From: Pseudomonadota bacterium
GTDB lineage: Bacteria > Pseudomonadota > Alphaproteobacteria > Rhodospirillales > Magnetospirillaceae
Length of the DNA: 64,000 nt
Direction: 5' to 3'
NCBI GenBank assembly: GCA_021793155.1
Contig: JAJYTF010000004.1
Location: 1-64,000 of the forward strand
This document shows, piece by piece, positions 1-64,000 of the stretch. Position 1 is the first letter of the stretch. Every line of letters starts with the position of its first letter. The notes beneath the pieces are model-generated. The model saw only the letters and a list, made by a program, of their open reading frames with translations, had not been told where the DNA came from and did no database searches. The position numbers and the translations under genes were made by a program.

Positions 1-46
1 GGCTTATTCGCTGTGATACGTTTCGTCATGGCGTTGCTTTCCTTTC

Positions 47-499
47 GTGGAATCAGCACCCCGAGCCTACTGGCTCAAGGCGAGCAACGCCTACCTTTCA
101 AATTTCAACAGCGGGCGGGACATCCCCGGGCGCTCTTTGAAAGAAAGACTAAAGAACTCAAAAAATATGGTTTTGATTATAGGGGAAACGACGGCTACGG
201 ACGACGATTGGGTACCATTCGAAATAGAGCAAGCAGTCGACGTTTACAAAATTCCGATAATCGCAACATACGTAGGCAGGGATAAGCCGATTCGAGATCC
301 TAGTACTCTAAAAAAACTATGGCCTGCCGCGCTTGCCACCAGAATAAATGATAAGAGCGCTAGCGTAATCCATATTCCCTTCAAAAAGGCGGCTTTGATG
401 GATGCGATTGGTCAATTCACCCACAAAAATCTTCCTAAGGGCAATGGTCTCGGAATCTATAGCGACACTGCTTACGAGAATTTTGGCATAGCGGGCTGA
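47..499 (+). CDS. TIR-like (ThsB/DUF1863-type) domain protein, N-terminus uncertain
   Basis: The product resembles the TIR-like fold of Thoeris ThsB and DUF1863 proteins. It has a basic helix ending in a hydrophobic strand (SLKERLKNSKNMVLIIGE), then WVPFEIEQA, then another strand (IPIIATYV), which is the usual order for the C-terminal two thirds of the family. The N-terminal strand normally present is missing. The frame is closed by a stop at position 14, and a GTG at 47 is the only plausible start, so the gene may be 5'-truncated or frameshifted. Codon use is clearly AT-richer than the downstream transfer genes, which suggests recent acquisition. The neighbouring transfer operon ends about 140 bases away on the other strand. 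No partner such as a ThsA-like NADase is visible, so a defence role is inference from family resemblance only. Confidence 0.5.
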   Translation: MESAPRAYWLKASNAYLSNFNSGRDIPGRSLKERLKNSKNMVLIIGETTATDDDWVPFEIEQAVDVYKIPIIATYVGRDKPIRDPSTLKKLWPAALATRINDKSASVIHIPFKKAALMDAIGQFTHKNLPKGNGLGIYSDTAYENFGIAG

Positions 500-640
500 T
501 GGACTAAAATAGGGGGGAATGATTTACTTCGGCCAATGTCCGCGATCTGCTAATGCGATCGGCGTCCTCAACGACTTGGTTGGGCGCGAAGCTACCGTAT
601 GCCTGTCTCTTGCCCGACGCCATCTATGCGGTTTCCCCAG

Positions 641-3600
641 CTATGCCCCAGCTCCTGATGAAGAGTTGCCCTCCGCCTCGCCGTGGTCGGACGAACGCAG
701 CCTGATCCCTAGCCCCTTCCCGTCGATCAACTCGCCGGCCAGCTCGTCGATCACCCCCGCCTGCGCCCGGACATCCAGTTCCCCCCTTCGCAGCCGCTCG
801 CTCTTCCGCCGTTCGATTTCCGGCAGCGCCGTGCCTTGCGGAAACACTTTGGCCAGCCGGCGCAGTGCCTCGCTGAACCCCACGGCGTCATAGAGCCGGT
901 TGCGCAACCCGGTGTCGCCCGGCGTGGTGGAGAGCGCCCACAGCTCGATCGGGCCCAGGCTGTTGACCAGCTTCTGTTCGTATTTGGCGCCGTCGGCCTG
1001 CAGGATGGCGAGAAACGGCGCGCCGGCCGGACCGGGGCCGTTGAGGCCGTAGCGGACCACCTGGGCGCTGGCTTCCGACAGGTTGAACCGTTCGATGATC
1101 TCTTCGGCCTCCCGCTCGTCGCCGGCCTTCAACACGAACCGCCCGGTCGACTGACTGATCAGGGCGTCGCCCATGTCCTTGAGGCGCTGGCTGGAGAACC
1201 CGAGTTGGATGTTGTGTTTCGGACCTTCGCGCACATCAAGCTCGGCCTGGGCGCGCACCTGCGGGCTGCCCTCGGTGCGGTGCCATTCGTCGTAGTCGAG
1301 CCGTTTGACCGCTTCCCAGATCTCCTGGAACCGCTGGCGGTGATGCTCACGGACCGCGTCGGGCACGAACGGCAGGTAATCGGGATGCAGGAAGAAATTG
1401 CGCGCCAGAATGTGGCGGGCCAGCAGATACATCATCTCGGTCTGCCGGTTGGCCGCCGCCGAACCGGTCGGCGCCACCGCGGCGAGGTCGAGGACGATGA
1501 TCCGCGCCGAGCCGAAGTCGAGTTTGGTGGGCGCATTCAGCGTCGGGTATTTGCGAATGACATCGTAGATATAGCGCTCGAACAGCTCACTGGCCCGCTC
1601 ATGGGTGACGGCGATCTTCAGCCCGCTGAACAGGTCCTTGACCTGGTCGGTGCGCGCCGCGCTGATCAGGTCCTGCAACAGCGGCACGGCATGCCGCTGG
1701 GCGATCTCGGCCAGCCGCCATTCGCCGGCCTGGCAGAGGCCGGTGACCACGTCCCGCCAATGCGGCTCGTCCGGGTGGAGGTCGATGCGGTGGCCGGCGA
1801 TGGCCTCGTCGACCACCGGCTCGACGCCGCGCCGGTAACGTTTGGGCGATCCGCCCGGCACCTCGGTGCACAGCCGATAGGCCTCGTCGATGACCAGGCC
1901 GATCATCTGGGGCAAGCCCTCGAACGGCGTCGTGCTGTCGGGCGGCAGGGTGGCCAGGGTGAGAAAGTTCTGCAGGAACGCCCGTTCCAGGGGCAGCGGA
2001 TACTGGCAACCGACCTGCAGGTCGAAGATGTTGAATTCGTAGCCGGCAGCGAACTGCATCGTGGCGTAGATCGCCTCATGCCGGCGGGCCGGCCCCAGCG
2101 CTTCCTGGATCAGCCGGACGAACCCCTCCGCCGAGGGGCCGATATCGGCCTTGCCGATCAGTGGCAGCTTCGCCCCTTGCGTCCCCAGCACGGCCGGGCT
2201 CAAGGCTAAGCCGAGATTGATGGTGTTGGCCAATACCGACTTGCCCGAGCGCGGCGGGGCAACGAACAGGTCGAGCACCTGTGGGCGTTTCGCTCCGCCC
2301 GAGGGATCATAGGGCCAGAGGCTGCCATCGGGCCGGCGGAACAGCACCGACCCCCGTTCCCAGGGCGAGGCGGTGCGGTTCCATGGCAGCATGGCCAGCG
2401 CATCGCCTAACAGCGCCAGCATCGGTACCCCGGTGGAGGCCAGGGCCAGCCCAGGCACGCTGCTCATCACCCCGTCCAGCGGATCGCCGGCGACAGTGGC
2501 CGCCTTGCAGTTGCCCCAGCCCTCGACGCGCTGGGCCAGGGTCGAGGCGCGGCGGCGCAGCTTGCGCCCCTCCTCAGCCGGCGCCCAGCTGGCGAAGGAG
2601 GCACGCAAGCGGACGCTGACATGGTTGTCCTGTTCGCGGGCCTCGCGCAGGGCGGCGAAAGCGCGGCGCAGATCGCCATTGGCCGGGAACATGGAGAGGA
2701 AAGTGGCGGCGATTTCCTTGGCGGCGAACGCCGCCTTGCCACCCCCTTCGATCAGTACGGCACCACGCCAGGGGATACGGTCCTGGCCGAGCCAGGCGGC
2801 CAGCTCGATGAACGGCCGCGGGTCTTCCGGGCCGACCGCCAGGTCGATGCCGGCGTAAGTGTTGTCGCCGATGCACACCCGCTGACCGCCCTCGGTCATC
2901 GCGTCCCGATGAAAGATCTGGCTGGCCAGCGACGGCCACAGCAATCCTTCCTTGTTGGACGGCGGATCGTCGCCCTCGGGCAGCCGCGCCATCACCCGGT
3001 CGCCAGGGAGTTGCGCCCGCCAGTCCGAGCCGGCAGTCTCACGATAGACCGCCTCCCGCACCACGTTCAGCGCCTCATGGGGATCCAGTTCCGCCGCCCC
3101 GATATCCTGCGCCTTGAACGCCGACAGCACCCGCAGGACGAAGGCGCCGTGCCGGGCCGCCATCACCTCACTGCGCAAGTAAAACCGCTGGGCGCCGCCG
3201 ATGCCGGGGCACTGTTGCGCCAGCGCCGCCTGTTCCTCGCGCATCTGGGCGCGCTCTTCCTTGGTCAGCATGCCCTTGCGCGTCCACAGGATGCAATAGG
3301 CCGCCTCCCAGCGCATGATGCGGGCCCACAGGGCCATCCGCTCGTCGAGGATGTCGGCGAGATCCAGCCCCAGCTCGCGGGCCACCGCCCGGCAGGAATC
3401 CATATTGACCCGGTCGATCTCCACCGCCGACCGATCGGGATCGGAGACGTACCAGCCGACGAGAGCGTGCCCCCGGTTCTCCAGGGCGCCGGAAAGATCG
3501 AGGCGCAGGGCGGTGGCGATGCGGGCGATGTCGGCCCGCGTCGCCATGCGCCGCATGCCGTCGAGACGCAGGAACGACACATAGTCGCCCTGCTTGGTGA

Positions 3601-3703
3601 CCAGGGCTGGCCCATGCGCCGTTTCCAGGTCGCAGAAAGCCTGCAGCGGCTGCTTCAGGGCCAGGGAGAGGCTGGCCAGGCCGCGGGCAATAGCGGACAG
3701 CAT
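641..3703 (-). CDS. dotO: Type IVB secretion/conjugation ATPase DotO (IcmB/TraU)
   Basis: This 1020-residue protein is the VirB4-like cytoplasmic ATPase of Dot/Icm-type transfer systems, expected at the cytoplasmic face of the inner-membrane channel. A Walker A motif (APPRSGKS, about residues 481-488) follows a roughly 480-residue N-terminal region, and an acidic motif (GLVIDEA, about residue 604) follows it. The length matches IcmB/DotO and R64 TraU. The start at 3703 is chosen because GGAGG sits just upstream; a frame extension to 3718 would overlap the previous gene. It is the last gene of the minus-strand transfer operon, after DotN. The family call is firm; whether it drives conjugation or effector export is inferred from context, and an integrase-bearing element favours conjugation. 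Confidence 0.88.
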   Translation of the reverse strand: MLSAIARGLASLSLALKQPLQAFCDLETAHGPALVTKQGDYVSFLRLDGMRRMATRADIARIATALRLDLSGALENRGHALVGWYVSDPDRSAVEIDRVNMDSCRAVARELGLDLADILDERMALWARIMRWEAAYCILWTRKGMLTKEERAQMREEQAALAQQCPGIGGAQRFYLRSEVMAARHGAFVLRVLSAFKAQDIGAAELDPHEALNVVREAVYRETAGSDWRAQLPGDRVMARLPEGDDPPSNKEGLLWPSLASQIFHRDAMTEGGQRVCIGDNTYAGIDLAVGPEDPRPFIELAAWLGQDRIPWRGAVLIEGGGKAAFAAKEIAATFLSMFPANGDLRRAFAALREAREQDNHVSVRLRASFASWAPAEEGRKLRRRASTLAQRVEGWGNCKAATVAGDPLDGVMSSVPGLALASTGVPMLALLGDALAMLPWNRTASPWERGSVLFRRPDGSLWPYDPSGGAKRPQVLDLFVAPPRSGKSVLANTINLGLALSPAVLGTQGAKLPLIGKADIGPSAEGFVRLIQEALGPARRHEAIYATMQFAAGYEFNIFDLQVGCQYPLPLERAFLQNFLTLATLPPDSTTPFEGLPQMIGLVIDEAYRLCTEVPGGSPKRYRRGVEPVVDEAIAGHRIDLHPDEPHWRDVVTGLCQAGEWRLAEIAQRHAVPLLQDLISAARTDQVKDLFSGLKIAVTHERASELFERYIYDVIRKYPTLNAPTKLDFGSARIIVLDLAAVAPTGSAAANRQTEMMYLLARHILARNFFLHPDYLPFVPDAVREHHRQRFQEIWEAVKRLDYDEWHRTEGSPQVRAQAELDVREGPKHNIQLGFSSQRLKDMGDALISQSTGRFVLKAGDEREAEEIIERFNLSEASAQVVRYGLNGPGPAGAPFLAILQADGAKYEQKLVNSLGPIELWALSTTPGDTGLRNRLYDAVGFSEALRRLAKVFPQGTALPEIERRKSERLRRGELDVRAQAGVIDELAGELIDGKGLGIRLRSSDHGEAEGNSSSGAGA

Positions 3704-3714
3704 GGTTCCTCCGG

Positions 3715-4335
3715 TCAATCGGCCGCCGCGGGCAGGGCGTCGAGCAGCTGAGGATAGACTTCGCGGCCCTGGCGATAGAGGCGTCCCCGCCCGAGCAGGC
3801 GCACCCCGGCAAGCAAGACCGCCCGACGCTCATACGCCTCCGGCCGCAGGCCGATCAGCGCGGCGCCAAGGTCGGCCGCCGAGGTTGTCCCCAGGCGGCT
3901 GTGCGCCGCTTTGCCGCGTTCGGCCAGCGCCTGATAAGCGACATAGGCGGCGCGCAGGGCCTGCGTGTCGATCCGCGGCCGGCGGCCCATCGCCGGCGGC
4001 TCGCCATGGGCGCGGAAGATGCGGTGGATCTGACTGACCACGGTATTCAGCGCCGCCTGGCTCATCTCCGGCAGCCAGATCAGCGTGACCTCCTCGTCGA
4101 TGGTCGGGCGGTCGAGATGCTGGGTCAGATGGCAGAGCGCACAGCCGGGCAGCACATTGGCGGGGCGGTTGTCGGCATGGTCGCCGTTCACATGGAACGG
4201 CTCCAGCCAACCCCGTGCCGCCAGGCCGCAGAAGCGACAGCCTTCATCGTCAGTGAAGGCCGCCCCCTGCCGCTCCTCGGCATCGGCATTCCAGGCCGAC
4301 GGATGGGCGCTCAGCATGAGCGGCAGGAGACGCAT
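3715..4335 (-). CDS. dotN: Dot/Icm-type coupling-complex protein DotN (IcmJ/TraT)
   Basis: The 206-residue product resembles IcmJ/DotN. It has an HNH-like zinc site formed by CRFCG near residue 32, HVNGDHADN near residue 47 and CALC near residue 65, then the family stretch LIWLPEMSQAALN. In Legionella, DotN belongs to the type IV coupling complex with DotL. The start at 4335 has a GAGGG ribosome site; a longer open frame upstream overlaps the previous gene and is not believed. It lies between DotP and DotO with gaps of about 10 bases, as traT-traU do in IncI plasmids, which supports cotranscription. Confidence 0.8.
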   Translation of the reverse strand: MRLLPLMLSAHPSAWNADAEERQGAAFTDDEGCRFCGLAARGWLEPFHVNGDHADNRPANVLPGCALCHLTQHLDRPTIDEEVTLIWLPEMSQAALNTVVSQIHRIFRAHGEPPAMGRRPRIDTQALRAAYVAYQALAERGKAAHSRLGTTSAADLGAALIGLRPEAYERRAVLLAGVRLLGRGRLYRQGREVYPQLLDALPAAAD

Positions 4336-4343
4336 CGCCACCC

Positions 4344-4757
4344 TCACCCGCCGGTGCCGAACTGCACCATGGCCGGGGCATCGTTGATCGTGGCGTTGCC
4401 GCCGCTCGCGCTGACCGCCGCCTTGTTGATCCACACCCCGCCGGTGGCGAACAGCCCGCACAACACCAGCCCGGCCAGGCCCATGGCCACCCGGCCGGTC
4501 TCGCGGTTCTGCGGATGGCGGCTCTGCCACAGCGCCCAGACGCCGCCGATGAAACACACCAGGGCGGCGACATACATCGCCATGCCGCCGAACTGCCCGC
4601 CGGCATTGATCGCTTCACCGGACATGGCATTGAGCTGAGCCCCCAGCCCGCCGGCCGGCGAGGCCGCTTGGCCGAAGGCCGAGCTGGCGGAACCGAGGGA
4701 GGTGAGGAACAGGGTTGCGGCAAGGACACGGTCCTTCCGCTGGAATATTGTGGTCAT
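4344..4757 (-). CDS. dotP: Small inner-membrane transfer protein DotP-like (IcmD/TraR)
   Basis: This 137-residue protein has a hydrophobic N-terminal segment ending in small residues (signal-like, about residues 10-32), then two hydrophobic segments (MYVAALVCFIGGVWALW and MGLAGLVLCGLFATGGVW). Size and topology fit IcmD/DotP, one of the small polytopic proteins of type IVB systems, and the position between DotE and DotN is the R64 traR position. Primary sequence alone is weak evidence, so the name rests mainly on synteny. The ATG at 4757 is preceded by GGAG. Its function in the channel is not established from sequence. Confidence 0.6.
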   Translation of the reverse strand: MTTIFQRKDRVLAATLFLTSLGSASSAFGQAASPAGGLGAQLNAMSGEAINAGGQFGGMAMYVAALVCFIGGVWALWQSRHPQNRETGRVAMGLAGLVLCGLFATGGVWINKAAVSASGGNATINDAPAMVQFGTGG

Positions 4758-4834
4758 CGGGGTCTCCGTTGCAGCCGAAGGGAACGTTCCCTCGTGGCCA
4801 GCCTCGTTGACCCCGGCGCGAACGGCGGCAGGCA

Positions 4835-5368
4835 TCACGAGAAGGTGTTGGCCAGCCATTGGGAGATGGTCAGGATGTTGATCAGCATGATGCCGAAGGC
4901 GAATTGCACGCTGCAGCCGGTCTGGCTGCGGTTGCTCTGCGCCTTGACCACCGCCCACCAGGCCATCACCGCGAAGAAGCAGGCCATGGCGCCGAAGGCC
5001 TGGAAGAAGCCCTGGAACAGCTGCACCACATTGACCACCGTATTGGCCGGTGTCGCCCCCAACACTCCCGTCGCGGTGGGTGCCGTATAGCCGGTCAGGC
5101 CGGCGACCAGGCTCACCGGCAGATTGGTCCCGGCGCTGACATTGGCCTTGGTCAGGAGCCGATCGAAGGAGGCGCAGGCGCCGCAGAGGACCAGCGCCAC
5201 CCAGGGGATCCACGGCCGGCCGCGGAAGGGATTGTGCGGCTGGCTCTGCTGCCAGAAGCCCCAGCCGGCAAAGAGGAACAGCCCGATGGCCGCCAGATAG
5301 CAGAAGGCCGGCAACAGGATGTCCATGCCGAAGCCGATCTGCGACGCGAAATTGACCAGCCCCTGCAT
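4835..5368 (-). CDS. dotE: Polytopic inner-membrane transfer protein DotE-like (IcmC/TraQ)
   Basis: The 177-residue product shows four hydrophobic segments: DILLPAFCYLAAIGLFLFAG, WIPWVALVLCGACASF, FGAMACFFAVMAWWAVV and FAFGIMLINILTISQW. This is the layout of IcmC/DotE and TraQ. It starts 11 bases after the DotF-like gene and is followed by the DotP-like gene, matching traP-traQ-traR order. DotE and DotP are distant relatives of each other, so the two names could be interchanged without synteny. It probably sits in the inner-membrane part of the transfer channel. Confidence 0.62.
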   Translation of the reverse strand: MQGLVNFASQIGFGMDILLPAFCYLAAIGLFLFAGWGFWQQSQPHNPFRGRPWIPWVALVLCGACASFDRLLTKANVSAGTNLPVSLVAGLTGYTAPTATGVLGATPANTVVNVVQLFQGFFQAFGAMACFFAVMAWWAVVKAQSNRSQTGCSVQFAFGIMLINILTISQWLANTFS

Positions 5369-5379
5369 GGCTGATCCTC

Positions 5380-6519
5380 CTACTGGATGGTGCCGTGTTC
5401 GGTCTGCACCACCCAGGCGGCACCGCGCTGGCCGATAGCGGTGACCCGACCGTAGCCGGGCACCTCGTCACCCACCGCAATCTCCAGCGGCTTGGCGGCA
5501 TCGCCGCCCAATTCGGCCAGCATGGCGAGGCCGGGAGAGGCCGCCTGCACCCGGTAATGCGGCTTTTCTCCTGGCGCGGCAGACGCCTTGGCCGGCCGTG
5601 TCTCGGAGGCCGGGCGGGGGTCGGCGATCGGGGGCGCCGGACTGGTAGCCTCGGCCAGAGCAGTGCGGGCCCCGCCCATGGCGGCGGCGATGGCGCCCTT
5701 GGCCTCGGCCAGGCCGAGCCGCCGGTCGAAATCGGCCAGCCGGGCGCCCACCGTACCGGCGGCCCGCTGCTGGTCGGCCCGCAAGCCGGCGATGTCCGAC
5801 CGCATGTCGCGGAGCAGCACACCCAGTTCGGTGACCAGCGACAGCACTTCCACCTGTTGCGGCTCCGCCATCGGGGCCGCCTGCAGGGCGACGGCGGTCG
5901 CCACGGTGTCTGTCTTCGCCGGCACTGCCGCCTGCGGCGCTGCGACGGGGCTGAGCGAGAGTGGCGCTGCCGGCTTGGCTGGCTCCGCCACCAGGCCCAC
6001 CTCCGCCACTGCCGGGCCGGTCGCCGCGGCGATCTCAGCCGTCCTCTCGTCCCGGCCGACAGGCTCTACAGCGTTCGCCGCGTCCGGATGGTCCGTGGCG
6101 GTGTCCGTCGGAGCCGGGTCGGCCGCTGGGGCCACGCCATAGGCGAGCCCTTCCTTGAGCGCGTCCGCCTTCGCGGCCACCGGCACCGCCGGCGTGGCGG
6201 CCGGCGTCGCAGGCTCCGGCACCGGCAGGGTTGCCAACTGCGCCGCCGGGGCCAGGGGATCTCCCATCCCGCCCTGGCCCGTCCCCGTGGCCTGCCCGGC
6301 CGGATGAGGACGAATGACAGCCAGGCCGAGGACGGAGGCCGCGGCGACGATGACAACCGCCGCCGCCCCCAGCAGCAGGCGGCGGCGTCGTTTCGCCGGT
6401 GGATGGCAGAGCCGCGTCTGTGGGTCCGCGGTCAGAGACGCGTCCGCCTCGCCCGAAATGCCGATAGGGACATCGGACAGGGTAACGCCCAGGGCGTCCT
6501 CACCACTCTGTGCCAGCAT
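5380..6519 (-). CDS. Bitopic membrane transfer protein, DotF/IcmG/TraP-like
   Basis: The 379-residue protein has a roughly 50-residue cytoplasmic part, an arginine cluster (KRRRRLLL), one membrane segment (about residues 52-75) and a long Ala/Pro/Thr-rich periplasmic linker. A short coiled-coil-like region (LRDMRSDIAGLRADQQRA) and a compact C-terminal domain follow. This architecture fits IcmG/DotF or TraP, an inner-membrane component contacting the core complex. The ATG at 6519 has a strong GGAGG site 6 bases upstream. It immediately follows the radical SAM cassette and precedes DotE. Sequence drift in this family is large, so the assignment is by architecture and gene order. Confidence 0.6.
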   Translation of the reverse strand: MLAQSGEDALGVTLSDVPIGISGEADASLTADPQTRLCHPPAKRRRRLLLGAAAVVIVAAASVLGLAVIRPHPAGQATGTGQGGMGDPLAPAAQLATLPVPEPATPAATPAVPVAAKADALKEGLAYGVAPAADPAPTDTATDHPDAANAVEPVGRDERTAEIAAATGPAVAEVGLVAEPAKPAAPLSLSPVAAPQAAVPAKTDTVATAVALQAAPMAEPQQVEVLSLVTELGVLLRDMRSDIAGLRADQQRAAGTVGARLADFDRRLGLAEAKGAIAAAMGGARTALAEATSPAPPIADPRPASETRPAKASAAPGEKPHYRVQAASPGLAMLAELGGDAAKPLEIAVGDEVPGYGRVTAIGQRGAAWVVQTEHGTIQ

Positions 6520-6645
6520 CTTTGCCTCCTGCCTCAGCACTCCACGCAGGCCTGCACGGTGTCGCGGCAGGGCGCGAACACCATGCCGGGATTGCCGAGA
6601 GTGCTCGATGGCGCGGTGAACCGCGGTGGCGAGGCGGGGCGGCGC

Positions 6646-8043
6646 TCAGGCTGCGCCGATCGAGCAGAGGGTCTCGGTGCCTTCGTCCCATCCCTCCCAG
6701 AGGAAGTCTTCGTGCCGCCCATCGGCGATCAGCCGCAGAGCATACCGGACCTGCTCCTCGTAGAAGCGGCAGAACGCTCCCTTGCGCTCCATCCCGCCGT
6801 TCATCTCATAGGCCTCCGCCGGACAGGGCGAGCCGCAGAAATGGCGGATCGGACAGGTATTGCAGCCTTCCACCTGTTCGATCCTGCGGCCGCTCACCAG
6901 GCGGAATGGTGGACTGTCGAGGATTTCCTCGATCGGCTGGCGAAACAGATTGCCACCGGCGAATGCCGGCAAGCCGATGAATTCGCTGCAGGGAAACAGG
7001 CTGCCGTCGGGGGCCAGGGCAAAGAAGCTGCGCCCACCGCCGCAAGGCGAGATGTCACACATCAGCCGCCGCGCCGTCGGCGCCAGAATGGCGATCAGGA
7101 TATTGGCAAAGTTGGCCACCACCAGCTTTCGCCCGGAGGTGCGATAAAGCGCGTGCGCCCGCTCGAGCGCGGCGAGATAGGCCTGCGCAACATCATCGTC
7201 GCTGCCGCGGACGTTGCGAGCACCGGCAAGGGTGCAGCGGGTGACGTTGAGCATGCAGGCCGGCACCTGATGCTCATGGAGGAAATCCACCATGGCGGTG
7301 AGATGCGGAAGATTCTCCGAGGTCATCGTGCAGATGACGTTGAACCCGGGATAGCCCTTCAGCCGATCGATGGCGCGCACCACCTGATCAAACACACCGT
7401 CGCCGTTCCAGCGCCGCCGGGTCCGGTCGGCGACCGCGGCGATCGGACCGTCGAGCGACAAACCGATGCCGACGCCACGGTCGGTCAGGAAGGCGATGGC
7501 CGCCTCATCCAGCAGCGTGGCATTGGTTTGCACGCCGAACCGGAAGCGATCGCCATAGGCCTCGATGCCGGCGAAGATCGCCTCCCGCGCCAGCAACGGC
7601 TCGGCGCCGTGAAAGATGACCTGCGGCAACCGCTCGGCCGGCATATGGCCGCGGAAATAGCTGTGCAGCCGGTCGAGGGCGGCGAGCACCGTCGCCCTAT
7701 CCATCTGCGCACCGCCGCTCCGCATCGCCTCGGGGATATAGCAGTAGGAGCAATTGAGGTTGCAGCGTTCGGTCGGATTGAAATAGACGGCCGACGGTTT
7801 CAGGCCGAAGCGCAGCAGGTCCATCTCGCGGCCGAAGATCTCGGCCTTGGCCCGCAAGCTCTCCAGCAGCTCGCCGCCGGCCAGCGCATCGGCCAGCTGC
7901 TCCTTGCGCACCAAACCCCAGAAGGCGGTCTCAGACTCGACGAGCGCGATATGCGTGGGATGGGCGATGTCGAAAGGCTCGAGCGTGGCAAGAGGGGCCG
8001 TTGCCGGCCCCTCCGCCAGGACGGGACGGATCGCCGCCGTCAC
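6646..8043 (-). CDS. cbpB: Peptide-modifying radical SAM/SPASM enzyme, CbpB-like
   Basis: The 465-residue enzyme carries the radical SAM cluster motif CNLNCSYC (CxxxCxxC, about residues 94-101), which binds the SAM-ligated 4Fe-4S cluster. Its cysteine-rich SPASM C-terminus includes CDISPC near residue 328, FPCSEF, and CNTCPIRHFCGSPC near residues 393-406. Such enzymes install radical-dependent crosslinks on ribosomal peptides. The GTG start overlaps the stop of the upstream 46-codon peptide gene by 4 bases, which implies translational coupling. The pair lies behind a cobalamin riboswitch. From memory this matches the NCBIfam pair CbpB/CbpA; neither the substrate residue nor the reaction is known. 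No CxxxCxxC-independent B12-binding domain is visible, so cobalamin appears to act on expression, not catalysis. Confidence 0.85.
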   Translation of the reverse strand: MTAAIRPVLAEGPATAPLATLEPFDIAHPTHIALVESETAFWGLVRKEQLADALAGGELLESLRAKAEIFGREMDLLRFGLKPSAVYFNPTERCNLNCSYCYIPEAMRSGGAQMDRATVLAALDRLHSYFRGHMPAERLPQVIFHGAEPLLAREAIFAGIEAYGDRFRFGVQTNATLLDEAAIAFLTDRGVGIGLSLDGPIAAVADRTRRRWNGDGVFDQVVRAIDRLKGYPGFNVICTMTSENLPHLTAMVDFLHEHQVPACMLNVTRCTLAGARNVRGSDDDVAQAYLAALERAHALYRTSGRKLVVANFANILIAILAPTARRLMCDISPCGGGRSFFALAPDGSLFPCSEFIGLPAFAGGNLFRQPIEEILDSPPFRLVSGRRIEQVEGCNTCPIRHFCGSPCPAEAYEMNGGMERKGAFCRFYEEQVRYALRLIADGRHEDFLWEGWDEGTETLCSIGAA

Positions 8044-8180
8044 CGCTTCACCTGCTTGTCCATCAGCACATAGTGCGACAGTCCGGTCCCTTCGGCGTCG
8101 CAGGTCTTGCGGATGGCAATGACGTCGGGCCGCGGCTCGGCCGGTGTTTCGGCGGGTTTGCTCTTGGTGGTCTGGGTCAT
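8040..8180 (-). CDS. cbpA: Candidate radical-SAM-modified precursor peptide, CbpA-like
   Basis: This 46-residue peptide has a polar Pro/Glu/Lys-rich leader-like N-terminus and a distinctive C-terminal half with IRKTCDAEGTGLSHY, containing a single cysteine and a GTG motif. It is followed by the radical SAM gene with a 4-base overlap and preceded by a cobalamin riboswitch, the arrangement of a RiPP precursor and its maturase. The ATG at 8180 has GGAG 7 bases upstream. An in-frame ATG at 8246, just after the riboswitch, would give a 68-residue product and also has a purine-rich site, so the start is not certain. Mature form, export and role are unknown. Confidence 0.78.
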   Translation of the reverse strand: MTQTTKSKPAETPAEPRPDVIAIRKTCDAEGTGLSHYVLMDKQVKR

Positions 8181-8257
8181 GGCGTTCTCCGATGCCTGGT
8201 GAAGGACGTCGGCAGGCACAGCTGTGCCGCCGAAACCCTTTTCCATCGGATTTCGCC

Positions 8258-8425
8258 CCTCGTGACTCGCATCCAGCAGGTCTTCTGGCTCTCGGATCGT
8301 CCGTCGAACTGCGCCTTCCCGGTGGGTTGCCCCACCAGTGGCCGGTTTGTCACCCTGCAGCCGACGTCCCCGATTACAGCGGCGGGACCGCCACGGAATT
8401 GCACCGTGTTCCGGGATACTGGATA
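8258..8425 (-). ncRNA. Cobalamin (adenosylcobalamin-type) riboswitch
   Basis: Read on the minus strand, this stretch contains in order the hallmarks of the class: GGTGCAATTCCGTGGCGG, GGTCCCGCCGCTGTAA, then GCCACTG, GGGAAGGC, and the B12-box-like AGCCAGAAGACCTGC. It ends just before the precursor-peptide gene, so it should control the cbpAB pair. It lies between dotG and cbpA and has its own promoter-like sequence upstream. No T-tract terminator was found downstream; a GGCACAGCTGTGCC palindrome at 8215-8228 before the ribosome site may be part of the expression platform. The ends are approximate. Confidence 0.9.
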
Positions 8426-8430
8426 GCGCT

Positions 8431-8459
8431 GGATACGGCGGGGATCACCGTCCTGTCAA
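8431..8459 (-). promoter_or_regulatory. Putative sigma70-type promoter of the riboswitch-cbpAB unit
   Basis: On the minus strand TTGACA (8459-8454) and GTATCC (8436-8431) are separated by 17 bases, starting 12 bases after the dotG stop codon. The position is right for transcript initiation just before the riboswitch. The -10 is imperfect; a second TATCC lies slightly downstream. Confidence 0.5.
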
Positions 8460-8471
8460 GTCGCATCCTGG

Positions 8472-9689
8472 TCATGGAGCGGCAGTGACGTCGTCGAGGA
8501 ACATCACCCCGACACTGGCATTGGCGGCGAGATTGACCGTCGGCCCCTTGGGCGCCTGTTCGCGCAGCGCCGCCCCCACCTGGGCAGCGGCGACACCGGC
8601 GGCGATACCGGTTTCCTGGCTGAAATCGAGATGATTGACCGCCGTCACTCCGCCCAAGGGGCTGAGCACCGAGGTGGTGTTGGACTGGGCGATGGCCTGG
8701 CCGAGACCTTGGACAAAGGCGGCGGCGGCGGGCAGCAGGAAGCGCGACAGGTAATGCTGATCGACGCTGGTGGCCACCGCCGTCTCCATTGACTCAGGGG
8801 CAATGACCAGGCCCTTGACCTCGATGGTCCGGCCTTGGTGGATCAGCGTGTTGACGTTAACCACCAGCCGGTCGGCCTGTTTGCTGAAACCGCCGATCAT
8901 CCGGTCGCCGGCGATCGGCCCGGAATCCGCCTGCAGCACGATGGGGCCGCCGGAGTCGGAACTGACCGCCAGGACGGTATGGGCAAAGACGCCACGTCCG
9001 CCGGGAACCAGTAACCGGCCTTGCGCCTTTTGCGCGGGCGCCGGTGACGCCCCGGCGACCGGCCGCGCGGCACCCGCCGCCAGCTCGTCCTTGGCGCGGC
9101 TGGCGCCCTGACCGATCGGAGTGCCGGTGGCCGTCTCCGGCGTCAACACCACGTCGGTCCGAGGGCTACGGCCGTCCCAGCCGGCGAACAGCTGGGTGAT
9201 CACCGCCCGATACTCCTGCTCCGCCTTGGGATCGATCGCAGGACCGCTGGTCGCCGGCGGCGTGGTTGAGGCGGCGGCCACCACCACCGGACGGGCGATC
9301 GGCGCCGCGGAAGCCGGGCGGGCGACGGCCGGGGCAACAGCTGGAGCAGCAGCGGCCGACGTCTCCGGTGGCGGCGCCACGGCGACGCTCGCCGCCAGCG
9401 GTGGGGTGTAGGACTGGCCCTTGTCCAGGGCCGTCTTCGCATGCTCCTGCGACGCCGTGCGTAGCAACGCGTCCTGCTGCGGATTGCTGTCGAGGCCGCC
9501 CGGCAAGCGATTGATCGGCGGCATGCGGGCGACTCGCGACGGAGGCGGTGTTTCTGGACGGATCAGCGAGACGCCGGCCACCAGTCCGACCATCAGCAGG
9601 CCGGTCGCCGCGATGATCAGCAGGCGGCGCGGGCCGGCCTGGCCGGCGGCATTGAAGCGCAGGGCAAAGGGCAAGCGGGGGGTAAACAT
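8472..9689 (-). CDS. dotG: Core-complex protein DotG (IcmE/TraO)
   Basis: The 405-residue protein is the VirB10-like component spanning the periplasm in type IVB systems. It has a short cytoplasmic N-terminus, one membrane segment (RRLLIIAATGLLMVGLVAGV, about residues 20-40), a long Pro/Ala-rich linker and a conserved C-terminal beta domain that includes a hydrophobic helical stretch and the tail NASVGVMFLDD. It is much shorter than Legionella DotG, lacking the pentapeptide-like repeats, and close to plasmid TraO in size. The ATG at 9689 lies 20 bases after dotH with a GGAG site. The next gene in the usual order, dotF, is displaced by the riboswitch-cbpAB cassette. Confidence 0.8.
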   Translation of the reverse strand: MFTPRLPFALRFNAAGQAGPRRLLIIAATGLLMVGLVAGVSLIRPETPPPSRVARMPPINRLPGGLDSNPQQDALLRTASQEHAKTALDKGQSYTPPLAASVAVAPPPETSAAAAPAVAPAVARPASAAPIARPVVVAAASTTPPATSGPAIDPKAEQEYRAVITQLFAGWDGRSPRTDVVLTPETATGTPIGQGASRAKDELAAGAARPVAGASPAPAQKAQGRLLVPGGRGVFAHTVLAVSSDSGGPIVLQADSGPIAGDRMIGGFSKQADRLVVNVNTLIHQGRTIEVKGLVIAPESMETAVATSVDQHYLSRFLLPAAAAFVQGLGQAIAQSNTTSVLSPLGGVTAVNHLDFSQETGIAAGVAAAQVGAALREQAPKGPTVNLAANASVGVMFLDDVTAAP

Positions 9690-9708
9690 GGCCGCGACTC
9701 CTTGGGCG

Positions 9709-10668
9709 CTATTGATCCTTGAGGCCGGCCGAGACGGTGCGCCCCTGGACCGCCAGCAACACCACCGGGGTGGCGGGAACGGCATAGACGGTGAGACCGC
9801 CCTCGCCGTTCTCCGAGGCCGTCCATTCGGGGGACAGCAGCGTATGGCGGGTGCGCAAATAGACGTGGTCGCCCAAGCGCCAAGCCCGCAGCTCGTCGGG
9901 CGAGACACCGGTCACCGCCTGCGGCACCGCGTCGGCCGGCGGCACCCCTTCCAGCAGCCCGGTGAGGAACGGCGCTCCGGTATCCGGAACATTGGGCGGC
10001 GTGACAATCGCCAACTTGGCATTGGGGCCGCGATCAGCCAGCTGCACGCTGAGATCGGCGTCATAGCGCGGACCGCCGCCGATCAACAGGAAGCTGACCG
10101 GCTTTGGTGCACCCTGCAGGGTCACCAGCAGGCCGCCGCGGGGTGTGAGCGACATCGGGGTGATTTCCAGGACATTGCTGCCCTTAACCGGCGTGCAGAC
10201 AAAGAAGCCGACCGCCGCCACTGCTGGTCCCCCTGCACCGAAATTGGCGGCCGTGGCGCTGGGGGTGCCGCAATTGGCGCCGCCGGCCACCGCTGCCGGG
10301 TTGCTGTTGGTGTCCCAGGCGATCGGCCAAGGCTGGCCGGTGGAATCGAAGAAGCTGAGGGCCGTCGGATAGCCCTTGACGGTGTGGATGATGCTGGTGG
10401 CCTCGCCGGGAACGAAGGAGACGGCGATCCGCCGGTTGACCGGCATGGCCGCTTCCGTCCCGGCGTCTTCCTTGGCTCGCGCCACGTCGCCATAGCGCCG
10501 GCCCAGTTCCTTGATCATCTCGGGGGTCAGCGGGATCGCGTCCTTGACCGCCTTGTCGGCCGCCGGATTGGACTCGGGAACCACTGGCGGATCGCCATTC
10601 GCCTGGGCCAAGGCAGCGAGCGGCAGGAGGAGGCCGGCCAGAACGGCGGCGATGGCTTTCGACAGCAC
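9709..10668 (-). CDS. dotH: Core-complex protein DotH (IcmK/TraN)
   Basis: The 319-residue exported protein has a signal peptide (LAGLLLPLAALAQA) followed by the IcmK/DotH region, including PLTPEMIKELGRRYGDV and the beta-rich C-terminal part. DotH forms the outer-membrane-proximal ring with DotC and DotD. It starts with GTG 13 bases after the DotI stop and is followed by dotG, the conserved traM-traN-traO order. DotC was not found in this window. Confidence 0.83.
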   Translation of the reverse strand: MLSKAIAAVLAGLLLPLAALAQANGDPPVVPESNPAADKAVKDAIPLTPEMIKELGRRYGDVARAKEDAGTEAAMPVNRRIAVSFVPGEATSIIHTVKGYPTALSFFDSTGQPWPIAWDTNSNPAAVAGGANCGTPSATAANFGAGGPAVAAVGFFVCTPVKGSNVLEITPMSLTPRGGLLVTLQGAPKPVSFLLIGGGPRYDADLSVQLADRGPNAKLAIVTPPNVPDTGAPFLTGLLEGVPPADAVPQAVTGVSPDELRAWRLGDHVYLRTRHTLLSPEWTASENGEGGLTVYAVPATPVVLLAVQGRTVSAGLKDQ

Positions 10669-10680
10669 GGACCGACCCTC

Positions 10681-11310
10681 CTATTCCACTTTGGCGACGA
10701 GTTGGTCGACGGCCAGGCCGTCGGGGTGATCGGGCGACTCGATGCGCACCACCAGCGCGGTGATCATCAGATGCTGGGTGGTCTGCTGATTGCTGTTCTG
10801 GCAGGTCTGGACGATCGGCAGCTGGATCTCATAGGCCAGCGCCCCCTTAACCACCATCGAGCGGCGGATCACCGCGGCACGCTGCGCCTGGGCGTAGCAG
10901 AGCAGCAGGGCCTGCTTCATCTTGTCGAAATTGCCGTTGCCGATGTAGCTGGCGGCGAAACTGTTCCAGCCATGGACGGTAAAGCGGCGGCTCGCCGTGT
11001 TCAGCTGTTCCGGATAGTCGTGATAGTTGACGTTGTAAGGCGCCAGCACCGCCTTGACCGTCCACTCCAACAGCTCGGTGTCGTCGACGATCGGGCTGTC
11101 GAGCGCCACGGCAGGGTGCGGCGGGTGCCTGCCGTCGACGAAGAAATAGCGAGGCGGCGGGGGATGGAGGCGCAGCGTGACGTCGTCGATCGAGATCACC
11201 GTCAGCACCGCCGCCATGGCGATGGTCAGGCCGATGCAGCGGCTGACCAGGCTGGCTTGGAAATCGGGGTCCGACAGGCGGCGGCTGACCGCTTCACGTT
11301 GGTTCTGCAT
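10681..11310 (-). CDS. dotI: Inner-membrane transfer protein DotI (IcmL/TraM)
   Basis: The 209-residue product matches IcmL/DotI. It has a short cytoplasmic N-terminus, one membrane helix (about residues 20-40) and a VirB8-like periplasmic domain with the family's PYNVNYHDYPEQLN and FDKMKQALL regions. The ATG at 11310 was chosen over upstream in-frame codons that run into the previous gene. It heads the structural part of the minus-strand transfer operon. Confidence 0.83.
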   Translation of the reverse strand: MQNQREAVSRRLSDPDFQASLVSRCIGLTIAMAAVLTVISIDDVTLRLHPPPPRYFFVDGRHPPHPAVALDSPIVDDTELLEWTVKAVLAPYNVNYHDYPEQLNTASRRFTVHGWNSFAASYIGNGNFDKMKQALLLCYAQAQRAAVIRRSMVVKGALAYEIQLPIVQTCQNSNQQTTQHLMITALVVRIESPDHPDGLAVDQLVAKVE

Positions 11311-11323
11311 CCCCGCCCCTCCT

Positions 11324-12217
11324 TCAGGCGATATAGCGTTCATCGGCACCGCCATGGCGGTCCTGATAGGCCCGCGTCCGCTTGGCCTCACGGCAGTAGA
11401 AGCGGTCGCCGGTGCGCGGCGCCCAGAACACCCTTTTCAGGATCTGGCAGGTCCGTTTCACATACCCGGCCGCCTTGACGTTGGCCTCGACCACCGAGGG
11501 ATCGTACTGATCGACCAGCAGCGCCCGCTCATGGCGCGGCAGCTGCAACCGGGTCTGCCGAGAGCGCACCGAGGCCGGCGTGCGTCCCATATCCCGCGCG
11601 ATGGCCTTCCAATGCTGATTGGCCCAGGACCGGCGCGCCAGTTCCTCGTCTTCTTCCGGAGTCCACGTCCGCTCAACCCGCTTCTGCACCGGCTGGGCCA
11701 GGATCTCGGCGGGGAACGGCAGTGGGAGGGCGACGACGTTGCCGCTCTCCGGTGCAACGGTCCCAGGGGTGTGGATTTCCTTTGGTGCCGACAGCAGCGG
11801 TGCCCGGAACACCGCCTTGCGGTCGCGCCGCGGCAAGCCGAGGCGGTGCGCCTTCGACCGCACGCCCGCCGTTGAGCGGCCCAGCCGTTCGCCGATGCTC
11901 TCGGCATGCAAGCCCTCCAGCCACCAGGGAATCAGCCTGTGGATATCGATGAGGCTCCACGGATGGCGGCCGCCGGCCTTGCGTAGCGGGCGGTCATGCG
12001 GCGTCGGCAGATCGAGGGCGACGAGGCGATCGTCCAACTCCGCCCGGGTCAGACCGAGAGTGAGGCAGATGGCCTCGATGCCGTGCCCCCGGCCGACCAT
12101 GCCGACCAACAGCGGATCGAGTGGCAGGACCACGGTCGCTGCAGGCGGCCCGGCCGGTGGGAGCGTCGCCAGCGGCGGAGGCAGGACGGAAGGGAGGGAA
12201 AGCGCCACGGCGGTCAC
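11324..12217 (-). CDS. SANT/Myb-like HTH protein at the head of the transfer operon
   Basis: The 297-residue protein contains a clear SANT/Myb-like helix-turn-helix (RTWTPEEDEELARRSW, continuing to GRTPASVRSRQTRL, about residues 180-225). A related element occurs earlier (ESIGERLGRSTAGVRSKAHR). Such domains occur in GcrA-like and phage or plasmid DNA-binding proteins. It begins with GTG, ends 14 bases before dotI and is probably cotranscribed with the transfer genes. That position suggests a transfer regulator or a DNA-processing accessory factor, but the family is not one I can name. The C-terminus contains one cysteine pair far apart and no catalytic motif. Confidence 0.6.
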   Translation of the reverse strand: MTAVALSLPSVLPPPLATLPPAGPPAATVVLPLDPLLVGMVGRGHGIEAICLTLGLTRAELDDRLVALDLPTPHDRPLRKAGGRHPWSLIDIHRLIPWWLEGLHAESIGERLGRSTAGVRSKAHRLGLPRRDRKAVFRAPLLSAPKEIHTPGTVAPESGNVVALPLPFPAEILAQPVQKRVERTWTPEEDEELARRSWANQHWKAIARDMGRTPASVRSRQTRLQLPRHERALLVDQYDPSVVEANVKAAGYVKRTCQILKRVFWAPRTGDRFYCREAKRTRAYQDRHGGADERYIA

Positions 12218-12277
12218 TCCGGCACGAATTCACCGGAGTGCAGTGAAGACTTTTTATATTTATAGTTTCAATCCACC

Positions 12278-12293
12278 ACTCATTATAATGAGT
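12278..12293. repeat. 16-bp perfect palindrome, candidate operator
   Basis: ACTCATTATAATGAGT is a perfect palindrome in an AT-rich gap between the SANT-like gene and the XRE regulator downstream of it on the same strand. Its position upstream of the transfer operon suits an operator, possibly for the neighbouring XRE protein. Confidence 0.4.
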
Positions 12294-12318
12294 TGAGTCG
12301 TGGCGGCAGCCCTTGCTC

Positions 12319-12786
12319 CTATGACGGGTGGGCCTCTTCGGCTTTGTGGTCCTCCGCCGCCAGCGGGCTTTCCGTTCGCGCCGGGACGGCACCCAGGCGT
12401 TCGAAGGCGCGTTGGGCGCCCCGCACGGCTTCGGCGATCTGCGCGTCCCTCTCGGTGTGGCGGCGATATTGTTCGGCAAAGGCGGCAAAGCCCTCGGCCA
12501 GGCGGTCCAGCATCGCGGCGCCGGGCGGGGCGTCGGGCCCCTCGGGCATCAGGTCACGGATCCGCACGCCGACGGCATCGGCCAGGCGTTGCAGACTCAT
12601 CACGGTGAGGTTCTGGCCGCCGCTCTCCACCAGGTAGATATAGGCCTGGGTCAGACCGGTGGCCTCGGCGACCTGCTTCTGCGTCAGCTTGGCCTTGTGC
12701 CGCGCCTCGCGGAACAGCAACCCGATGGCCTCCAGCAGTTCGTTGCGTTCCACCGGTTCGTCCGGCTCGTTCGACTTCTTTGCCAT
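12319..12786 (-). CDS. XRE-family transcriptional regulator
   Basis: The 155-residue protein has a classical XRE helix-turn-helix near residues 20-80 (LTQKQVAEATGLTQAYIYLVE) and a charged, helical C-terminal tail of about 70 residues. It lies immediately upstream of the transfer operon on the same strand and next to a perfect palindrome. It also sits divergent from the DotD-like/IcmW-like plus-strand genes, so it is a good candidate for control of both transfer blocks. The ATG at 12786 is preceded by an in-frame GTG at 12789. Specific ligand or target unknown. Confidence 0.75.
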   Translation of the reverse strand: MAKKSNEPDEPVERNELLEAIGLLFREARHKAKLTQKQVAEATGLTQAYIYLVESGGQNLTVMSLQRLADAVGVRIRDLMPEGPDAPPGAAMLDRLAEGFAAFAEQYRRHTERDAQIAEAVRGAQRAFERLGAVPARTESPLAAEDHKAEEAHPS

Positions 12787-12869
12787 CACCGCCTCACCCC
12801 TGAAGTTTGGCCCGCTCCATTCGCGCCGCCTGCCCTTAAGCCTTGCGGCAGTCTCAAAGCAGGTGACCG

Positions 12870-13265
12870 ATGCGAAGACTGCCTCTCTTGTTGATTCTTG
12901 GCGCCGCCCTTCCGGCGACGACCGCCCATGCGGATTTCGTCCTGGTTATGCCGGGGCCGCCGCAGCAGACCCTGCCCGCAACGCCCCGTCTCGTCCCGCC
13001 GGCCAAGGTGGAAACGCGCCCCCTGCCACCCGCGGCGCGCCATTCTGAGACGGTCGCCGGTTTCGGCAAACAAATACCATTGCGCTTCGCCGTAAGACAG
13101 ATCGTCCCGCCGAAGGTCAGGGTGACCTATGCACAGGGGGTCGATGACGAGGCCTTGGTCAGCTGGACGGGCGGACAAGTCTGGAGGGTCACCCTCGCCC
13201 GCGCCGTCAAGCCGCTCGGCTGGCGCGTCGGCCTGAACGAGGGGATTTGCACCATCACCCGCTGA
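12870..13265 (+). CDS. Exported DotD/TcpQ-like transfer protein
   Basis: The 131-residue product has a signal peptide (about residues 1-21, ending AHA), a Pro-rich linker and a C-terminal domain with the pattern GFGKQIPLRFAVRQIVPP, then WTGGQVWRVTL. This resembles the secretin-N-like domain of DotD and the TcpQ/PilL C-terminal family, which help assemble the outer-membrane core. No lipobox cysteine is present, unlike Legionella DotD. It is the first gene of the plus-strand transfer block and is followed by the IcmW-like gene after about 50 bases. Confidence 0.55.
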   Translation: MRRLPLLLILGAALPATTAHADFVLVMPGPPQQTLPATPRLVPPAKVETRPLPPAARHSETVAGFGKQIPLRFAVRQIVPPKVRVTYAQGVDDEALVSWTGGQVWRVTLARAVKPLGWRVGLNEGICTITR

Positions 13266-13316
13266 TGCCGTTCGCGGCCAGGCAGCCAATCCTCAAGCCT
13301 GCGCAAGGAGGAGACG

Positions 13317-13778
13317 ATGCCCGAGCTTGATACCCGTTCGGTCCTCGATTGGTTCCGGAGCCATGAGCCGCATTTGGCGGTCACCCTGGACCGCCCGTTT
13401 TGCCCGGCCGAAGAGCCGGAGGAGACGCGGCTGGCCCTGGTGCGCCTCGGCGCCTGCCTCGATCAGGCCCGGGCGCGCGACGCCACCGCTTTGGCGGCCC
13501 ATCTGCGCGACGGCAGTTCCCGCGACCGACTGACCGCCATCCTCGCCCAACTCGGTGCCGCCCGCCTGCTGCGGCTCCTCGATTGGCTGAGCGAAGCGGA
13601 ATTTCCCGAACCGCGGGTGCTGCTCGAGGCGGTGTTGCGGGACGATCCCGCCGGCACTGGGCAGGCGGTGCGGCAGGCGGTGTCTGCCCTGCATCGCCGC
13701 GCCCTGCTCGCCCGCATCTTTGCCCCGGAACGTCGTCAGGCGCTGCAGCAGGCCTGCCGGATTGCGGAGAAAACCTGA
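13317..13778 (+). CDS. icmW: IcmW-like adaptor protein
   Basis: The 153-residue cytoplasmic, helix-rich protein matches IcmW in length and in a set of spaced features: an N-terminal MPEL with DWF, a central LGACLDQ, the RLLRLLDW helix, and a C-terminal RRALLARIFAPERRQAL resembling the end of IcmW. IcmW, with IcmS, is a substrate-recognition adaptor of the Dot/Icm coupling complex and is not usual in conjugative IncI plasmids. The GGAGG at 13306-13310 supports the ATG. The stop overlaps the next start. The alignment was made by eye from memory, so the assignment is moderate. Confidence 0.55.
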   Translation: MPELDTRSVLDWFRSHEPHLAVTLDRPFCPAEEPEETRLALVRLGACLDQARARDATALAAHLRDGSSRDRLTAILAQLGAARLLRLLDWLSEAEFPEPRVLLEAVLRDDPAGTGQAVRQAVSALHRRALLARIFAPERRQALQQACRIAEKT

Positions 13779-14314
13779 TGCGACGGGCCCTGATCACCGC
13801 GCTGATCACCCTGCTGCCGTCCGCCGCCCTGGCGCAGGCGGCGGCCACCGGCAGCGCCAATTGTTCGACGCTGGTTCAGGCGGCGGCCAACGGTCTCAAT
13901 GCGCGGGTCGCCGCCGACGACCAGAACATCCGCCCGCCGCAGTCGGTCAAAAGCCTGACCTGCCTCGACAATTTCTTCAACGGCGTCGGCCTCAACGTCA
14001 TCGCCAACCTGCTCGATCCGGCCAGCCTGCTCACCGCCGTCGAGGGCCAGATCTGCAGCCTGGTGACATCGACCTGGAACCAGATGCTGGGCACGGCCCA
14101 ATGCGGGCTCACCGTCACCGGCTTCAATCTCGGCTTTTTCGGCGCAGGCGGCCTCGGCGGTGGTTCGCTCTGCCCGACCTTGAGCTTCGGCGGCGGCGGT
14201 CCGCCCATCGGCACGCTCGGCGTCGGGGCCAACGGCAGCGGTAGCGCCACCCTCAACGGCACGCCGGTCGCCCCGACCGGCTACGCCCTGCCGGCCACCG
14301 GCGGCTTGTGGTGA
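13778..14314 (+). CDS. Exported protein of the transfer block, unknown function
   Basis: The 178-residue protein has a signal peptide (about residues 1-20, LLPSAALAQA), several cysteines (near residues 29, 68, 98, 108 and 133) and a glycine-rich C-terminal half (GAGGLGGGS). The start overlaps the preceding IcmW-like stop (TGATG), so the two are translationally coupled. The next gene begins 11 bases later. I do not recognise the family; its place between transfer genes and its export signal suggest a periplasmic component of the channel or pilus. Confidence 0.6.
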   Translation: MRRALITALITLLPSAALAQAAATGSANCSTLVQAAANGLNARVAADDQNIRPPQSVKSLTCLDNFFNGVGLNVIANLLDPASLLTAVEGQICSLVTSTWNQMLGTAQCGLTVTGFNLGFFGAGGLGGGSLCPTLSFGGGGPPIGTLGVGANGSGSATLNGTPVAPTGYALPATGGLW

Positions 14315-14325
14315 AGGACCGCGTC

Positions 14326-15483
14326 ATGAGGAAACAAACCGCTCTTCAATCAATGGCGATGGGCGTGGTGCTCGGCGCCACCATGTTCGGCGCCACCGCC
14401 GCCTATGCGGACATGCCGGTGTTCGACGTCACCGTCGACGGCATCCTCACCACCATCAACGGCGTGGTGCAAAGTGGATTGAACGCCATCACCAGCGCGC
14501 TGGGCGTCACCGGCCCGATCGCCGTCCTCCTGCAGCAGGGCTTCACCCAGGAGGCCAACTACCAGAAGGCGCAGGTGGGAGCCAACCAGCAGATCACCGA
14601 CGCCTCCAACACGGCGATGGCCCGCTTCCAGCGGGACATGCGCAATGCGCAGACCCGTGACGAACAGACCCCCAACCCGATGGCCTGCGCGGCGCTGGAC
14701 AACGGGCAGACAGTGACCGCCGCCTCCGGCGCCGCCTGGAAGGTGGCGAAATCCATTGCCGACGTCACCGACGCCCGCGGGGAAGCCCTGCCCAACCAGC
14801 CGGCCTATTATGGCCAGGGGCAGGCGGTGGCGGCGATCAACCAGTTGCACCTGTCCCGCTACTGCTCGCCCACCGAGGCGCAGGCAGGCCTGTGCACATT
14901 GTCGCAGACACCGGACGCAGACCAGCGGGCCTCCAGCCTATTCGGCCCCGGCACCTATGATGGCCAGACCGGCATCAATGCGGCCAACGATTTCGTCACC
15001 AATCTCGTCCAGCCGGTGGTCCCCGCCGCCTTGCGCGGCGACCAGCTCACCTCGGTGACCGGCCAGGACGCGGCGGCGCAGCGGCGCGCCTACAACGCTC
15101 GCATGTCGCTGGCCCATCTCGTCACCGACTACGCTATGGCCATCCAGACGCCGTCGGTGCCGCTGACCGCCGCCCAGCAGCAGCAGATGCAGAACGAAGG
15201 TCTCACCCCGCTCACCACCGGCTCCTGGTACCAGGCGGTGGCCCTCGAGGTCGACCGCAGGGTCAGCGACGTCAACTGGGCGGCGCAGCTCCAGCAGATG
15301 CCGCCGGCCTCGGTCGAGCGTGAGATCGCCCAGCAACTGGCGCTTTCCAACTACCTCCAGTTCCAGAATTTTCTCGTCGCCCTCTACAACGCCGTGGCCA
15401 ATGCCGCCCAACTGGCGGCGACGACCGACAAGACCTTCAAGGGCACCACCCCGATGCCCAGCCCCTCGATGGCCGCCAACTGA
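14326..15483 (+). CDS. Exported transfer protein with VirB5/TrbJ-like layout
   Basis: The 385-residue protein has a signal peptide (about residues 1-28, ending AYA), a short N-terminal region, a long Gln-rich helical body (for example YQKAQVGANQQITDASNTAM) and a helical C-terminus. VirB5, TrbJ and TraW-type proteins have this layout, acting in the periplasm or at the pilus tip. No conserved motif allows a firm name. The ATG at 14326 has AAGGA upstream. It is followed after 12 bases by a cytoplasmic protein gene. Confidence 0.6.
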   Translation: MRKQTALQSMAMGVVLGATMFGATAAYADMPVFDVTVDGILTTINGVVQSGLNAITSALGVTGPIAVLLQQGFTQEANYQKAQVGANQQITDASNTAMARFQRDMRNAQTRDEQTPNPMACAALDNGQTVTAASGAAWKVAKSIADVTDARGEALPNQPAYYGQGQAVAAINQLHLSRYCSPTEAQAGLCTLSQTPDADQRASSLFGPGTYDGQTGINAANDFVTNLVQPVVPAALRGDQLTSVTGQDAAAQRRAYNARMSLAHLVTDYAMAIQTPSVPLTAAQQQQMQNEGLTPLTTGSWYQAVALEVDRRVSDVNWAAQLQQMPPASVEREIAQQLALSNYLQFQNFLVALYNAVANAAQLAATTDKTFKGTTPMPSPSMAAN

Positions 15484-15495
15484 TGGAAGGGTGAA

Positions 15496-16956
15496 ATGGC
15501 CGATACTAACGCTCCCGCACCGGCAACGCCCAATCCGACTGAAGCCAACGGGAAACGCACCGCGGCAGAGGCAACAAAACCCGAGGCTCCGCACCCCAAG
15601 GATCCGCTGCAAGTGCTGCTGGAGCGCCTCGATGGCTTGCATCTCATCCTGGCGGAAAAAGATTCGCAGCTCGCCAAGCAGATCGACATGCTCTCCCGGC
15701 AAGCACTAGTACCGGGGCAGACGGCAGATGAAACCTTCCGTACCCGCGTCGCCTATTCCCTGCAGGATGTGGAGAAGATCCAGGGGCCATTGGCCGGCCT
15801 GCCACGGGCCTTGCGCATCGAGATGACGGCCCGCGCCGGCACCGCGCCGGGCCTCGACAACCAGCGCCTCCAATCCTTGCTGCGCCAGACTCCCGCTCTC
15901 GCCGACGGACGCTTGATCGGCGATCTCCGCGCCATGGCAGTGGAGGTCGGCAGCGGTAGGCTGCAGGACCCGACAACCATCCTCAGCCGCATCGAGGTCC
16001 TGGAAAACCGCGTGCGACTGGCCGACCATTTGGCCTCAGCGGGTGGGAATGCCGCCGCACGCGCAGGGTCCGCCGCTCCGGCCGGCGGCGGCCAGTCGCA
16101 ACGGCCGACCGATCCGGCGGCGACGGCGGCCGCAGCAACGGCGTCCGACCACCAGCCGCAAGGTCGAACCAGCGCGCCGGCCAGCCCTGCCGGGCCGCGG
16201 CCATCGGATGGGCCGACCCCGCCGAGCCGACAAAATCTGAACCAAGCGAGCGCACCGGTGCAGCCCGTATTCGTGCAGGCTCCAACCCGCGGGCCAAGCG
16301 CCCTGCTCAACATCTTCCGCACCTTGCGGCAATCGGATGCCGCAACACCGCCACCCTGGGAGCCGAAGCCGGAGCCTCTGGCCGGCCGGTTGGCCCGCTT
16401 CGAGGAACGGCAGGTCGCCAAGAACCCGGATTTGGCGTTGCGCAATGCCGAACTGTCCGGCCAGGCGGCCCTGGAAGCGTTGCAGGACTTCGCCAATGCG
16501 CCGGGGGCCGCCATCGTCACCAAGATCCGCGACGCCGCCAAGGCCGACCCCGGCGGCATGGCCGCCGTGATGGCGGAGATGCGCGAGGGCGGCCGCTACG
16601 CCGATCTGCGCAGCGAGTTCAATAACGCCCTGGTGCAGGAAAAAGCCGTCACCGGCGCCTATGTCTGGGCCAGCGCCGCGCTCGGCCGCTATGGCGACGA
16701 CCGCGTCGCCACCGAGGCGATCATCGCCCACCGCCCCGATGCCACGGCGCTGTCCGCTCGGTTCGCCAAGCTCGATGCGGAAATCGGCCAAGCCGCCTTC
16801 GGCATCCCGGGACGCCGGGATGGCCAGTCCGCGTTGGATGAAATGGCGGAGAAAGCCAAGGAACTAGTCACAAAAGCAGTCGACGCGGTCCGCAGTGTCT
16901 TCGGACGAAATGCCTCGGCCGAGGTCAAGGCCGGCCCCAGCCCGTCACCGATTTAG
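15496..16956 (+). CDS. Large cytoplasmic protein of the transfer block, unknown function
   Basis: The 486-residue protein has no signal or membrane segment. It has a charged N-terminal helical region (about residues 35-70), a disordered Ala/Pro/Gln-rich middle (about residues 180-270) and a folded, helix-rich C-terminal half including ALGRYGDDRVATEAIIAHR and KAKELVTKAVDAVRSVFGR. The C-terminal part reminds me of regions in plasmid relaxases and mobilisation proteins, but no relaxase histidine triad or tyrosine motif is visible, so I do not call it one. It is the last gene of this plus-strand run and may act with the coupling complex. Confidence 0.55.
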   Translation: MADTNAPAPATPNPTEANGKRTAAEATKPEAPHPKDPLQVLLERLDGLHLILAEKDSQLAKQIDMLSRQALVPGQTADETFRTRVAYSLQDVEKIQGPLAGLPRALRIEMTARAGTAPGLDNQRLQSLLRQTPALADGRLIGDLRAMAVEVGSGRLQDPTTILSRIEVLENRVRLADHLASAGGNAAARAGSAAPAGGGQSQRPTDPAATAAAATASDHQPQGRTSAPASPAGPRPSDGPTPPSRQNLNQASAPVQPVFVQAPTRGPSALLNIFRTLRQSDAATPPPWEPKPEPLAGRLARFEERQVAKNPDLALRNAELSGQAALEALQDFANAPGAAIVTKIRDAAKADPGGMAAVMAEMREGGRYADLRSEFNNALVQEKAVTGAYVWASAALGRYGDDRVATEAIIAHRPDATALSARFAKLDAEIGQAAFGIPGRRDGQSALDEMAEKAKELVTKAVDAVRSVFGRNASAEVKAGPSPSPI

Positions 16957-16976
16957 CTCGCTTCGAGGGGAGGCAT

Positions 16977-17261
16977 TCACTTCGTGCCGCGAAGTGTCCC
17001 CTCTGCCGGGCCTGGACGTTTCCGCTTCTTGTCGCGAGTCTCGGCATCGAGCGGTATGTCGCGCAGCATCTCGACAGGATGAATTTCCAGAGCCCTGCCA
17101 AGGTCGAAGATCACATTGAGCGTCGGGTTGTATCGCCCGCCTTCGAGACCGCGCAGATAGACGGCGGAAAGATCGGCGCGAAACGCCAACTCTTCCTGCG
17201 TAATCCCCCGTTCGCTCCGAAGGCGCCTCAATGCCGCGCCGAAATTCGCTTGTACCTTCAC
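16977..17261 (-). CDS. XRE-family repressor-like protein
   Basis: The 94-residue product is almost entirely an XRE helix-turn-helix (ALRRLRSERGITQEELAFRA, about residues 9-65) with a basic tail. It is convergent with the preceding transfer gene and divergent from the diguanylate cyclase gene. The gap holds a 30-bp AT-rich palindrome that would fit a dimeric repressor, so autoregulation plus control of the GGDEF gene is the simplest inference. Confidence 0.75.
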   Translation of the reverse strand: MKVQANFGAALRRLRSERGITQEELAFRADLSAVYLRGLEGGRYNPTLNVIFDLGRALEIHPVEMLRDIPLDAETRDKKRKRPGPAEGTLRGTK

Positions 17262-17296
17262 ACGGAGAGTTGGCCGTCAACCGCTCCGGAGCACGA

Positions 17297-17326
17297 GAAA
17301 ATATATTTACGGTTAAATATATTTTC
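17297..17326. promoter_or_regulatory. 30-bp AT-rich inverted repeat, candidate operator
   Basis: Arms GAAAATATATTTA and TAAATATATTTTC are perfect complements separated by CGGT. The element lies 35 bases upstream of the XRE gene start and about 95 bases upstream of the GGDEF gene, in an otherwise GC-rich region. It is too symmetric and placed too well to be background. Confidence 0.6.
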
Positions 17327-17419
17327 CGATAATGATGCGCGATATGGAGGCCCGATCCCGTCGGCACGCCAGCAAGTTGCTGCATGGGCGGCAGAAGAAC
17401 TCAGTGATTGAGATATGAA

Positions 17420-18205
17420 ATGGATAGCCCAACCCGGGGTCAACGAATTTCATTTTCGACCAAGGTCGCGGCAGGCTTCCTTGTCTTTTCAGGGGCCTGG
17501 TTCGGGCTGTCCGACCACCTGACGTCGATCCTTTTCCCCGACGGACTTACCAAGATCACAATATCGAATACGTTGTCGTTTGTCGCAGCCACCGCTCTCC
17601 TCCTGAAGCTGGTTCTTCTGGCCGAGGAACGACGACGAATCGGATGGGAAGCCCGCCTTCGTCAGGATGCGATTCATGATCCATTGACCAATTTGCTCAA
17701 TCGCCGCGCCTTCATCAGTCATCTGGAAGCGGCGGTCGAACGGGTCCGCCGTACAGGCTCACGGCTCGGCGTTGCATTCGTCGACTTGGACGGCTTCAAA
17801 GCAGTCAATGATGAATTCGGTCACGCCTTTGGCGACAAGGTGCTCCAGGCCGTTGCACAACGGCTGCGCGCCACCTTACGAACGGCCGATATTGCCGGAC
17901 GGTTGGGAGGCGACGAATTCGTCGTTGTCGTCGAGCCCGATAAAGGCGATAGCGCCGAGACCCTTGCGGCTCGCCTGCTCGAAGCATTCCGGTGCCCTTT
18001 AGAAATCGGTGGGCAGGGTTACTCGCTCACTTTGAGCATCGGCGTCTCCCATTTCCCGGACAACGCTACCGAAGCCGAACAACTGGTGCGCGCCGCCGAT
18101 ATGGCGATGTACACGGCAAAAGCCGCCGGGCGAAACGGGTTCGCCATTGCTGAACCCGGAGCCACTGTGAACCGCAGGCCGTTGAACCTCACATGCGGGC
18201 GTTGA
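17420..18205 (+). CDS. Membrane diguanylate cyclase (GGDEF domain)
   Basis: The 261-residue protein has two hydrophobic segments (about residues 14-36 and 48-70) with a short loop between, then a complete GGDEF domain. The catalytic GGDEF is near residues 162-166 and the product-inhibition site RTAD is placed five residues before it, so both activity and feedback look intact. It should make cyclic di-GMP from two GTP at the membrane. An upstream in-frame TTG at 17408 is possible; ATG 17420 is preferred. It sits among regulators of the conjugative element, next to an XRE gene and palindrome. Confidence 0.88.
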   Translation: MDSPTRGQRISFSTKVAAGFLVFSGAWFGLSDHLTSILFPDGLTKITISNTLSFVAATALLLKLVLLAEERRRIGWEARLRQDAIHDPLTNLLNRRAFISHLEAAVERVRRTGSRLGVAFVDLDGFKAVNDEFGHAFGDKVLQAVAQRLRATLRTADIAGRLGGDEFVVVVEPDKGDSAETLAARLLEAFRCPLEIGGQGYSLTLSIGVSHFPDNATEAEQLVRAADMAMYTAKAAGRNGFAIAEPGATVNRRPLNLTCGR

Positions 18206-18316
18206 ACCTCCCAACAAGGTCGCTCTTGGCCGCGAACCGTGGCATCAATGACACCCAACCGGCACACCAGCCCCTCTACGCCTCTATCGTATTTCCCCTG
18301 GTGAGAGTCGCTTTCA

Positions 18317-18778
18317 ATGACGCATGCCATTCGCTTGCCTCGACAGACCCGAAAAGCGCGATCGAACCTCATTGACGCCCATGTCGGGCAACGGGTTCGG
18401 CTGCGGCGCAGCCTTCTCGGCCTCAGCCAGGAGGAACTCGGCCAGCAACTTGGACTATCTTTCCAGCAGGTGCAGAAGTACGAGAGGGGCGCCAATCGCG
18501 TCGGCGCCAGCCGCCTGTTCGATCTGGCGAACGCACTTGATGTACCGGTTGGTTACTTCTTCGACGACCTACCGCCCGAGCTTCAAGATGGGAATGCGCC
18601 TTCACTCCATCGGCCGGCCGGCGATAGTGAGGTGGACGGCTCTGTAATGATCAAGCCGGAAACCCAGGACCTCGCTCGGATGTACCACCGCATCCGTGAG
18701 CCGACGGTGCGGAAACGTTTCTACGAACTGGTCCGGGAATTGGCGAAATCCGCCACGACATCTCCGAAGATTCGGTGA
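18317..18778 (+). CDS. XRE-family regulator of alphaproteobacterial type
   Basis: The 153-residue protein has an XRE domain near residues 20-80 (GQRVRLRRSLLGLSQEELGQ, then FQQVQKYERGANRVGASRLF) and a C-terminal helical region with RKRFYELVREL. Proteins of this layout are common, often in several copies, in Rhizobiales and Rhodospirillales. It lies between the GGDEF gene and a PIN toxin-antitoxin pair. No target can be named. Confidence 0.8.
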   Translation: MTHAIRLPRQTRKARSNLIDAHVGQRVRLRRSLLGLSQEELGQQLGLSFQQVQKYERGANRVGASRLFDLANALDVPVGYFFDDLPPELQDGNAPSLHRPAGDSEVDGSVMIKPETQDLARMYHRIREPTVRKRFYELVRELAKSATTSPKIR

Positions 18779-18793
18779 ATACGCCCTTCGCCT

Positions 18794-19207
18794 CTACCGA
18801 GTCCGCTCTTCCATTTGGCGAACGTATTCGGCCGCTGTGACGATGGCAATGCCACGCCAGGGATGGAGCGACAGCAAATCATCGTCGCCGCTGATGATCA
18901 CTTCGGCTTGAGCGTCAAAAGCCAGTTCCAGGTACTTGTTGTCCTTGGCATCCCGACAGTCGGTGACCACCATCGTGGGCTCGTACCGTTCGGCCATCGC
19001 GATGATGGCGTCGAGGATCAGTGTCATCTCGGCGGCATAGTCTTGAAATTTCGGCCGGGCAATGACCGATCGGATTTCCGCTTCGATGGCGTCGGAGATG
19101 ACGATGGTCGCGTAGGATCGAGCCAGCAGGATGGCGCGGGCGGGCAGCGAACGTGGCTTCAATCCGGCGCTCACCACCACACTGGCGTCAACGACGACGT
19201 TCGGCAT
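18794..19207 (-). CDS. PIN-domain toxin (putative endoribonuclease)
   Basis: The 137-residue product is a PIN-domain protein of the COG1569 type. Acidic metal-site residues are visible in VVDASVVVS near the N-terminus, EAEIRSVIARPKF, DCRDAKDNKYLELA and ISGDDDLL. Such toxins cleave RNA and are neutralised by a small upstream antitoxin. The gene overlaps that antitoxin by about 20 bases, a typical coupled arrangement. It probably helps stabilise the element. Confidence 0.85.
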   Translation of the reverse strand: MPNVVVDASVVVSAGLKPRSLPARAILLARSYATIVISDAIEAEIRSVIARPKFQDYAAEMTLILDAIIAMAERYEPTMVVTDCRDAKDNKYLELAFDAQAEVIISGDDDLLSLHPWRGIAIVTAAEYVRQMEERTR

Positions 19208-19493
19208 TATAGGCGGTCAGTTCGGCATCGACTTCGGCCTCACTTAAGCCGCTCGCATCGACCTTGGCGTGCAGACGGTCGATCAAGGCGTTGAGCGGGT
19301 CGTCGTCCGGCGAAGCCGGCTTCAGGCGGCCGGAGAGGATGTCGTCGATCCGCTTCAGGCGCTTGTATTCCTCGGCAGAGAGCAGCACCAGCCGATCGCG
19401 TCCATAGGCGGTGATGGTGACCGGCTCCCGCATGGCGGTGTCCTGATAGGGCCCAGGATTGCGCTGAAAGTCGGTGGATGAAACTGACGGCAT
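19188..19493 (-). CDS. Phd/YefM-type antitoxin
   Basis: The 101-residue protein has the antitoxin pattern: an N-terminal DNA-binding Phd-like fold (TDFQRNPGPYQ, EPVTITAYGRDRLVLLSAEE, YKRLKRID) and a flexible C-terminal part that would bind the PIN toxin encoded downstream with overlap. The ATG at 19493 is chosen because an open frame extending upstream lacks conserved sequence. It likely represses its own operon. Confidence 0.8.
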   Translation of the reverse strand: MPSVSSTDFQRNPGPYQDTAMREPVTITAYGRDRLVLLSAEEYKRLKRIDDILSGRLKPASPDDDPLNALIDRLHAKVDASGLSEAEVDAELTAYNAERRR

Positions 19494-19715
19494 GGGACCT
19501 CCACTTGACCAACATACCCATTTTACGAATGTTACGTAGACAGTCGAGCGCGATTTTATAGAGCAAGGGAACGTCCGCCGCCTTTTTGCTCCCATATCCC
19601 GTTGGAATCGCGGCAGCCCTCTCGAAATAGGCCGGCCCGGCCGGCCCCTTTTCGTTTGCTTCGTGGTCCGCCGCCCATCTATCTCATTCCCCTCACCCCC
19701 GTGGAAACCAAGGCC

Positions 19716-19904
19716 ATGCGCTCGTTCGTCGTCCTGTTCTTCCTCGCCGCAGCCCTGCACTACTTCCTGCACATCCCCCTGGCACTGGCCGGCGGCGGCG
19801 CGTTGGTATTGTGGATTCTGTGGAAGCTCAAATACATCATCCTGGCCATCCTCGGCCTTGAGATGCTGTTCGGTGGCGACAATGGCGGTGGCAACGACAT
19901 CTGA
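19716..19904 (+). CDS. Small two-helix membrane protein
   Basis: The 62-residue product contains two hydrophobic segments (SFVVLFFLAAALHYFLHIPL and ILWKLKYIILAILGLEMLF) and a glycine-rich acidic tail. I know of no function. The start at ATG 19716 is a choice; an in-frame GTG at 19701 is also possible. It overlaps the next frame by 23 bases, and its low complexity means it could be noncoding. Confidence 0.45.
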   Translation: MRSFVVLFFLAAALHYFLHIPLALAGGGALVLWILWKLKYIILAILGLEMLFGGDNGGGNDI

Positions 19905-20121
19905 CGGTTTCCACCACTATAGGGCTGGGATCCTGCTCAAGATCTTTCGTGCCTTGAATACGATTTTCGCCGATGACCTTCGCGATCGACGGCTTCACAT
20001 GCCAAATTCCGGACCTCTTTATGACGGTCGCAGTCCAGCCGCGGCCATGGTTGAGGGCGGACTTCCCGTGATGATCGACGTGCTGCGATACTTGGAATCA
20101 TGGGCCGTAGGAAACGCGTGA
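19882..20121 (+). CDS. Orphan MbcA/ParS/Xre-type antitoxin C-terminal domain (DUF2384-like)
   Basis: The 79-residue frame ends in a pattern typical of the DUF2384 toxin-binding domain: an LHMPNSGPLYDGRSP stretch, then EGGLPVMIDVLRYLESWAVG. Full-length antitoxins of this family carry an additional N-terminal Xre-like part, here replaced by about 40 residues of unclear nature, so this may be a truncated relic. No RES-domain toxin follows. The overlap with the preceding small membrane frame makes the start uncertain. Confidence 0.45.
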   Translation: MAVATTSDGFHHYRAGILLKIFRALNTIFADDLRDRRLHMPNSGPLYDGRSPAAAMVEGGLPVMIDVLRYLESWAVGNA

Positions 20122-20149
20122 CCGTAGATTGGTGAACGCGGTGTTTCGG

Positions 20150-20284
20150 ATGAACCTGGATTTCCTCATTGAAGCGATGATCGTAATCTATGGTGCCTGG
20201 GGGCTGGCGGGCTTCGTCCTCGACCTGACCAAGAACGAAAGAAGGCGGTGCAATTGGAAGCACACGAGCAGTCGGGCATCCTGA
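20150..20284 (+). CDS. Possible 44-residue single-helix membrane peptide
   Basis: The frame encodes one hydrophobic helix (LIEAMIVIYGAWGLAGFVL) followed by a basic tail and ends 37 bases inside the multi-HTH gene. It could be a coupled leader peptide or chance. Evidence is only hydrophobicity and position. Confidence 0.25.
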   Translation: MNLDFLIEAMIVIYGAWGLAGFVLDLTKNERRRCNWKHTSSRAS

Positions 20285-21501
20285 CCGAATTGGTGGAAGG
20301 CCCCGGGGCCGGCCCGCCCGGTGCTCCCTCACTGGGATCGCTGATCGCCGCCTGGCGGCGGCGCGAGGGATGGACGAAGGCGCGCCTCGCCGAGCATATG
20401 GGGGTGACGCCGGCCGCCGCTCGCTGCTGGGAAACCGGCAAAACCTTTCCGACCCCCAATTTGGCGGCCCGTTTGGCCGAACTGCTGGAGATTCCTCTCA
20501 ATACGATCGAGGCGCTGCGTCCGTGGCCAAAAGGCGCCGCAAACACCAAGGCCGACGGGTCCGGACCCGACCGCGCAGGATTGGCAAGGCTGATGATCGC
20601 CTATCGTCGACGGCATGGGCTGACCCAAAAGGCGCTTGCCGGTTTGTTGGGGGTCAGCATGACCAGCGTCGCCGATTGGGAGCAAGGGAGGAAATTCCCC
20701 GAATGGCATTCGCTAGTGCGACTGGCCGACCTGTTCGGGCTGTCGACGGAGGACATAGAGAGATTGCGACCGCCACACGGCACCGAAGCGGCGCTCAGGC
20801 TGCTTGCGCCGGCCAACGCATCCGGCTTGCCCGACTTAGGACACCGGTCTCTTGCCTGGCTGATGCTGGCTTGGCGGCATCGTCAAGGAGTCACACAGGC
20901 AGAACTCGCCAAACGCTGCGGCGTGACTCAGTCGGCAGTCAGCTTGTGGGAGAAAGGCCGCGAGTTTCCGCAAGGGCGGACCCTGTTGCGTCTGGCCGGC
21001 GTCCTTGGCCTGTCGGGCGATACGATCGAGCGATTACGTCCGGCGTTGGCCAATGCGGCGGCGGCGCCTTCGAGGCCGGCGGGATCACGCAGGCGGATTC
21101 GCCTGCCGCCGGGCGACGACTGCTCGCTGGCCGCGCTGATCCGCGGCCATCGCCATGATCACGAGCTTTCCCAGGAAAGTTTCGGCCGATTATGCGGAGT
21201 GGCGCGCCATGTCGTATCCGGCTGGGAAAGGGGAGCGATGCCGCGCCCGGCCAGGCTGTCACGCCTGGCCGCCGTACTGGGCGTCGGGCTCGACTGTCTG
21301 ACGCGGCTCGCGATGTCCGAGCAGCGCCGGGTAGCCGCACAAATTCTGAGCATCATGGCCGACGGTCGGGCACGCCATGTGGCGTTCATCGAACGGCACG
21401 TCGAGGCGCCCCATTTGGCCGGGCGGTTGGGCGACCTGACCGAGCAGGGCGTGCTGCGCCGAGTCTCCAGGGGCGTCTATCAACTTGTTCTCAAGCTATA
21501 A
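20248..21501 (+). CDS. Multi-domain regulator with four tandem XRE HTH domains and a C-terminal winged-helix-like tail
   Basis: The 417-residue protein contains four successive XRE-type units, near residues 28-92, 107-170, 193-260 and 293-350. Recognition-helix signatures are ARLAEHMGVTPAAARCWETG, QKALAGLLGVSMTSVADWEQ, QAELAKRCGVTQSAVSLWEK and QESFGRLCGVARHVVSGWER. Each unit ends with a similar LLEIPLNTIEALRP-type segment, so they arose by internal duplication. The last 65 residues (IMADGRARHVAFIERHV, then LTEQGVLRRVSRGVYQL) look like a winged helix. GTG 20248 follows AGAAGG. A protein able to bind four half-sites as one chain is unusual. Its target is unknown, but it sits between the two transfer gene blocks. 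Confidence 0.82.
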   Translation: MQLEAHEQSGILTELVEGPGAGPPGAPSLGSLIAAWRRREGWTKARLAEHMGVTPAAARCWETGKTFPTPNLAARLAELLEIPLNTIEALRPWPKGAANTKADGSGPDRAGLARLMIAYRRRHGLTQKALAGLLGVSMTSVADWEQGRKFPEWHSLVRLADLFGLSTEDIERLRPPHGTEAALRLLAPANASGLPDLGHRSLAWLMLAWRHRQGVTQAELAKRCGVTQSAVSLWEKGREFPQGRTLLRLAGVLGLSGDTIERLRPALANAAAAPSRPAGSRRRIRLPPGDDCSLAALIRGHRHDHELSQESFGRLCGVARHVVSGWERGAMPRPARLSRLAAVLGVGLDCLTRLAMSEQRRVAAQILSIMADGRARHVAFIERHVEAPHLAGRLGDLTEQGVLRRVSRGVYQLVLKL

Positions 21502-21515
21502 CTGTTGGATGGCGA

Positions 21516-22157
21516 TCAAGGATTCCGCCACAGGATAGCTTGTTGCTTCGGGTCAACGACCTCTATTGACACGATCTCACCGCCCAGAGACCAGTCCGAC
21601 ATCAGGCGCGCCGCTTTTATCTTGAGGTGGAGTCGGACGGAACGGTCGATGCCGTACCCATTCTTTCTGTTGTCCAGGAAAACCTTCGCTTTTTCTTTCG
21701 GCAGAGGGAGGCCGGACACGAATTCAGGGTTTGTTATCGTCAGCCGAATGTCGTGAGCCAACGAGCCAACTCCCCCATGGACGTAAAAATACGTCGTATG
21801 GTCGAAGGGCTGGAAACCGAACCGCTGCGCCGTGACGTCATACTCGCCGAGCGTGCTGTCGGTCACGATGTCGAAGGGGTCATTGAGGTCGTAGGCGGCG
21901 GCCTCTTCCTTCATCATTTTCAGGGTTTCCGCACGCTTCTCCGGCATCACCAGGACATCGCGGTTGTTCCAGACCTGAGGACGGAAGGTCTGCATATAGT
22001 CGTCAACCGAATCCTCATAATCGTAGAAGCGGTCGAGCTTCATGTATGCGTGGAACAGGTTGCGGAAGTTGAACTCCGCCGCTGATGCCCATGTCGGCAA
22101 GGCGGCAGCGAGGGCAATCCCCGTCAGCGCGCCGCCCAAGAGACGCTTCATTCCCAT
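21516..22157 (-). CDS. Exported protein of unknown function
   Basis: The 213-residue product starts with a signal peptide (LLGGALTGIALAAALPTWASA) followed by an aromatic-rich domain (NFRNLFHAYMKLDRFYDYED). The rest is mixed alpha/beta with an RLTITNPEFVSGLPLPKEKA stretch. The ATG at 22157 has GAGGA upstream. The gene lies 8 bases after a second exported protein on the same strand, so the two form an operon facing away from dotA. I do not recognise a family with confidence. Confidence 0.65.
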   Translation of the reverse strand: MGMKRLLGGALTGIALAAALPTWASAAEFNFRNLFHAYMKLDRFYDYEDSVDDYMQTFRPQVWNNRDVLVMPEKRAETLKMMKEEAAAYDLNDPFDIVTDSTLGEYDVTAQRFGFQPFDHTTYFYVHGGVGSLAHDIRLTITNPEFVSGLPLPKEKAKVFLDNRKNGYGIDRSVRLHLKIKAARLMSDWSLGGEIVSIEVVDPKQQAILWRNP

Positions 22158-22164
22158 GGTGTCC

Positions 22165-22803
22165 TCACAGTTTGGGGGCTGGCGCTTTCGGCTTGGCCGC
22201 CTCGATAGCCGCCTTCTCGCGGTCATCGGCCGCGGGGCTTGTCAGCCGCACGGTGGCGTACACTAACTTGTCGGTGCCGTACGATTGCGAGTCCGGGAAC
22301 TCGCAATACTGGGCCAGCACGGCATCGTTGCTGCCCCACTGTACCCGGCAGTCGGTGGATTCTACCTCGGTCCACTGCCCGAACTTCTTCGCCGCCGCCT
22401 GTAACATTGGCGTCCGGTCATCCTTGAGCTTGTAGGCCTCAGCCAACGGGACGAATCGATTACGTTTCGCGTATTCCAGGAAGCTCATCGTGTTCCACGC
22501 CAGCTTCTCTTTCCGGGTCGCCTCAATACGTTTTGCGCGTTCGCTGACTTGGGAGAATTCGACTTGATAGTGCGTTTGCGAGGCGTTGTCGTCCCACATG
22601 ATGTAGCTGACATAGGCTCCCGACCCGTCCGGCTTCTGTTCCTGCCGGATGGTGGGCTTCTTGGCGCCACTTTGCTTCACGAGGGCGAACACTTCGTCAG
22701 CGGTCATCCCCACCTTGATTCCGGCTAAGTCGTACTCCGACGCAAGAGCCGAAGCAGATGCCAGCAATAGGGCCATGCCAATGCCCAAGCCGAGATCTTT
22801 CAT
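22165..22803 (-). CDS. Exported protein of unknown function
   Basis: The 212-residue product has a signal peptide (IGMALLLASASALA) and then a region with GIKVGMTADEVFALVKQSGA, a pattern like the small BamE/SmpA-type fold that begins many exported adaptor proteins. A predicted helical region and a Lys/Ala/Pro-rich tail follow. The ATG at 22803 has GGGGGTGAG upstream. It is the first gene of a two-gene operon with the exported protein at 21516. Its role is unknown; it lies just upstream of and divergent from dotA. Confidence 0.65.
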   Translation of the reverse strand: MKDLGLGIGMALLLASASALASEYDLAGIKVGMTADEVFALVKQSGAKKPTIRQEQKPDGSGAYVSYIMWDDNASQTHYQVEFSQVSERAKRIEATRKEKLAWNTMSFLEYAKRNRFVPLAEAYKLKDDRTPMLQAAAKKFGQWTEVESTDCRVQWGSNDAVLAQYCEFPDSQSYGTDKLVYATVRLTSPAADDREKAAIEAAKPKAPAPKL

Positions 22804-23150
22804 TCGATTCTCACCCCCTTCGAGAACGCGTCTATCTGCGCGGAAAAGTAGCGGCAAAGGTAGCCGAAACATAAGGTCTGGAGAAGAACCAATCTCGCTG
22901 CCGAACCAACCAGGGAATTGTTATTGGAATTTGATCGACAATAAAGTGGCGAGGCAGATCGTTACCGTCAGGCCGATGATCCGGTTCCTGCTGCTCGCTC
23001 GCCGCGGCTAATCCCCGCCAAAAATCCGGATGATTGCTGTCGGGGAACCATCGATTGCAGGCCGCTATACCTACGCTCACTTCCCTGCCGGCGGCGTTCG
23101 CGCTCGCGTCGTGCAGTCTCCAGGCCTGCCCCCAGCCTCGCGAGACCACC
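22804..23150. other. Intergenic region between divergent exported-protein operon and dotA
   Basis: About 350 bases with no convincing gene. It must hold the divergent promoters of the two flanking units. A short frame ending near 23011 has no start signal or conserved features. Confidence 0.5.
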
Positions 23151-25508
23151 ATGCCGCACCGCCTCGCCGTTATCCTGTTCCCGATCCTCCTTCTGCTTTC
23201 CCTCCCCGCTTTCGCCCAGGCGCCACCAGCCACCAACGGGTTCAACCTGAGTTGGTCGGCCCTCGATCCCGGGGACGACTGGGCGGCGCAGGTGATCGAA
23301 AGTGTTTTCCCCGTTTCCGGCAATCCGCCGCCCACGGCGACCGGATCGGAAGCCACGGTGATCGGCCAGATGGTCGGCCAGCTCACCGGGTTCGTCATGG
23401 CCATCGCCATGGCCTTCGTCTGCTACCTGACCATCATGAACATCCATCGGGTGGCCGAGACGGCACGGCTGCTGTCGACCGGCATGACCAGTATGTTTCT
23501 GGTCCGCGTCGGCTTCGCCGCCATCATGATGTTCCCGCAGAGCAACGGCTTCTCCGTCGGCCAATCGGCGATCATCCAAGGTGCCTTGTGGGGCATCGGC
23601 ATGGCTCGGACGGTCTACACCAACGCCGTACAGGCGGTCGGCCCCGATGCCATGGTGATCGCCCAGCCGATGATCCCCGGCACCAAGACCATCGTCGCCA
23701 ACCTGATGCAGAACGAACTGTGCCGTGCTTTGGTCAATGCCGCCTCCGGCAACCCGAACCTGGTGCCCGAACCGACGCCGGTCCAGGTGCAGAATGTCGA
23801 CAACTCGGGAACCATCACCTGGTCCTATTCCCTGTCGCCGGGCAACCAGACCGGCTCCCCGGTCTGCGGGACCGTCCAGATCCGCGAGCCGAACCAAGGC
23901 AGCACCAACATCGCCGGTGTCAATGTCGACATGATGGGCCAGCAGCAAACCATCCTGACCAACGTGCTGCAGAACGACATCCTGCCGACGATTCAGACGG
24001 TGGCGACCAATCTGTGGCAGACCAAGCAGGCCAGCGCCCTTTCGCCGCTGCAGGGCGTGTTCCAAACGGCAACGGCGGACTACACGAACCAGTTGACAGC
24101 CGCGGCGACGACGATCACCGCCAGCTTGCGGGCGGGTCTGCTCAGCAACACCGCCACGGCGCGCAGCGGTGGCCTCGGCTTGGCGCAGAACCAGACCCAG
24201 CTCTCCTCGCTCGGCTGGAGTTCGGCCGGCGCCTATTACCTGGAATTCGCCCGGCTGAACGGCCAGACGCTGTCCCTGCTCACCGCCACGCCGACCGTCA
24301 CCCAGCCGAGCTATGAGGGACTCGGGCCGGCGCTGAGCACCGATCTGGCCCCCCTGATCCAGGCTTCGCAGGCCTTCCTCACCAGGCTCGACACCTATGT
24401 CACCACCACCGACGGCTTGAGCACGCCGGGCGGTAACGCCGATCTGTTCTCCGGCGCGACCCCAGGCGGTGACGGGGCCGGAGTCCTCGACCAATTGGCC
24501 CGCAGGCTCCATGTCTCCGATTGGGTGCTGCAGGCCCTGCAGTCGGCGATGTCGCCAAGCGGAACGCTGTGGACCGATCCCTTCGGTGGCTTGATGCGTC
24601 TGGGCAATCAGATGATCCTCATTGCGCTCACCATCCTCGGCTCGGCCGCTCTGCTCTCGTCGACCACCGGCACCGCCGCGGCCACCCTGTTCAATCTGCT
24701 GTCCGGCAACGCCGCCGCCGCCGGCATGTCGGTGGTTGGGCATTTCCTGGTAAATTTCCTTGCCACTCCGATCTTCCTCGGCGTCGCCGGGCTGCTCATC
24801 CCCGGCCTGACCATTGCCTTCGTCCTGCCGACGATCCCCTGGGTGATGTGGATGGCCGGTGTCGCCGGCTGGATCATCCTGGTCTGCGAGGCTTTCATCG
24901 CTGTGCCGCTGTGGATGCTCGCCCACATGACCTTCGAAGGGCCGGGCCTGCATGGCAACGCCACCGAAGGCTATTCGCTGCTGTTCAACGTTCTCTTCCG
25001 GCCGGTCCTCATGCTCTTCGGGCTATTCCTCGGCTATTTCGTCTTCGCCGCCATGTCCTGGCTCATCCAGCAGAGCTTCGGTATTGCCGCCGGATTCGTC
25101 CTTGCCAACGGCTGGCTGGTCACCAACATGATCGGGCTGACGGTACTCCTTGGGATATTCGTTCTTACCCATGTGGTGTCCGCCTTGATTAGCTTCCGGC
25201 TGATTTCCCTGGTGCCCCATCACTTGCCGCGACTGATCGGCTTCATGGCGGCGAACCGGGTGGACATGGATCAGTTCAGCCGGGATGCAGCCTTGGTGGG
25301 GGTCAGGGGGACAGTGTTGGCAACGAATGATGCGCTCCTGAGCCCTCTGCGTTCGGCAGCAAGTTCCGGCAATGCTCTTAGCTCACCGCCTCGGTACTTG
25401 CCTGGGCCGAATACCGGAACCGCTTCAGCCGGCAATGCAGGAATGGACAGTACGCTTCGCGCCGTGACCGATGTGCCACCCCCGCCGGCTGAGTTTGACG
25501 AGGCATGA
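23151..25508 (+). CDS. dotA: Polytopic inner-membrane transfer protein DotA (TraY)
   Basis: The 785-residue protein has a signal peptide (about residues 1-22, ending AFAQA), an early membrane pair around residues 75-125, a long periplasmic region (about 130-470) and a C-terminal membrane-rich block. That block includes ILIALTILGSAALLSSTTG, FLGVAGLLIPGLTIAFVLP and GLFLGYFVFAAMSWL. This is the DotA/TraY layout, with length close to TraY (745 residues). DotA is part of the inner-membrane channel. The ATG at 23151 starts the signal peptide; a longer upstream frame is not supported. A coiled-coil protein gene follows by 2 bases. Confidence 0.82.
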   Translation: MPHRLAVILFPILLLLSLPAFAQAPPATNGFNLSWSALDPGDDWAAQVIESVFPVSGNPPPTATGSEATVIGQMVGQLTGFVMAIAMAFVCYLTIMNIHRVAETARLLSTGMTSMFLVRVGFAAIMMFPQSNGFSVGQSAIIQGALWGIGMARTVYTNAVQAVGPDAMVIAQPMIPGTKTIVANLMQNELCRALVNAASGNPNLVPEPTPVQVQNVDNSGTITWSYSLSPGNQTGSPVCGTVQIREPNQGSTNIAGVNVDMMGQQQTILTNVLQNDILPTIQTVATNLWQTKQASALSPLQGVFQTATADYTNQLTAAATTITASLRAGLLSNTATARSGGLGLAQNQTQLSSLGWSSAGAYYLEFARLNGQTLSLLTATPTVTQPSYEGLGPALSTDLAPLIQASQAFLTRLDTYVTTTDGLSTPGGNADLFSGATPGGDGAGVLDQLARRLHVSDWVLQALQSAMSPSGTLWTDPFGGLMRLGNQMILIALTILGSAALLSSTTGTAAATLFNLLSGNAAAAGMSVVGHFLVNFLATPIFLGVAGLLIPGLTIAFVLPTIPWVMWMAGVAGWIILVCEAFIAVPLWMLAHMTFEGPGLHGNATEGYSLLFNVLFRPVLMLFGLFLGYFVFAAMSWLIQQSFGIAAGFVLANGWLVTNMIGLTVLLGIFVLTHVVSALISFRLISLVPHHLPRLIGFMAANRVDMDQFSRDAALVGVRGTVLATNDALLSPLRSAASSGNALSSPPRYLPGPNTGTASAGNAGMDSTLRAVTDVPPPPAEFDEA

Positions 25509-25510
25509 CC

Positions 25511-25963
25511 ATGTTGGACAACGATCCGGAAGACGGTTTCAGTCCCGCCGCTTGGTTCTTCCTCGGCGCTCAGGAAGAACGCGCACGCCAGCGCAACCAA
25601 GAATGGATGCGGGACGTGCTCGCTGGGCGACCCGTTCCGAAAGCCGATTTCCAAGCACTGCTTGCCGAAAACGAAAATCTGGGTCACCGAGTCACAGCCC
25701 TCGCCCAGGAAAATGATTATCTTCGCCAGAAGTACGAGCAAGCCGTGGCGGACAATCGAGCGTGGCAGGAATGGGGGGCGAAGGTCAGGATACAGCGAGA
25801 TAGCCTGAAGCAACAGGTCGCCGCGCTGACCGCGGACAACGAAGCCTTGCGCCAGGACCGCGACACCGCCGCAGACTTCTACCAAGAGGCTTTGGAGGGC
25901 CGGCGGGAGCAGGTCGCCGAACTGGAGAAACTGGTCAAGAAACTCCGCCGGGGCGAGGGATAG
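25511..25963 (+). CDS. Coiled-coil cytoplasmic protein coupled to dotA
   Basis: The 150-residue product is mostly heptad-patterned helix (about residues 45-148), for example LLAENENLGHRVTALAQEND. It has no membrane segment or known motif. The ATG at 25511 sits 8 bases from a GAGG site inside the end of dotA; ATG 25505 would overlap the dotA stop. Translational coupling to dotA suggests a transfer-system accessory, but no specific role is evident. Confidence 0.65.
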   Translation: MLDNDPEDGFSPAAWFFLGAQEERARQRNQEWMRDVLAGRPVPKADFQALLAENENLGHRVTALAQENDYLRQKYEQAVADNRAWQEWGAKVRIQRDSLKQQVAALTADNEALRQDRDTAADFYQEALEGRREQVAELEKLVKKLRRGEG

Positions 25964-26028
25964 GGCATTGCCACGCCGTTCGCGCCTCGGCGCGGCATGG
26001 TGCAGGCATTCCTTTCAGGAGGCCCACC

Positions 26029-26331
26029 ATGCGTCTGCTCCGTCTTGTCCTACTGCTCGCCCCGCTTGCCGCCTGCAGTTCCGGCAATGTCCAATCGGCC
26101 AATGATTTCGAGGCGCCGCCAGCCCCGCCGGTGATCCATCCCGATTACGATCCCTATGCCCCATACGGGCAGGCCAATGCGACCTGGAGGCCGCCGGTCT
26201 TCGATCGCCGCGGCACCATCGTCAAACCAGCGGAGCCGTCCACCCAAGCCGACCGGCCTGATTACGAGCATGCTCCTTGGGCCACAGGAGCCGGCGGAGG
26301 CAATGTCCTGGCGCCGCCGGGCACGTTCTGA
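26029..26331 (+). CDS. Small lipoprotein of the transfer region
   Basis: The 100-residue product has a lipoprotein signal ending in LLAPLAAC (cysteine near residue 16). A short mature part rich in Pro, Tyr and Asp follows (HPDYDPYAPYGQANATW). An AGGAGG site precedes the ATG by 5 bases. It follows the coiled-coil gene on the plus strand and converges with the IcmV-like gene. It could help anchor the outer-membrane part of the transfer channel; no family name is offered. Confidence 0.7.
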   Translation: MRLLRLVLLLAPLAACSSGNVQSANDFEAPPAPPVIHPDYDPYAPYGQANATWRPPVFDRRGTIVKPAEPSTQADRPDYEHAPWATGAGGGNVLAPPGTF

Positions 26332-26340
26332 GCCCGGCGT

Positions 26341-26889
26341 TCAGCGCGGCCAGAAGGATTCCGAGGTCAGCAGATACTCGGCTGCAGTAACCATCCGGCG
26401 CGTCCGCAGCCGGAAGTTCTCCAGAGCCGCCCGGAACGCCGCCAGAAAAAACAGGATGCAGAACGGCAAGAATTCGATGACCGCCACCACACGGCTGGCC
26501 GTCCAGGGCATCGTCGCCGCGCGATACAGCCAGGCCAGAAAGAACAGCCAACCGAGGCCGAAGGCCAAGTAGGCGGCCCGCGCCGTTTCCTGCCGCCGGC
26601 GGGCGAAGAGCCGCTCCAGGTCGAGGGACGACAATCCATAGGCCATGGCGGTGGCCTCCATGTCGATGTCCCCGCCTTCGGTCAGACGCAGCGGCGACTG
26701 CGATGGGCGGGTCGCTCCGAGCCGCTGTGCCAGCCGACGAATGAACCGGGCCCCCTGGACGATGTCCTGGGGCGCAGCGGCGACGACCGGCCCACCGGCC
26801 AGCCATTTCGTGCCGCCCCAAACGCGGCCGAAAATACCGCGCCGCCTCGGAGAACCCTGCTTGGCGCGTCCTTGCCTTCGGTCAGCCAT
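26341..26889 (-). CDS. Inner-membrane protein, IcmV/TraX-like
   Basis: The 182-residue protein has a basic N-terminus with GIFGRVWGGTKWLAGG, a helical region containing MAYGLSSLDLERLFARRRQE, and then two adjacent membrane helices (YLAFGLGWLFFLAWLY and VIEFLPFCILFFLAAF) and a basic tail. IcmV has a comparable order: basic N-terminus, LSEADL-type helix and paired membrane helices. TraX occupies a similar place next to TraY in IncI plasmids. The name is by architecture and proximity to dotA. It is 3 bases after the DsbG-like gene on the minus strand. Confidence 0.5.
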   Translation of the reverse strand: MADRRQGRAKQGSPRRRGIFGRVWGGTKWLAGGPVVAAAPQDIVQGARFIRRLAQRLGATRPSQSPLRLTEGGDIDMEATAMAYGLSSLDLERLFARRRQETARAAYLAFGLGWLFFLAWLYRAATMPWTASRVVAVIEFLPFCILFFLAAFRAALENFRLRTRRMVTAAEYLLTSESFWPR

Positions 26890-26892
26890 TCT

Positions 26893-27927
26893 TCACCCTC
26901 CAATCGAGTCGACCAACGCCTTCACATCGGGCGGCAGGCCATCGAGGCGGCCCTCGCCGCCATCGGCCTTTCGCCACAGGAAGGTCGGCGTACCACGCAA
27001 CTGGATGGCCTTCGCCACCGCCATGTTGGCCGCTAAACGCTGGCCAGCATTGGCCGCCGGCGGTCCGGCAAGCTGTCTGTTGCGCCAGGCCGCCACCATC
27101 TGGCCGGGCGGCCTGCTCAGCATGGCAAGGGCGCTGGCGGTGCTCTGGCCGTTATTCTCGTAATCCAGGACCGAGAGGGGAATGACAGCGAGTTGCACCT
27201 TCCCGCTCGCCACGTAGGGCTGCAGGGCCGCCATCGCCCGGATCGAATAGGCGCATTGCGGATCGATAAAGACCCAAAGGCGTGGCGCCGAGACCTTTCC
27301 CGCCGCTTCATGGAAGGTGTCCTTGACCAGGGTGAGCGGTGCCGCCGTCGCCGCGGATGGCGGTGGGGTGGCGGCCTGGCCGATGACGACGGTGGGAATG
27401 GCGCCAGCGATCCGGGCCACCTGGTCGCGGGTAATGTCCCTCCCCGTCGCATCCCACATCACCCCTGGGATGACGCGTTCCCCGTCGGGAGTGGCGTAGA
27501 ACACTTGGAACTGGGATCCATTCTTGACGAAATAGCCACGCAGGCCATGCGCCGTACCCAGCGGTGTGATCTGGCCGTCGGCGATCGCCTCGAGCCGGGC
27601 CAGCGACAGATCGGAGAGCAGGCCGGCCACCACCGCCTCTCCATCCGGCGTCACCTGCACGACCAGAAATTGGTCGCCCTTACGAGCGAGCACCGATCGG
27701 AGGCCGTGCGCCATGCCGAGATCGGCCAAGCTGGCACCTGACGAAGCGAGGTGTTTGAGGGCTGGTACCCTACCAGCGTCCGTTGCCGAGATTATCGGCA
27801 ATGTTGCAACCGTCTGTGCAAGACCGTTGGAGGTTGCTGGCGTGGCACCATCGGCCGCCGCAGCCTGTATTGTCGAAACAAGGCAGGGAACGGCCCAAAG
27901 AACAGAGATAAGGAATTTGCTGTACAT
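26893..27927 (-). CDS. Periplasmic DsbC/DsbG-like protein with a CAYS active-site variant
   Basis: The 344-residue exported protein has a signal peptide (about residues 1-25) and two similar N-terminal units (LGMAHGLRSVLARKG with TPDGEAVVAG, and LGTAHGLRGYFVKNG with TPDGERVIPG), then a thioredoxin-fold C-terminal domain. The usual CxxC is replaced by CAYS at residues 225-228, in the context FIDPQCAYSI. C225 is the only cysteine of the mature protein. Thiol-disulfide isomerase chemistry with a single cysteine would be limited to mixed disulfides, so a chaperone or pilus-assembly role is possible; R64-type plasmids encode related TrbB-like proteins. The ATG at 27927 has GGAGG upstream. Confidence 0.75.
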   Translation of the reverse strand: MYSKFLISVLWAVPCLVSTIQAAAADGATPATSNGLAQTVATLPIISATDAGRVPALKHLASSGASLADLGMAHGLRSVLARKGDQFLVVQVTPDGEAVVAGLLSDLSLARLEAIADGQITPLGTAHGLRGYFVKNGSQFQVFYATPDGERVIPGVMWDATGRDITRDQVARIAGAIPTVVIGQAATPPPSAATAAPLTLVKDTFHEAAGKVSAPRLWVFIDPQCAYSIRAMAALQPYVASGKVQLAVIPLSVLDYENNGQSTASALAMLSRPPGQMVAAWRNRQLAGPPAANAGQRLAANMAVAKAIQLRGTPTFLWRKADGGEGRLDGLPPDVKALVDSIGG

Positions 27928-27986
27928 GGTGCCTCCGGCATGGTTGCCGGCAGGCTCGCGCCGGACGGCGCGAACGGACGTACCCG

Positions 27987-28397
27987 TCAGTCCTTCTCCA
28001 CTCGCCCAATGGGGCTGGACCACGCCGACAAGATCCGGTCCACGCCGACCAAAAACGCCCAGGTCATGACGAGCAAGGGCAGCGGTTCCCGACCGATGAC
28101 CTCCGCATAGGCGAAGGCGGCATTCCGCAAGGCAATCAGATCGGCCAGATTCACTGGTGCGGCGTGCTCAATCTTCGCCACAGCCTCGGTCAAGTCGCGC
28201 TGGAAGTCTCTGCCGCCCATCACCGAATTCGTTTCTATGGGTGGATCGTCTTGGCTGGATCCCTGCGAGGCGACCGCCTGGAGAATCCGCACCAGATCAT
28301 CACAATGCCGGGCCAAGTTCGATTGACCCGATTTGTCCGTTGCCGCCTCAGCGACGGCATCACCCGGAACCTCAGGGCCAGGCTCTTTTTGCGGCAT
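27987..28397 (-). CDS. Hypothetical protein of the element
   Basis: The 136-residue product has a disordered acidic N-terminus and a helical C-terminal half (LADLIALRNAAFAYAEVIGR, then LLVMTWAFLVGVDRIL). The latter is moderately hydrophobic and could be a membrane-associated helix. No motif is recognised. It lies 59 bases before the DsbG-like gene on the same strand and may be cotranscribed with it. Confidence 0.5.
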   Translation of the reverse strand: MPQKEPGPEVPGDAVAEAATDKSGQSNLARHCDDLVRILQAVASQGSSQDDPPIETNSVMGGRDFQRDLTEAVAKIEHAAPVNLADLIALRNAAFAYAEVIGREPLPLLVMTWAFLVGVDRILSAWSSPIGRVEKD

Positions 28398-28604
28398 TGA
28401 AGATTCTCCCTAAGTTTGATCATCTTTCTGATGGCGCAGTGCTTGTAAAACTATTTACGTTATTTTTCCCGTTGTTATTATGTATGCGCACCACCACTAC
28501 TTGTTCTCCCAGCGAAAATGAAGTGATGGCGATCACCGATTCCCTGGCACCTGCCGCCTGTCCATATCCGGAGCCTCCCGGAAGGTAAGCATCCCGCAGC
28601 GCCG

Positions 28605-28847
28605 TCATAGCCGGTCATAGTCCGAGCGGTCGGGCCAATGCACGGTCTCCAACAGGGTCAAGGCTTGGTTCAGCGACAGAAGGGCGGCGCGGATGTCGCG
28701 GCAGCGTGCCTCGGCGTCCTCCACGATGCCCAGACGATTGAGGAAGCCCGTATCGAATGCGGACAGGGCGGCCACGGCCTCGTCGATCCGCCAGAGGACA
28801 GCCTCCGTCGCCTTGAACGCCGCGTCGATCATGGCATCCATCAGCAT
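28605..28847 (-). CDS. Small helical hypothetical protein
   Basis: The 80-residue product is predicted to be mostly helical (AAFKATEAVLWRIDEAVAAL, CRDIRAALLSLNQALTLLE). No family is recognised. It is upstream of the 27987-28397 gene on the same strand with a 207-base gap. A frame shifted by one also runs here but has no internal logic. Confidence 0.45.
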   Translation of the reverse strand: MLMDAMIDAAFKATEAVLWRIDEAVAALSAFDTGFLNRLGIVEDAEARCRDIRAALLSLNQALTLLETVHWPDRSDYDRL

Positions 28848-29177
28848 GTTCCTCGTTTGACATGGATACCGGCCGAATCGAGCGTCGAAGCTGACGAAGA
28901 GATCACAAACAGGCCAGACGGCAACTTATTGTCGGCATCCGGCCTACAATGGATGACAGCCATGATCACTATCGCTGAATTCGTACCGATAGGCGATTTC
29001 GGTTAAACACCGACACGGTTGACTAGACCAAACCGCTCAAGAGATTTGCGGTCCTGCCCACATTTTCTTCGCAACCGTTCCGTCGGAAATCTCCGTTCGC
29101 GGGCACCGAGCCAACCGTGGACTCTCGCCCACCTTGGGGCGACCCGACGCGATGGCGGTGAGACGAAGCGAGCAGGA
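28848..29177. other. Intergenic region upstream of the excisionase-integrase genes
   Basis: About 330 bases between the minus-strand small protein and the plus-strand excisionase-like gene. It should contain divergent promoters. I see no RNA gene or strong repeat in it. Confidence 0.4.
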
Positions 29178-29519
29178 ATGGATAGGCAAAGCGGCAAAGG
29201 GAAAAGCACCAACGTCCACCTCATCCATGATCGGGCGGAGTTGGGCGATCGTTCCCTGAAGGTGGCCGAGGTTGCCCGTTTGTTAAGTTGTGATGAGAGT
29301 CAGGTCCGTAAGCTGGTCGACGCGGGCGAGCTTCATGGCCATGTCCTAGGCAAGCGCGGTATTCGCATCTATCTTTCCTCGGTGGAGGAATACCGCGAAG
29401 CCAAGGCCTTGCAACCGAAGACGAAAGAAAAGTCGTCGTCCGGCCAGCGACGCAAGAGAGTGAGCGCCGCCCACAATGAAGCGGTAGCGAATCTCCGCTC
29501 CCTCGGCATAGATGTCTAA
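29178..29519 (+). CDS. Excisionase-like helix-turn-helix protein
   Basis: The 113-residue protein carries a MerR-type excisionase HTH (LKVAEVARLLSCDESQVRKL, then a beta hairpin with KRGIRIYLSSVEEY) followed by a basic tail. Such small proteins bend att-site DNA and direct integrase toward excision. It ends 21 bases before the integrase start on the same strand, the usual xis-int pairing. An upstream in-frame start at 29019 would add a low-complexity region and is not preferred. Confidence 0.72.
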   Translation: MDRQSGKGKSTNVHLIHDRAELGDRSLKVAEVARLLSCDESQVRKLVDAGELHGHVLGKRGIRIYLSSVEEYREAKALQPKTKEKSSSGQRRKRVSAAHNEAVANLRSLGIDV

Positions 29520-29540
29520 TCCGGCTCCAGAGGCCCTGCC

Positions 29541-30869
29541 ATGGCGCACTTCAACAAACAACGTAAAAAGTGGATGTACGATTTTGAAATAAATGGGAAA
29601 CGCCGCTCAAAATACATCGTGCACCCGGAAACGGGAAAAGAGCCACGGAACAAGACGGAAGCCGTTCGCTTCGAAACCCTGATCCGCGCCAAGGCCTTCG
29701 CGCAGCCCGAGTCGACACCCCATCCACCCGGCGATTTCACCGTCGGCATGGCCTTCGATGCGTTCACGACACGCAAGAAAGGTGGCGGCAACTGGGAAAA
29801 CCAAAAGGTGTATATCGCCGAATTGGCGCGGTTCTTTGGCTTGGCGACGCCGGTGCGCGACATCACTGAGCAGACAATTTGGGAATATATCGCCCACGCC
29901 CGCCGCCAGCCCATTATGGTCTATATGGGAGGCGGCAAGACCAAATCGGAAGCGGTGAAGCTGCGCCGCGACAGCAGCCTCTACCGCCCTTGCAAATCCG
30001 GCCGAACGCGCGCGGACTCCACCATCAACCGATATCTCGACTGCCTGCGCGAAACCCTGCGCATTGCTTACAGCCTGCGTGACAGCGACGGGCGCATGCT
30101 TCTTTCCAACCCCGTGCCGGTCGTGCCGGACCTGACGGAACCGGAGAAGCTACCCCGCCCGATCCCCGATGATGTGCTCTGGCAAATGGCCGACCGGGCG
30201 CCTGCCCACCTTGCCTGGGGCATCCTCCTGGCTCGCCTCATGGGGTTTCGGAAAGGGGAAATGTTCGCCCTCACCATTCAGCAGGTGGACTTCCAGAACG
30301 GCGGCATCTGGCTGGCCGCCGAAGATACCAAGGCCAAGCGAGACGAATTCATCCCGGCCGGCCGGGAGGCCCTGGAGTTGCTGACCTATCTCGTGGCCGA
30401 AGCGATTGCCCGCAAGACCGAGCACCTGATCACCTATCGGCGTCGGCTCAGAAGGGCTCCCGGTGAGAAAGTGCGCTTCACCGAGCCGGTACCGATCAAG
30501 AACCCGAGGACGGCCTGGCGCAGGGTGATGAAGGAATTGGGCGTCGCCGGATTCCACAAGTTCCACCATACCAAGGCCAGTTTCGTGACCGCGATTGCCC
30601 ATAACGCGACCGCAGCGGTCACCCAGGAGCTGGCCCGCCATCGCGACTACCGCACCACCCAACGCTATCTGAAGGTGAACAACCAAGCGGCCCGCGCCGC
30701 CGTCGATGCGGCTTCTATCAGGGTGCCGACGGCAACTGCCCTCGCCCCGAGTCCCAAACAAGAGTCCCAAACAGAGGATCCGATGTTTGGAGAGATGACC
30801 GCTAAGTCCTTGAATTTAATGGTCGGAGCGGCGGGATTCGAACCCACGACCCCCAGTCCCCCAGACTGA
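29541..30869 (+). CDS. int: Tyrosine recombinase (integrase) of the conjugative element
   Basis: The 442-residue protein has an N-terminal SAM-like core-binding part (about residues 60-170) and a catalytic domain with box I Arg R237 (MGFRKGEMFALT), box II H339, box III H367 (LARHRDYRTT) and nucleophile Y376 (QRYLKV). The box II pattern normally HxxR reads HKFH, so the second catalytic arginine (position 342) is histidine. The last 50 or so codons run into the tRNA-Pro gene on the other strand, so the C-terminus (AAGFEPTTPSPPD) is tRNA-complement sequence, a common sign of integration at a tRNA 3' end. It should integrate and excise the element. Confidence 0.88.
   Translation: MAHFNKQRKKWMYDFEINGKRRSKYIVHPETGKEPRNKTEAVRFETLIRAKAFAQPESTPHPPGDFTVGMAFDAFTTRKKGGGNWENQKVYIAELARFFGLATPVRDITEQTIWEYIAHARRQPIMVYMGGGKTKSEAVKLRRDSSLYRPCKSGRTRADSTINRYLDCLRETLRIAYSLRDSDGRMLLSNPVPVVPDLTEPEKLPRPIPDDVLWQMADRAPAHLAWGILLARLMGFRKGEMFALTIQQVDFQNGGIWLAAEDTKAKRDEFIPAGREALELLTYLVAEAIARKTEHLITYRRRLRRAPGEKVRFTEPVPIKNPRTAWRRVMKELGVAGFHKFHHTKASFVTAIAHNATAAVTQELARHRDYRTTQRYLKVNNQAARAAVDAASIRVPTATALAPSPKQESQTEDPMFGEMTAKSLNLMVGAAGFEPTTPSPPD
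30820..30866. other. Putative right attachment site (3' part of tRNA-Pro)
   Basis: The integrase frame ends inside the tRNA gene, so the crossover is expected in the 3' half (T arm to anticodon loop). The matching direct repeat at the left end was not found in the first 640 bases and should lie outside the window. Exact core limits cannot be set here. Confidence 0.45.
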
Positions 30870-30896
30870 TGCGCTACCGGGCTGCGCTACGCTCCG
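30820..30896 (-). tRNA. tRNA-Pro (anticodon GGG)
   Basis: The 77-base gene folds as a tRNA. Acceptor arms are CGGAGCG and CGCTCCG with an encoded ACCA end, the D arm is GCGC/GCGC, and the anticodon stem is TCAGT/ACTGG. The seven-base loop CTGGGGG gives anticodon GGG, and the T arm contains GGTTCGAATCC. It is the integration target of the element to its left. Confidence 0.93.
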
Positions 30897-30923
30897 ACCG
30901 ACCTCCCGAACGGGAGGAGGCTC

Positions 30924-30952
30924 ACTATAACCACCTCGCACGGTGAACGCAA
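30924..30952 (-). promoter_or_regulatory. Putative promoter of tRNA-Pro
   Basis: On the minus strand TTGCGT (30952-30947) and TATAGT (30929-30924) are 17 bases apart and about 28 bases upstream of the tRNA 5' end. A CCTCCC/GGGAGG hairpin lies in the leader at 30902-30917. Confidence 0.45.
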
Positions 30953-30974
30953 CCGCCCGTGAACGGGTGATTGG

Positions 30975-31361
30975 CTAAAGATCGCGGAATTTCTGTCGCA
31001 GCCGGAAGTCCTCCGAGATTACCAGTTCCTCCATCCGCGCCAGCCGCCGGTCCAGGCTGTCGAACCGCCTTGTCAAGTCGTCCACCGTGGGGCGAGGCCA
31101 TTGCCGGTCGTCAACCGCCACTCCCTCGGACCGCACCGGCAGAATCATGGTCAACAGTACGTAAAGTCCAGCGATCAGCGGAAAAAATCCGAACAGCGAG
31201 CCGACGACGGCGGCGATACGGATGAATTTCGGCTGGACCTGGAAATAGGCGCCCAGCCCGGCGCAGACGCCGGCGACCTTGCCGTGGGCCGGATCGCGAT
31301 AAAGTCCCGGCGGCAACCCGAAGCCGGGGGATCGCCCGTCACCCGTCACTTGTTCCTCCAC
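30975..31361 (-). CDS. pspC: Phage shock protein C
   Basis: The 128-residue protein has the PspC domain (LYRDPAHGKVAGVCAGLGAY, about residues 20-80) with one amphipathic and one strongly hydrophobic helix (GFFPLIAGLYVLLTMIL), and a charged helical C-terminus. PspC sits in the inner membrane with PspB and relays envelope stress to PspA. The start overlaps the end of pspB. Confidence 0.88.
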   Translation of the reverse strand: MEEQVTGDGRSPGFGLPPGLYRDPAHGKVAGVCAGLGAYFQVQPKFIRIAAVVGSLFGFFPLIAGLYVLLTMILPVRSEGVAVDDRQWPRPTVDDLTRRFDSLDRRLARMEELVISEDFRLRQKFRDL

Positions 31362-31591
31362 TCGCCATGGGGGGTGTCGAGAACACGTTCCAGGGTATCG
31401 ATGCGCGCCTGCAGGCGATCTGCCAGGGCGGCGAGTTCCGCCAGCTTGCGGTGGTCGTCGGCAGCCTCAGGGCGCAACTCGCCCGGCCATGGAGCCCTGC
31501 GCAGCCGGCTGCGCCAGAACGGTCCGAACACCGTGCCGGCCAGCACGCCGACGACCAGCGCCAACACCACCATTGCGAAGACATGCCCCAT
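31346..31591 (-). CDS. pspB: Phage shock protein B
   Basis: The 81-residue product has one N-terminal membrane helix (FAMVVLALVVGVLAGTVFG) and a C-terminal heptad-patterned coil (LAALADRLQARIDTLERVL), the PspB layout. It is cotranscribed between pspA and pspC and overlaps pspC by 16 bases. Confidence 0.85.
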   Translation of the reverse strand: MGHVFAMVVLALVVGVLAGTVFGPFWRSRLRRAPWPGELRPEAADDHRKLAELAALADRLQARIDTLERVLDTPHGEWRNK

Positions 31592-31615
31592 CGCCGTCGT
31601 CCCCGCTCCCTGCCC

Positions 31616-32290
31616 TCACCGGCCCACGCCAGCCTTGCCCAGCTTGGCCTTCAGAGCCTGCAGTTCATTTTCCACCTGATGGTCGGCCTCCAGCGTGGCG
31701 AATTCGTCGGCTACGCTTTTCGGCTTTGCCAGATCGTAAAGATCGACCTTCCCTTCCATTTCGTCCAGCGTGCGCTCGACCTGCTCGAAACGCGCGAAGG
31801 CGTCAGTAACCCGCTGGTCGTAGAGCGAGCTACGGATCTTCAGGCGGTTGGCGGCGGTCTTGTGCCGGGCGATCATCGACGCCTCCCTCGCCTTGGCGTC
31901 GGCCAGCTTCTGCTGCAAGGTCGCAAGATCCTCGCTCTGCTTGGCCAGCCCCGCTTCGACCTGCTGCCGCTGGCGCTCCAGCGCCGCAAGCTCCTGTTCG
32001 ACCCGCGCCTTGATCTGCAGCGCCGCTTTGGCCAAGTCCTCGCGGTCACGGGTGAGCGCCAGTTCGGCCTTGCCCTGCCATTCGTCGCGATCGGCGGCCA
32101 GAGCGGCCCTTCTACGTTCCAGTTCCTTCTGTTCGGCCAAGGTCTTGACGGTCGAGGAGCGCACCTCGACCAGCGTGTCCTCCATCTCCTGGATGATCAG
32201 GCGGATGATCTTGTCCGGCTCCAGCGCCCTGTCGAGGATGGAATTGATGTTCGAGTTGATAATGTCGCTGATGCGGGAAAACACACCCAT
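31616..32290 (-). CDS. pspA: Phage shock protein A (PspA/IM30 family)
   Basis: The 224-residue protein is a full-length PspA. It has an N-terminal amphipathic helix (MGVFSRISDIINSNIN), then long coiled-coil helices, with the conserved region PDKIIRLIIQEMEDTLVEVR. PspA binds damaged inner membrane and inhibits PspF. It heads a pspABC operon read from a sigma54-type promoter and lies divergent from pspF. Confidence 0.93.
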   Translation of the reverse strand: MGVFSRISDIINSNINSILDRALEPDKIIRLIIQEMEDTLVEVRSSTVKTLAEQKELERRRAALAADRDEWQGKAELALTRDREDLAKAALQIKARVEQELAALERQRQQVEAGLAKQSEDLATLQQKLADAKAREASMIARHKTAANRLKIRSSLYDQRVTDAFARFEQVERTLDEMEGKVDLYDLAKPKSVADEFATLEADHQVENELQALKAKLGKAGVGR

Positions 32291-32329
32291 GGGACTGCTC
32301 CACTGCCTGGACGGGACAGCAATTCAGAT

Positions 32330-32344
32330 ACAAGTGCCGTGCCA
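32330..32344 (-). promoter_or_regulatory. Sigma54-type promoter of pspABC
   Basis: On the minus strand TGGCACGGCACTTGT matches the -24/-12 consensus (TGGCAC, N5, TTGC) with one mismatch at the last base. It lies 40 bases upstream of pspA and next to the sigma54 activator gene pspF, which supports function. Confidence 0.7.
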
Positions 32345-32476
32345 GATGCCGACACTCCGCCACAACCCCTTGAATGACAAAAACTTTCCCAGATCGCACC
32401 GAAAAGCGGCCTTTCACCATATAGTCATTTTTACTATTTATTGGTGAACTCCACCACTTGTGTGAGCTTTGACGCC

Positions 32477-33526
32477 ATGCACACGATCGCCCAGGATGCC
32501 CCCACGCCAATCGGCCAAAGCCCGGCCTTTCTCCAGGCGATGGCGGCGGTCTCGCGGGTCGCGCCTCTGGCCCGGCCGGTTCTGCTGGTGGGGGAGCGAG
32601 GCACCGGCAAAGAGTTGATCGCCGCACGCATCCACTATCTGTCTCCGCGCTGGAATCAGCCGTTCCTCAAGCTCAATTGCGGCGGGCTGACCGAAAGCCT
32701 GCTGGAAGCCGAATTGTTCGGCCATGAGGCCGGCGCCTTCACCGGCGCCCAGAAGCGCCGCCTGGGCCGCTTTGAACTGGCCCATCGCGGAACCTTGTTC
32801 CTCGACGAGATTGCCAATGCGCCGATGACGGTACAGGAAACCATTCTGCGGGCGGTCGAATACGGCACATTCGAACGGGTGGGCGGCAGTGACACGGTGC
32901 AGGTCGATGTGCGCCTGGTGGTGGCCACTAACGTAGACCTGCCGGCCCTGGCCGCGGCGGGCCGCTTCCGGGCCGATCTGCTGGACCGCCTGGCGTTCGA
33001 CGTTCTGACTTTGCCGCCGTTGCGGCACCGTAAGGAAGACATCGAGGTCCTGGCCGAACATGTGGCCCTGCAAATGACCAAGGAAATGCGGCGTGACGTC
33101 TTTCCTGGCTTTACCCCCGCCGCGCTGCAGGCTCTACGCGACCACGCCTGGCCGGGCAATGTCCGCGAGTTGAAGAACGTGGTGGAACGGGCGGTCTACC
33201 GAACTGAGCCGCACCGGATGGTCGACGAGATCATTCTCGATCCCTTCGTTTCGCCCTGGCGCCCGCTCGACCGGCCACAAGTCGCGACCTCCGCTGCCGG
33301 GGCGGTACCGTCGCCATCAACCGCCCAGCCGTACGACTTCACCGCCCGCATCGCGGATATCGAGCGCAAGCTGCTGGCTCAGGCACTGCAGGCCAACGGC
33401 CACCATCAAAAGCGGACAGCGGCATTTCTCGGCATGACCTACCATCAGCTGCGCAGCCAACTGCGCAAGCACGGGCTAATCGTCCGAGCGGCGCGACCGG
33501 ACGAGGATTTCGCGGAGCTCCATTAG
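32477..33526 (+). CDS. pspF: Sigma54-dependent activator PspF
   Basis: The 349-residue protein is an AAA+ enhancer-binding protein lacking an N-terminal receiver domain, as PspF does. Visible motifs are Walker A GERGTGKE, the sigma54-contacting GAFTGA loop ([11 protein letters not shown]), Walker B GTLFLDEI and the C-terminal Fis-type HTH ending [11 protein letters not shown]. It activates the divergent pspABC operon. The 3' end overlaps the convergent MerR gene by about 50 bases. Confidence 0.9.
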
Positions 33527-33973
33527 CTCGACGAGCAGGCTTTCCAGATCCGCCCGTTTGCTGTCGTCCGGCATCGTTTCGACCGTGACGGGTTCCGCCG
33601 GAAGCTCGGCCGCCGCCACGGTCGCCGAAGGTTCCGCAAGCGCCGCCGGTGCGGGTGGCTCGGCCTTGGCCTGCGCGCCGCCGCCGCCGCGCGACTGCTC
33701 GCGCAGCAGCTTTTGCACGCCGCGGATAGTGTACCCATCCTTGTACAGCAGGTCGCGGATGCGACGCAGGAGCTGGAGGTCCTCAGGGCGGTAGTAGCGC
33801 CGCCCACCGCCGCGCTTCAGCGGCTTTATCTGAGCAAACTTGCCTTCCCAGAAGCGGAGAACGTGTTGCGGCACGTCCAGGTCTTCCGAAACCTCGCTGA
33901 TGGTCCGGAAGGCTGCCTCTGACTTGGCCGGTCGGCGGCCGGCAGTGTCGTCGATCTCGTCAGCTCCGATCAC
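33476..33973 (-). CDS. MerR-family transcriptional regulator
   Basis: The 165-residue protein has a MerR HTH near residues 20-90 ([20 protein letters not shown], continuing [20 protein letters not shown]). An Ala/Pro-rich linker and a short C-terminal helix follow. It lacks a metal-binding cysteine set. It directly follows ihfA with a 4-base overlap, the arrangement seen in many alphaproteobacteria, and its role there is uncharacterised. Confidence 0.85.
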
Positions 33974-34299
33974 GTCTGTTTCTTGCCGCGCACGGCAGCC
34001 TTGGCAAGGCCGGCGTTGATGCGGTTCTTGAGCAGCTGCGAGGCGCGGAAAACCAGAACGCGGCGCGGCAAAATGGGAACTTCCTCGCCGGTCTTGGGAT
34101 TGCGTCCGATCCGCTGGCCTTTCGAACGGATCGAGAAACTGCCGAAGGATGAAATCTTGACCGCTTCGCCGCGCGCCAGCGCATCGGTGATCTCGTTGAG
34201 GACCAACTCCAGCAGATCCGCCGACTCGTTACGCGACAGGCCTACCTCCTGGTAGACCGCTTCGCTGAGCTGCGCGCGGGTGACGGTACGCTCGGTCAT
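33970..34299 (-). CDS. ihfA: Integration host factor alpha subunit
   Basis: The 109-residue product has the IHF/HU fold with the DNA-bending arm ([20 protein letters not shown]) and the N-terminal [20 protein letters not shown] typical of alphaproteobacterial IhfA. The ATG at 34299 has GGGATGAG upstream; ATG 34308 is an alternative three codons earlier. It is cotranscribed with the downstream merR gene and lies after fabH. IHF could also serve the adjacent conjugative element's recombinase. Confidence 0.92.
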
Positions 34300-34398
34300 A
34301 CTGCTCATCCCAATTGGGTTTACGGCCTGACCGTACCCTCTTGGAAGAAAACCGTCAATATCAAAGGGATGGAAGATGTCGTTGCAACGGGCTCGCGG

Positions 34399-35376
34399 TC
34401 ACATGCGAACCAGTGCCGCACCCCAGGTGAAGCCGCCGCCCATGGCCTCGAGCAGGACCAACTGGCCCGGCTTTATCCGGCCGTCGCCCACCGCCTCAGC
34501 CAGTGCCAGCGGCACCGATGCAGCCGAAGTGTTGGCATGCTGGTCCACCGTCACCACCAGCCGCTCAGGCGACAGGTGAAGCTTGCGCGCAGTGCTGTCG
34601 AGAATCCGCTTGTTGGCCTGGTGCGGCACGACCCAGTCAATGTCCTGCGGAGCCAGACCGTTGGCCTCCAGCACCTCGCCCACCACCTCGGTCAGGTTGG
34701 CCACGGCGTGGCGGAACACCTCTCGGCCTTCCATGCGAAGATGGCCGACCTGCTTGCTGCTCGACGCGCCGCCGTCGACCTTGAGCAGGTCGTAGTAGCG
34801 GCCGTCCGAATGGATATGAGTCGACAGGATGCCGCGGTCAGACACCTCGCCATGACCTGCCTCGGCCCGCAGTACCACGGCGCCGGCGCCATCGCCGAAC
34901 AGGACGCAGGTGGTGCGGTCCTTCCAATCAAGGATGCGCGAGAATGTTTCGGCTCCGATCACCAGGGCCGAGCGCGCCTGGCCCGCCTTGATGAAATTGT
35001 CGGCGACTGACAACGCGTAGATGAAACCCGAGCACACCGCCTGCACGTCGAAGGCAGCGCCCCCGGCCATACCCAGGGCGGCCTGGACGCGGGTCGCCGT
35101 CGACGGGAAGGTGTTGTCGGGCGTCGCCGTGGCCAGCACGATAAGGTCGAGATCCCCGCCCGACATCCCGGCCGCCTCAAGCGCGCGCCGCGCCGCGGCA
35201 ATCGCCAGGTCCGAGGTCAACTGGTCGTCAGCGGCAATATGTCGCTGGCGGATACCGCTGCGCTCGACGATCCATTCGTCGCTCGTATCGACACGTTGTG
35301 CCAGTTCACGATTGGTCACCACGCGTTCGGGCAAATAGGCGCCGACGCCGGCGATAAGGGAGCGGATCATTTTCAT
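34399..35376 (-). CDS. fabH: Beta-ketoacyl-ACP synthase III
   Basis: The 325-residue enzyme condenses acetyl-CoA with malonyl-ACP to start fatty acid synthesis. The catalytic triad is visible: C115 in AVCSGF, His in [10 protein letters not shown] and Asn in [10 protein letters not shown]. Length and the [12 protein letters not shown]-terminus are standard. The start overlaps the plsX stop (ATGA). It belongs to the DUF177-rpmF-plsX-fabH-ihfA-merR run. Confidence 0.96.
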
Positions 35377-36419
35377 CAGATGGCAGCCGCCTGCGCGCGT
35401 GGATCGTCCGAGGACTTCAGCCGTTCCAGTTCCCGCTTGATGCGGTCGTTGAAACCATGGGTCACCAGTTCGACGGCGACCCCCACGGCATTGGCGAAGC
35501 CGACGGCGTCGGTGCCACCGTGGCTCTTTACCGTGATGCCGTTCAGGCCCAGCAGCATGGCACCGTTGTAGCGCCTGGGATCCGTACGCAGCTTGACCTT
35601 GACCAGGGCCGGCTTGGCCAGGAGATACCCCAGGCGGGCCAGCAAAGATGAGGAAAAGGCGTCGCGAAGGAAACGCGAATACATCTTGGCGACGCCCTCG
35701 GCGCTTTTCAGCGCGATATTGCCGGTGAACCCGTCGCTTACCACCACGTCGACCGTACCGGCGGCAATGTCGTTTCCCTCGACGAATCCGTAGAACTTGA
35801 TCGGCAGGCTGCCGTCGCGCAGGGCCACCGCCGCGGTGCGCACGGCATCGTTGCCCTTCAGTTCCTCGGAACCGACGTTGAGCAGGCCGACCGTAGGCTC
35901 TTCGATGCCCAGCACCATGCGGGCAAAGACTTCGCCCATCACGGCGAATTCCACCAGGTTGTTGGCGGCGCAATCGACGTTGGCGCCCAGGTCGAGCATG
36001 ACCGTCTCGCCGCGCTCGGTCGGGAAGAAACCGGCGATGGCCGGGCGATCGATCCCCGGCAGCATGCGCAGGACGAACTTCGAGACGGCCATCAGCGCGC
36101 CGGTATTGCCGGCCGAAACCACGCCCGCCGCCTCGCCACGCGCCACGGCGTCAACCGCCAGCCACATGCTGGACTTGCGGCCGGTGCGGAGCACCTGCGA
36201 AGGCTTGTCGTCCCCCTTGACCGCGTACTCGGTGTGGCGGACCTGGCAGACGGTTCGCAGCTCGGGCGTCTGGTCCAGCAAGGGGTCCAGCTTTGCTTGA
36301 TCGCCGAACAGGAGGAAGTCCACATGCGGCATGCGCGTGTGGGCGATCTTCACCCCTTGGATAACCATGTCCGGAGCCTGGTCGCCCCCCATGGCATCCA
36401 GCGAAATCGTCAGCCGCAT
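35376..36419 (-). CDS. plsX: Phosphate acyltransferase PlsX
   Basis: The 347-residue protein converts acyl-ACP to acyl-phosphate for phospholipid synthesis. Family motifs include [17 protein letters not shown] at the start, [12 protein letters not shown] and [11 protein letters not shown]. The ATG at 36419 begins the conserved domain; upstream codons are not conserved. It overlaps fabH by 1 base pair of the stop. Confidence 0.96.
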
Positions 36420-36461
36420 GGTCAAAGCCACCGCCCTTGGCAACCGGAACCGGGTTCGAGG

Positions 36462-36650
36462 TTAGGCGGCAGCCTCGGCTTGCGCAACCACCTCACGGCC
36501 GTCGTAATGGCCGCAGGCACCGCAGACGTGGTGCGGGCGCTTCGGTTCGCCGCAATTCGGGCATTCGATGTGACCGACAGCCTTCAGGGCGTGATGCGAC
36601 CGGCGCATGTTACGGCGGGATTTCGACGTCTTCTTCTTCGGAACAGCCAT
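36462..36650 (-). CDS. rpmF: Ribosomal protein bL32
   Basis: The 62-residue basic protein starts [20 protein letters not shown] and carries a zinc ribbon with CPNCGEPK and CGACGHYD, typical of L32. It is cotranscribed upstream of plsX, a universally conserved pair. Confidence 0.97.
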
Positions 36651-36741
36651 TGTATTACTCGTAAGCCAGAGGCAGGAACGAAAGGCAGCCTTCTTAACGA
36701 AAAACCGCAGGCGGGGCAAGCTGAATGCTGGCCAAGCCCCG

Positions 36742-37266
36742 CTATTTCTTCTTCAAGGCGGCCAACGCCGCGAACGGGTTGGCCGTAGACGCGCTGGAAG
36801 GCTCTTCTTCCGCGCTGGACGCGAAGACTGCGCCCGGCGCCCGCGGAAACGGATCGAGCGCCAGAGCAAGATGTTCAGCCACGGCCTCGCCCATGTCGAC
36901 CATCCCATCGTCGATGGGCTCGGGGGGGTCCTCGAGTTCCAGGTCCACCACCACTTCCGCGCCGTCCTCGGACGCTTCGCCAGAATAGGTCAGGTCGAAG
37001 TCCTCCTCCACATGCGCACGCACCGGCTCGAGCGTGACCACGCAAGCCTGCACCACATCGGCGACGAAGCGGCCCCTCAGCCGCACCAGCTTGCCGCCGC
37101 CGACCAGGGCCAGCCATAGCCGGGCGCTCAGCGAGTCGACTGCCAGGATGTTGAAGCGGCGGGCCAACGCCTCCCGCTCCCCTGCATCTGCCTCGATCTC
37201 GAAGGTCTTTTCCTGATGGCTGAGACGCGACACCGTAACCGGACGCGAAAACTCGGTTTCAGTCAT
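36742..37266 (-). CDS. DUF177 (YceD) protein
   Basis: The 174-residue acidic protein has the YceD/DUF177 pattern, with [18 protein letters not shown] in the centre and an acidic stretch with [20 protein letters not shown]. Family members are linked to rRNA processing or ribosome assembly and usually precede rpmF, as here. The start overlaps the stop of the CBP3-like chaperone gene by 4 bases. Confidence 0.9.
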
Positions 37267-37802
37267 GGCGCGATCGGGGCTCCGAATCGAACCCGGCCTT
37301 CCTTGATATCCTGGTCAGCTTGTTCGGCCAGTGCCGCAGCCTCGCGCAGCACATAGGCTGCCATCGCGGACAACACCGAAGGCGGCACCTCGCTGCCGCG
37401 ATACAGGTTGCGAGCCAGGCCTGCAGCCAGCACGCCGGCGTCGGCCAGGCCGGGCTCGTAGGCGGACACGCGCCCGTAGAAGGCGCTGGCCATGGTCTTC
37501 ACGCGGCCGCCGACGCCAATGTCCGAGACGCCAAGTTCGCGCAGGTTCTGGTCCATGTCGGCAAACATCAGGTCGAACACCGCCTGGCTCAGCGGCCTCA
37601 GATCCTCGCCCCCGCGGCCCAGACGATTGAGCAGAAGGAAGACATGCAGAGACAGCAGATCGAAGCGGCCATCCACGCTGTCGGACACCCCCAACCGCAG
37701 ATAGAAGTCCGGATTCCGAGCCTGCTCGACCGCCGCGACGTAAAGTTCGTGCGCCGCATCTTCGATCTGCCGCCGGCGATGCCGTTTGCTGAACCCAATC
37801 AT
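37263..37802 (-). CDS. Cytochrome bc1 assembly chaperone, CBP3/UQCC1-like
   Basis: The 179-residue protein matches the ubiquinol-cytochrome c chaperone family (PF03981), with helical stretches ELYVAAVEQARNPDFYLRLG and RLGRGGEDLRPLSQAVFDLM. In mitochondria the homologue binds cytochrome b and aids complex III assembly. The ATG at 37802 is chosen since the long upstream extension overlaps the divergent bamE promoter. It heads the operon that continues to ihfA. Confidence 0.88.
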   Translation of the reverse strand: MIGFSKRHRRRQIEDAAHELYVAAVEQARNPDFYLRLGVSDSVDGRFDLLSLHVFLLLNRLGRGGEDLRPLSQAVFDLMFADMDQNLRELGVSDIGVGGRVKTMASAFYGRVSAYEPGLADAGVLAAGLARNLYRGSEVPPSVLSAMAAYVLREAAALAEQADQDIKEGRVRFGAPIAP

Positions 37803-37935
37803 GTCTCGTCGCTCACCGGAAAAGTTGACAAGGCGCCGCCCAGAAGGGCAAGGTCTCCACACTATCGGCTGCAGCGTCCCTCCCGTCAACGAGGGGCCTT
37901 GCGTGGATATTCCGCCGAAACGACGCCAGGGCAAG

Positions 37936-38397
37936 ATGCAATCTATTTCATACCGCCTTTTGTTGGCCGCCGCGCTTCTGGGAACGGCGACCGCCTGCTC
38001 GCCGACCGTCGACATGCGAGGCAATCAGCCGTTACCCGAACATCTGGCGGAGATCAAGCCGGGCCGCTACACCAAGTCTGACGTGGTGGCGCTGATCGGC
38101 ACGCCGGCCACCGTCGGTCCGTTCAGCGACGATCACTGGTACTACATCAGCAGCAAATTCGAAACCTTTGCCTTCCTGAAGCCGGAGGAGATCGAACGTC
38201 AGGTGGTGGTCATCGACTTCGACAAGTCGGGCACGGTCACCAACCTTCGCAAGCTGAGCTTGGCGGACGGCGAGTCGGTGGACATGGCGGCGGGTGAGAC
38301 CCCCACAGCCGGCAAGGAGCTGTCGGTGCTCGAGCAGTTGCTGGGCAACGTCGGCAAGTTCAACAGCAGTTCGAACGACGCCCCCAAGGGCCCGTAG
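37936..38397 (+). CDS. bamE: Outer-membrane assembly lipoprotein BamE (SmpA/OmlA)
   Basis: The 153-residue protein has a lipoprotein signal with lipobox LLGTATAC, then the SmpA/OmlA fold: EIKPGRYTKSDVVALIGTPA and DDHWYYISSKFE. BamE helps the BAM complex insert beta-barrels. The length beyond about residue 110 is an added Asp/Ser-rich tail common in alphaproteobacteria. It is divergent from the CBP3-like gene and ends before a strong hairpin terminator. Confidence 0.9.
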   Translation: MQSISYRLLLAAALLGTATACSPTVDMRGNQPLPEHLAEIKPGRYTKSDVVALIGTPATVGPFSDDHWYYISSKFETFAFLKPEEIERQVVVIDFDKSGTVTNLRKLSLADGESVDMAAGETPTAGKELSVLEQLLGNVGKFNSSSNDAPKGP

Positions 38398-38424
38398 TTT
38401 ACTCAGAATTCTGGTTCATGAAAA

Positions 38425-38454
38425 AAGCCCCGGCGGATGTCTCCGCCGGGGCTT
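38425..38454. terminator. Bidirectional intrinsic terminator between bamE and hppA
   Basis: A perfect 13-bp stem (AAGCCCCGGCGGA with TCCGCCGGGGCTT) encloses a TGTC loop, flanked by A-rich and T-rich runs on the two sides. It can end both bamE and the convergent hppA transcript. Confidence 0.9.
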
Positions 38455-38477
38455 TTCTTCACTTGTCCGCTTTTCCT

Positions 38478-40559
<2,082 letters not shown>

Positions 40560-40794
40560 TCTTGTGCTTCCTATTCCCCTGGTGAAGCCGATGCGCTGCA
40601 GTTGTTCGTCCCGGCGGCCAGCAATAGGCGGTCGCCGGACTGGCTCGCACGACGCAGCCGCGACAACCTGCCAGAAGAAGACGCCTCACGCAACTAAAGT
40701 ATCCGCGCTAGGACCGTTTGCACAACATTACGCTTTGAGATTGCCACTTCATCGTTTAGACATTATTCGGGGGAAAGCGTTCGATAACCGCGTG
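40560..40794. other. Intergenic region upstream of hppA
   Basis: About 235 bases with no gene. Should contain the hppA promoter; no confident promoter or riboswitch is picked. Confidence 0.4.
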
Positions 40795-41244
40795 TCAACG
40801 GTCGTAGATCGACTTGATAACCACATCGCGGACCGCCCCCTCGCCAACCACATCGGTCGCCACCTTGAGCAGCTGATCGTGGATCACCTCGCGGTCGGCA
40901 CTCGAATGGGCGTCGGAGTGGCGAGGCAGGATGTCGTAAAGCTTCAGCAGGATGGCTTGCTTGAGTGGCGTCATTCGCGCCTGTGCCTTCTCGACCGCTG
41001 TCCCGTTCACGTCAATGTCGAGATCCATGGCGATCTGCCGGCGAATCGCATGGTTCTGCACGATGGGAATGATGTAGGTGCCAAGGGTGATCACCCGGTG
41101 CTTGGGCGGTGGCGGGGCCGCCGGCGTATCTCTCTGTTTGCCGAACAGCGGAGCCAGCGGCCCCATCCCCAGCATGGCGGCGCCGCCAAGCCCACCCGCG
41201 GCAAGCAGCAGCAAGGCGATCACGATGAAGGCGATCTTTTTCAT
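40795..41244 (-). CDS. FliL-like single-pass membrane protein
   Basis: The 149-residue product has a lysine-lined N-terminal membrane helix (IAFIVIALLLLAAGGLGGAA) and a periplasmic domain with a HRVITLGTYIIPIVQN strand and helical C-terminus, the layout of flagellar FliL. No flagellar gene is adjacent; the gene follows thiL with a 4-base gap. The FliL family assignment is by fold pattern, so it could be an unrelated stator-like accessory protein. Confidence 0.6.
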   Translation of the reverse strand: MKKIAFIVIALLLLAAGGLGGAAMLGMGPLAPLFGKQRDTPAAPPPPKHRVITLGTYIIPIVQNHAIRRQIAMDLDIDVNGTAVEKAQARMTPLKQAILLKLYDILPRHSDAHSSADREVIHDQLLKVATDVVGEGAVRDVVIKSIYDR

Positions 41245-41248
41245 CCGG

Positions 41249-42238
41249 TCATCCGGTGAAGTGCTGGTATCCGCCGTGGCCCAGAGCGAGTGGTTGCCCC
41301 GCCGCGTCCACCACGGACACTCCCCGGCCTTCGATGATCCGCCCGATTCGGGTCAGTGGCAAGGCCAGTTCCAGGGAGAGAGCCGACAGCTGCGGCCGCG
41401 AGGATCGCGGCGCGGTGAACAGCAGTTCGTAATCGTCGCCGCCGGTCAGCACCGTGGCAAGCCCCTGCCCGACGCCGGCGGCAACCGCCGCACCCGCGGC
41501 TGGAGACAAGGGAATCAACGTCGCTTCGACCACCGCGCCGACGCCCGAGGTCTCGCAGATATGACCAAGGTCAGCGACAAGCCCGTCGGAAATATCCATG
41601 CCGGCATTCACCAGTCCGATCAGCCGCCGGCCGAGTACTGTACGCGGACGCGGCAGCCGGTATCGATCGATCAGCGCGGCGGCCGCTTGCGCGCCCAGCG
41701 CGCCGGCCTTACCGGTCGCGGCAAGGAGGCCCAGCGCGCCGTCCCCGATCGTGCCGGACACCCAGACATCGTCTCCCGAACGAGCGTTCGAACGCAAGAT
41801 GGCATGGCCGGCCGCCACATGTCCCAGGGCGGTGAGCGCCAGCGTCAGCGGGCCGGGCGTCGCCACGGTGTCGCCGCCGATCAGCGAAATGCCGAACTGC
41901 TCGCAATCGGCCTTCAGCCCGGAGGCAAAACGGTCCAGCCATTCGGCTGTCGCCCCTACCGGAAAGCAGGCGGCGAGCAACACGGCGAAGGGCTCGGCCC
42001 CCTTTGCGGCAAGATCCGACAGATTAACTCTGATCAGCTTCCGGGCAATCAATTCGGGCGGGTCGTCAGCCAGGAAATGCACGCCGGCCACCACCGCATC
42101 GGCAGTGACCACCCACTGGCGGCCCGCCGGTCCGTCGAACAGAGCGGCATCATCGGTCAGACCGAGCGCCCCGGGGTGGCGCGCCGCCAGCGGGGCGAAC
42201 AGTCGGGCGATCAAGGAGAATTCGTCGTCACCCACCAC
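41249..42238 (-). CDS. thiL: Thiamine-monophosphate kinase
   Basis: The 329-residue protein matches ThiL, which phosphorylates thiamine phosphate to the diphosphate. Motifs visible are TDDAALFDG near the start, TADAVVAGVHFL, KLIRVNLSDLAAKGAEP and GLVADLGHIC. GTG 42238 (or 42235) overlaps the nusB stop. It is in the nusB-rib operon order common in alphaproteobacteria. Confidence 0.93.
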   Translation of the reverse strand: MVGDDEFSLIARLFAPLAARHPGALGLTDDAALFDGPAGRQWVVTADAVVAGVHFLADDPPELIARKLIRVNLSDLAAKGAEPFAVLLAACFPVGATAEWLDRFASGLKADCEQFGISLIGGDTVATPGPLTLALTALGHVAAGHAILRSNARSGDDVWVSGTIGDGALGLLAATGKAGALGAQAAAALIDRYRLPRPRTVLGRRLIGLVNAGMDISDGLVADLGHICETSGVGAVVEATLIPLSPAAGAAVAAGVGQGLATVLTGGDDYELLFTAPRSSRPQLSALSLELALPLTRIGRIIEGRGVSVVDAAGQPLALGHGGYQHFTG

Positions 42239-42752
42239 CCAACTCGCTACCCCGCACCACCCGGGCGATGCGGTCGAGAACGGCGTTGACCAACCCCGGC
42301 TCAGGGCCGGAATAGAAGGCATCGGCCACGTCGACATACTCCGAGATGGCCACTTTCGGCGGCACATCCAGCCTGGTCGCCAGTTCAAACGCGCCAGCCC
42401 GCAAGATGGCGCGCAGCACCGCCTCCAGCCGCTCGACCGTCCAGTCGCCGGTCAGCGCCCCCCCGACCATGGCGTCCAGTTCGCCCTGGCGCTCGACCGC
42501 TCCACGCACGATGGCGGTGAACAGCAGTGCGTCCGCCTCGGCCAGCGGCGCCTCGACTTCGGTGTCATCGTCTTCGCCACGCGGCATCAGCGCCTTCCCG
42601 CCGATGCCGTGCTCAATGAAATCGTTGAGAACGGTATCGACCGGCGCGCCGGTCAGCTCCGTATTGTAAAGCGCCTGTACGGCCGCCAGGCGCGCGACGG
42701 AACGCCGTTGGGTTCCACCGCGGCGCCGACCGCGATCCGATTTGCCTGTCAT
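42228..42752 (-). CDS. nusB: Transcription antitermination factor NusB
   Basis: The 174-residue protein has the NusB helical fold: RSVARLAAVQALYNTELTG, VERLEAVLRAILRAGAFEL, the VAISEYVDVADAFY helix and the tail VLDRIAR. The acidic insert GEDDDTEVEAPLAEADA is normal in the alphaproteobacterial form. The start overlaps the ribH stop, coupling the two genes. Confidence 0.95.
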   Translation of the reverse strand: MTGKSDRGRRRGGTQRRSVARLAAVQALYNTELTGAPVDTVLNDFIEHGIGGKALMPRGEDDDTEVEAPLAEADALLFTAIVRGAVERQGELDAMVGGALTGDWTVERLEAVLRAILRAGAFELATRLDVPPKVAISEYVDVADAFYSGPEPGLVNAVLDRIARVVRGSELGGG

Positions 42753-43210
42753 TTCGGTATCAGACTTAGTTCTTTCTTGAGATCGATCATGCGCAGGCAA
42801 GCCCTGGCCGCCTGGCCGCCGAAGTTGCGCCGCTCCGGCACCGCTCGTTCCATCGCCTGCGTGCGGTTATGCACGGTCAGGATGCCGTTGCCGACGGCCA
42901 GGGTGTACTGCAGCGCCAATTCCTGGATCCCCGCCATGGCCTCGCGGCAGACATGGTCGTAGTGGTCGGTCTCGCCGCGTATGGCGCAACCAAGCGTGAT
43001 ATAGCCGGCATAACGCTCGTCGGTGGCCCGCAGTTCCATGGCTCGGATCGCGAAACGGATGGCCGCCGGGATCTCCAGGATGCCGGGAACGATGACGCGC
43101 TTGTAACCGGCTCCCACCGCGGCCAGTTCCTTGACTGCGCCCTTGACCAGGTTGTCGGTGATCTCGTCGTAGAACCTGGACTCGACGATCAGGATTTTCG
43201 TTCCGCTCAT
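42749..43210 (-). CDS. ribH: 6,7-dimethyl-8-ribityllumazine synthase
   Basis: The 153-residue protein joins 5-amino-6-ribitylaminouracil to dihydroxybutanone phosphate. It shows the family's VPGILEIPAAIRFAIRAMEL and YITLGCAIRGETDHYDHVCR with the catalytic His. The ATG at 43210 has an excellent GGAGG. It overlaps ribBA by 4 bases. Confidence 0.96.
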   Translation of the reverse strand: MSGTKILIVESRFYDEITDNLVKGAVKELAAVGAGYKRVIVPGILEIPAAIRFAIRAMELRATDERYAGYITLGCAIRGETDHYDHVCREAMAGIQELALQYTLAVGNGILTVHNRTQAMERAVPERRNFGGQAARACLRMIDLKKELSLIPK

Positions 43211-44331
43211 CGTTCCTCCGCTGACAGGGGAATGGCGCGCTGCTCGACCACGGAAAGACCGTATCCCTCGAGCCCGATGATAGTCCTTTTCGTGTTCGAC
43301 AAAAGGATCATCTCCGAGACGCCCAGGTCCAGAAGTATTTGCGCCCCGATACCGTAGTCGCGAAGCTGCCCGGGCACCTCGCGGCCTTCGATATGGGCCT
43401 GTACCCGTTCGCTGAGGCTGGTGGGATGCCATTCGCGAATGAGCAGAATCACCCCCCTGCCCGCATCGGCCACCACCTTCATCGCCCCATGAAGCTGGCC
43501 GCCTCTCTCCGAGTCCAGATCCCCCAGCACGTCGTCGAGAACGTTCAGCGCGTGGACGCGGGCCAGGACCGGCCCGCCGCCGGTGACGTCGCCCTTGACC
43601 AGTGCCACGTGTTCGGCATAGGCCGCTGTATTGACATACACGTACATCTTCCAGGCGCCGCCATAGGCCGAGTTGAGAGTCGTCTCCAACTCCCGGCGGA
43701 CGATCTTGTCGTTGCGGCGGCGATAGGCGATCAGGTCGGCGATGGTACCGATCTTCAGGCCATGGAATTGCGCGAACTTCACCAGGTCGGGCATGCGGGC
43801 CATGCTGCCGTCGTCGTTCATGATCTCGCAGATCACGCCGGACGGGTTGAGCCCGGCCAGTCGGGCCATGTCCACCGCCGCCTCGGTATGGCCGGCGCGC
43901 ACCAGGACGCCGCCATCCCGTGCCACCAGGGGAAACACATGGCCCGGGCTGACGATCTCGGTCCGGCCCTTGGTCGGATCGATGGCCACTGCCACCGTCC
44001 GAGCGCGGTCGGACGCGGAAATGCCGGTCGTAACTCCTTCCCGCGCCTCAATGCTGACGGTAAAGGCGGTCTGGTGCCGCGAGGCGTTGCTGGGCGCCAT
44101 CAGCGACAGCCCCAGTTGTTCGCACCGCTCCGCCGTCATCGACAGGCAGATCAGCCCGCGGCCGTGCTTGGCCATGAAATTGATCGCTTCCGGCGTGGCC
44201 ATCTGCGCCGGAATCACTAGATCCCCCTCGTTCTCCCGCTCCTCGTCGTCGACGAGGATGAACATGCGGCCGTTGCGGGCCTCTTCGATTATCTCTTCGG
44301 TGGGCGAAATGTATTCGTGGAATCTGTGCAC
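43207..44331 (-). CDS. ribBA: RibBA: active DHBP synthase with a degenerate GTP cyclohydrolase II domain
   Basis: The N-terminal half is a normal RibB domain that makes 3,4-dihydroxybutanone-4-phosphate: metal and substrate motifs VDDEERENEGDLVIPA, HGRGLICLSM, ITRPGHTEA-type RAGHTEAAVDMARLAG. The C-terminal half has the RibA fold, but the zinc-binding cysteines are gone: the region ARVHALNVLDDVLGDLDSER holds none. The domain should therefore not hydrolyse GTP, and riboflavin synthesis in this genome needs a separate RibA. GTG 44331 is used; a longer frame has no support. Confidence 0.93.
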   Translation of the reverse strand: MHRFHEYISPTEEIIEEARNGRMFILVDDEERENEGDLVIPAQMATPEAINFMAKHGRGLICLSMTAERCEQLGLSLMAPSNASRHQTAFTVSIEAREGVTTGISASDRARTVAVAIDPTKGRTEIVSPGHVFPLVARDGGVLVRAGHTEAAVDMARLAGLNPSGVICEIMNDDGSMARMPDLVKFAQFHGLKIGTIADLIAYRRRNDKIVRRELETTLNSAYGGAWKMYVYVNTAAYAEHVALVKGDVTGGGPVLARVHALNVLDDVLGDLDSERGGQLHGAMKVVADAGRGVILLIREWHPTSLSERVQAHIEGREVPGQLRDYGIGAQILLDLGVSEMILLSNTKRTIIGLEGYGLSVVEQRAIPLSAEER

Positions 44332-44335
44332 CGGG

Positions 44336-44923
44336 TCAATCCTTCTCGAGCAGGCGCGCAACATAGCGCGCCAGCATGTCGATTTCCATATTCACCAGCG
44401 AACCCGGGACATATGTGCCGAAGGTGGTCACGGCACGCGTATGGGGAATGATGTTGACCCCGAAGCAGCGGCCTTCGACTTCGTTGACCGTCAGTGAGAC
44501 ACCGTCGAGAGCCACCGAGCCTTTGGGCGCGACGAAGCGCGCAAGCTCAGCCGGGGCCTCAAAGGTGAAGCGAAGAGAATCGTTTTCCGGGCGGATCGCC
44601 ACCACTTTCGCCACGCCGTCCACATGGCCCGAGACGATATGGCCGCCCAGTTCCTCGCCAACGCGCATGGCCCGTTCCAGATTGACCCTGGCGCCCGGCC
44701 GCCAACCACCCAGCGTGGTCTTCGCCAGGGTCTCGGCCGAGGCCTGGACAGCGAACCAGTCGGGCCCGCGATCGATGACGGTAAGGCAGACGCCGTTGTT
44801 CGCGATGGAAGCGCCGAGCGGCACCTCATCCGTCTTGAACGCGGTGCGGATGCGAAACAGCACGTCTCCTTTGCCGGAGATTTCAAGAACTTCGCCAAGA
44901 TCCGTAACGATGCCAGTAAACAT
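44336..44923 (-). CDS. ribE: Riboflavin synthase alpha subunit
   Basis: The 195-residue protein starts MFTGIVTDLGEV and has the two repeated lumazine-binding barrels, each with SG(H/K)-type turn, VCLTVID and SLTVNEVEG. It dismutates two lumazines to riboflavin. It sits 4 bases before ribBA. Confidence 0.96.
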   Translation of the reverse strand: MFTGIVTDLGEVLEISGKGDVLFRIRTAFKTDEVPLGASIANNGVCLTVIDRGPDWFAVQASAETLAKTTLGGWRPGARVNLERAMRVGEELGGHIVSGHVDGVAKVVAIRPENDSLRFTFEAPAELARFVAPKGSVALDGVSLTVNEVEGRCFGVNIIPHTRAVTTFGTYVPGSLVNMEIDMLARYVARLLEKD

Positions 44924-45018
44924 GATATCTGTTCCGTCCAGTCTATCGTCACCGCCGGGCTTTGACCCGGGGGACCATGGATGGCCGGGCCAAACCCCGG
45001 CCATGACGAGTGGGATAT

Positions 45019-46095
45019 TCAAACGCGCGTAAGATATTCGAACAGGTCGCCCCCCAACTCCGCCACCGCCAGGCGGTCAAAGCGGGGCGCGTCGCCAAGA
45101 CGGTCGATGCCAAAGCCGCTGGCCACCGGCACGCCGTCCCCGCCCAGCAGAAGCGGGGCACGGAACCAGGCCAAGCGGTCGACCAGCCCGGCCCGAAGCA
45201 GCGCCGCCGACAGATGGGCCCCTCCCTCGACCAGCACACGGGTCAGTCCACGGCGGCCAAGTTCGGCGAAGGCCGCGAAGAGATCGGTGTTGCCGTCGTC
45301 CGCCGCGGACACTTCGATCACCTCGACCCCGCAATCGGCAAGAGCATTCAGCCGTTCGACGCCGTTTCCACCATGGGTTATCACCCAGGTCGGGACCAGG
45401 TGGGCCGTTGCGACCAGTTTCGACGTCAACGGCAGGCGAAGACGGCCGTCGATCACCACGCGCAACGGCGAACGGTGCTCCATCCCCGGCAACCGGCAGG
45501 TCAGTTCGGGGTTGTCGGCAAGGGCGGTGCCGCTGCCCACCAGGATGGCATCGGCTTCCGCCCGCAGGCGGTGCCCGGCGGCCCGGGCCGCTGCTCCGGT
45601 GATCCATTTGCTTTCACCGCCATGGGTGGCGATGCGGGCGTCGAGCGAGGTCGCCACCTTGAGCGTCACCAGGGGGCGCCCATGGCAGACGCGGCAGAAG
45701 AAGCCGGCATTGATTTCGGCCGCCGCTTCGGCACACAGCCCCAGCTCCACCTGCAGCCCGGCATCACGCAAGCGCGCCAATCCCCGCCCGGATACCCGCG
45801 GATCCGGATCTTCGACGGCAGCCACAACCCGGGCGACGCCGGCGGCGATCAGGGCATCGGCACAAGGACCAGTCTGCCCGTGATGAGAACAGGGTTCCAG
45901 GCTGACAAAGGCGGTGGCGCCGCGGGCCGCAGCCCCGGCTTTGCCCAGGGCTGCCGTCTCGGCATGGGGCCGCCCACCGGGCGCGGTAGAGCCGCGGCCG
46001 ACCACCCGGCCGTCTTTGACCAGCACGCAGCCGACCGCCGGGTTGGGCCACACTTCACCAAGGGCGCGCCGAGCCAAACCCAGCGCCGCTTCCAT
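45019..46095 (-). CDS. ribD: Bifunctional pyrimidine deaminase/reductase RibD
   Basis: The 358-residue enzyme has an N-terminal cytidine-deaminase-like domain with the zinc motif HAETAAL and PCSHHGQTGPCADAL, and a C-terminal reductase of the dihydrofolate-reductase fold (KVATSLDARIATHGGESKWI). It performs the second and third steps of riboflavin synthesis. The ATG at 46095 sits just after the nrdR stop. Confidence 0.95.
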   Translation of the reverse strand: MEAALGLARRALGEVWPNPAVGCVLVKDGRVVGRGSTAPGGRPHAETAALGKAGAAARGATAFVSLEPCSHHGQTGPCADALIAAGVARVVAAVEDPDPRVSGRGLARLRDAGLQVELGLCAEAAAEINAGFFCRVCHGRPLVTLKVATSLDARIATHGGESKWITGAAARAAGHRLRAEADAILVGSGTALADNPELTCRLPGMEHRSPLRVVIDGRLRLPLTSKLVATAHLVPTWVITHGGNGVERLNALADCGVEVIEVSAADDGNTDLFAAFAELGRRGLTRVLVEGGAHLSAALLRAGLVDRLAWFRAPLLLGGDGVPVASGFGIDRLGDAPRFDRLAVAELGGDLFEYLTRV

Positions 46096-46105
46096 ATGCG
46101 CGCGG

Positions 46106-46573
46106 TCACTCGCCGAAACTGATGTCGCTACCGAGCTTGCCAACGAAATCCTCGAAGTCCTTGGCCTCGCGGAAATTGCGGTAGACCGAGGCGAACCGCA
46201 CATAGGCGACCTGATCGAGGGCCGCCAGGGCCTCCATCACCAGTTCGCCGATCGCGGTACTTGAAATCTCGGTTTCCCCGCAGCTTTCCAGCCGCCGTTG
46301 GATGCTGCTGACGATCCGCTCGACCCGGTCCGGATCCACCGGCCGCTTGCGTACCGCAATGGCTATGGAACGGGCCAGCTTGTCGCGGTCGAAGGGCGTG
46401 CGCTGCCCATTCTTCTTGACCACGATGAGGTCTCGCAGCTGCACCCTTTCGAAAGTGGTGAAGCGCGAGCCGCAAGCCGTACAGAAACGGCGGCGACGAA
46501 TCGCCGCGTTGTCTTCGGTAGGCCGGGAATCCTTGACCTGTGTGTCTTCGTGACCGCAGAACGGGCAGCGCAT
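46106..46573 (-). CDS. nrdR: Transcriptional repressor NrdR
   Basis: The 155-residue protein has the N-terminal zinc ribbon ([16 protein letters not shown], then [17 protein letters not shown]) and the ATP-cone domain that senses nucleotide balance and represses ribonucleotide reductase genes. It precedes ribD in the operon and follows glyA. Confidence 0.96.
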
Positions 46574-46615
46574 TGGTTATCCCCCTTCCGTTCCCCCCCA
46601 AAGGAATGTTCGTGG

Positions 46616-47908
46616 TCAATAGATGGGAAAGCGCTCACAAAGCTCACCCACCTTGGCGCGCACGGCCGTTTCAGCCGCCGTGTTATCTTCCGGTGAGGCC
46701 GACAGACCGTCCAGGACGTCGCCGATCAGGTTGCCCACCAGGCGGAACTCCTCGATGCCAAAGCCGCGGGTCGTCGCCGCCGGCGACCCCAGCCGCACAC
46801 CCGACGTGATGGTCGGCTTTTCCGGGTCGAACGGGATGCCGTTCTTGTTGCAGGTGATGCCCGCCCGCTCGAGGCTGGCCTCGGTGGCCTTGCCGGTCAG
46901 CTTCTTCGGCCGCAGGTCGACCAGCATCAGATGCGTGTCGGTGCCGCCGGAAACGATATCGAGCCCGCGCCGCACGAGCGTCTCGGCCAACGCTGCGGCA
47001 TTATCCTTCACCGCCTTGGCGTATAATTTGAATTCAGGGCGCAATGCCTCGCCGAACGCCACCGCCTTGCCGGCGATCACATGCATCAGCGGGCCGCCCT
47101 GCATCCCGGGGAAGATGGCCGAGTTGATCTTCTTGGCGATTTCCGGGTCGTTGCACAGGATCATGCCGCCGCGCGGGCCGCGCAGGGTCTTGTGAGTCGT
47201 GGTGGTGACCACATGGGCGTGAGGCAGCGGGCTCGGATGCACGCCGCCGGCGACCAGCCCGGCGAAATGCGCCATGTCCACCATGAAATAGGCACCGACC
47301 GAGTCGGCAATGGCGCGGAAGCGGGCAAAATCGATGATACGCGGATAGGCCGAGCCACCGGCGATGATCAGCTTGGGCTTATGTTCCTTGGCCAGCCGCT
47401 CGACTTCGTCGAAATCGATCCGGGCATCCTGCTGGCGAACGCCGTATTGGACAGGCTTGAACCACTTGCCGGATTGGTTCGGCGGTGCGCCGTGGGTCAG
47501 GTGGCCACCGGCAGCAAGGCTCAACCCCATGAAGGTGTCCCCCGGCTGCATCAGCGCCATGAACACCGCCTGGTTGGCCTGCGAGCCGGAGTTGGGTTGA
47601 ACGTTGGCGAAGCCGCAGTCGAACAGCGCCTTGGCCCGCTCGATCGCCAATTCCTCGACGATATCGACGAATTCGCAGCCGCCGTAATACCGCTTGCCGG
47701 GATAGCCTTCCGCATATTTGTTGGTGAGCACCGACCCCTGGGCTTCCAGCACCGCCCGCGACACGATGTTTTCGGACGCGATCAGTTCGATCTGGTCCTG
47801 CTGGCGGGACAGCTCCCTGCCGATGGCGGCAAATATTTCGGGGTCGGTTTCCTTGAGACCCGCGGCGAAGAAGCGCCGCGATGAACCCTGCTCAACGGTC
47901 ATCGGCAT
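46616..47908 (-). CDS. glyA: Serine hydroxymethyltransferase
   Basis: The 430-residue PLP enzyme interconverts serine and glycine with tetrahydrofolate. The PLP lysine motif [16 protein letters not shown] and [14 protein letters not shown] are present. The ATG at 47908 has AAGGATCG upstream. It follows rpiB by 17 bases. Confidence 0.97.
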
Positions 47909-47924
47909 CGATCCTTTTTCGAAG

Positions 47925-48374
47925 TTACTTGGACAAGCCGTTCAGCTTGGCGACGCGGCGCGAATGCCGGCTGCCGCCATCGAACGCTGTCGAGAGAAAC
48001 ACTTTTAAACAGTCCTTAGCCACTTCGGCCCCGATGGTACGCCCGCCGAAGCAGATCACATTGGCGTCGTTGTGTTCGCGCGACAGCCGCGCAGTGAACG
48101 CGTCATGGACCAGGGCGGCACGAATGTCCTGATGCCGGTTGGCGGCAATGCTGATGCCGATGCCGGTACCGCAGACAAGCACACCGAAATTCGCCTTGCC
48201 CGATTTCAATGCATCAGCCACGGCGTTGGCGTAGTCCGGATAGTCGACGGATTCGGAACCGTTGGTGCCCAGGTCCACCACTTGGTACCCGGCCTGCAAC
48301 AAGTCCTCTCGGAGCACGTTTTTCAGTTCGACGCCACCGTGATCGGCAGCCAGCGCGATGATCTGTGAAGTCAT
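47925..48374 (-). CDS. rpiB: Ribose-5-phosphate isomerase B
   Basis: The 149-residue protein has the RpiB/LacAB motifs: [14 protein letters not shown] near the start, [17 protein letters not shown] in the middle, and [11 protein letters not shown] toward the end. It interconverts ribose- and ribulose-5-phosphate. It is the first gene of the rpiB-glyA-nrdR-ribD minus-strand run. Confidence 0.95.
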
Positions 48375-48895
48375 GGGGGCTTGCACTACTCGCTATGGGA
48401 ACATTGGCGGTTTGATACCATATGTCGAGGCGCATTGCCAGAGGACCACAATTCCTCGGTAAAACCGACCCCTTGCCGTAAGCCGGGGAATAACCCAAGT
48501 AACGGTTGCGGGGATCTTGCCTCCTCAGTGCTTCAACTCATTCGGATGATAGGCTGTTCGAATGAGTTGAAACGCAACCAACCAAAGGTTTGCGTAGTGA
48601 CGCCGACACCCAATTCAGCATCAAGCGCCCGCGTCACTGCACTGGCCCTTCTGTGTTTCGCCCGTTCCCTATCCTGTTTGGGCTCCGATGGCGCCTGTCC
48701 GATGGGATAGCAAGACAACGGACGGCGAATATACTAACCAATGGGGTATTGCTCAGGATGCGTCGGGATATTTTTCTTAACAGGCGGATCAACACAAGAC
48801 TTCAGTATTCTGTGCTCTGCATTTTAAATTGACATGGCACTCATGGCATGCTCAACATAGAGCAATTGTTCCTCTTAGAGCCGGTGATAACCAAT
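48375..48895. other. Intergenic region between rpiB and mucR
   Basis: About 520 bases with divergent promoters and a long inverted repeat at 48532-48571. No gene is supported; an open frame at 48590-48832 has no recognisable content. Confidence 0.4.
48532..48571. repeat. 13-bp perfect inverted repeat upstream of mucR
   Basis: TTCAACTCATTCG and CGAATGAGTTGAA are exact complements separated by 14 bases. It lies about 330 bases upstream of mucR and 160 bases upstream of the rpiB start. Could be a regulator site or remnant of a mobile repeat. Confidence 0.55.
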
Positions 48896-49360
48896 ATGAG
48901 TGACGCGATCGCCGAAAAGATTTCCCGCGACGACATCCTGCGTATGGCTGTCGACGTGGTCGCCGCTTATGTCAGTAAGAATCCACTGCCGGCGGGTCAA
49001 ATCCCGGAAGTGATTCATACCGTGTATAGCTCTTTGAGTCAGATCGACACACAGGCGCCGGAAGTGAAGCCGGAAGCGCCGCGCCCGGCCGTTCCAGTGA
49101 AGAAGTCGGTCACCCCCGACTACATCGTCTGCCTCGAGGACGGCAAGAAGCTCAAGATGCTGAAACGGCACTTGCGCACCACCTACAACATGACGCCGGA
49201 CGAATACCGGGCGAAGTGGGGCCTGCCGGTCGACTATCCCATGGTAGCCCCGAATTATGCAGCCCAACGTTCGGATTTTGCCAAGAAGATCGGCCTCGGC
49301 CGCAAGGCTGCCGAACCGGCGGCCGAAGAGAAACGGACACGCCGCCCGCGCGCCAAATAG
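48896..49360 (+). CDS. mucR: MucR/Ros-family zinc-finger regulator
   Basis: The 154-residue protein has the prokaryotic zinc finger of MucR/Ros (VCLEDGKKLKMLKRHLRTTY, NMTPDEYRAKWGLPVDYP) in its C-terminal part and an N-terminal oligomerisation region (DILRMAVDVVAAYVSKNPLP). MucR is a histone-like regulator in alphaproteobacteria controlling cell-envelope, motility and cell-cycle genes. The ATG at 48896 is preferred over the in-frame start 16 codons earlier. Confidence 0.93.
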   Translation: MSDAIAEKISRDDILRMAVDVVAAYVSKNPLPAGQIPEVIHTVYSSLSQIDTQAPEVKPEAPRPAVPVKKSVTPDYIVCLEDGKKLKMLKRHLRTTYNMTPDEYRAKWGLPVDYPMVAPNYAAQRSDFAKKIGLGRKAAEPAAEEKRTRRPRAK

Positions 49361-49393
49361 GCTGCGAAGGTCTTCACGGGAACTGGAGGTTCA

Positions 49394-49476
49394 CCGCGAA
49401 GGACACGAAGAGCACGGCGACCGGAACAGGTTCTGACCTGCCTCCCGTTCGCTCGTGTCCTCCGTGTCCTTCGCGG
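49394..49476. repeat. Dispersed-type palindromic intergenic repeat
   Basis: CCGCGAAGGACAC at 49394-49406 is repeated inverted as GTGTCCTTCGCGG at 49464-49476. Similar GCGAAGGACACGAAG repeats occur in intergenic spaces of many proteobacteria, from memory. It lies between mucR and the DUF6898 gene and may also act as their terminator. Confidence 0.5.
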
Positions 49477-49477
49477 C

Positions 49478-49666
49478 TTATTTATTTTCTCGCGCCAGCA
49501 CGTATTGGAGCTTGCGCAAGGCCGCCATCTTGAGGGCGTGCTCGCCGCTCGTTGCCGGTCCGACGATGGAAACTTCGGTGTTCGTCGCGACATGAACGGC
49601 CGACACCTTCACCGCGTTTCCCACCCGGTGAAGTTCGAACAGTACTTCCCCCTTTCGCTCATTCAT
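49478..49666 (-). CDS. DUF6898-like small alphaproteobacterial protein
   Basis: The 62-residue protein reads EVLFELHRVGNAVKVSAVHV and IVGPATSGEHALKMAALRK, a pattern I associate with a conserved small alphaproteobacterial family of unknown function. Only the part from ATG 49666 is conserved; the longer frame is not used. Confidence 0.75.
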   Translation of the reverse strand: MNERKGEVLFELHRVGNAVKVSAVHVATNTEVSIVGPATSGEHALKMAALRKLQYVLARENK

Positions 49667-49860
49667 CCCGCAAATTCTCCGGATTTCACCCCGCTTCCTG
49701 CTGCATAGCAGGATTCGGCACAGGGCGCCAAAGGATCCAAATTGCACGCAATATTTTTGTATATTAGCGATATTTCACATACTCATGTGCCGACACGCTC
49801 TTGACTCGGCCAATCGACAGGTGTTTTCTCCTATGACAAACGTTATGGGAACTTGGACAG

Positions 49861-52167
<2,307 letters not shown>

Positions 52168-52168
<1 letters not shown>

Positions 52169-52219
52169 TGGTGAAAATCCGACGGATGGTACCGCCACCA
52201 GCCGTCGAATTTTCACCAC
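52168..52219. terminator. Large stem-loop at the 3' end of hemB
   Basis: GTGGTGAAAATCCGACGG pairs with CCGTCGAATTTTCACCAC with one mismatch around a 16-base loop, starting at the hemB stop codon. No T-run follows, so it may stabilise the transcript rather than terminate it. Confidence 0.5.
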
Positions 52220-52505
52220 AATTCAATTGGTTGGTGGGCCGCCTGATCCAGGCGCTTGGGGACCAAGCGTCTGGGGCGGACCACTAGATCCATCTTTTCG
52301 CCGAACGCCGCCGGCGCTCGTAAAGAGCGCCGGCGCAGGCGTCGTACCAAAGTCCTGTTCCCGCCCGGCAACGGACAGGACATTGTTTCTCCACGGCATA
52401 ATGACTCGATGAAGTCCCCTGAACGAGGGAGCTTACCGGAAGTATTGTAACTAAAGAACGGTACTCCCAAATCGTCATCATCGACAAAAACACCGGGAGG
52501 AACGC
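52220..52505. other. Intergenic region upstream of the OFA transporter
   Basis: Nearly 290 bases without a gene. Contains a 10-bp perfect hairpin (GCCGGCGCTC, loop GTAAA, GAGCGCCGGC; 52310-52334) that could end readthrough from hemB or form a leader structure; the promoter of the next gene lies here. Confidence 0.45.
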
Positions 52506-54158
52506 ATGACAGCAACCCTAGTAGCCAAGAGTCCGGGGCTGCTCGCCAGGGAACGAACCATCGCCAAGCCGGGATTCAGCCGGTGGCTTGTTCCGCCTTC
52601 GGCGCTGGCAATACATCTTTGTATCGGCATGGCCTACGGTTTCTCGGTCTTCTGGCTGCCGCTGTCGCGGGCGATCGGCATTACTCAGCCAGTCGCGTGC
52701 CCCACCGATATGAGCTTCATCGGCCAGGTGTTCGCCACCAGCTGCGACTGGAAAATCTCCCAGCTTGGCTGGATGTTCACCTTGTTCTTCATTTTCCTGG
52801 GCTCGTCGGCCGCACTGTGGGGCGGCTGGCTGGAGCGCGCGGGCCCGCGCAAAGCCGGTGTCGTTGCCGCCTTGTGCTGGAGCGGCGGATTGGCCATTTC
52901 GTCCATCGGCGTCTTGGTTCACCAGCTCTGGCTGCTTTGGCTGGGCTCGGGAGTCATCGGCGGCATCGGCCTTGGTTTGGGATACATCTCGCCGGTATCG
53001 ACCCTGATCAAATGGTTCCCCGATCGCCGGGGCATGGCTACCGGCATGGCCATCATGGGCTTCGGCGGTGGTGCCATGATCGGCGCGCCGATGGCCGACA
53101 TGCTGATGAAGCATTTCGCCACGCCGACATCGGTCGGCGTGTGGCAGACCTTCCTGGTGCTGGCGGCCGTCTATTTCGTCTTCATGATGGGCGGCGCAAT
53201 GGGCTATCGCCTGCCGCCGGACGGATGGAGCCCGCCCGGTTGGACGCCCGACAAGGCCGGCAGCAGGCGCGCGCTAATGATGGACAGGCACGTCCATCTC
53301 GATGTGGCCTGGAAGACCCGCCAATTCTGGCTGGTCTGGGCCGTGCTTTGCCTGAACGTCACCGCCGGCATCGGCATCATTGGCATGGCCTCGCCCATGC
53401 TGCAGGAGGTTTTCGGCGGCAAGCTGATCGGCGTCAACCTCGGCTTCAACGACCTGACCGCCGCGCAGAAGGGTCAGATCGCCGCCGTCGCCGCCGGCTT
53501 CACCGGCCTTCTGTCGCTGTTCAACATCGGCGGTCGCTTCTTCTGGGCCTCGCTGTCCGACAGAGTCGGACGCAAGATGACCTATTACACCTTCTTCCTG
53601 CTTGGTTTCGGGCTCTACGCGTCGATTCCATGGTTGGCCAGGACGAGCGCCCTTCCACTGTTCGTCGGAGCGTTCTGCATCATCCTGTCCATGTACGGCG
53701 GCGGCTTCTCTACCGTGCCGGCCTATTTGGCCGATATGTTCGGCACCAAGATGGTGGGCGCCATCCACGGGCGGCTGATGACCGCCTGGGGAACCGCCGG
53801 CGTGCTTGGACCGGTACTGGTGAACTATATCCGCGAATATCAGCTGGATCACGGGGTCGCGCGCAGCGACGCCTACAACATCACCATGTATATTCTGTCG
53901 GGCCTGTTGCTGTTGGGATTCCTCTGCAACTGGCTGGTTCGTCCGGTGTCGGAGACCCTGCACATGTCTCCGGAAGAAGCGGCCGAGGAAAAGAAGGCGG
54001 CCGACGACACCCATCCGCACTTCATCCAGGACAACGTCGCCGTGGCCCACGAAGTTACCCGCAACTGGGAGGTCGCCGCCGCATGGCTGGTGGTATGGAT
54101 CCCTCTTGGGTGGGGGATCTGGATCACCCTGCAAAAGGCTTTCACCATGTTCCGCTAG
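52506..54158 (+). CDS. Major facilitator transporter, OFA (oxalate/formate antiporter) family
   Basis: The 550-residue protein shows 12 or more membrane helices with MFS loops (GGWLERAGPRKAG and SLSDRVGRKMT) and the OFA-type segment GIGLGLGYISPVSTLIKWFP followed by DRRGMATGMA. It is about 100 residues longer than typical OFA proteins, with an extra loop containing paired cysteines early and a helical extension late. It sits directly upstream of a formate dehydrogenase operon, so formate uptake is the natural inference; oxalate or another acid is possible. Confidence 0.8.
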   Translation: MTATLVAKSPGLLARERTIAKPGFSRWLVPPSALAIHLCIGMAYGFSVFWLPLSRAIGITQPVACPTDMSFIGQVFATSCDWKISQLGWMFTLFFIFLGSSAALWGGWLERAGPRKAGVVAALCWSGGLAISSIGVLVHQLWLLWLGSGVIGGIGLGLGYISPVSTLIKWFPDRRGMATGMAIMGFGGGAMIGAPMADMLMKHFATPTSVGVWQTFLVLAAVYFVFMMGGAMGYRLPPDGWSPPGWTPDKAGSRRALMMDRHVHLDVAWKTRQFWLVWAVLCLNVTAGIGIIGMASPMLQEVFGGKLIGVNLGFNDLTAAQKGQIAAVAAGFTGLLSLFNIGGRFFWASLSDRVGRKMTYYTFFLLGFGLYASIPWLARTSALPLFVGAFCIILSMYGGGFSTVPAYLADMFGTKMVGAIHGRLMTAWGTAGVLGPVLVNYIREYQLDHGVARSDAYNITMYILSGLLLLGFLCNWLVRPVSETLHMSPEEAAEEKKAADDTHPHFIQDNVAVAHEVTRNWEVAAAWLVVWIPLGWGIWITLQKAFTMFR

Positions 54159-54167
54159 AATGGCACC

Positions 54168-54195
54168 GGATGGGGAGCCGGCAGGCTTCCCATCC
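54168..54195. terminator. Hairpin after the transporter gene
   Basis: A 12-bp stem (GGATGGGGAGCC with GGCTTCCCATCC, one G-T pair) around GGCA lies 9 bases after the stop codon. The following TTGCTGTC is a weak T-tract, so termination may be partial. Confidence 0.5.
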
Positions 54196-54319
54196 TTGCT
54201 GTCAAAACAGTGCCAGGACAGCATGACTAGGATTTGTCCATTTCCATGCTTGCCGCCGATACCTACCTTATTAAAGCCGGGCACGCGGCCAAAGACCATA
54301 ACCGTCGAGGAAACACCTG

Positions 54320-54814
54320 GTGAGCACAACGCCTAATCCGCCGTCGGACGACGGCATCTCCGCAGCCATTGCCGCGCACCGGGATGAACCGGGTGCGCTG
54401 CTCCCGATCCTCCATGACATTCAGGACCGGATGGGCTATGTCCCCGCCGAAGCCGTGCCCCTGATAGCCGCCGCGCTGAACCTGTCGCGGGCCGAAGTGC
54501 ACGGGGTGATCACCTTCTACCACCATTTTCGCCAACACCCCGGCGGCCGCCATACGGTCCACCTGTGCCGCGCCGAGGCCTGCCAGGCGCGCGGTGCGGA
54601 AGCCCTGATCGCCCATGCCAAGGCCGAACTGGGCTGCGACTTCCATGGCACCACCGCCGATGGCACGATCAGCCTGGAGCCGGTGTTCTGCCTGGGACAT
54701 TGCGCCAGCGGCCCGTCGATGATGATCGACGAAGAGCCGCATGCTGGGGTCACGTCGGCCCGTTTCGACGCGTTGACCCGCGCCCTTCGCACCGACCCAC
54801 GGAGGCATGAATGA
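54320..54814 (+). CDS. fdsG: NAD-dependent formate dehydrogenase gamma subunit
   Basis: The 164-residue protein is a thioredoxin-like 2Fe-2S subunit (NuoE family). Four ligand cysteines are visible in LCRAEACQARG and VFCLGHCASGP. It shuttles electrons to FdsB. GTG start after GAGGAAACACCT. It overlaps fdsB by 4 bases. Confidence 0.93.
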   Translation: MSTTPNPPSDDGISAAIAAHRDEPGALLPILHDIQDRMGYVPAEAVPLIAAALNLSRAEVHGVITFYHHFRQHPGGRHTVHLCRAEACQARGAEALIAHAKAELGCDFHGTTADGTISLEPVFCLGHCASGPSMMIDEEPHAGVTSARFDALTRALRTDPRRHE

Positions 54815-56376
54815 CCGTCACTCTATTCGTGCCGCGGGATTCGACTTCGCTCGCCCTCGGCGCCGAGGCCGTCGCGCGGGCGCTGATGGTCGAAGCCGAA
54901 CGGCGCGGCCAATCCATTCAAGTCGTGCGCAACGGCTCGCGCGGCATGTTCTGGCTTGAACCCCTGGTCGAGGTTGCCACGCCGGAAGGGCGCCTGGCCT
55001 TCGGCCCTGTGTCGGCGGCCGATGTGCCCGGCCTGTTCGACGCCGGCTTTCTCAACGGCGGCGAGCACCGCTTGGGCCTTGGCCCGACTGAAGAGATCCC
55101 CTATCTAAAAAGCCAGGAGCGGTTGACCTTCGCCCGCGTCGGGCGCACCGATCCCCTGTCCCTCGACGACTATTTGGCTAATGACGGCTATCGCGGCCTG
55201 CGGCGCGCGCTGAATTTGAGCGGAGCAAGCATCGTCGGCGAGGTGGCCGAGTCCGGTTTGCGCGGACGCGGTGGCGCCGCCTTCCCGACCGGCATCAAGT
55301 GGCAGACGGTGCTGGAAACACGTGCCGACCGCAAATACGTGGTCTGCAACGCCGACGAGGGCGATTCGGGCACCTTCTCGGATCGCATGGTCATGGAAGG
55401 CGATCCCTTCCTGCTGATCGAGGGAATGACCATTGCCGGCCTGGCGGTGGGCGCAGCCGAAGGCTTGATCTACGTCCGCAGCGAATATCCGCATGCCGCC
55501 CGCGCTCTGTCGCAGGCGATCGCCGTGGCCGAGGGAAGCGGCTATCTGGGCCACGACATCCTGGGCTCGGGAAAGAGCTTTCGGCTCGCCGTGCGCAAGG
55601 CCGCCGGCGCCTATATCTGTGGCGAAGAGACGGCGCTCCTGGAAAGCCTGGAGGGCAAGCGCGGCATCGTCCGCGCCAAGCCTCCGCTGCCCGCCATCCA
55701 CGGCCTGTTCGGCCGGCCGACCATCGTCAACAATGTCATCTCCCTGGCCTCGGTCCCTGTGATCCTGGATCGCGGAGCCGGCTTCTATCGGGATTACGGC
55801 ATCGGCCGGTCACGCGGCAGCCTGGCATTCCAACTGGCCGGCAATATTCGCCGCGGCGGGCTGGTGGAAAAGGCCTTCGGCCTTACCCTGCGCGAACTGC
55901 TCTACGACTTCGGCGGAGGCGCCGCCAGCGGCCGGCCGATCCGCGCCGTGCAGGTGGGCGGCCCGTTGGGCGCCTATCTGAGCGAGGCCGAGTTCGACAC
56001 GCCGCTGGACTACGAGGCCTTCGCCGCTATTGGCGGCATGCTCGGCCACGGCGGCATCGTGGTTTTCGACGACACCGTCGACATGGCCCACCAGGCGCGC
56101 TTTGCCATGGAGTTCTGCGCCATCGAATCCTGTGGGAAATGTACCCCTTGCCGGATCGGCTCGATCCGCGGGGTAGAAGTCATCGACCGCATCGTTGCCG
56201 GATCGGACCGCCCCGCCCAGGTCCCCCTGCTGCGCGAGCTTTGCGACGTCATGCAGTCCGGATCGCTCTGCGCCATGGGCGGCCTCACGCCAGGCCCGGT
56301 GCTGTCAGCCCTTGATCGTTTTCCCGAAGATTTCGGCCCAAAATCCGCCCTCTTCCCTGCTGGAAGAGGGGTCTAG
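54811..56376 (+). CDS. fdsB: NAD-dependent formate dehydrogenase beta subunit
   Basis: The 521-residue flavoprotein (NuoF family) binds FMN and NAD. It has a cysteine-poor thioredoxin-like N-terminus, the GRGGAAFPTGIKWQ and ADEGDSGTFSDRM nucleotide sites, and a 4Fe-4S motif ESCGKCTPCRIG with a later cysteine in SLCAMG. It passes electrons from formate to NAD+. It lies between fdsG and fdsA. Confidence 0.94.
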   Translation: MTVTLFVPRDSTSLALGAEAVARALMVEAERRGQSIQVVRNGSRGMFWLEPLVEVATPEGRLAFGPVSAADVPGLFDAGFLNGGEHRLGLGPTEEIPYLKSQERLTFARVGRTDPLSLDDYLANDGYRGLRRALNLSGASIVGEVAESGLRGRGGAAFPTGIKWQTVLETRADRKYVVCNADEGDSGTFSDRMVMEGDPFLLIEGMTIAGLAVGAAEGLIYVRSEYPHAARALSQAIAVAEGSGYLGHDILGSGKSFRLAVRKAAGAYICGEETALLESLEGKRGIVRAKPPLPAIHGLFGRPTIVNNVISLASVPVILDRGAGFYRDYGIGRSRGSLAFQLAGNIRRGGLVEKAFGLTLRELLYDFGGGAASGRPIRAVQVGGPLGAYLSEAEFDTPLDYEAFAAIGGMLGHGGIVVFDDTVDMAHQARFAMEFCAIESCGKCTPCRIGSIRGVEVIDRIVAGSDRPAQVPLLRELCDVMQSGSLCAMGGLTPGPVLSALDRFPEDFGPKSALFPAGRGV

Positions 56377-56392
56377 TTGCACAGGATCAGTC

Positions 56393-59203
56393 ATGAACCA
56401 GATCAGCGATATCGATTACGGCACACCTGCCCGGACATCGGCAGAAATGGTCAGCCTGGAGATCGACGGCGTCACGGTCAGCGTCCCCGCCGGCACCTCG
56501 CTGATGCGTGCGGCGATGGAAGCCGGGATCGCCATTCCGAAGTTGTGCGCCACCGAAAGCCTCGAGCCGTTCGGCTCGTGCCGCCTGTGCCTGGTGGAGA
56601 TCGAGGGCCGCCGCGGGACACCAGCCTCGTGCACCACGCCGGCGGAAGCTGGGATGAAGGTGCGCACCCAATCGCCGCGCCTGGCCGCTCTGCGCCGCGG
56701 GGTGATGGAACTGTACATCTCCGACCACCCCCTTGACTGCCTGACCTGTTCGGCCAACGGCAATTGCGAACTGCAGACCATGGCCGGCGTGGTCGGCCTG
56801 CGCGAGGTCCGCTATGGCATGGACGGCGCCAACCACCTGTCCGACCGCAAGGATCGGTCCAATCCCTATTTCACCTATGATCCGGCCAAATGCATCGTCT
56901 GCTACCGCTGCGTCCGCGCCTGTGAGGAAACGCAGGGGACCTTCGCGCTGACCATCGACGGCCGTGGATTTGCCTCACGCGTCTCGCCCGGGCAGATGCA
57001 GCCCTTCATCGGGTCGGAATGCGTCTCCTGCGGTGCCTGCGTCCAGGCCTGCCCGACGGCAACGCTAATGGAGAACTCGGTCATCGAGATGGGCCAAGCC
57101 GAGCACTCGGTGGTCACCACCTGCGCCTATTGCGGTGTCGGTTGTTCGTTCAGGGCCGACGTCAAAGGGAACGAAGTGGTCCGCATGGTGCCGCACAAGG
57201 ACGGCAAGGCCAATGAAGGCCATTCCTGCGTCAAAGGCCGGTTCGCCTGGGGCTATGCGACCCACGCCGACCGCATCCTGAAGCCGATGATCCGGAAACG
57301 CATCACCGATCCGTGGCGCGAAGTCGGCTGGGACGAGGCGTTGGCCTATGCTGCGGGCGAATTCCGCCGCCTCCAGGACAAGTATGGCCGCAACTCGATC
57401 GGCGGCATCGTCTCGTCGCGCTGCACGAATGAAGAGACCTATCTGGTGCAGAAAATGGTCCGCGCCGCCTTCGGCAACAACAACGTGGACACCTGCGCCC
57501 GGGTCTGCCACTCGCCCACCGGCTATGGCCTCAAGCAGACTTTGGGCGAATCCGCCGGCACCCAGGCGTTCAAGTCGATCGAGAAGAGCGATGTCATCGT
57601 GGTGATCGGCGCCAATCCCACCGACGGGCATCCGGTTTTTGCCTCGCGCCTCAAGCGCCGCCTGCGCCAGGGTGCCAAGCTGATCGTCATCGATCCGCGT
57701 CGCATTGATCTGGTGTCGGGCCCCCATGTGCGGGCCGAGCATCACCTGAAGCTGCGCCCCGGCACCAATGTGGCAATATTGAGCGCGCTGGCCCATGTGA
57801 TCGTCACCGAAGGCTTGGTGGCCGAACAGTTCGTCCAGGCCCGCTGTGACACCACCTCGTTCGAACAGTGGCGCGAGTTCGTGGCGCGGCCGGAAAACTC
57901 CCCCGAAGCCACCGCCGAGGTCACCGGCGTGCCCGCCGAAGAACTGCGCGCCGCCGCGCGGCTCTACGCGAAGGGAGGCAACAGCGCCATCTACTATGGC
58001 CTGGGAGTCACCGAACACAGCCAGGGATCGACCGCCGTCATCGCCATCGCCAACCTGGCCATGGCCACCGCCAATGTCGGGCGCGAGGGCGTCGGGGTCA
58101 ATCCGTTGCGCGGGCAGAACAATGTTCAGGGCTCTTGCGACATGGGGTCGTTTCCTCACGAGCTTCCGGGCTACCGCCATATCTCGGACGACGCCACGCG
58201 GGGCGACTTCGAGCGCCGCTGGGGCGTCTCGCTGCAGAGGGAGCCCGGCCTTCGCATCCCCAACATGTTCGACGCCGCCATCGACGGCAGCTTCAAGGGT
58301 CTTTACTGCCAGGGCGAGGACATCGCCCAATCCGACCCCAACACCAAGCATGTGATCGCCGCCCTGGAGGCGATGGAATGCATCGTGGTGCAGGACCTGT
58401 TCCTCACCGAGACGGCCAAATACGCCCATGTCTTCCTGCCGGGTTCCTCCTTCCTCGAAAAGGAAGGCACCTTCACCAACGCCGAGCGGCGGATCTCGCG
58501 GGTGCGCAAGGTGATGCCGCCCAAGGCCGGAATGTCGGATTGGCAAGTTACCATGGCCCTCTCCAACGCCCTGGGCTATCCGATGAACTATCATCATCCG
58601 GCCGAGATCATGGTCGAGATCGCCGCCCTCACGCCGACCTTTGCCGGTGTCACCTACGAACGGATCGACGAACTCGGCAGCATTCAGTGGCCCTGCAACG
58701 CCGTAGCGCCCGACGGCACGCCCACCATGCATGTGGATGAGTTTGTCCGCGGTAAGGGCCGGTTCATGATCACCCAGTACGTGCCGACCGATGAGAAGGT
58801 GACACGGCGGTTCCCGCTGCTGCTCACCACCGGCCGAATTCTATCGCAGTACAATGTGGGCACTCAGACGCGGCGCACCGGCAACCTGCGCTTCCACCCC
58901 GAGGATCTGCTCGAAATCCATCCGCACGACGCAGAGGAGCGCGGCATCATCGATGGCGACCGGACAACGCTGGAATCGCGGGCCGGCAGCACCGTGCTGC
59001 GTGCCCGGGTGACCGACCGGATGCAGCCCGGCGTGGTCTATACCACGTTCCACTTTCCCGAATCGGGCGCCAACGTGGTCACCACCGACAACTCCGATTG
59101 GGCAACCAATTGCCCCGAATACAAGGTGACGGCTGTCCAGGTGGCCCGCATCGTCGAGCACGCCGCCCGTGACGCCGGGCTGGAGGTGGCGGATGTGGTC
59201 TAG
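56393..59203 (+). CDS. fdsA: NAD-dependent formate dehydrogenase alpha (molybdenum) subunit
   Basis: The 936-residue catalytic subunit has an N-terminal plant-type 2Fe-2S part (SLEPFGSCRLCLVE), a His/Cys 4Fe-4S site (DHPLDCLTCSANGNCELQ) and two ferredoxin-like clusters (CIVCYRCVRACEE, CVSCGACVQACP). It then has the CAYCGVGCSF cluster and the molybdopterin domain with the Mo-ligand Cys in NVDTCARVCHSP. It oxidises formate to CO2. The ATG at 56393 is used; an upstream extension overlaps fdsB. Confidence 0.95.
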   Translation: MNQISDIDYGTPARTSAEMVSLEIDGVTVSVPAGTSLMRAAMEAGIAIPKLCATESLEPFGSCRLCLVEIEGRRGTPASCTTPAEAGMKVRTQSPRLAALRRGVMELYISDHPLDCLTCSANGNCELQTMAGVVGLREVRYGMDGANHLSDRKDRSNPYFTYDPAKCIVCYRCVRACEETQGTFALTIDGRGFASRVSPGQMQPFIGSECVSCGACVQACPTATLMENSVIEMGQAEHSVVTTCAYCGVGCSFRADVKGNEVVRMVPHKDGKANEGHSCVKGRFAWGYATHADRILKPMIRKRITDPWREVGWDEALAYAAGEFRRLQDKYGRNSIGGIVSSRCTNEETYLVQKMVRAAFGNNNVDTCARVCHSPTGYGLKQTLGESAGTQAFKSIEKSDVIVVIGANPTDGHPVFASRLKRRLRQGAKLIVIDPRRIDLVSGPHVRAEHHLKLRPGTNVAILSALAHVIVTEGLVAEQFVQARCDTTSFEQWREFVARPENSPEATAEVTGVPAEELRAAARLYAKGGNSAIYYGLGVTEHSQGSTAVIAIANLAMATANVGREGVGVNPLRGQNNVQGSCDMGSFPHELPGYRHISDDATRGDFERRWGVSLQREPGLRIPNMFDAAIDGSFKGLYCQGEDIAQSDPNTKHVIAALEAMECIVVQDLFLTETAKYAHVFLPGSSFLEKEGTFTNAERRISRVRKVMPPKAGMSDWQVTMALSNALGYPMNYHHPAEIMVEIAALTPTFAGVTYERIDELGSIQWPCNAVAPDGTPTMHVDEFVRGKGRFMITQYVPTDEKVTRRFPLLLTTGRILSQYNVGTQTRRTGNLRFHPEDLLEIHPHDAEERGIIDGDRTTLESRAGSTVLRARVTDRMQPGVVYTTFHFPESGANVVTTDNSDWATNCPEYKVTAVQVARIVEHAARDAGLEVADVV

Positions 59204-59990
59204 CGTCGGTTCGGTGGTCGCCGAACGATGGGAAAGCGGAGCGCTTGAATGCCGCATCGACGAGGTGGCCGGCGAAGTGCCGGTTGCCCTCGTCTACGAC
59301 GGCATCTCCCATGCGGTGATGCTGGCATCGCCGACCGACCTCGAAGATTTTGCCCTGGGCTTCAGCCTGACCGAGGGTATCGTCGAGTCGCCGCGCGAAA
59401 TCTACGATATGGACATCGTCGAGCGAGCCGAAGGCATTGAGGTGCAAATGCGGATCGCCGGAAAACGCTTCGAGCAGTTGAAGACCCGGCGGCGCAGCCT
59501 GACCGGCCGCACCGGCTGTGGCCTGTGCGGCGCGGAAAGCCTCAGCCAGGCTTTCCGCCCGTTGCAGCCGGTGATCTCCGATTTGCGCCTCGATCCGCGC
59601 CGCCTTCATGCGGTGCTTGGCCAATTGCGCGACCTCCAGTGCATCGAACGCGTCACCGGAGCGACCCACGCCGCCGCTTGGCTGGATGCCGAAGGGCAAC
59701 TGGCCGACTTGCGTGAGGACGTCGGACGGCACAACGCCCTCGACAAACTGGTCGGCCACCTTGCCGCAGCCGGAACGGACTTCTCCCGTGGCTCGGTCCT
59801 GGTGACCAGCCGGGCCAGCCACGAGATGGTGCAAAAGACCGCCGCCATGGGCATCGGCATCATGGCCGCCATCTCGGCACCAACCGATTTGGCCATCCGC
59901 ATGGCCGACAGGCTGAATCTTACCCTGGTCGGCTTCCTGCGGCGTGACAGCCATATGATCTACACCCACCCCCATCGCTTGCGCGACTGA
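59193..59990 (+). CDS. fdhD: Sulfurtransferase FdhD
   Basis: The 265-residue protein transfers sulfur to the molybdenum cofactor of formate dehydrogenase, needed for FdsA activity. The cysteine motif GCGLCGAES is present (CxxC), as are EDVGRHNALDKLVG and TSRASHEMVQK. The ATG at 59193 has GGAGGTGGCGG and overlaps the fdsA stop. Confidence 0.94.
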   Translation: MWSSVGSVVAERWESGALECRIDEVAGEVPVALVYDGISHAVMLASPTDLEDFALGFSLTEGIVESPREIYDMDIVERAEGIEVQMRIAGKRFEQLKTRRRSLTGRTGCGLCGAESLSQAFRPLQPVISDLRLDPRRLHAVLGQLRDLQCIERVTGATHAAAWLDAEGQLADLREDVGRHNALDKLVGHLAAAGTDFSRGSVLVTSRASHEMVQKTAAMGIGIMAAISAPTDLAIRMADRLNLTLVGFLRRDSHMIYTHPHRLRD

Positions 59991-60006
59991 CCGGATCGCT
60001 CCTCAC

Positions 60007-60246
60007 ATGCATATCGAAAAACTGATCAAGATGGCCAACCAGATCGGCGCGTTCTTCGAGGCCATGCCCGACCGCACCCAGGCGATGAAAGATATCGCCA
60101 GCCATATCCAACGCACTTGGGATCCGGCCATGCGCGCCACATTGCTGGCCCACCTCGATACCCAGGCCGAGGCCGACATTGGCCTCAAGCCGATCGTCGA
60201 CGAAGCGGTCCGCAGCCATCGCAAGGCGCTGGAAGCACCAACCTGA
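60007..60246 (+). CDS. fdsD: Formate dehydrogenase delta subunit FdsD
   Basis: The 79-residue helical protein matches FdsD: HIEKLIKMANQIGAFFEAMP at the start and HIQRTWDPAMRATLLAHLD after it. FdsD is a small subunit of the complex. It follows fdhD by 16 bases, completing fdsGBA-fdhD-fdsD. Confidence 0.9.
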   Translation: MHIEKLIKMANQIGAFFEAMPDRTQAMKDIASHIQRTWDPAMRATLLAHLDTQAEADIGLKPIVDEAVRSHRKALEAPT

Positions 60247-60477
60247 CCGTTGGAACGGTTCCGAGGTCACAATCCCGACCGCGACGCGAGAGAAGCCGCA
60301 CAGACCCGGCGCCCGGCGGCGCCAGCGCGATGCTGGCGATGGCCGAGGAATGCGGCATCGCTCGGCAATTTCGCGCCACGCCTGAACTGGGCGAAACACT
60401 GATCAATCTATCAGCGTGATCAACGCTCGTTTTCGTGGTATAAATAATGTCGGGCGGTTTTCCCAAAGGAGGACGCC
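60247..60477. other. Spacer after fdsD
   Basis: About 230 bases. A frame continues from inside fdsD to 60419 and ends in GASAMLAMAEECGIARQFRA, but it lacks its own start and is not called a gene. Confidence 0.35.
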
Positions 60478-60633
60478 ATGACGACTGAACTTCTTTTCAT
60501 CACCGCTGTCATCACACTGTGTGTAGTGGTCGGTGTCATTGCGGCAGCAATCTTCGGAACGGCGTTCGTTGTCGAAATCAGAGATAGGCTGTTCGGCCAC
60601 CATTTGGGCGGCCATCATCTATCTCTGCTCTAA
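60478..60633 (+). CDS. 51-residue single-helix membrane protein with a His-rich tail
   Basis: The frame has an excellent AAAGGAGG site 6 bases before the ATG. The product is one membrane helix (about residues 5-33, ITAVITLCVVVGVIAAAIFG) then a polar tail with EIRDRLFGHHLGGHHL, holding four histidines. No function is known; the histidines could bind metal. It is too short for routine gene callers. Its position 230 bases after fdsD leaves open a link to formate dehydrogenase. Confidence 0.6.
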   Translation: MTTELLFITAVITLCVVVGVIAAAIFGTAFVVEIRDRLFGHHLGGHHLSLL

Positions 60634-60875
60634 TTACACTTTGCAGAATTATGGATCGAATTTCTTTGCCGGGCGGCGCCCGCGCCTCGCCTGCCGATAA
60701 AGGTTGCGCGGGCTACCGCCCGTCTCCGGAACGCCGAATGGCCAAACTATCCCTTCGCCGGCCCGTCTCGACAGCGGATTGAACACCGATTCCGCCCCAA
60801 TGCTGCCGAACTTCCAGCGCGGCAACCCTACACCCCTTGCCAGAGGCAAACGATTGGCGCACCGTCCGAACAGCC

Positions 60876-62474
60876 ATGGACATGCCCGCTCCGATCCACG
60901 CCTCTGACGCACCGATGACCGCAGTGGCCCGGGCGGTAGCCTGGCTCTCCTGCCTGACGATCGCCTTGCTGCCGATCCTGAGCGCCCGCGTGCCGCCGCT
61001 GGTCGATTACCCCAGCCATCTGGCCCGCCAGTTCATTCTCGCCAATTACCAGCGAATGCCGGCTCTGCAACTGGACTACGCCATCGATTGGGGGGTCAAG
61101 CCCAACCTCGCGATGGACGCGGTTGTACCGATCTTGGCCCGATGGGTGCCGATCGAGACCGCCGGCCAGCTGTTTCTTGCCGCCACGCTGCTCGGGCTGG
61201 TCGGCGGGACCGCAGCATTGAGCCGGGCCCTGCACGGCCGCGTGGGCCTCCTGCCGATGGCCTCTACCCTCTTTCTCTACAACCTTGCCCTGTTGCTGGG
61301 CCTGATAAATTTTCTTGCCTCGGCTGGTCTCGCCCTGGCCGCCTTTGCTTGGTGGATCGGTGCCGAGCGGTGGCCGTTCCTGTCAAGGGGCCTGGTATTC
61401 GCCTTTCTTTCCGCAGTGATCTTCTTCGCCCACCTCTTTCCGCTGGCCGTGTTCTTCGTTGCGGTTGCCGCCTACGAAGCCGGCCGCTGGCGCGCTTCCG
61501 GCCGCATCCCGTTGCCCGCCCTGGCCGCCGCGACCCTGGCGTTGATGCCGGCGGCAATCCTGTGGACATTGAAGCCGGCGGGACCGCCGGCCGCCAGCTT
61601 CGCCTTTGGCAATGCGGAGCACCGGGCGGCTTCGCTGCTGGCCGCGACCATCTTCGCCCGGCCCAGCGACCTGGTCATCCTGGCCGCCGCCTTGCTGGCG
61701 GTGGCCGCCGCCATCCGCTCCGCCCGCGGCAATGCCCTGGCCCCATCCATGCGGCTGCCGCTCGCCGTGCTGGTTGTCGTCACGCTGATCATGCCGCGGC
61801 GGATGATCGGCGGTGACGACATCGATCTGCGGCTGCCGGTGCTGCTGCCGTTCCTCCTGCTGGCCTCGTTGCCGCCGCAACTCCTTCCTGCCCGCCTGAC
61901 AAAACCCTTCGTCGCCGCCGTCCTCGCCCTGCTGGCATTGCGCAGCGGCGACGTCGCCCTGTCCTGGCATTCGATGGAGCGGGACTTCACCGAACTGCGC
62001 CGGGCGACCCGCGCGATCGCTCCCGGCGCACGGGTACTCACCGTTCAGGATGTGGACGAGGGCGGGCGCGGCATGCTGTACCAGCACGCCATCGAACTGG
62101 GAATCCTGGAACGATGCATCTTCGTACCGCAAATGGCCAAGCTGCCCGATCAGCAGCCGGTGCTGCCGGCCGCGTCGGTTGCCGCCATCGACGGCGGGAC
62201 GGCCACACCGGTCAATCTGCGCGAGTTCGCCCTGGGCGCCGACAAGGCCGCGTCCGCACAACTGCTCGCCCGCCCCTTTCGCGGGTGGGAACGGCCCTAC
62301 TACGCCAACTGGCCGGCCAATTTCGACTACGTCGTCCACCTCCACCCGGGCCGCCCGGCCGCCGACGCCCTGCGCCCCGACCTGCTAGTCCGGGTTACCG
62401 ACGGAACGTTTTTCGAAATCTATCGGGTCCGCGGACGGCCGCAGGGCCTTTCCGCTGGCTGCCAGCCCGGTTGA
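60876..62474 (+). CDS. Polytopic membrane protein, GT-C/mannosyltransferase-like
   Basis: The 532-residue product has 10-12 membrane helices and a C-terminal soluble part of about 140 residues (ARVLTVQDVDEGGRGMLYQH). The first periplasmic loop carries VPPLVDYPSHLARQ, with an acidic pair as in GT-C glycosyltransferases. The family is not certain, and the substrate cannot be predicted. ATG 60876 is used; further ATGs at 60882 and 60915 are possible. Confidence 0.55.
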   Translation: MDMPAPIHASDAPMTAVARAVAWLSCLTIALLPILSARVPPLVDYPSHLARQFILANYQRMPALQLDYAIDWGVKPNLAMDAVVPILARWVPIETAGQLFLAATLLGLVGGTAALSRALHGRVGLLPMASTLFLYNLALLLGLINFLASAGLALAAFAWWIGAERWPFLSRGLVFAFLSAVIFFAHLFPLAVFFVAVAAYEAGRWRASGRIPLPALAAATLALMPAAILWTLKPAGPPAASFAFGNAEHRAASLLAATIFARPSDLVILAAALLAVAAAIRSARGNALAPSMRLPLAVLVVVTLIMPRRMIGGDDIDLRLPVLLPFLLLASLPPQLLPARLTKPFVAAVLALLALRSGDVALSWHSMERDFTELRRATRAIAPGARVLTVQDVDEGGRGMLYQHAIELGILERCIFVPQMAKLPDQQPVLPAASVAAIDGGTATPVNLREFALGADKAASAQLLARPFRGWERPYYANWPANFDYVVHLHPGRPAADALRPDLLVRVTDGTFFEIYRVRGRPQGLSAGCQPG

Positions 62475-62565
62475 GGCAACCGGCCTTCGTTTGAAAACCG
62501 AAACCCCGACCGACCCGCACGGCGCTTGAGCGTCGCCGGCAGGATGACCGCGAAACGGCGACGGC

Positions 62566-63408
62566 CTACCCCTTTGCCAGCCAGTTGCGGACCAGGGCAA
62601 TCTGGCCCTCTTCCAGCAGCATGGGCGCGTGGCCGCAGTCGGGAATTTCCACCACCTCGGCCTTCGGCCCGCGGCGCGTCATCTCCGCGGCCGTTTCGGC
62701 CAGCAAGAGGTCGGATTCGGCGCCGCGCAGGACAAAAACCGGGCAGCGGATGGCATCCCAGACCGGCCAGAAGCTCGCGTCGTCGAGGGCGGCCTTGAAG
62801 GTTTCGGCGATCCCTGGATCGTAACGCAGGCGGAACGTACCGTCCGCCGTCGACTCGGTGCTCACTTCGGTGACGAAGCGCCAATGTTCGGCTCGCTGGA
62901 TGCCGAAGGTATTCATGCTCTTCTTCAGCGCCGCCTCGGCATGAGCCAGGCTGGAAAAACGCGGATCGCTTCCCAGGAAGACGGCGATGCGCTGCAAGGC
63001 AGCGCCGGGGACGAACGGCCCGACGTCGTTGAGCACCAGCCGGCGAATCGGCGAATTCGGCCGCGAGGCCAGCGCCATGCCGATCACCCCGCCCATCGAC
63101 GTGCCCAGCCAATCGACCTGCTCCACGTCCAGCCGCGCGATCAGCGCAGCGCAGTCGTTCTGATAGGTGTGGTAATTGTAGTCTGCCTTGACCGGCAGCC
63201 CTTCGCTGTCGCCCCGTCCCGGCATGTCCGGGCAGATGACCCGCCACTCGGCCGCCAAGGCCCTGGCCAAAGGCTCGAAATCGCGGCCATTGCGGGTCAA
63301 ACCGTGAAGACAGATCAGGACCCGGCGGTTGTCCGGATCGCCCCACTCGGCATAAGCGACCCGATGAAAGCCGTTTGGTCCCAGTCCTAGGAAATGTTTC
63401 CGTCGCAT
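62566..63408 (-). CDS. Alpha/beta hydrolase
   Basis: The 280-residue enzyme has the hydrolase fold: oxyanion region LICLHGLTRNGRDFEPL, nucleophile Ser in WLGTSMGGVIGM, an acidic residue in LRGAESDLL and His in PDCGHAPML. The lid region is about 90 residues. Substrate unknown; ester or lactone hydrolysis is likely. The ATG at 63408 is used because the upstream part of the frame is not conserved. Confidence 0.85.
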   Translation of the reverse strand: MRRKHFLGLGPNGFHRVAYAEWGDPDNRRVLICLHGLTRNGRDFEPLARALAAEWRVICPDMPGRGDSEGLPVKADYNYHTYQNDCAALIARLDVEQVDWLGTSMGGVIGMALASRPNSPIRRLVLNDVGPFVPGAALQRIAVFLGSDPRFSSLAHAEAALKKSMNTFGIQRAEHWRFVTEVSTESTADGTFRLRYDPGIAETFKAALDDASFWPVWDAIRCPVFVLRGAESDLLLAETAAEMTRRGPKAEVVEIPDCGHAPMLLEEGQIALVRNWLAKG

Positions 63409-63515
63409 GGTGCCTCGCCAATCCGCCCGACCGCGCCATTCTGCCTGCGGCAATGCGACCTGGCTAGTGCTCCATCCGAATTGCATTCGCCGAGCGATGA
63501 CGCCATTCTTCCCAG

Positions 63516-64000
63516 ATGAGAGCGATTTTAAAGCTGGCCGCCGCCCTCGCGGTTGTTCTCCTGGCGGCCGTCGGCGGGTTGACTTGGTGGTTGCCCGGCT
63601 CGTCACAGCCGAGGGAGGGGTCGTTGCATTTGCCAGGCCTGAAAGCCCCCGTCACCGTGGCGCGGGACGAATACGGCATCCCCCGGCTGCTGGCGGCAAG
63701 CGCCGACGACGCCTATTTCGCCCTCGGCTTCATCCACGCGCAGGATCGCTTGTGGCAGATGGAGATGCAGCGACGCCTGGGAGCCGGGCGCCTGGCCGAG
63801 GTGATCGGCGAAAAAGCTCTTCCCACCGACAAATTCATGCGCACGCTAGGCCTTTACCGCCTGGCCGAGGAAAGCTTCCAACTCCTCGACCCCGAGGTCC
63901 GTCGCGCGCTCGAATCCTACGCCGCCGGCGTCAATGCCTACCTGGCCAATCATTCCGGCCCCCTGCCCGCCGAATTCCTGCTGCTGCGCTTTTCACCCGA
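63516..64000 (+). CDS. Penicillin acylase family protein, 5' part
   Basis: The reading frame runs to the window end and gives 161 residues: a signal or membrane anchor (LKLAAALAVVLLAAVGGLTW) then the alpha-chain start of the family, with VTVARDEYGIPRLLA, FALGFIHAQDRLWQMEMQRR and SYAAGVNAYL. These Ntn-hydrolases process amide bonds such as acyl-homoserine lactones or penicillins. The beta chain and nucleophile Ser lie beyond the window. Confidence 0.85.
   Translation, partial: MRAILKLAAALAVVLLAAVGGLTWWLPGSSQPREGSLHLPGLKAPVTVARDEYGIPRLLAASADDAYFALGFIHAQDRLWQMEMQRRLGAGRLAEVIGEKALPTDKFMRTLGLYRLAEESFQLLDPEVRRALESYAAGVNAYLANHSGPLPAEFLLLRFSP

Follow-up and report, generated by a model that had tools for sequence, protein, structure and literature searches.

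The described systems closest to the locus discussed here are the SCIFF/CteB ranthipeptide system and anSME, the substrate of which is a sulfatase. Formation in vitro, by CteB and Tte1186, of a link between Cys32 and Thr37, five residues on, has been reported (PMC8326336 and PMC8172795). The cross-link partner in CteA is disputed, Thr37 or Thr34, another study giving Thr34 and a gamma-carbon link (same papers). With respect to control, a B12 riboswitch can govern a B12-independent isoenzyme, e.g., metE (PMC11260477). CbpA/CbpB itself is a named family with the curated models TIGR04164 and TIGR04163. These models are called cobo_pep and rSAM_cobopep, names that suggest a link to cobalamin; in the open-licence PMC literature, neither an experimental paper on the pair nor any cobaltophore literature on it was found.

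The window, i.e., the whole 64,000-nt stretch of DNA that was analysed, comes from a member of the Magnetospirillaceae (Alphaproteobacteria). The cassette runs from 8464 to 6646 on the minus strand and consists, in this order, of a promoter-like element, a riboswitch, cbpA, and cbpB. An earlier note, made from the sequence alone, had assigned the genes to the CbpA/CbpB family as a 46-codon peptide with one Cys and an overlapping SPASM radical SAM gene, and the profile searches bear this out. The cbpA gene (8040-8180, minus strand) encodes a precursor peptide of 46 residues with a single Cys that matches TIGR04164 at profile positions 1-25 with 60 bits (cut-off 35). The cbpB gene (6646-8043, minus strand) starts with GTG, shares 4 nt with the end of cbpA, and encodes a radical SAM/SPASM peptide maturase of 465 residues that matches TIGR04163 with 702.1 bits (cut-off 375). 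The adenosylcobalamin-type riboswitch read by the same note was likewise recovered in the Rfam covariance search: the aptamer (8258-8448, minus strand) is a full-length match to RF00174, spanning model positions 1-189 with 82.8 bits (E 7.1e-19) relative to a gathering threshold of 31.5. The promoter that had been placed ahead of it stands in part. The promoter-like element (8430-8460, minus strand) begins 12 nt past the dotG stop and carries CTTGACA (8460-8454), which is invariant in all eight aligned rows (the window included), followed after 18 nt by TATCCA (8435-8430). However, a consensus scan gave no promoter site, and TATCCA, which lies within the Rfam match at its 5′ edge, is uncertain as the −10 element.

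DNA similarity extends over window positions 6648-8464 for L033, the nearest relative (the same locus as L147, judged by equal identity), and over 6645-8423 for L034, in agreement to within a few bases with the limits noted earlier. Given this extent and the invariant CTTGACA, the promoter, the switch, and both genes seem to make up a single block, of which the genome has one copy. Simple transposon borders were considered and rejected, since no direct repeat flanks the cassette; the one inverted pair (17 nt, 6564-6580 and 8557-8573, 82%) is situated beyond its ends and was regarded as a chance occurrence. The scan for terminator-like sites returned none between cbpB and dotF and three inside cbpB (shuffle mean 1.0). 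The interval between cbpB and dotF (6541-6645) is part of a strong fold spanning 6520-6660 (z −3.66).

Related loci were drawn from public genomes as the best 80 of 419 stretches, and the counts out of 80 below refer to this set. A riboswitch is present in 68 of the 80, corresponding to 68 of the 74 that have more than 480 nt upstream, and in these 68 loci its start is 381-620 nt ahead of the CbpB match. Ten further loci (L004-L013) all carry one. Among the six roomy loci of the 80 that lack a switch, L077, L092, and L097 lie among cobalamin biosynthesis genes, while L076, L081, and L108 show neither a switch nor cobalamin or cobalt genes. Our own model, R1, was built from 16 cbpA-linked switches, and it gives the window switch 180 bits, which has to be read with the window being one of the 16 to which the model leans. 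With R1 the cbpA-linked switches score 89-184 bits, whereas seven other matches in the same loci score 54-75. (L050, the match of which begins at the contig start, was left out of this switch search and of the tree discussed below.) A J6/3 sequence specific for cbpA was also considered: AAG is found at J6/3 in 67 of the 67 cbpA-linked switches located by pattern, but it is not distinctive because L114 and L118, other switches of the same genome, have AAG as well.

The expression platform (8184-8257, minus strand) can form either a hairpin, CGAAATCC/GGGTTTCG, or an anti-Shine-Dalgarno helix, TCCGATG/CATCGGA. In the window and 17 near loci, hand-chosen for nearness to it (one, L039, is labelled Acidobacteriota), the helix covers the Shine-Dalgarno sequence, either completely or, in a few rows, with a mismatch, and the hairpin, which shares UCC with the helix, excludes it. 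Over these 18 chosen sequences the helix is paired in 96.8% of the cells, and the minimum free energy of the platform corresponds to z −3.42. One compensatory change is present in L035; this covariation gives the helix modest support, 25 of 500 shuffles scoring as high. In other loci, a simple search found shorter and less consistent complements to the Shine-Dalgarno sequence. Taken at the level of sequence, control in the near relatives looks translational. That B12 represses the cassette is assumed here, the direction being taken from the riboswitch class.

The peptide core, the conservation of which in homologous loci the earlier note had made a check on its reading, was found in 78 of the 80 loci, and the two misses are cut at contig starts. 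In comparing these peptides it should be kept in mind that resemblance to the window core guided their choice, as resemblance to the window CbpB guided that of the CbpB relatives beside them, and that such a choice favours conservation. All 78 have G-x-GLSH; Cys is located six residues ahead of GLSH in 77, and Arg occupies the column three ahead of Cys in 77. The residue directly ahead of GLSH is Thr in 63, Val in 11, Ile in three, and Ala in one, while the column two past Cys is Ala or Pro in 69 of the 78, L038 having one extra residue. Because the cbpA starts were set by a simple Shine-Dalgarno rule, lengths (about 29-60 residues, the shortest, in L088, having some 29) and the number of peptides with a single Cys (69 of 78) are approximate. 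On these alignments CbpA is a fixed motif, C-x-A-x-G-T-GLSHY, rather than a diversifying core, and with the core nearly invariant, a diversifying antimicrobial RiPP was ruled out. The peptide offers one conserved Cys and one conserved His, with no evident set of cobalt ligands beyond these. A search for CbpA relatives in the PDB gave one match, with an E of 0.9, taken as chance.

CbpB matches Pfam PF04055 (radical SAM) and PF13186 (SPASM) above the cut-offs, and C94, C98, and C101 together with nine further Cys columns are invariant in 51 sequences. An AF2 model based on these 51 sequences has a pLDDT of 86.8, and its nearest solved fold among the matches listed is CteB (Foldseek E 2.5e-19; Z 33.1 over 374 aligned residues). 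The match begins at CbpB residue 19 in this whole-model comparison, which bears on a possible N-terminal RRE of the CteB type. The resemblance to the SCIFF/CteB system comprises the closest SPASM fold and a Cys with a Thr five residues on. It differs in that CbpA has one conserved Cys instead of six, is near-invariant across phylum labels, and stands under a B12 riboswitch; its cross-link, moreover, is putative. By analogy, we infer that CbpB modifies the conserved Cys of CbpA, perhaps as a thioether, which is the first guess because CbpA shares the five-apart spacing of Cys and Thr with CteB/Tte1186. The Val and Ile found at the partner position in some peptides lack a hydroxyl, however, and this, like the dispute over the partner in CteA, counts against a thioether.

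Matches to TIGR04163 that exceed its cut-off occur in 11 of the 398 genomes sampled from the phylum and in 24 of 55 genomes of the family, own genome included in both. In a tree of the window copy and 79 of the 80 loci, 12 phylum labels occur and the label changes 19 times, the least possible being 11. Because genome bins or their labels could be in error, these changes do not prove transfer between phyla. In the same tree, L033 and L034 are the loci grouped with the window copy (100/95), and L036 stands apart from it; the 79% identity of L036 to the window is the same as that of L146, the copy of a genome of the same genus (G401). Azoarcus sp. Aa7 carries two copies of CbpB that are nearly identical and lie on separate contigs (L099 and L101). 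In Telmatospirillum siberiense (L043), the cassette is closely preceded by a group II intron end (1-98), and a fluoride riboswitch is found further on (9038-9098). The CbpA/CbpB pair occurs at E 1e-60 or better in one of 72,556 plasmid records. On a plasmid of Methylovirgula sp. HY1 (L122), cbpAB lies about 2 kb from pqqA, pqqD, and pqqE. A phage origin was also considered, and a scan of viral contigs with six exact peptide patterns gave no relative.

The setting of the window copy differs from that of other CbpA/CbpB loci: here a dotG-like and a dotF-like gene flank the cassette, in an operon with an integrase next to it. Upstream, on the same minus strand as all genes of the operon, is a dotG/traO-like gene (8472-9908; NCBIfam DotG E 2.5e-32, 111.9 of the 750 bits required; TraO E 1.4e-22, 80.5 of 225; TrbI likewise below its Pfam cut-off), preceded by dotH and dotI of the type IVB apparatus (9709-11391), which match Pfam PF12293 with 259 bits and PF11393 with 183 bits, above the cut-offs. 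Downstream are a dotF-like gene (5380-6540; NCBIfam DotF E 0.005, 16.5 of 200 bits and so below the cut-off), an icmJ/dotN-like gene (3715-4557; IcmJ E 4.1e-12, also below its cut-off), and a gene for a 1025-aa protein (641-3718) that matches no NCBIfam or Pfam family. The last is matched in L123 (35% over 993 aa), where the icmJ-like gene is matched as well, in the same order. At the contig start, positions 47-499 encode a ThsB/TIR-like (Thoeris-type) protein, perhaps a fragment. Another genome of the family, G415, has a related operon in which DotH, DotG, DotF, IcmJ, and the 1025-aa protein follow one another as in the window, and there the dotG TAG is directly followed by the ATG of the next open reading frame, so that the junction is empty of the cassette; the profile search of that genome gave no TIGR04163 match at E 1e-60. 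This bears out the proposal that dotG and dotF are adjacent when the cassette is absent, DotF being identified by position and by likeness, since its C-terminus resembles, by eye, the frame abutting dotG in G415. The type IVB (IncI/Dot-Icm-like) identity is thus clear for DotH and DotI, while for DotG and DotF it would follow from gene order and the likeness to G415. Matches to the window DotG occur in three of the 119 genomes searched, one of them its own; G419, the third, has CbpB and DotG on different contigs.

Further along the window, an integrase gene (29541-30869, plus strand; Pfam Phage_integrase E 9.5e-15) ends in overlap with a tRNA-Pro (30820-30896, minus strand; ARAGORN and Rfam), the likely integration target; the true end of the integrase frame is uncertain. 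Chromosomal riboflavin, SHMT, and ALAD genes follow past the tRNA. A partial copy of the tRNA-Pro (51 nt, 96%) is located at 181331-181381 of contig C44 of the same genome (G000), 2.1 kb from the end of that contig, in the orientation expected at a far boundary, and no whole tRNA was found in the stretch examined around it. C44 is a different contig from that of the window, and the transfer operon lies near a contig end, so the element would span a contig break. A second partial copy (42 nt, 95%; 179739-179780 of C44), 1.6 kb from the first, perhaps marks another insertion, and a RES-like and Xre-like pair (named by eye; L155, 9755-10782) lies near the candidate far boundary. Because dotG and dotF abut without the cassette in G415 and an integrase is present at the tRNA-Pro, the cassette is probably cargo of a putative integrative conjugative element. 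The idea of mobile conjugation cargo fits the setting here, then, but it does not hold as a general rule. Apart from the rarity on plasmids, the eight transfer-region proteins of the window matched none of 90 and then none of 113 other loci, where the same kind of search finds CbpB in 90 of 90. The 113 loci represent fewer than 113 places (some, e.g., L147 and L033, are duplicates), and with flanks from near-nothing to 10 kb (about 1.5 kb or less in 33) divergent systems can be missed. The placement between dotG and dotF, as far as these searches reach, appears exceptional.

Cobalamin or cobalt genes are found near the cassette in 18 of the 80 loci, and in nine of these one lies directly downstream in the same direction: bluB in L094, L098, and L100; cobT in L085, L087, and L107; cbiX in L092 and L097; and cbiM in L109. 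For two of the nine, the query was taken from the locus itself (CbiX from L092, BluB from L098), and weak cases among the 18 are L096, with one CbiF match of 79 bits, and L107, with a CobT of 84 bits. In the other 62 no such gene occurs in the flank examined. The reference proteins, in the choosing of which alone greedy gene calls were used, pass the NCBIfam cut-offs except CobO and CbiX, the best matches of the latter being nickelochelatase models below their cut-off. In three Planctomycetota loci (L067, L069, and L071) the opposite strand carries cobT and cobU, and a second switch there is oriented away. Moreover, the five other RF00174 switches of the window's genome precede CbiM, CobT, NicoT, CobU, and BluB. 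A cobalt- or cobalamin-related role, which had been suggested earlier, is therefore supported as an association. As a rough comparison for these counts, two ordinary chromosomal genes of the window (Cys/Met enzyme and ALAD) and a sigma-54 activator frame matched one locus each of 90 related loci, whereas a frame at 17408-18205, away from the cassette, matched 14 of them. Clustering of neighbours (clusters not annotated singly) gave none both common and close; an ATPase-like cluster is seen in 14 loci, its median distance being 5.9 kb.

Complementary occurrence of CbpB with CbiM or CobN was looked for, CbpB being present in 24 of the 55 family genomes, and none was seen; the CobN family also contains Mg-chelatase. 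The pair is carried by Alphaproteobacteria with proteins of the CobN/Mg-chelatase family and by lineages with cbiD and cbiX nearby. Since both groups have it, the step served is probably one common to both cobalamin routes, i.e., cobalt supply or late assembly.

These data lead to the following model, which as a whole we consider about as apt to be right as wrong: a B12-controlled, CbpB-modified peptide encoded by a mobile cassette that aids cobalt or cobalamin supply. The complete cassette would have entered a type IVB transfer operon, between its dotG and dotF, in an element integrated at tRNA-Pro. A scarcity of adenosylcobalamin would free the Shine-Dalgarno sequence of cbpA, and CbpA and CbpB would be made. 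The CteB/anSME-like CbpB would then act on the Cys of CbpA, the most likely modification being a thioether to the Thr, Val, or Ile five residues on. The product would remain in the cell and help in cobalt supply or late cobalamin assembly, such that B12 is restored.

Other roles for the product have to be weighed against this model. The CbpA product might be B12-sparing: instead of helping to make B12, it would serve at low B12 as a peptide cofactor or regulator that takes the place of a B12-dependent enzyme or holds it in check. Such a role has a precedent in the control of metE (PMC11260477) and would fit the 62 of 80 loci without a cobalamin gene in the flank examined, but the repeated same-direction adjacency to bluB, cobT, cbiX, and cbiM, the sites among cobalamin genes, and the five other switches of the genome, all ahead of cobalt-uptake or cobalamin genes, make us regard it as rather improbable. 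We see still less reason to expect a secreted metallophore or signal that gathers external cobalt or cobalamin. The likely B12 control, the cbiM-type gene by cbpB in L109, the cobalt-uptake genes under other switches of the genome, and the ATPase-like cluster in 14 loci (putative, and not identified as an exporter) are in keeping with it. Against it are the lack of a neighbour cluster both common and close, by which the metallophore-like product of the earlier note is not favoured; a peptide that goes down to 29 residues in L088 with no separate leader; and a core near-invariant across phylum labels, unlike those of secreted competitive products.

With respect to the chemistry, the possible main rival to the thioether is that CbpB, as anSME, turns the Cys of CbpA into formylglycine. 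The sulfatase maturation signature is C-x-A/P-x-R, which the C-x-A/P-x-G of CbpA resembles, and the substrate context thus agrees in the 69 of 78 peptides with Ala or Pro two past Cys. The fold of anSMEcpe matches the CbpB model with a Z of 31.9, and the profile matches are near-equal (E 5.6e-29 for anSME, 5.5e-30 for CteB). However, CteB matches at least as well, aligning without a gap just past the Cys in FPCSEF, part of SPASM, a point at which anSME has one, and its match runs over residues 19-441 of the model (first and last given) relative to 82-453 for anSME. Moreover, the substrate of CbpB is a dedicated peptide of about 29-60 residues and not a sulfatase. We therefore hold formylglycine to be unlikely, and the thioether is preferred. 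Equally unlikely, in our judgement, is that the cassette is no working cargo but a remnant in a transfer operon that has lost its mobility. Its occurrence between dotG and dotF in one genome only, the absence of the window transfer proteins from 113 other loci, and the nearness of the operon to a contig end could be read in this way, but the icmJ-, dotF-, dotG-, dotH-, and dotI-like frames and that of the 1025-aa protein are open, and both integrase and tRNA target are present. It is also conceivable, but highly doubtful, that the cassette couples DNA transfer to the B12 status of the host. The dotF-like, icmJ-like, and 1025-aa genes lie downstream of the cassette in the same direction, and repression of cbpA-cbpB translation at high B12 might exert polarity over them; the three terminator-like matches in cbpB, with none between cbpB and dotF, could help or hinder this. 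If so, the element would make its transfer machinery in a host short of B12 and carry a peptide that relieves the shortage onward.

In the survey of related loci, a near-invariant peptide with its own B12 switch is found under many phylum labels and repeatedly beside genes for cobalt uptake and cobalamin synthesis. It may represent a new helper of B12 metabolism, and the copy in the window suggests that the unit is able to move as one complete, regulated block.
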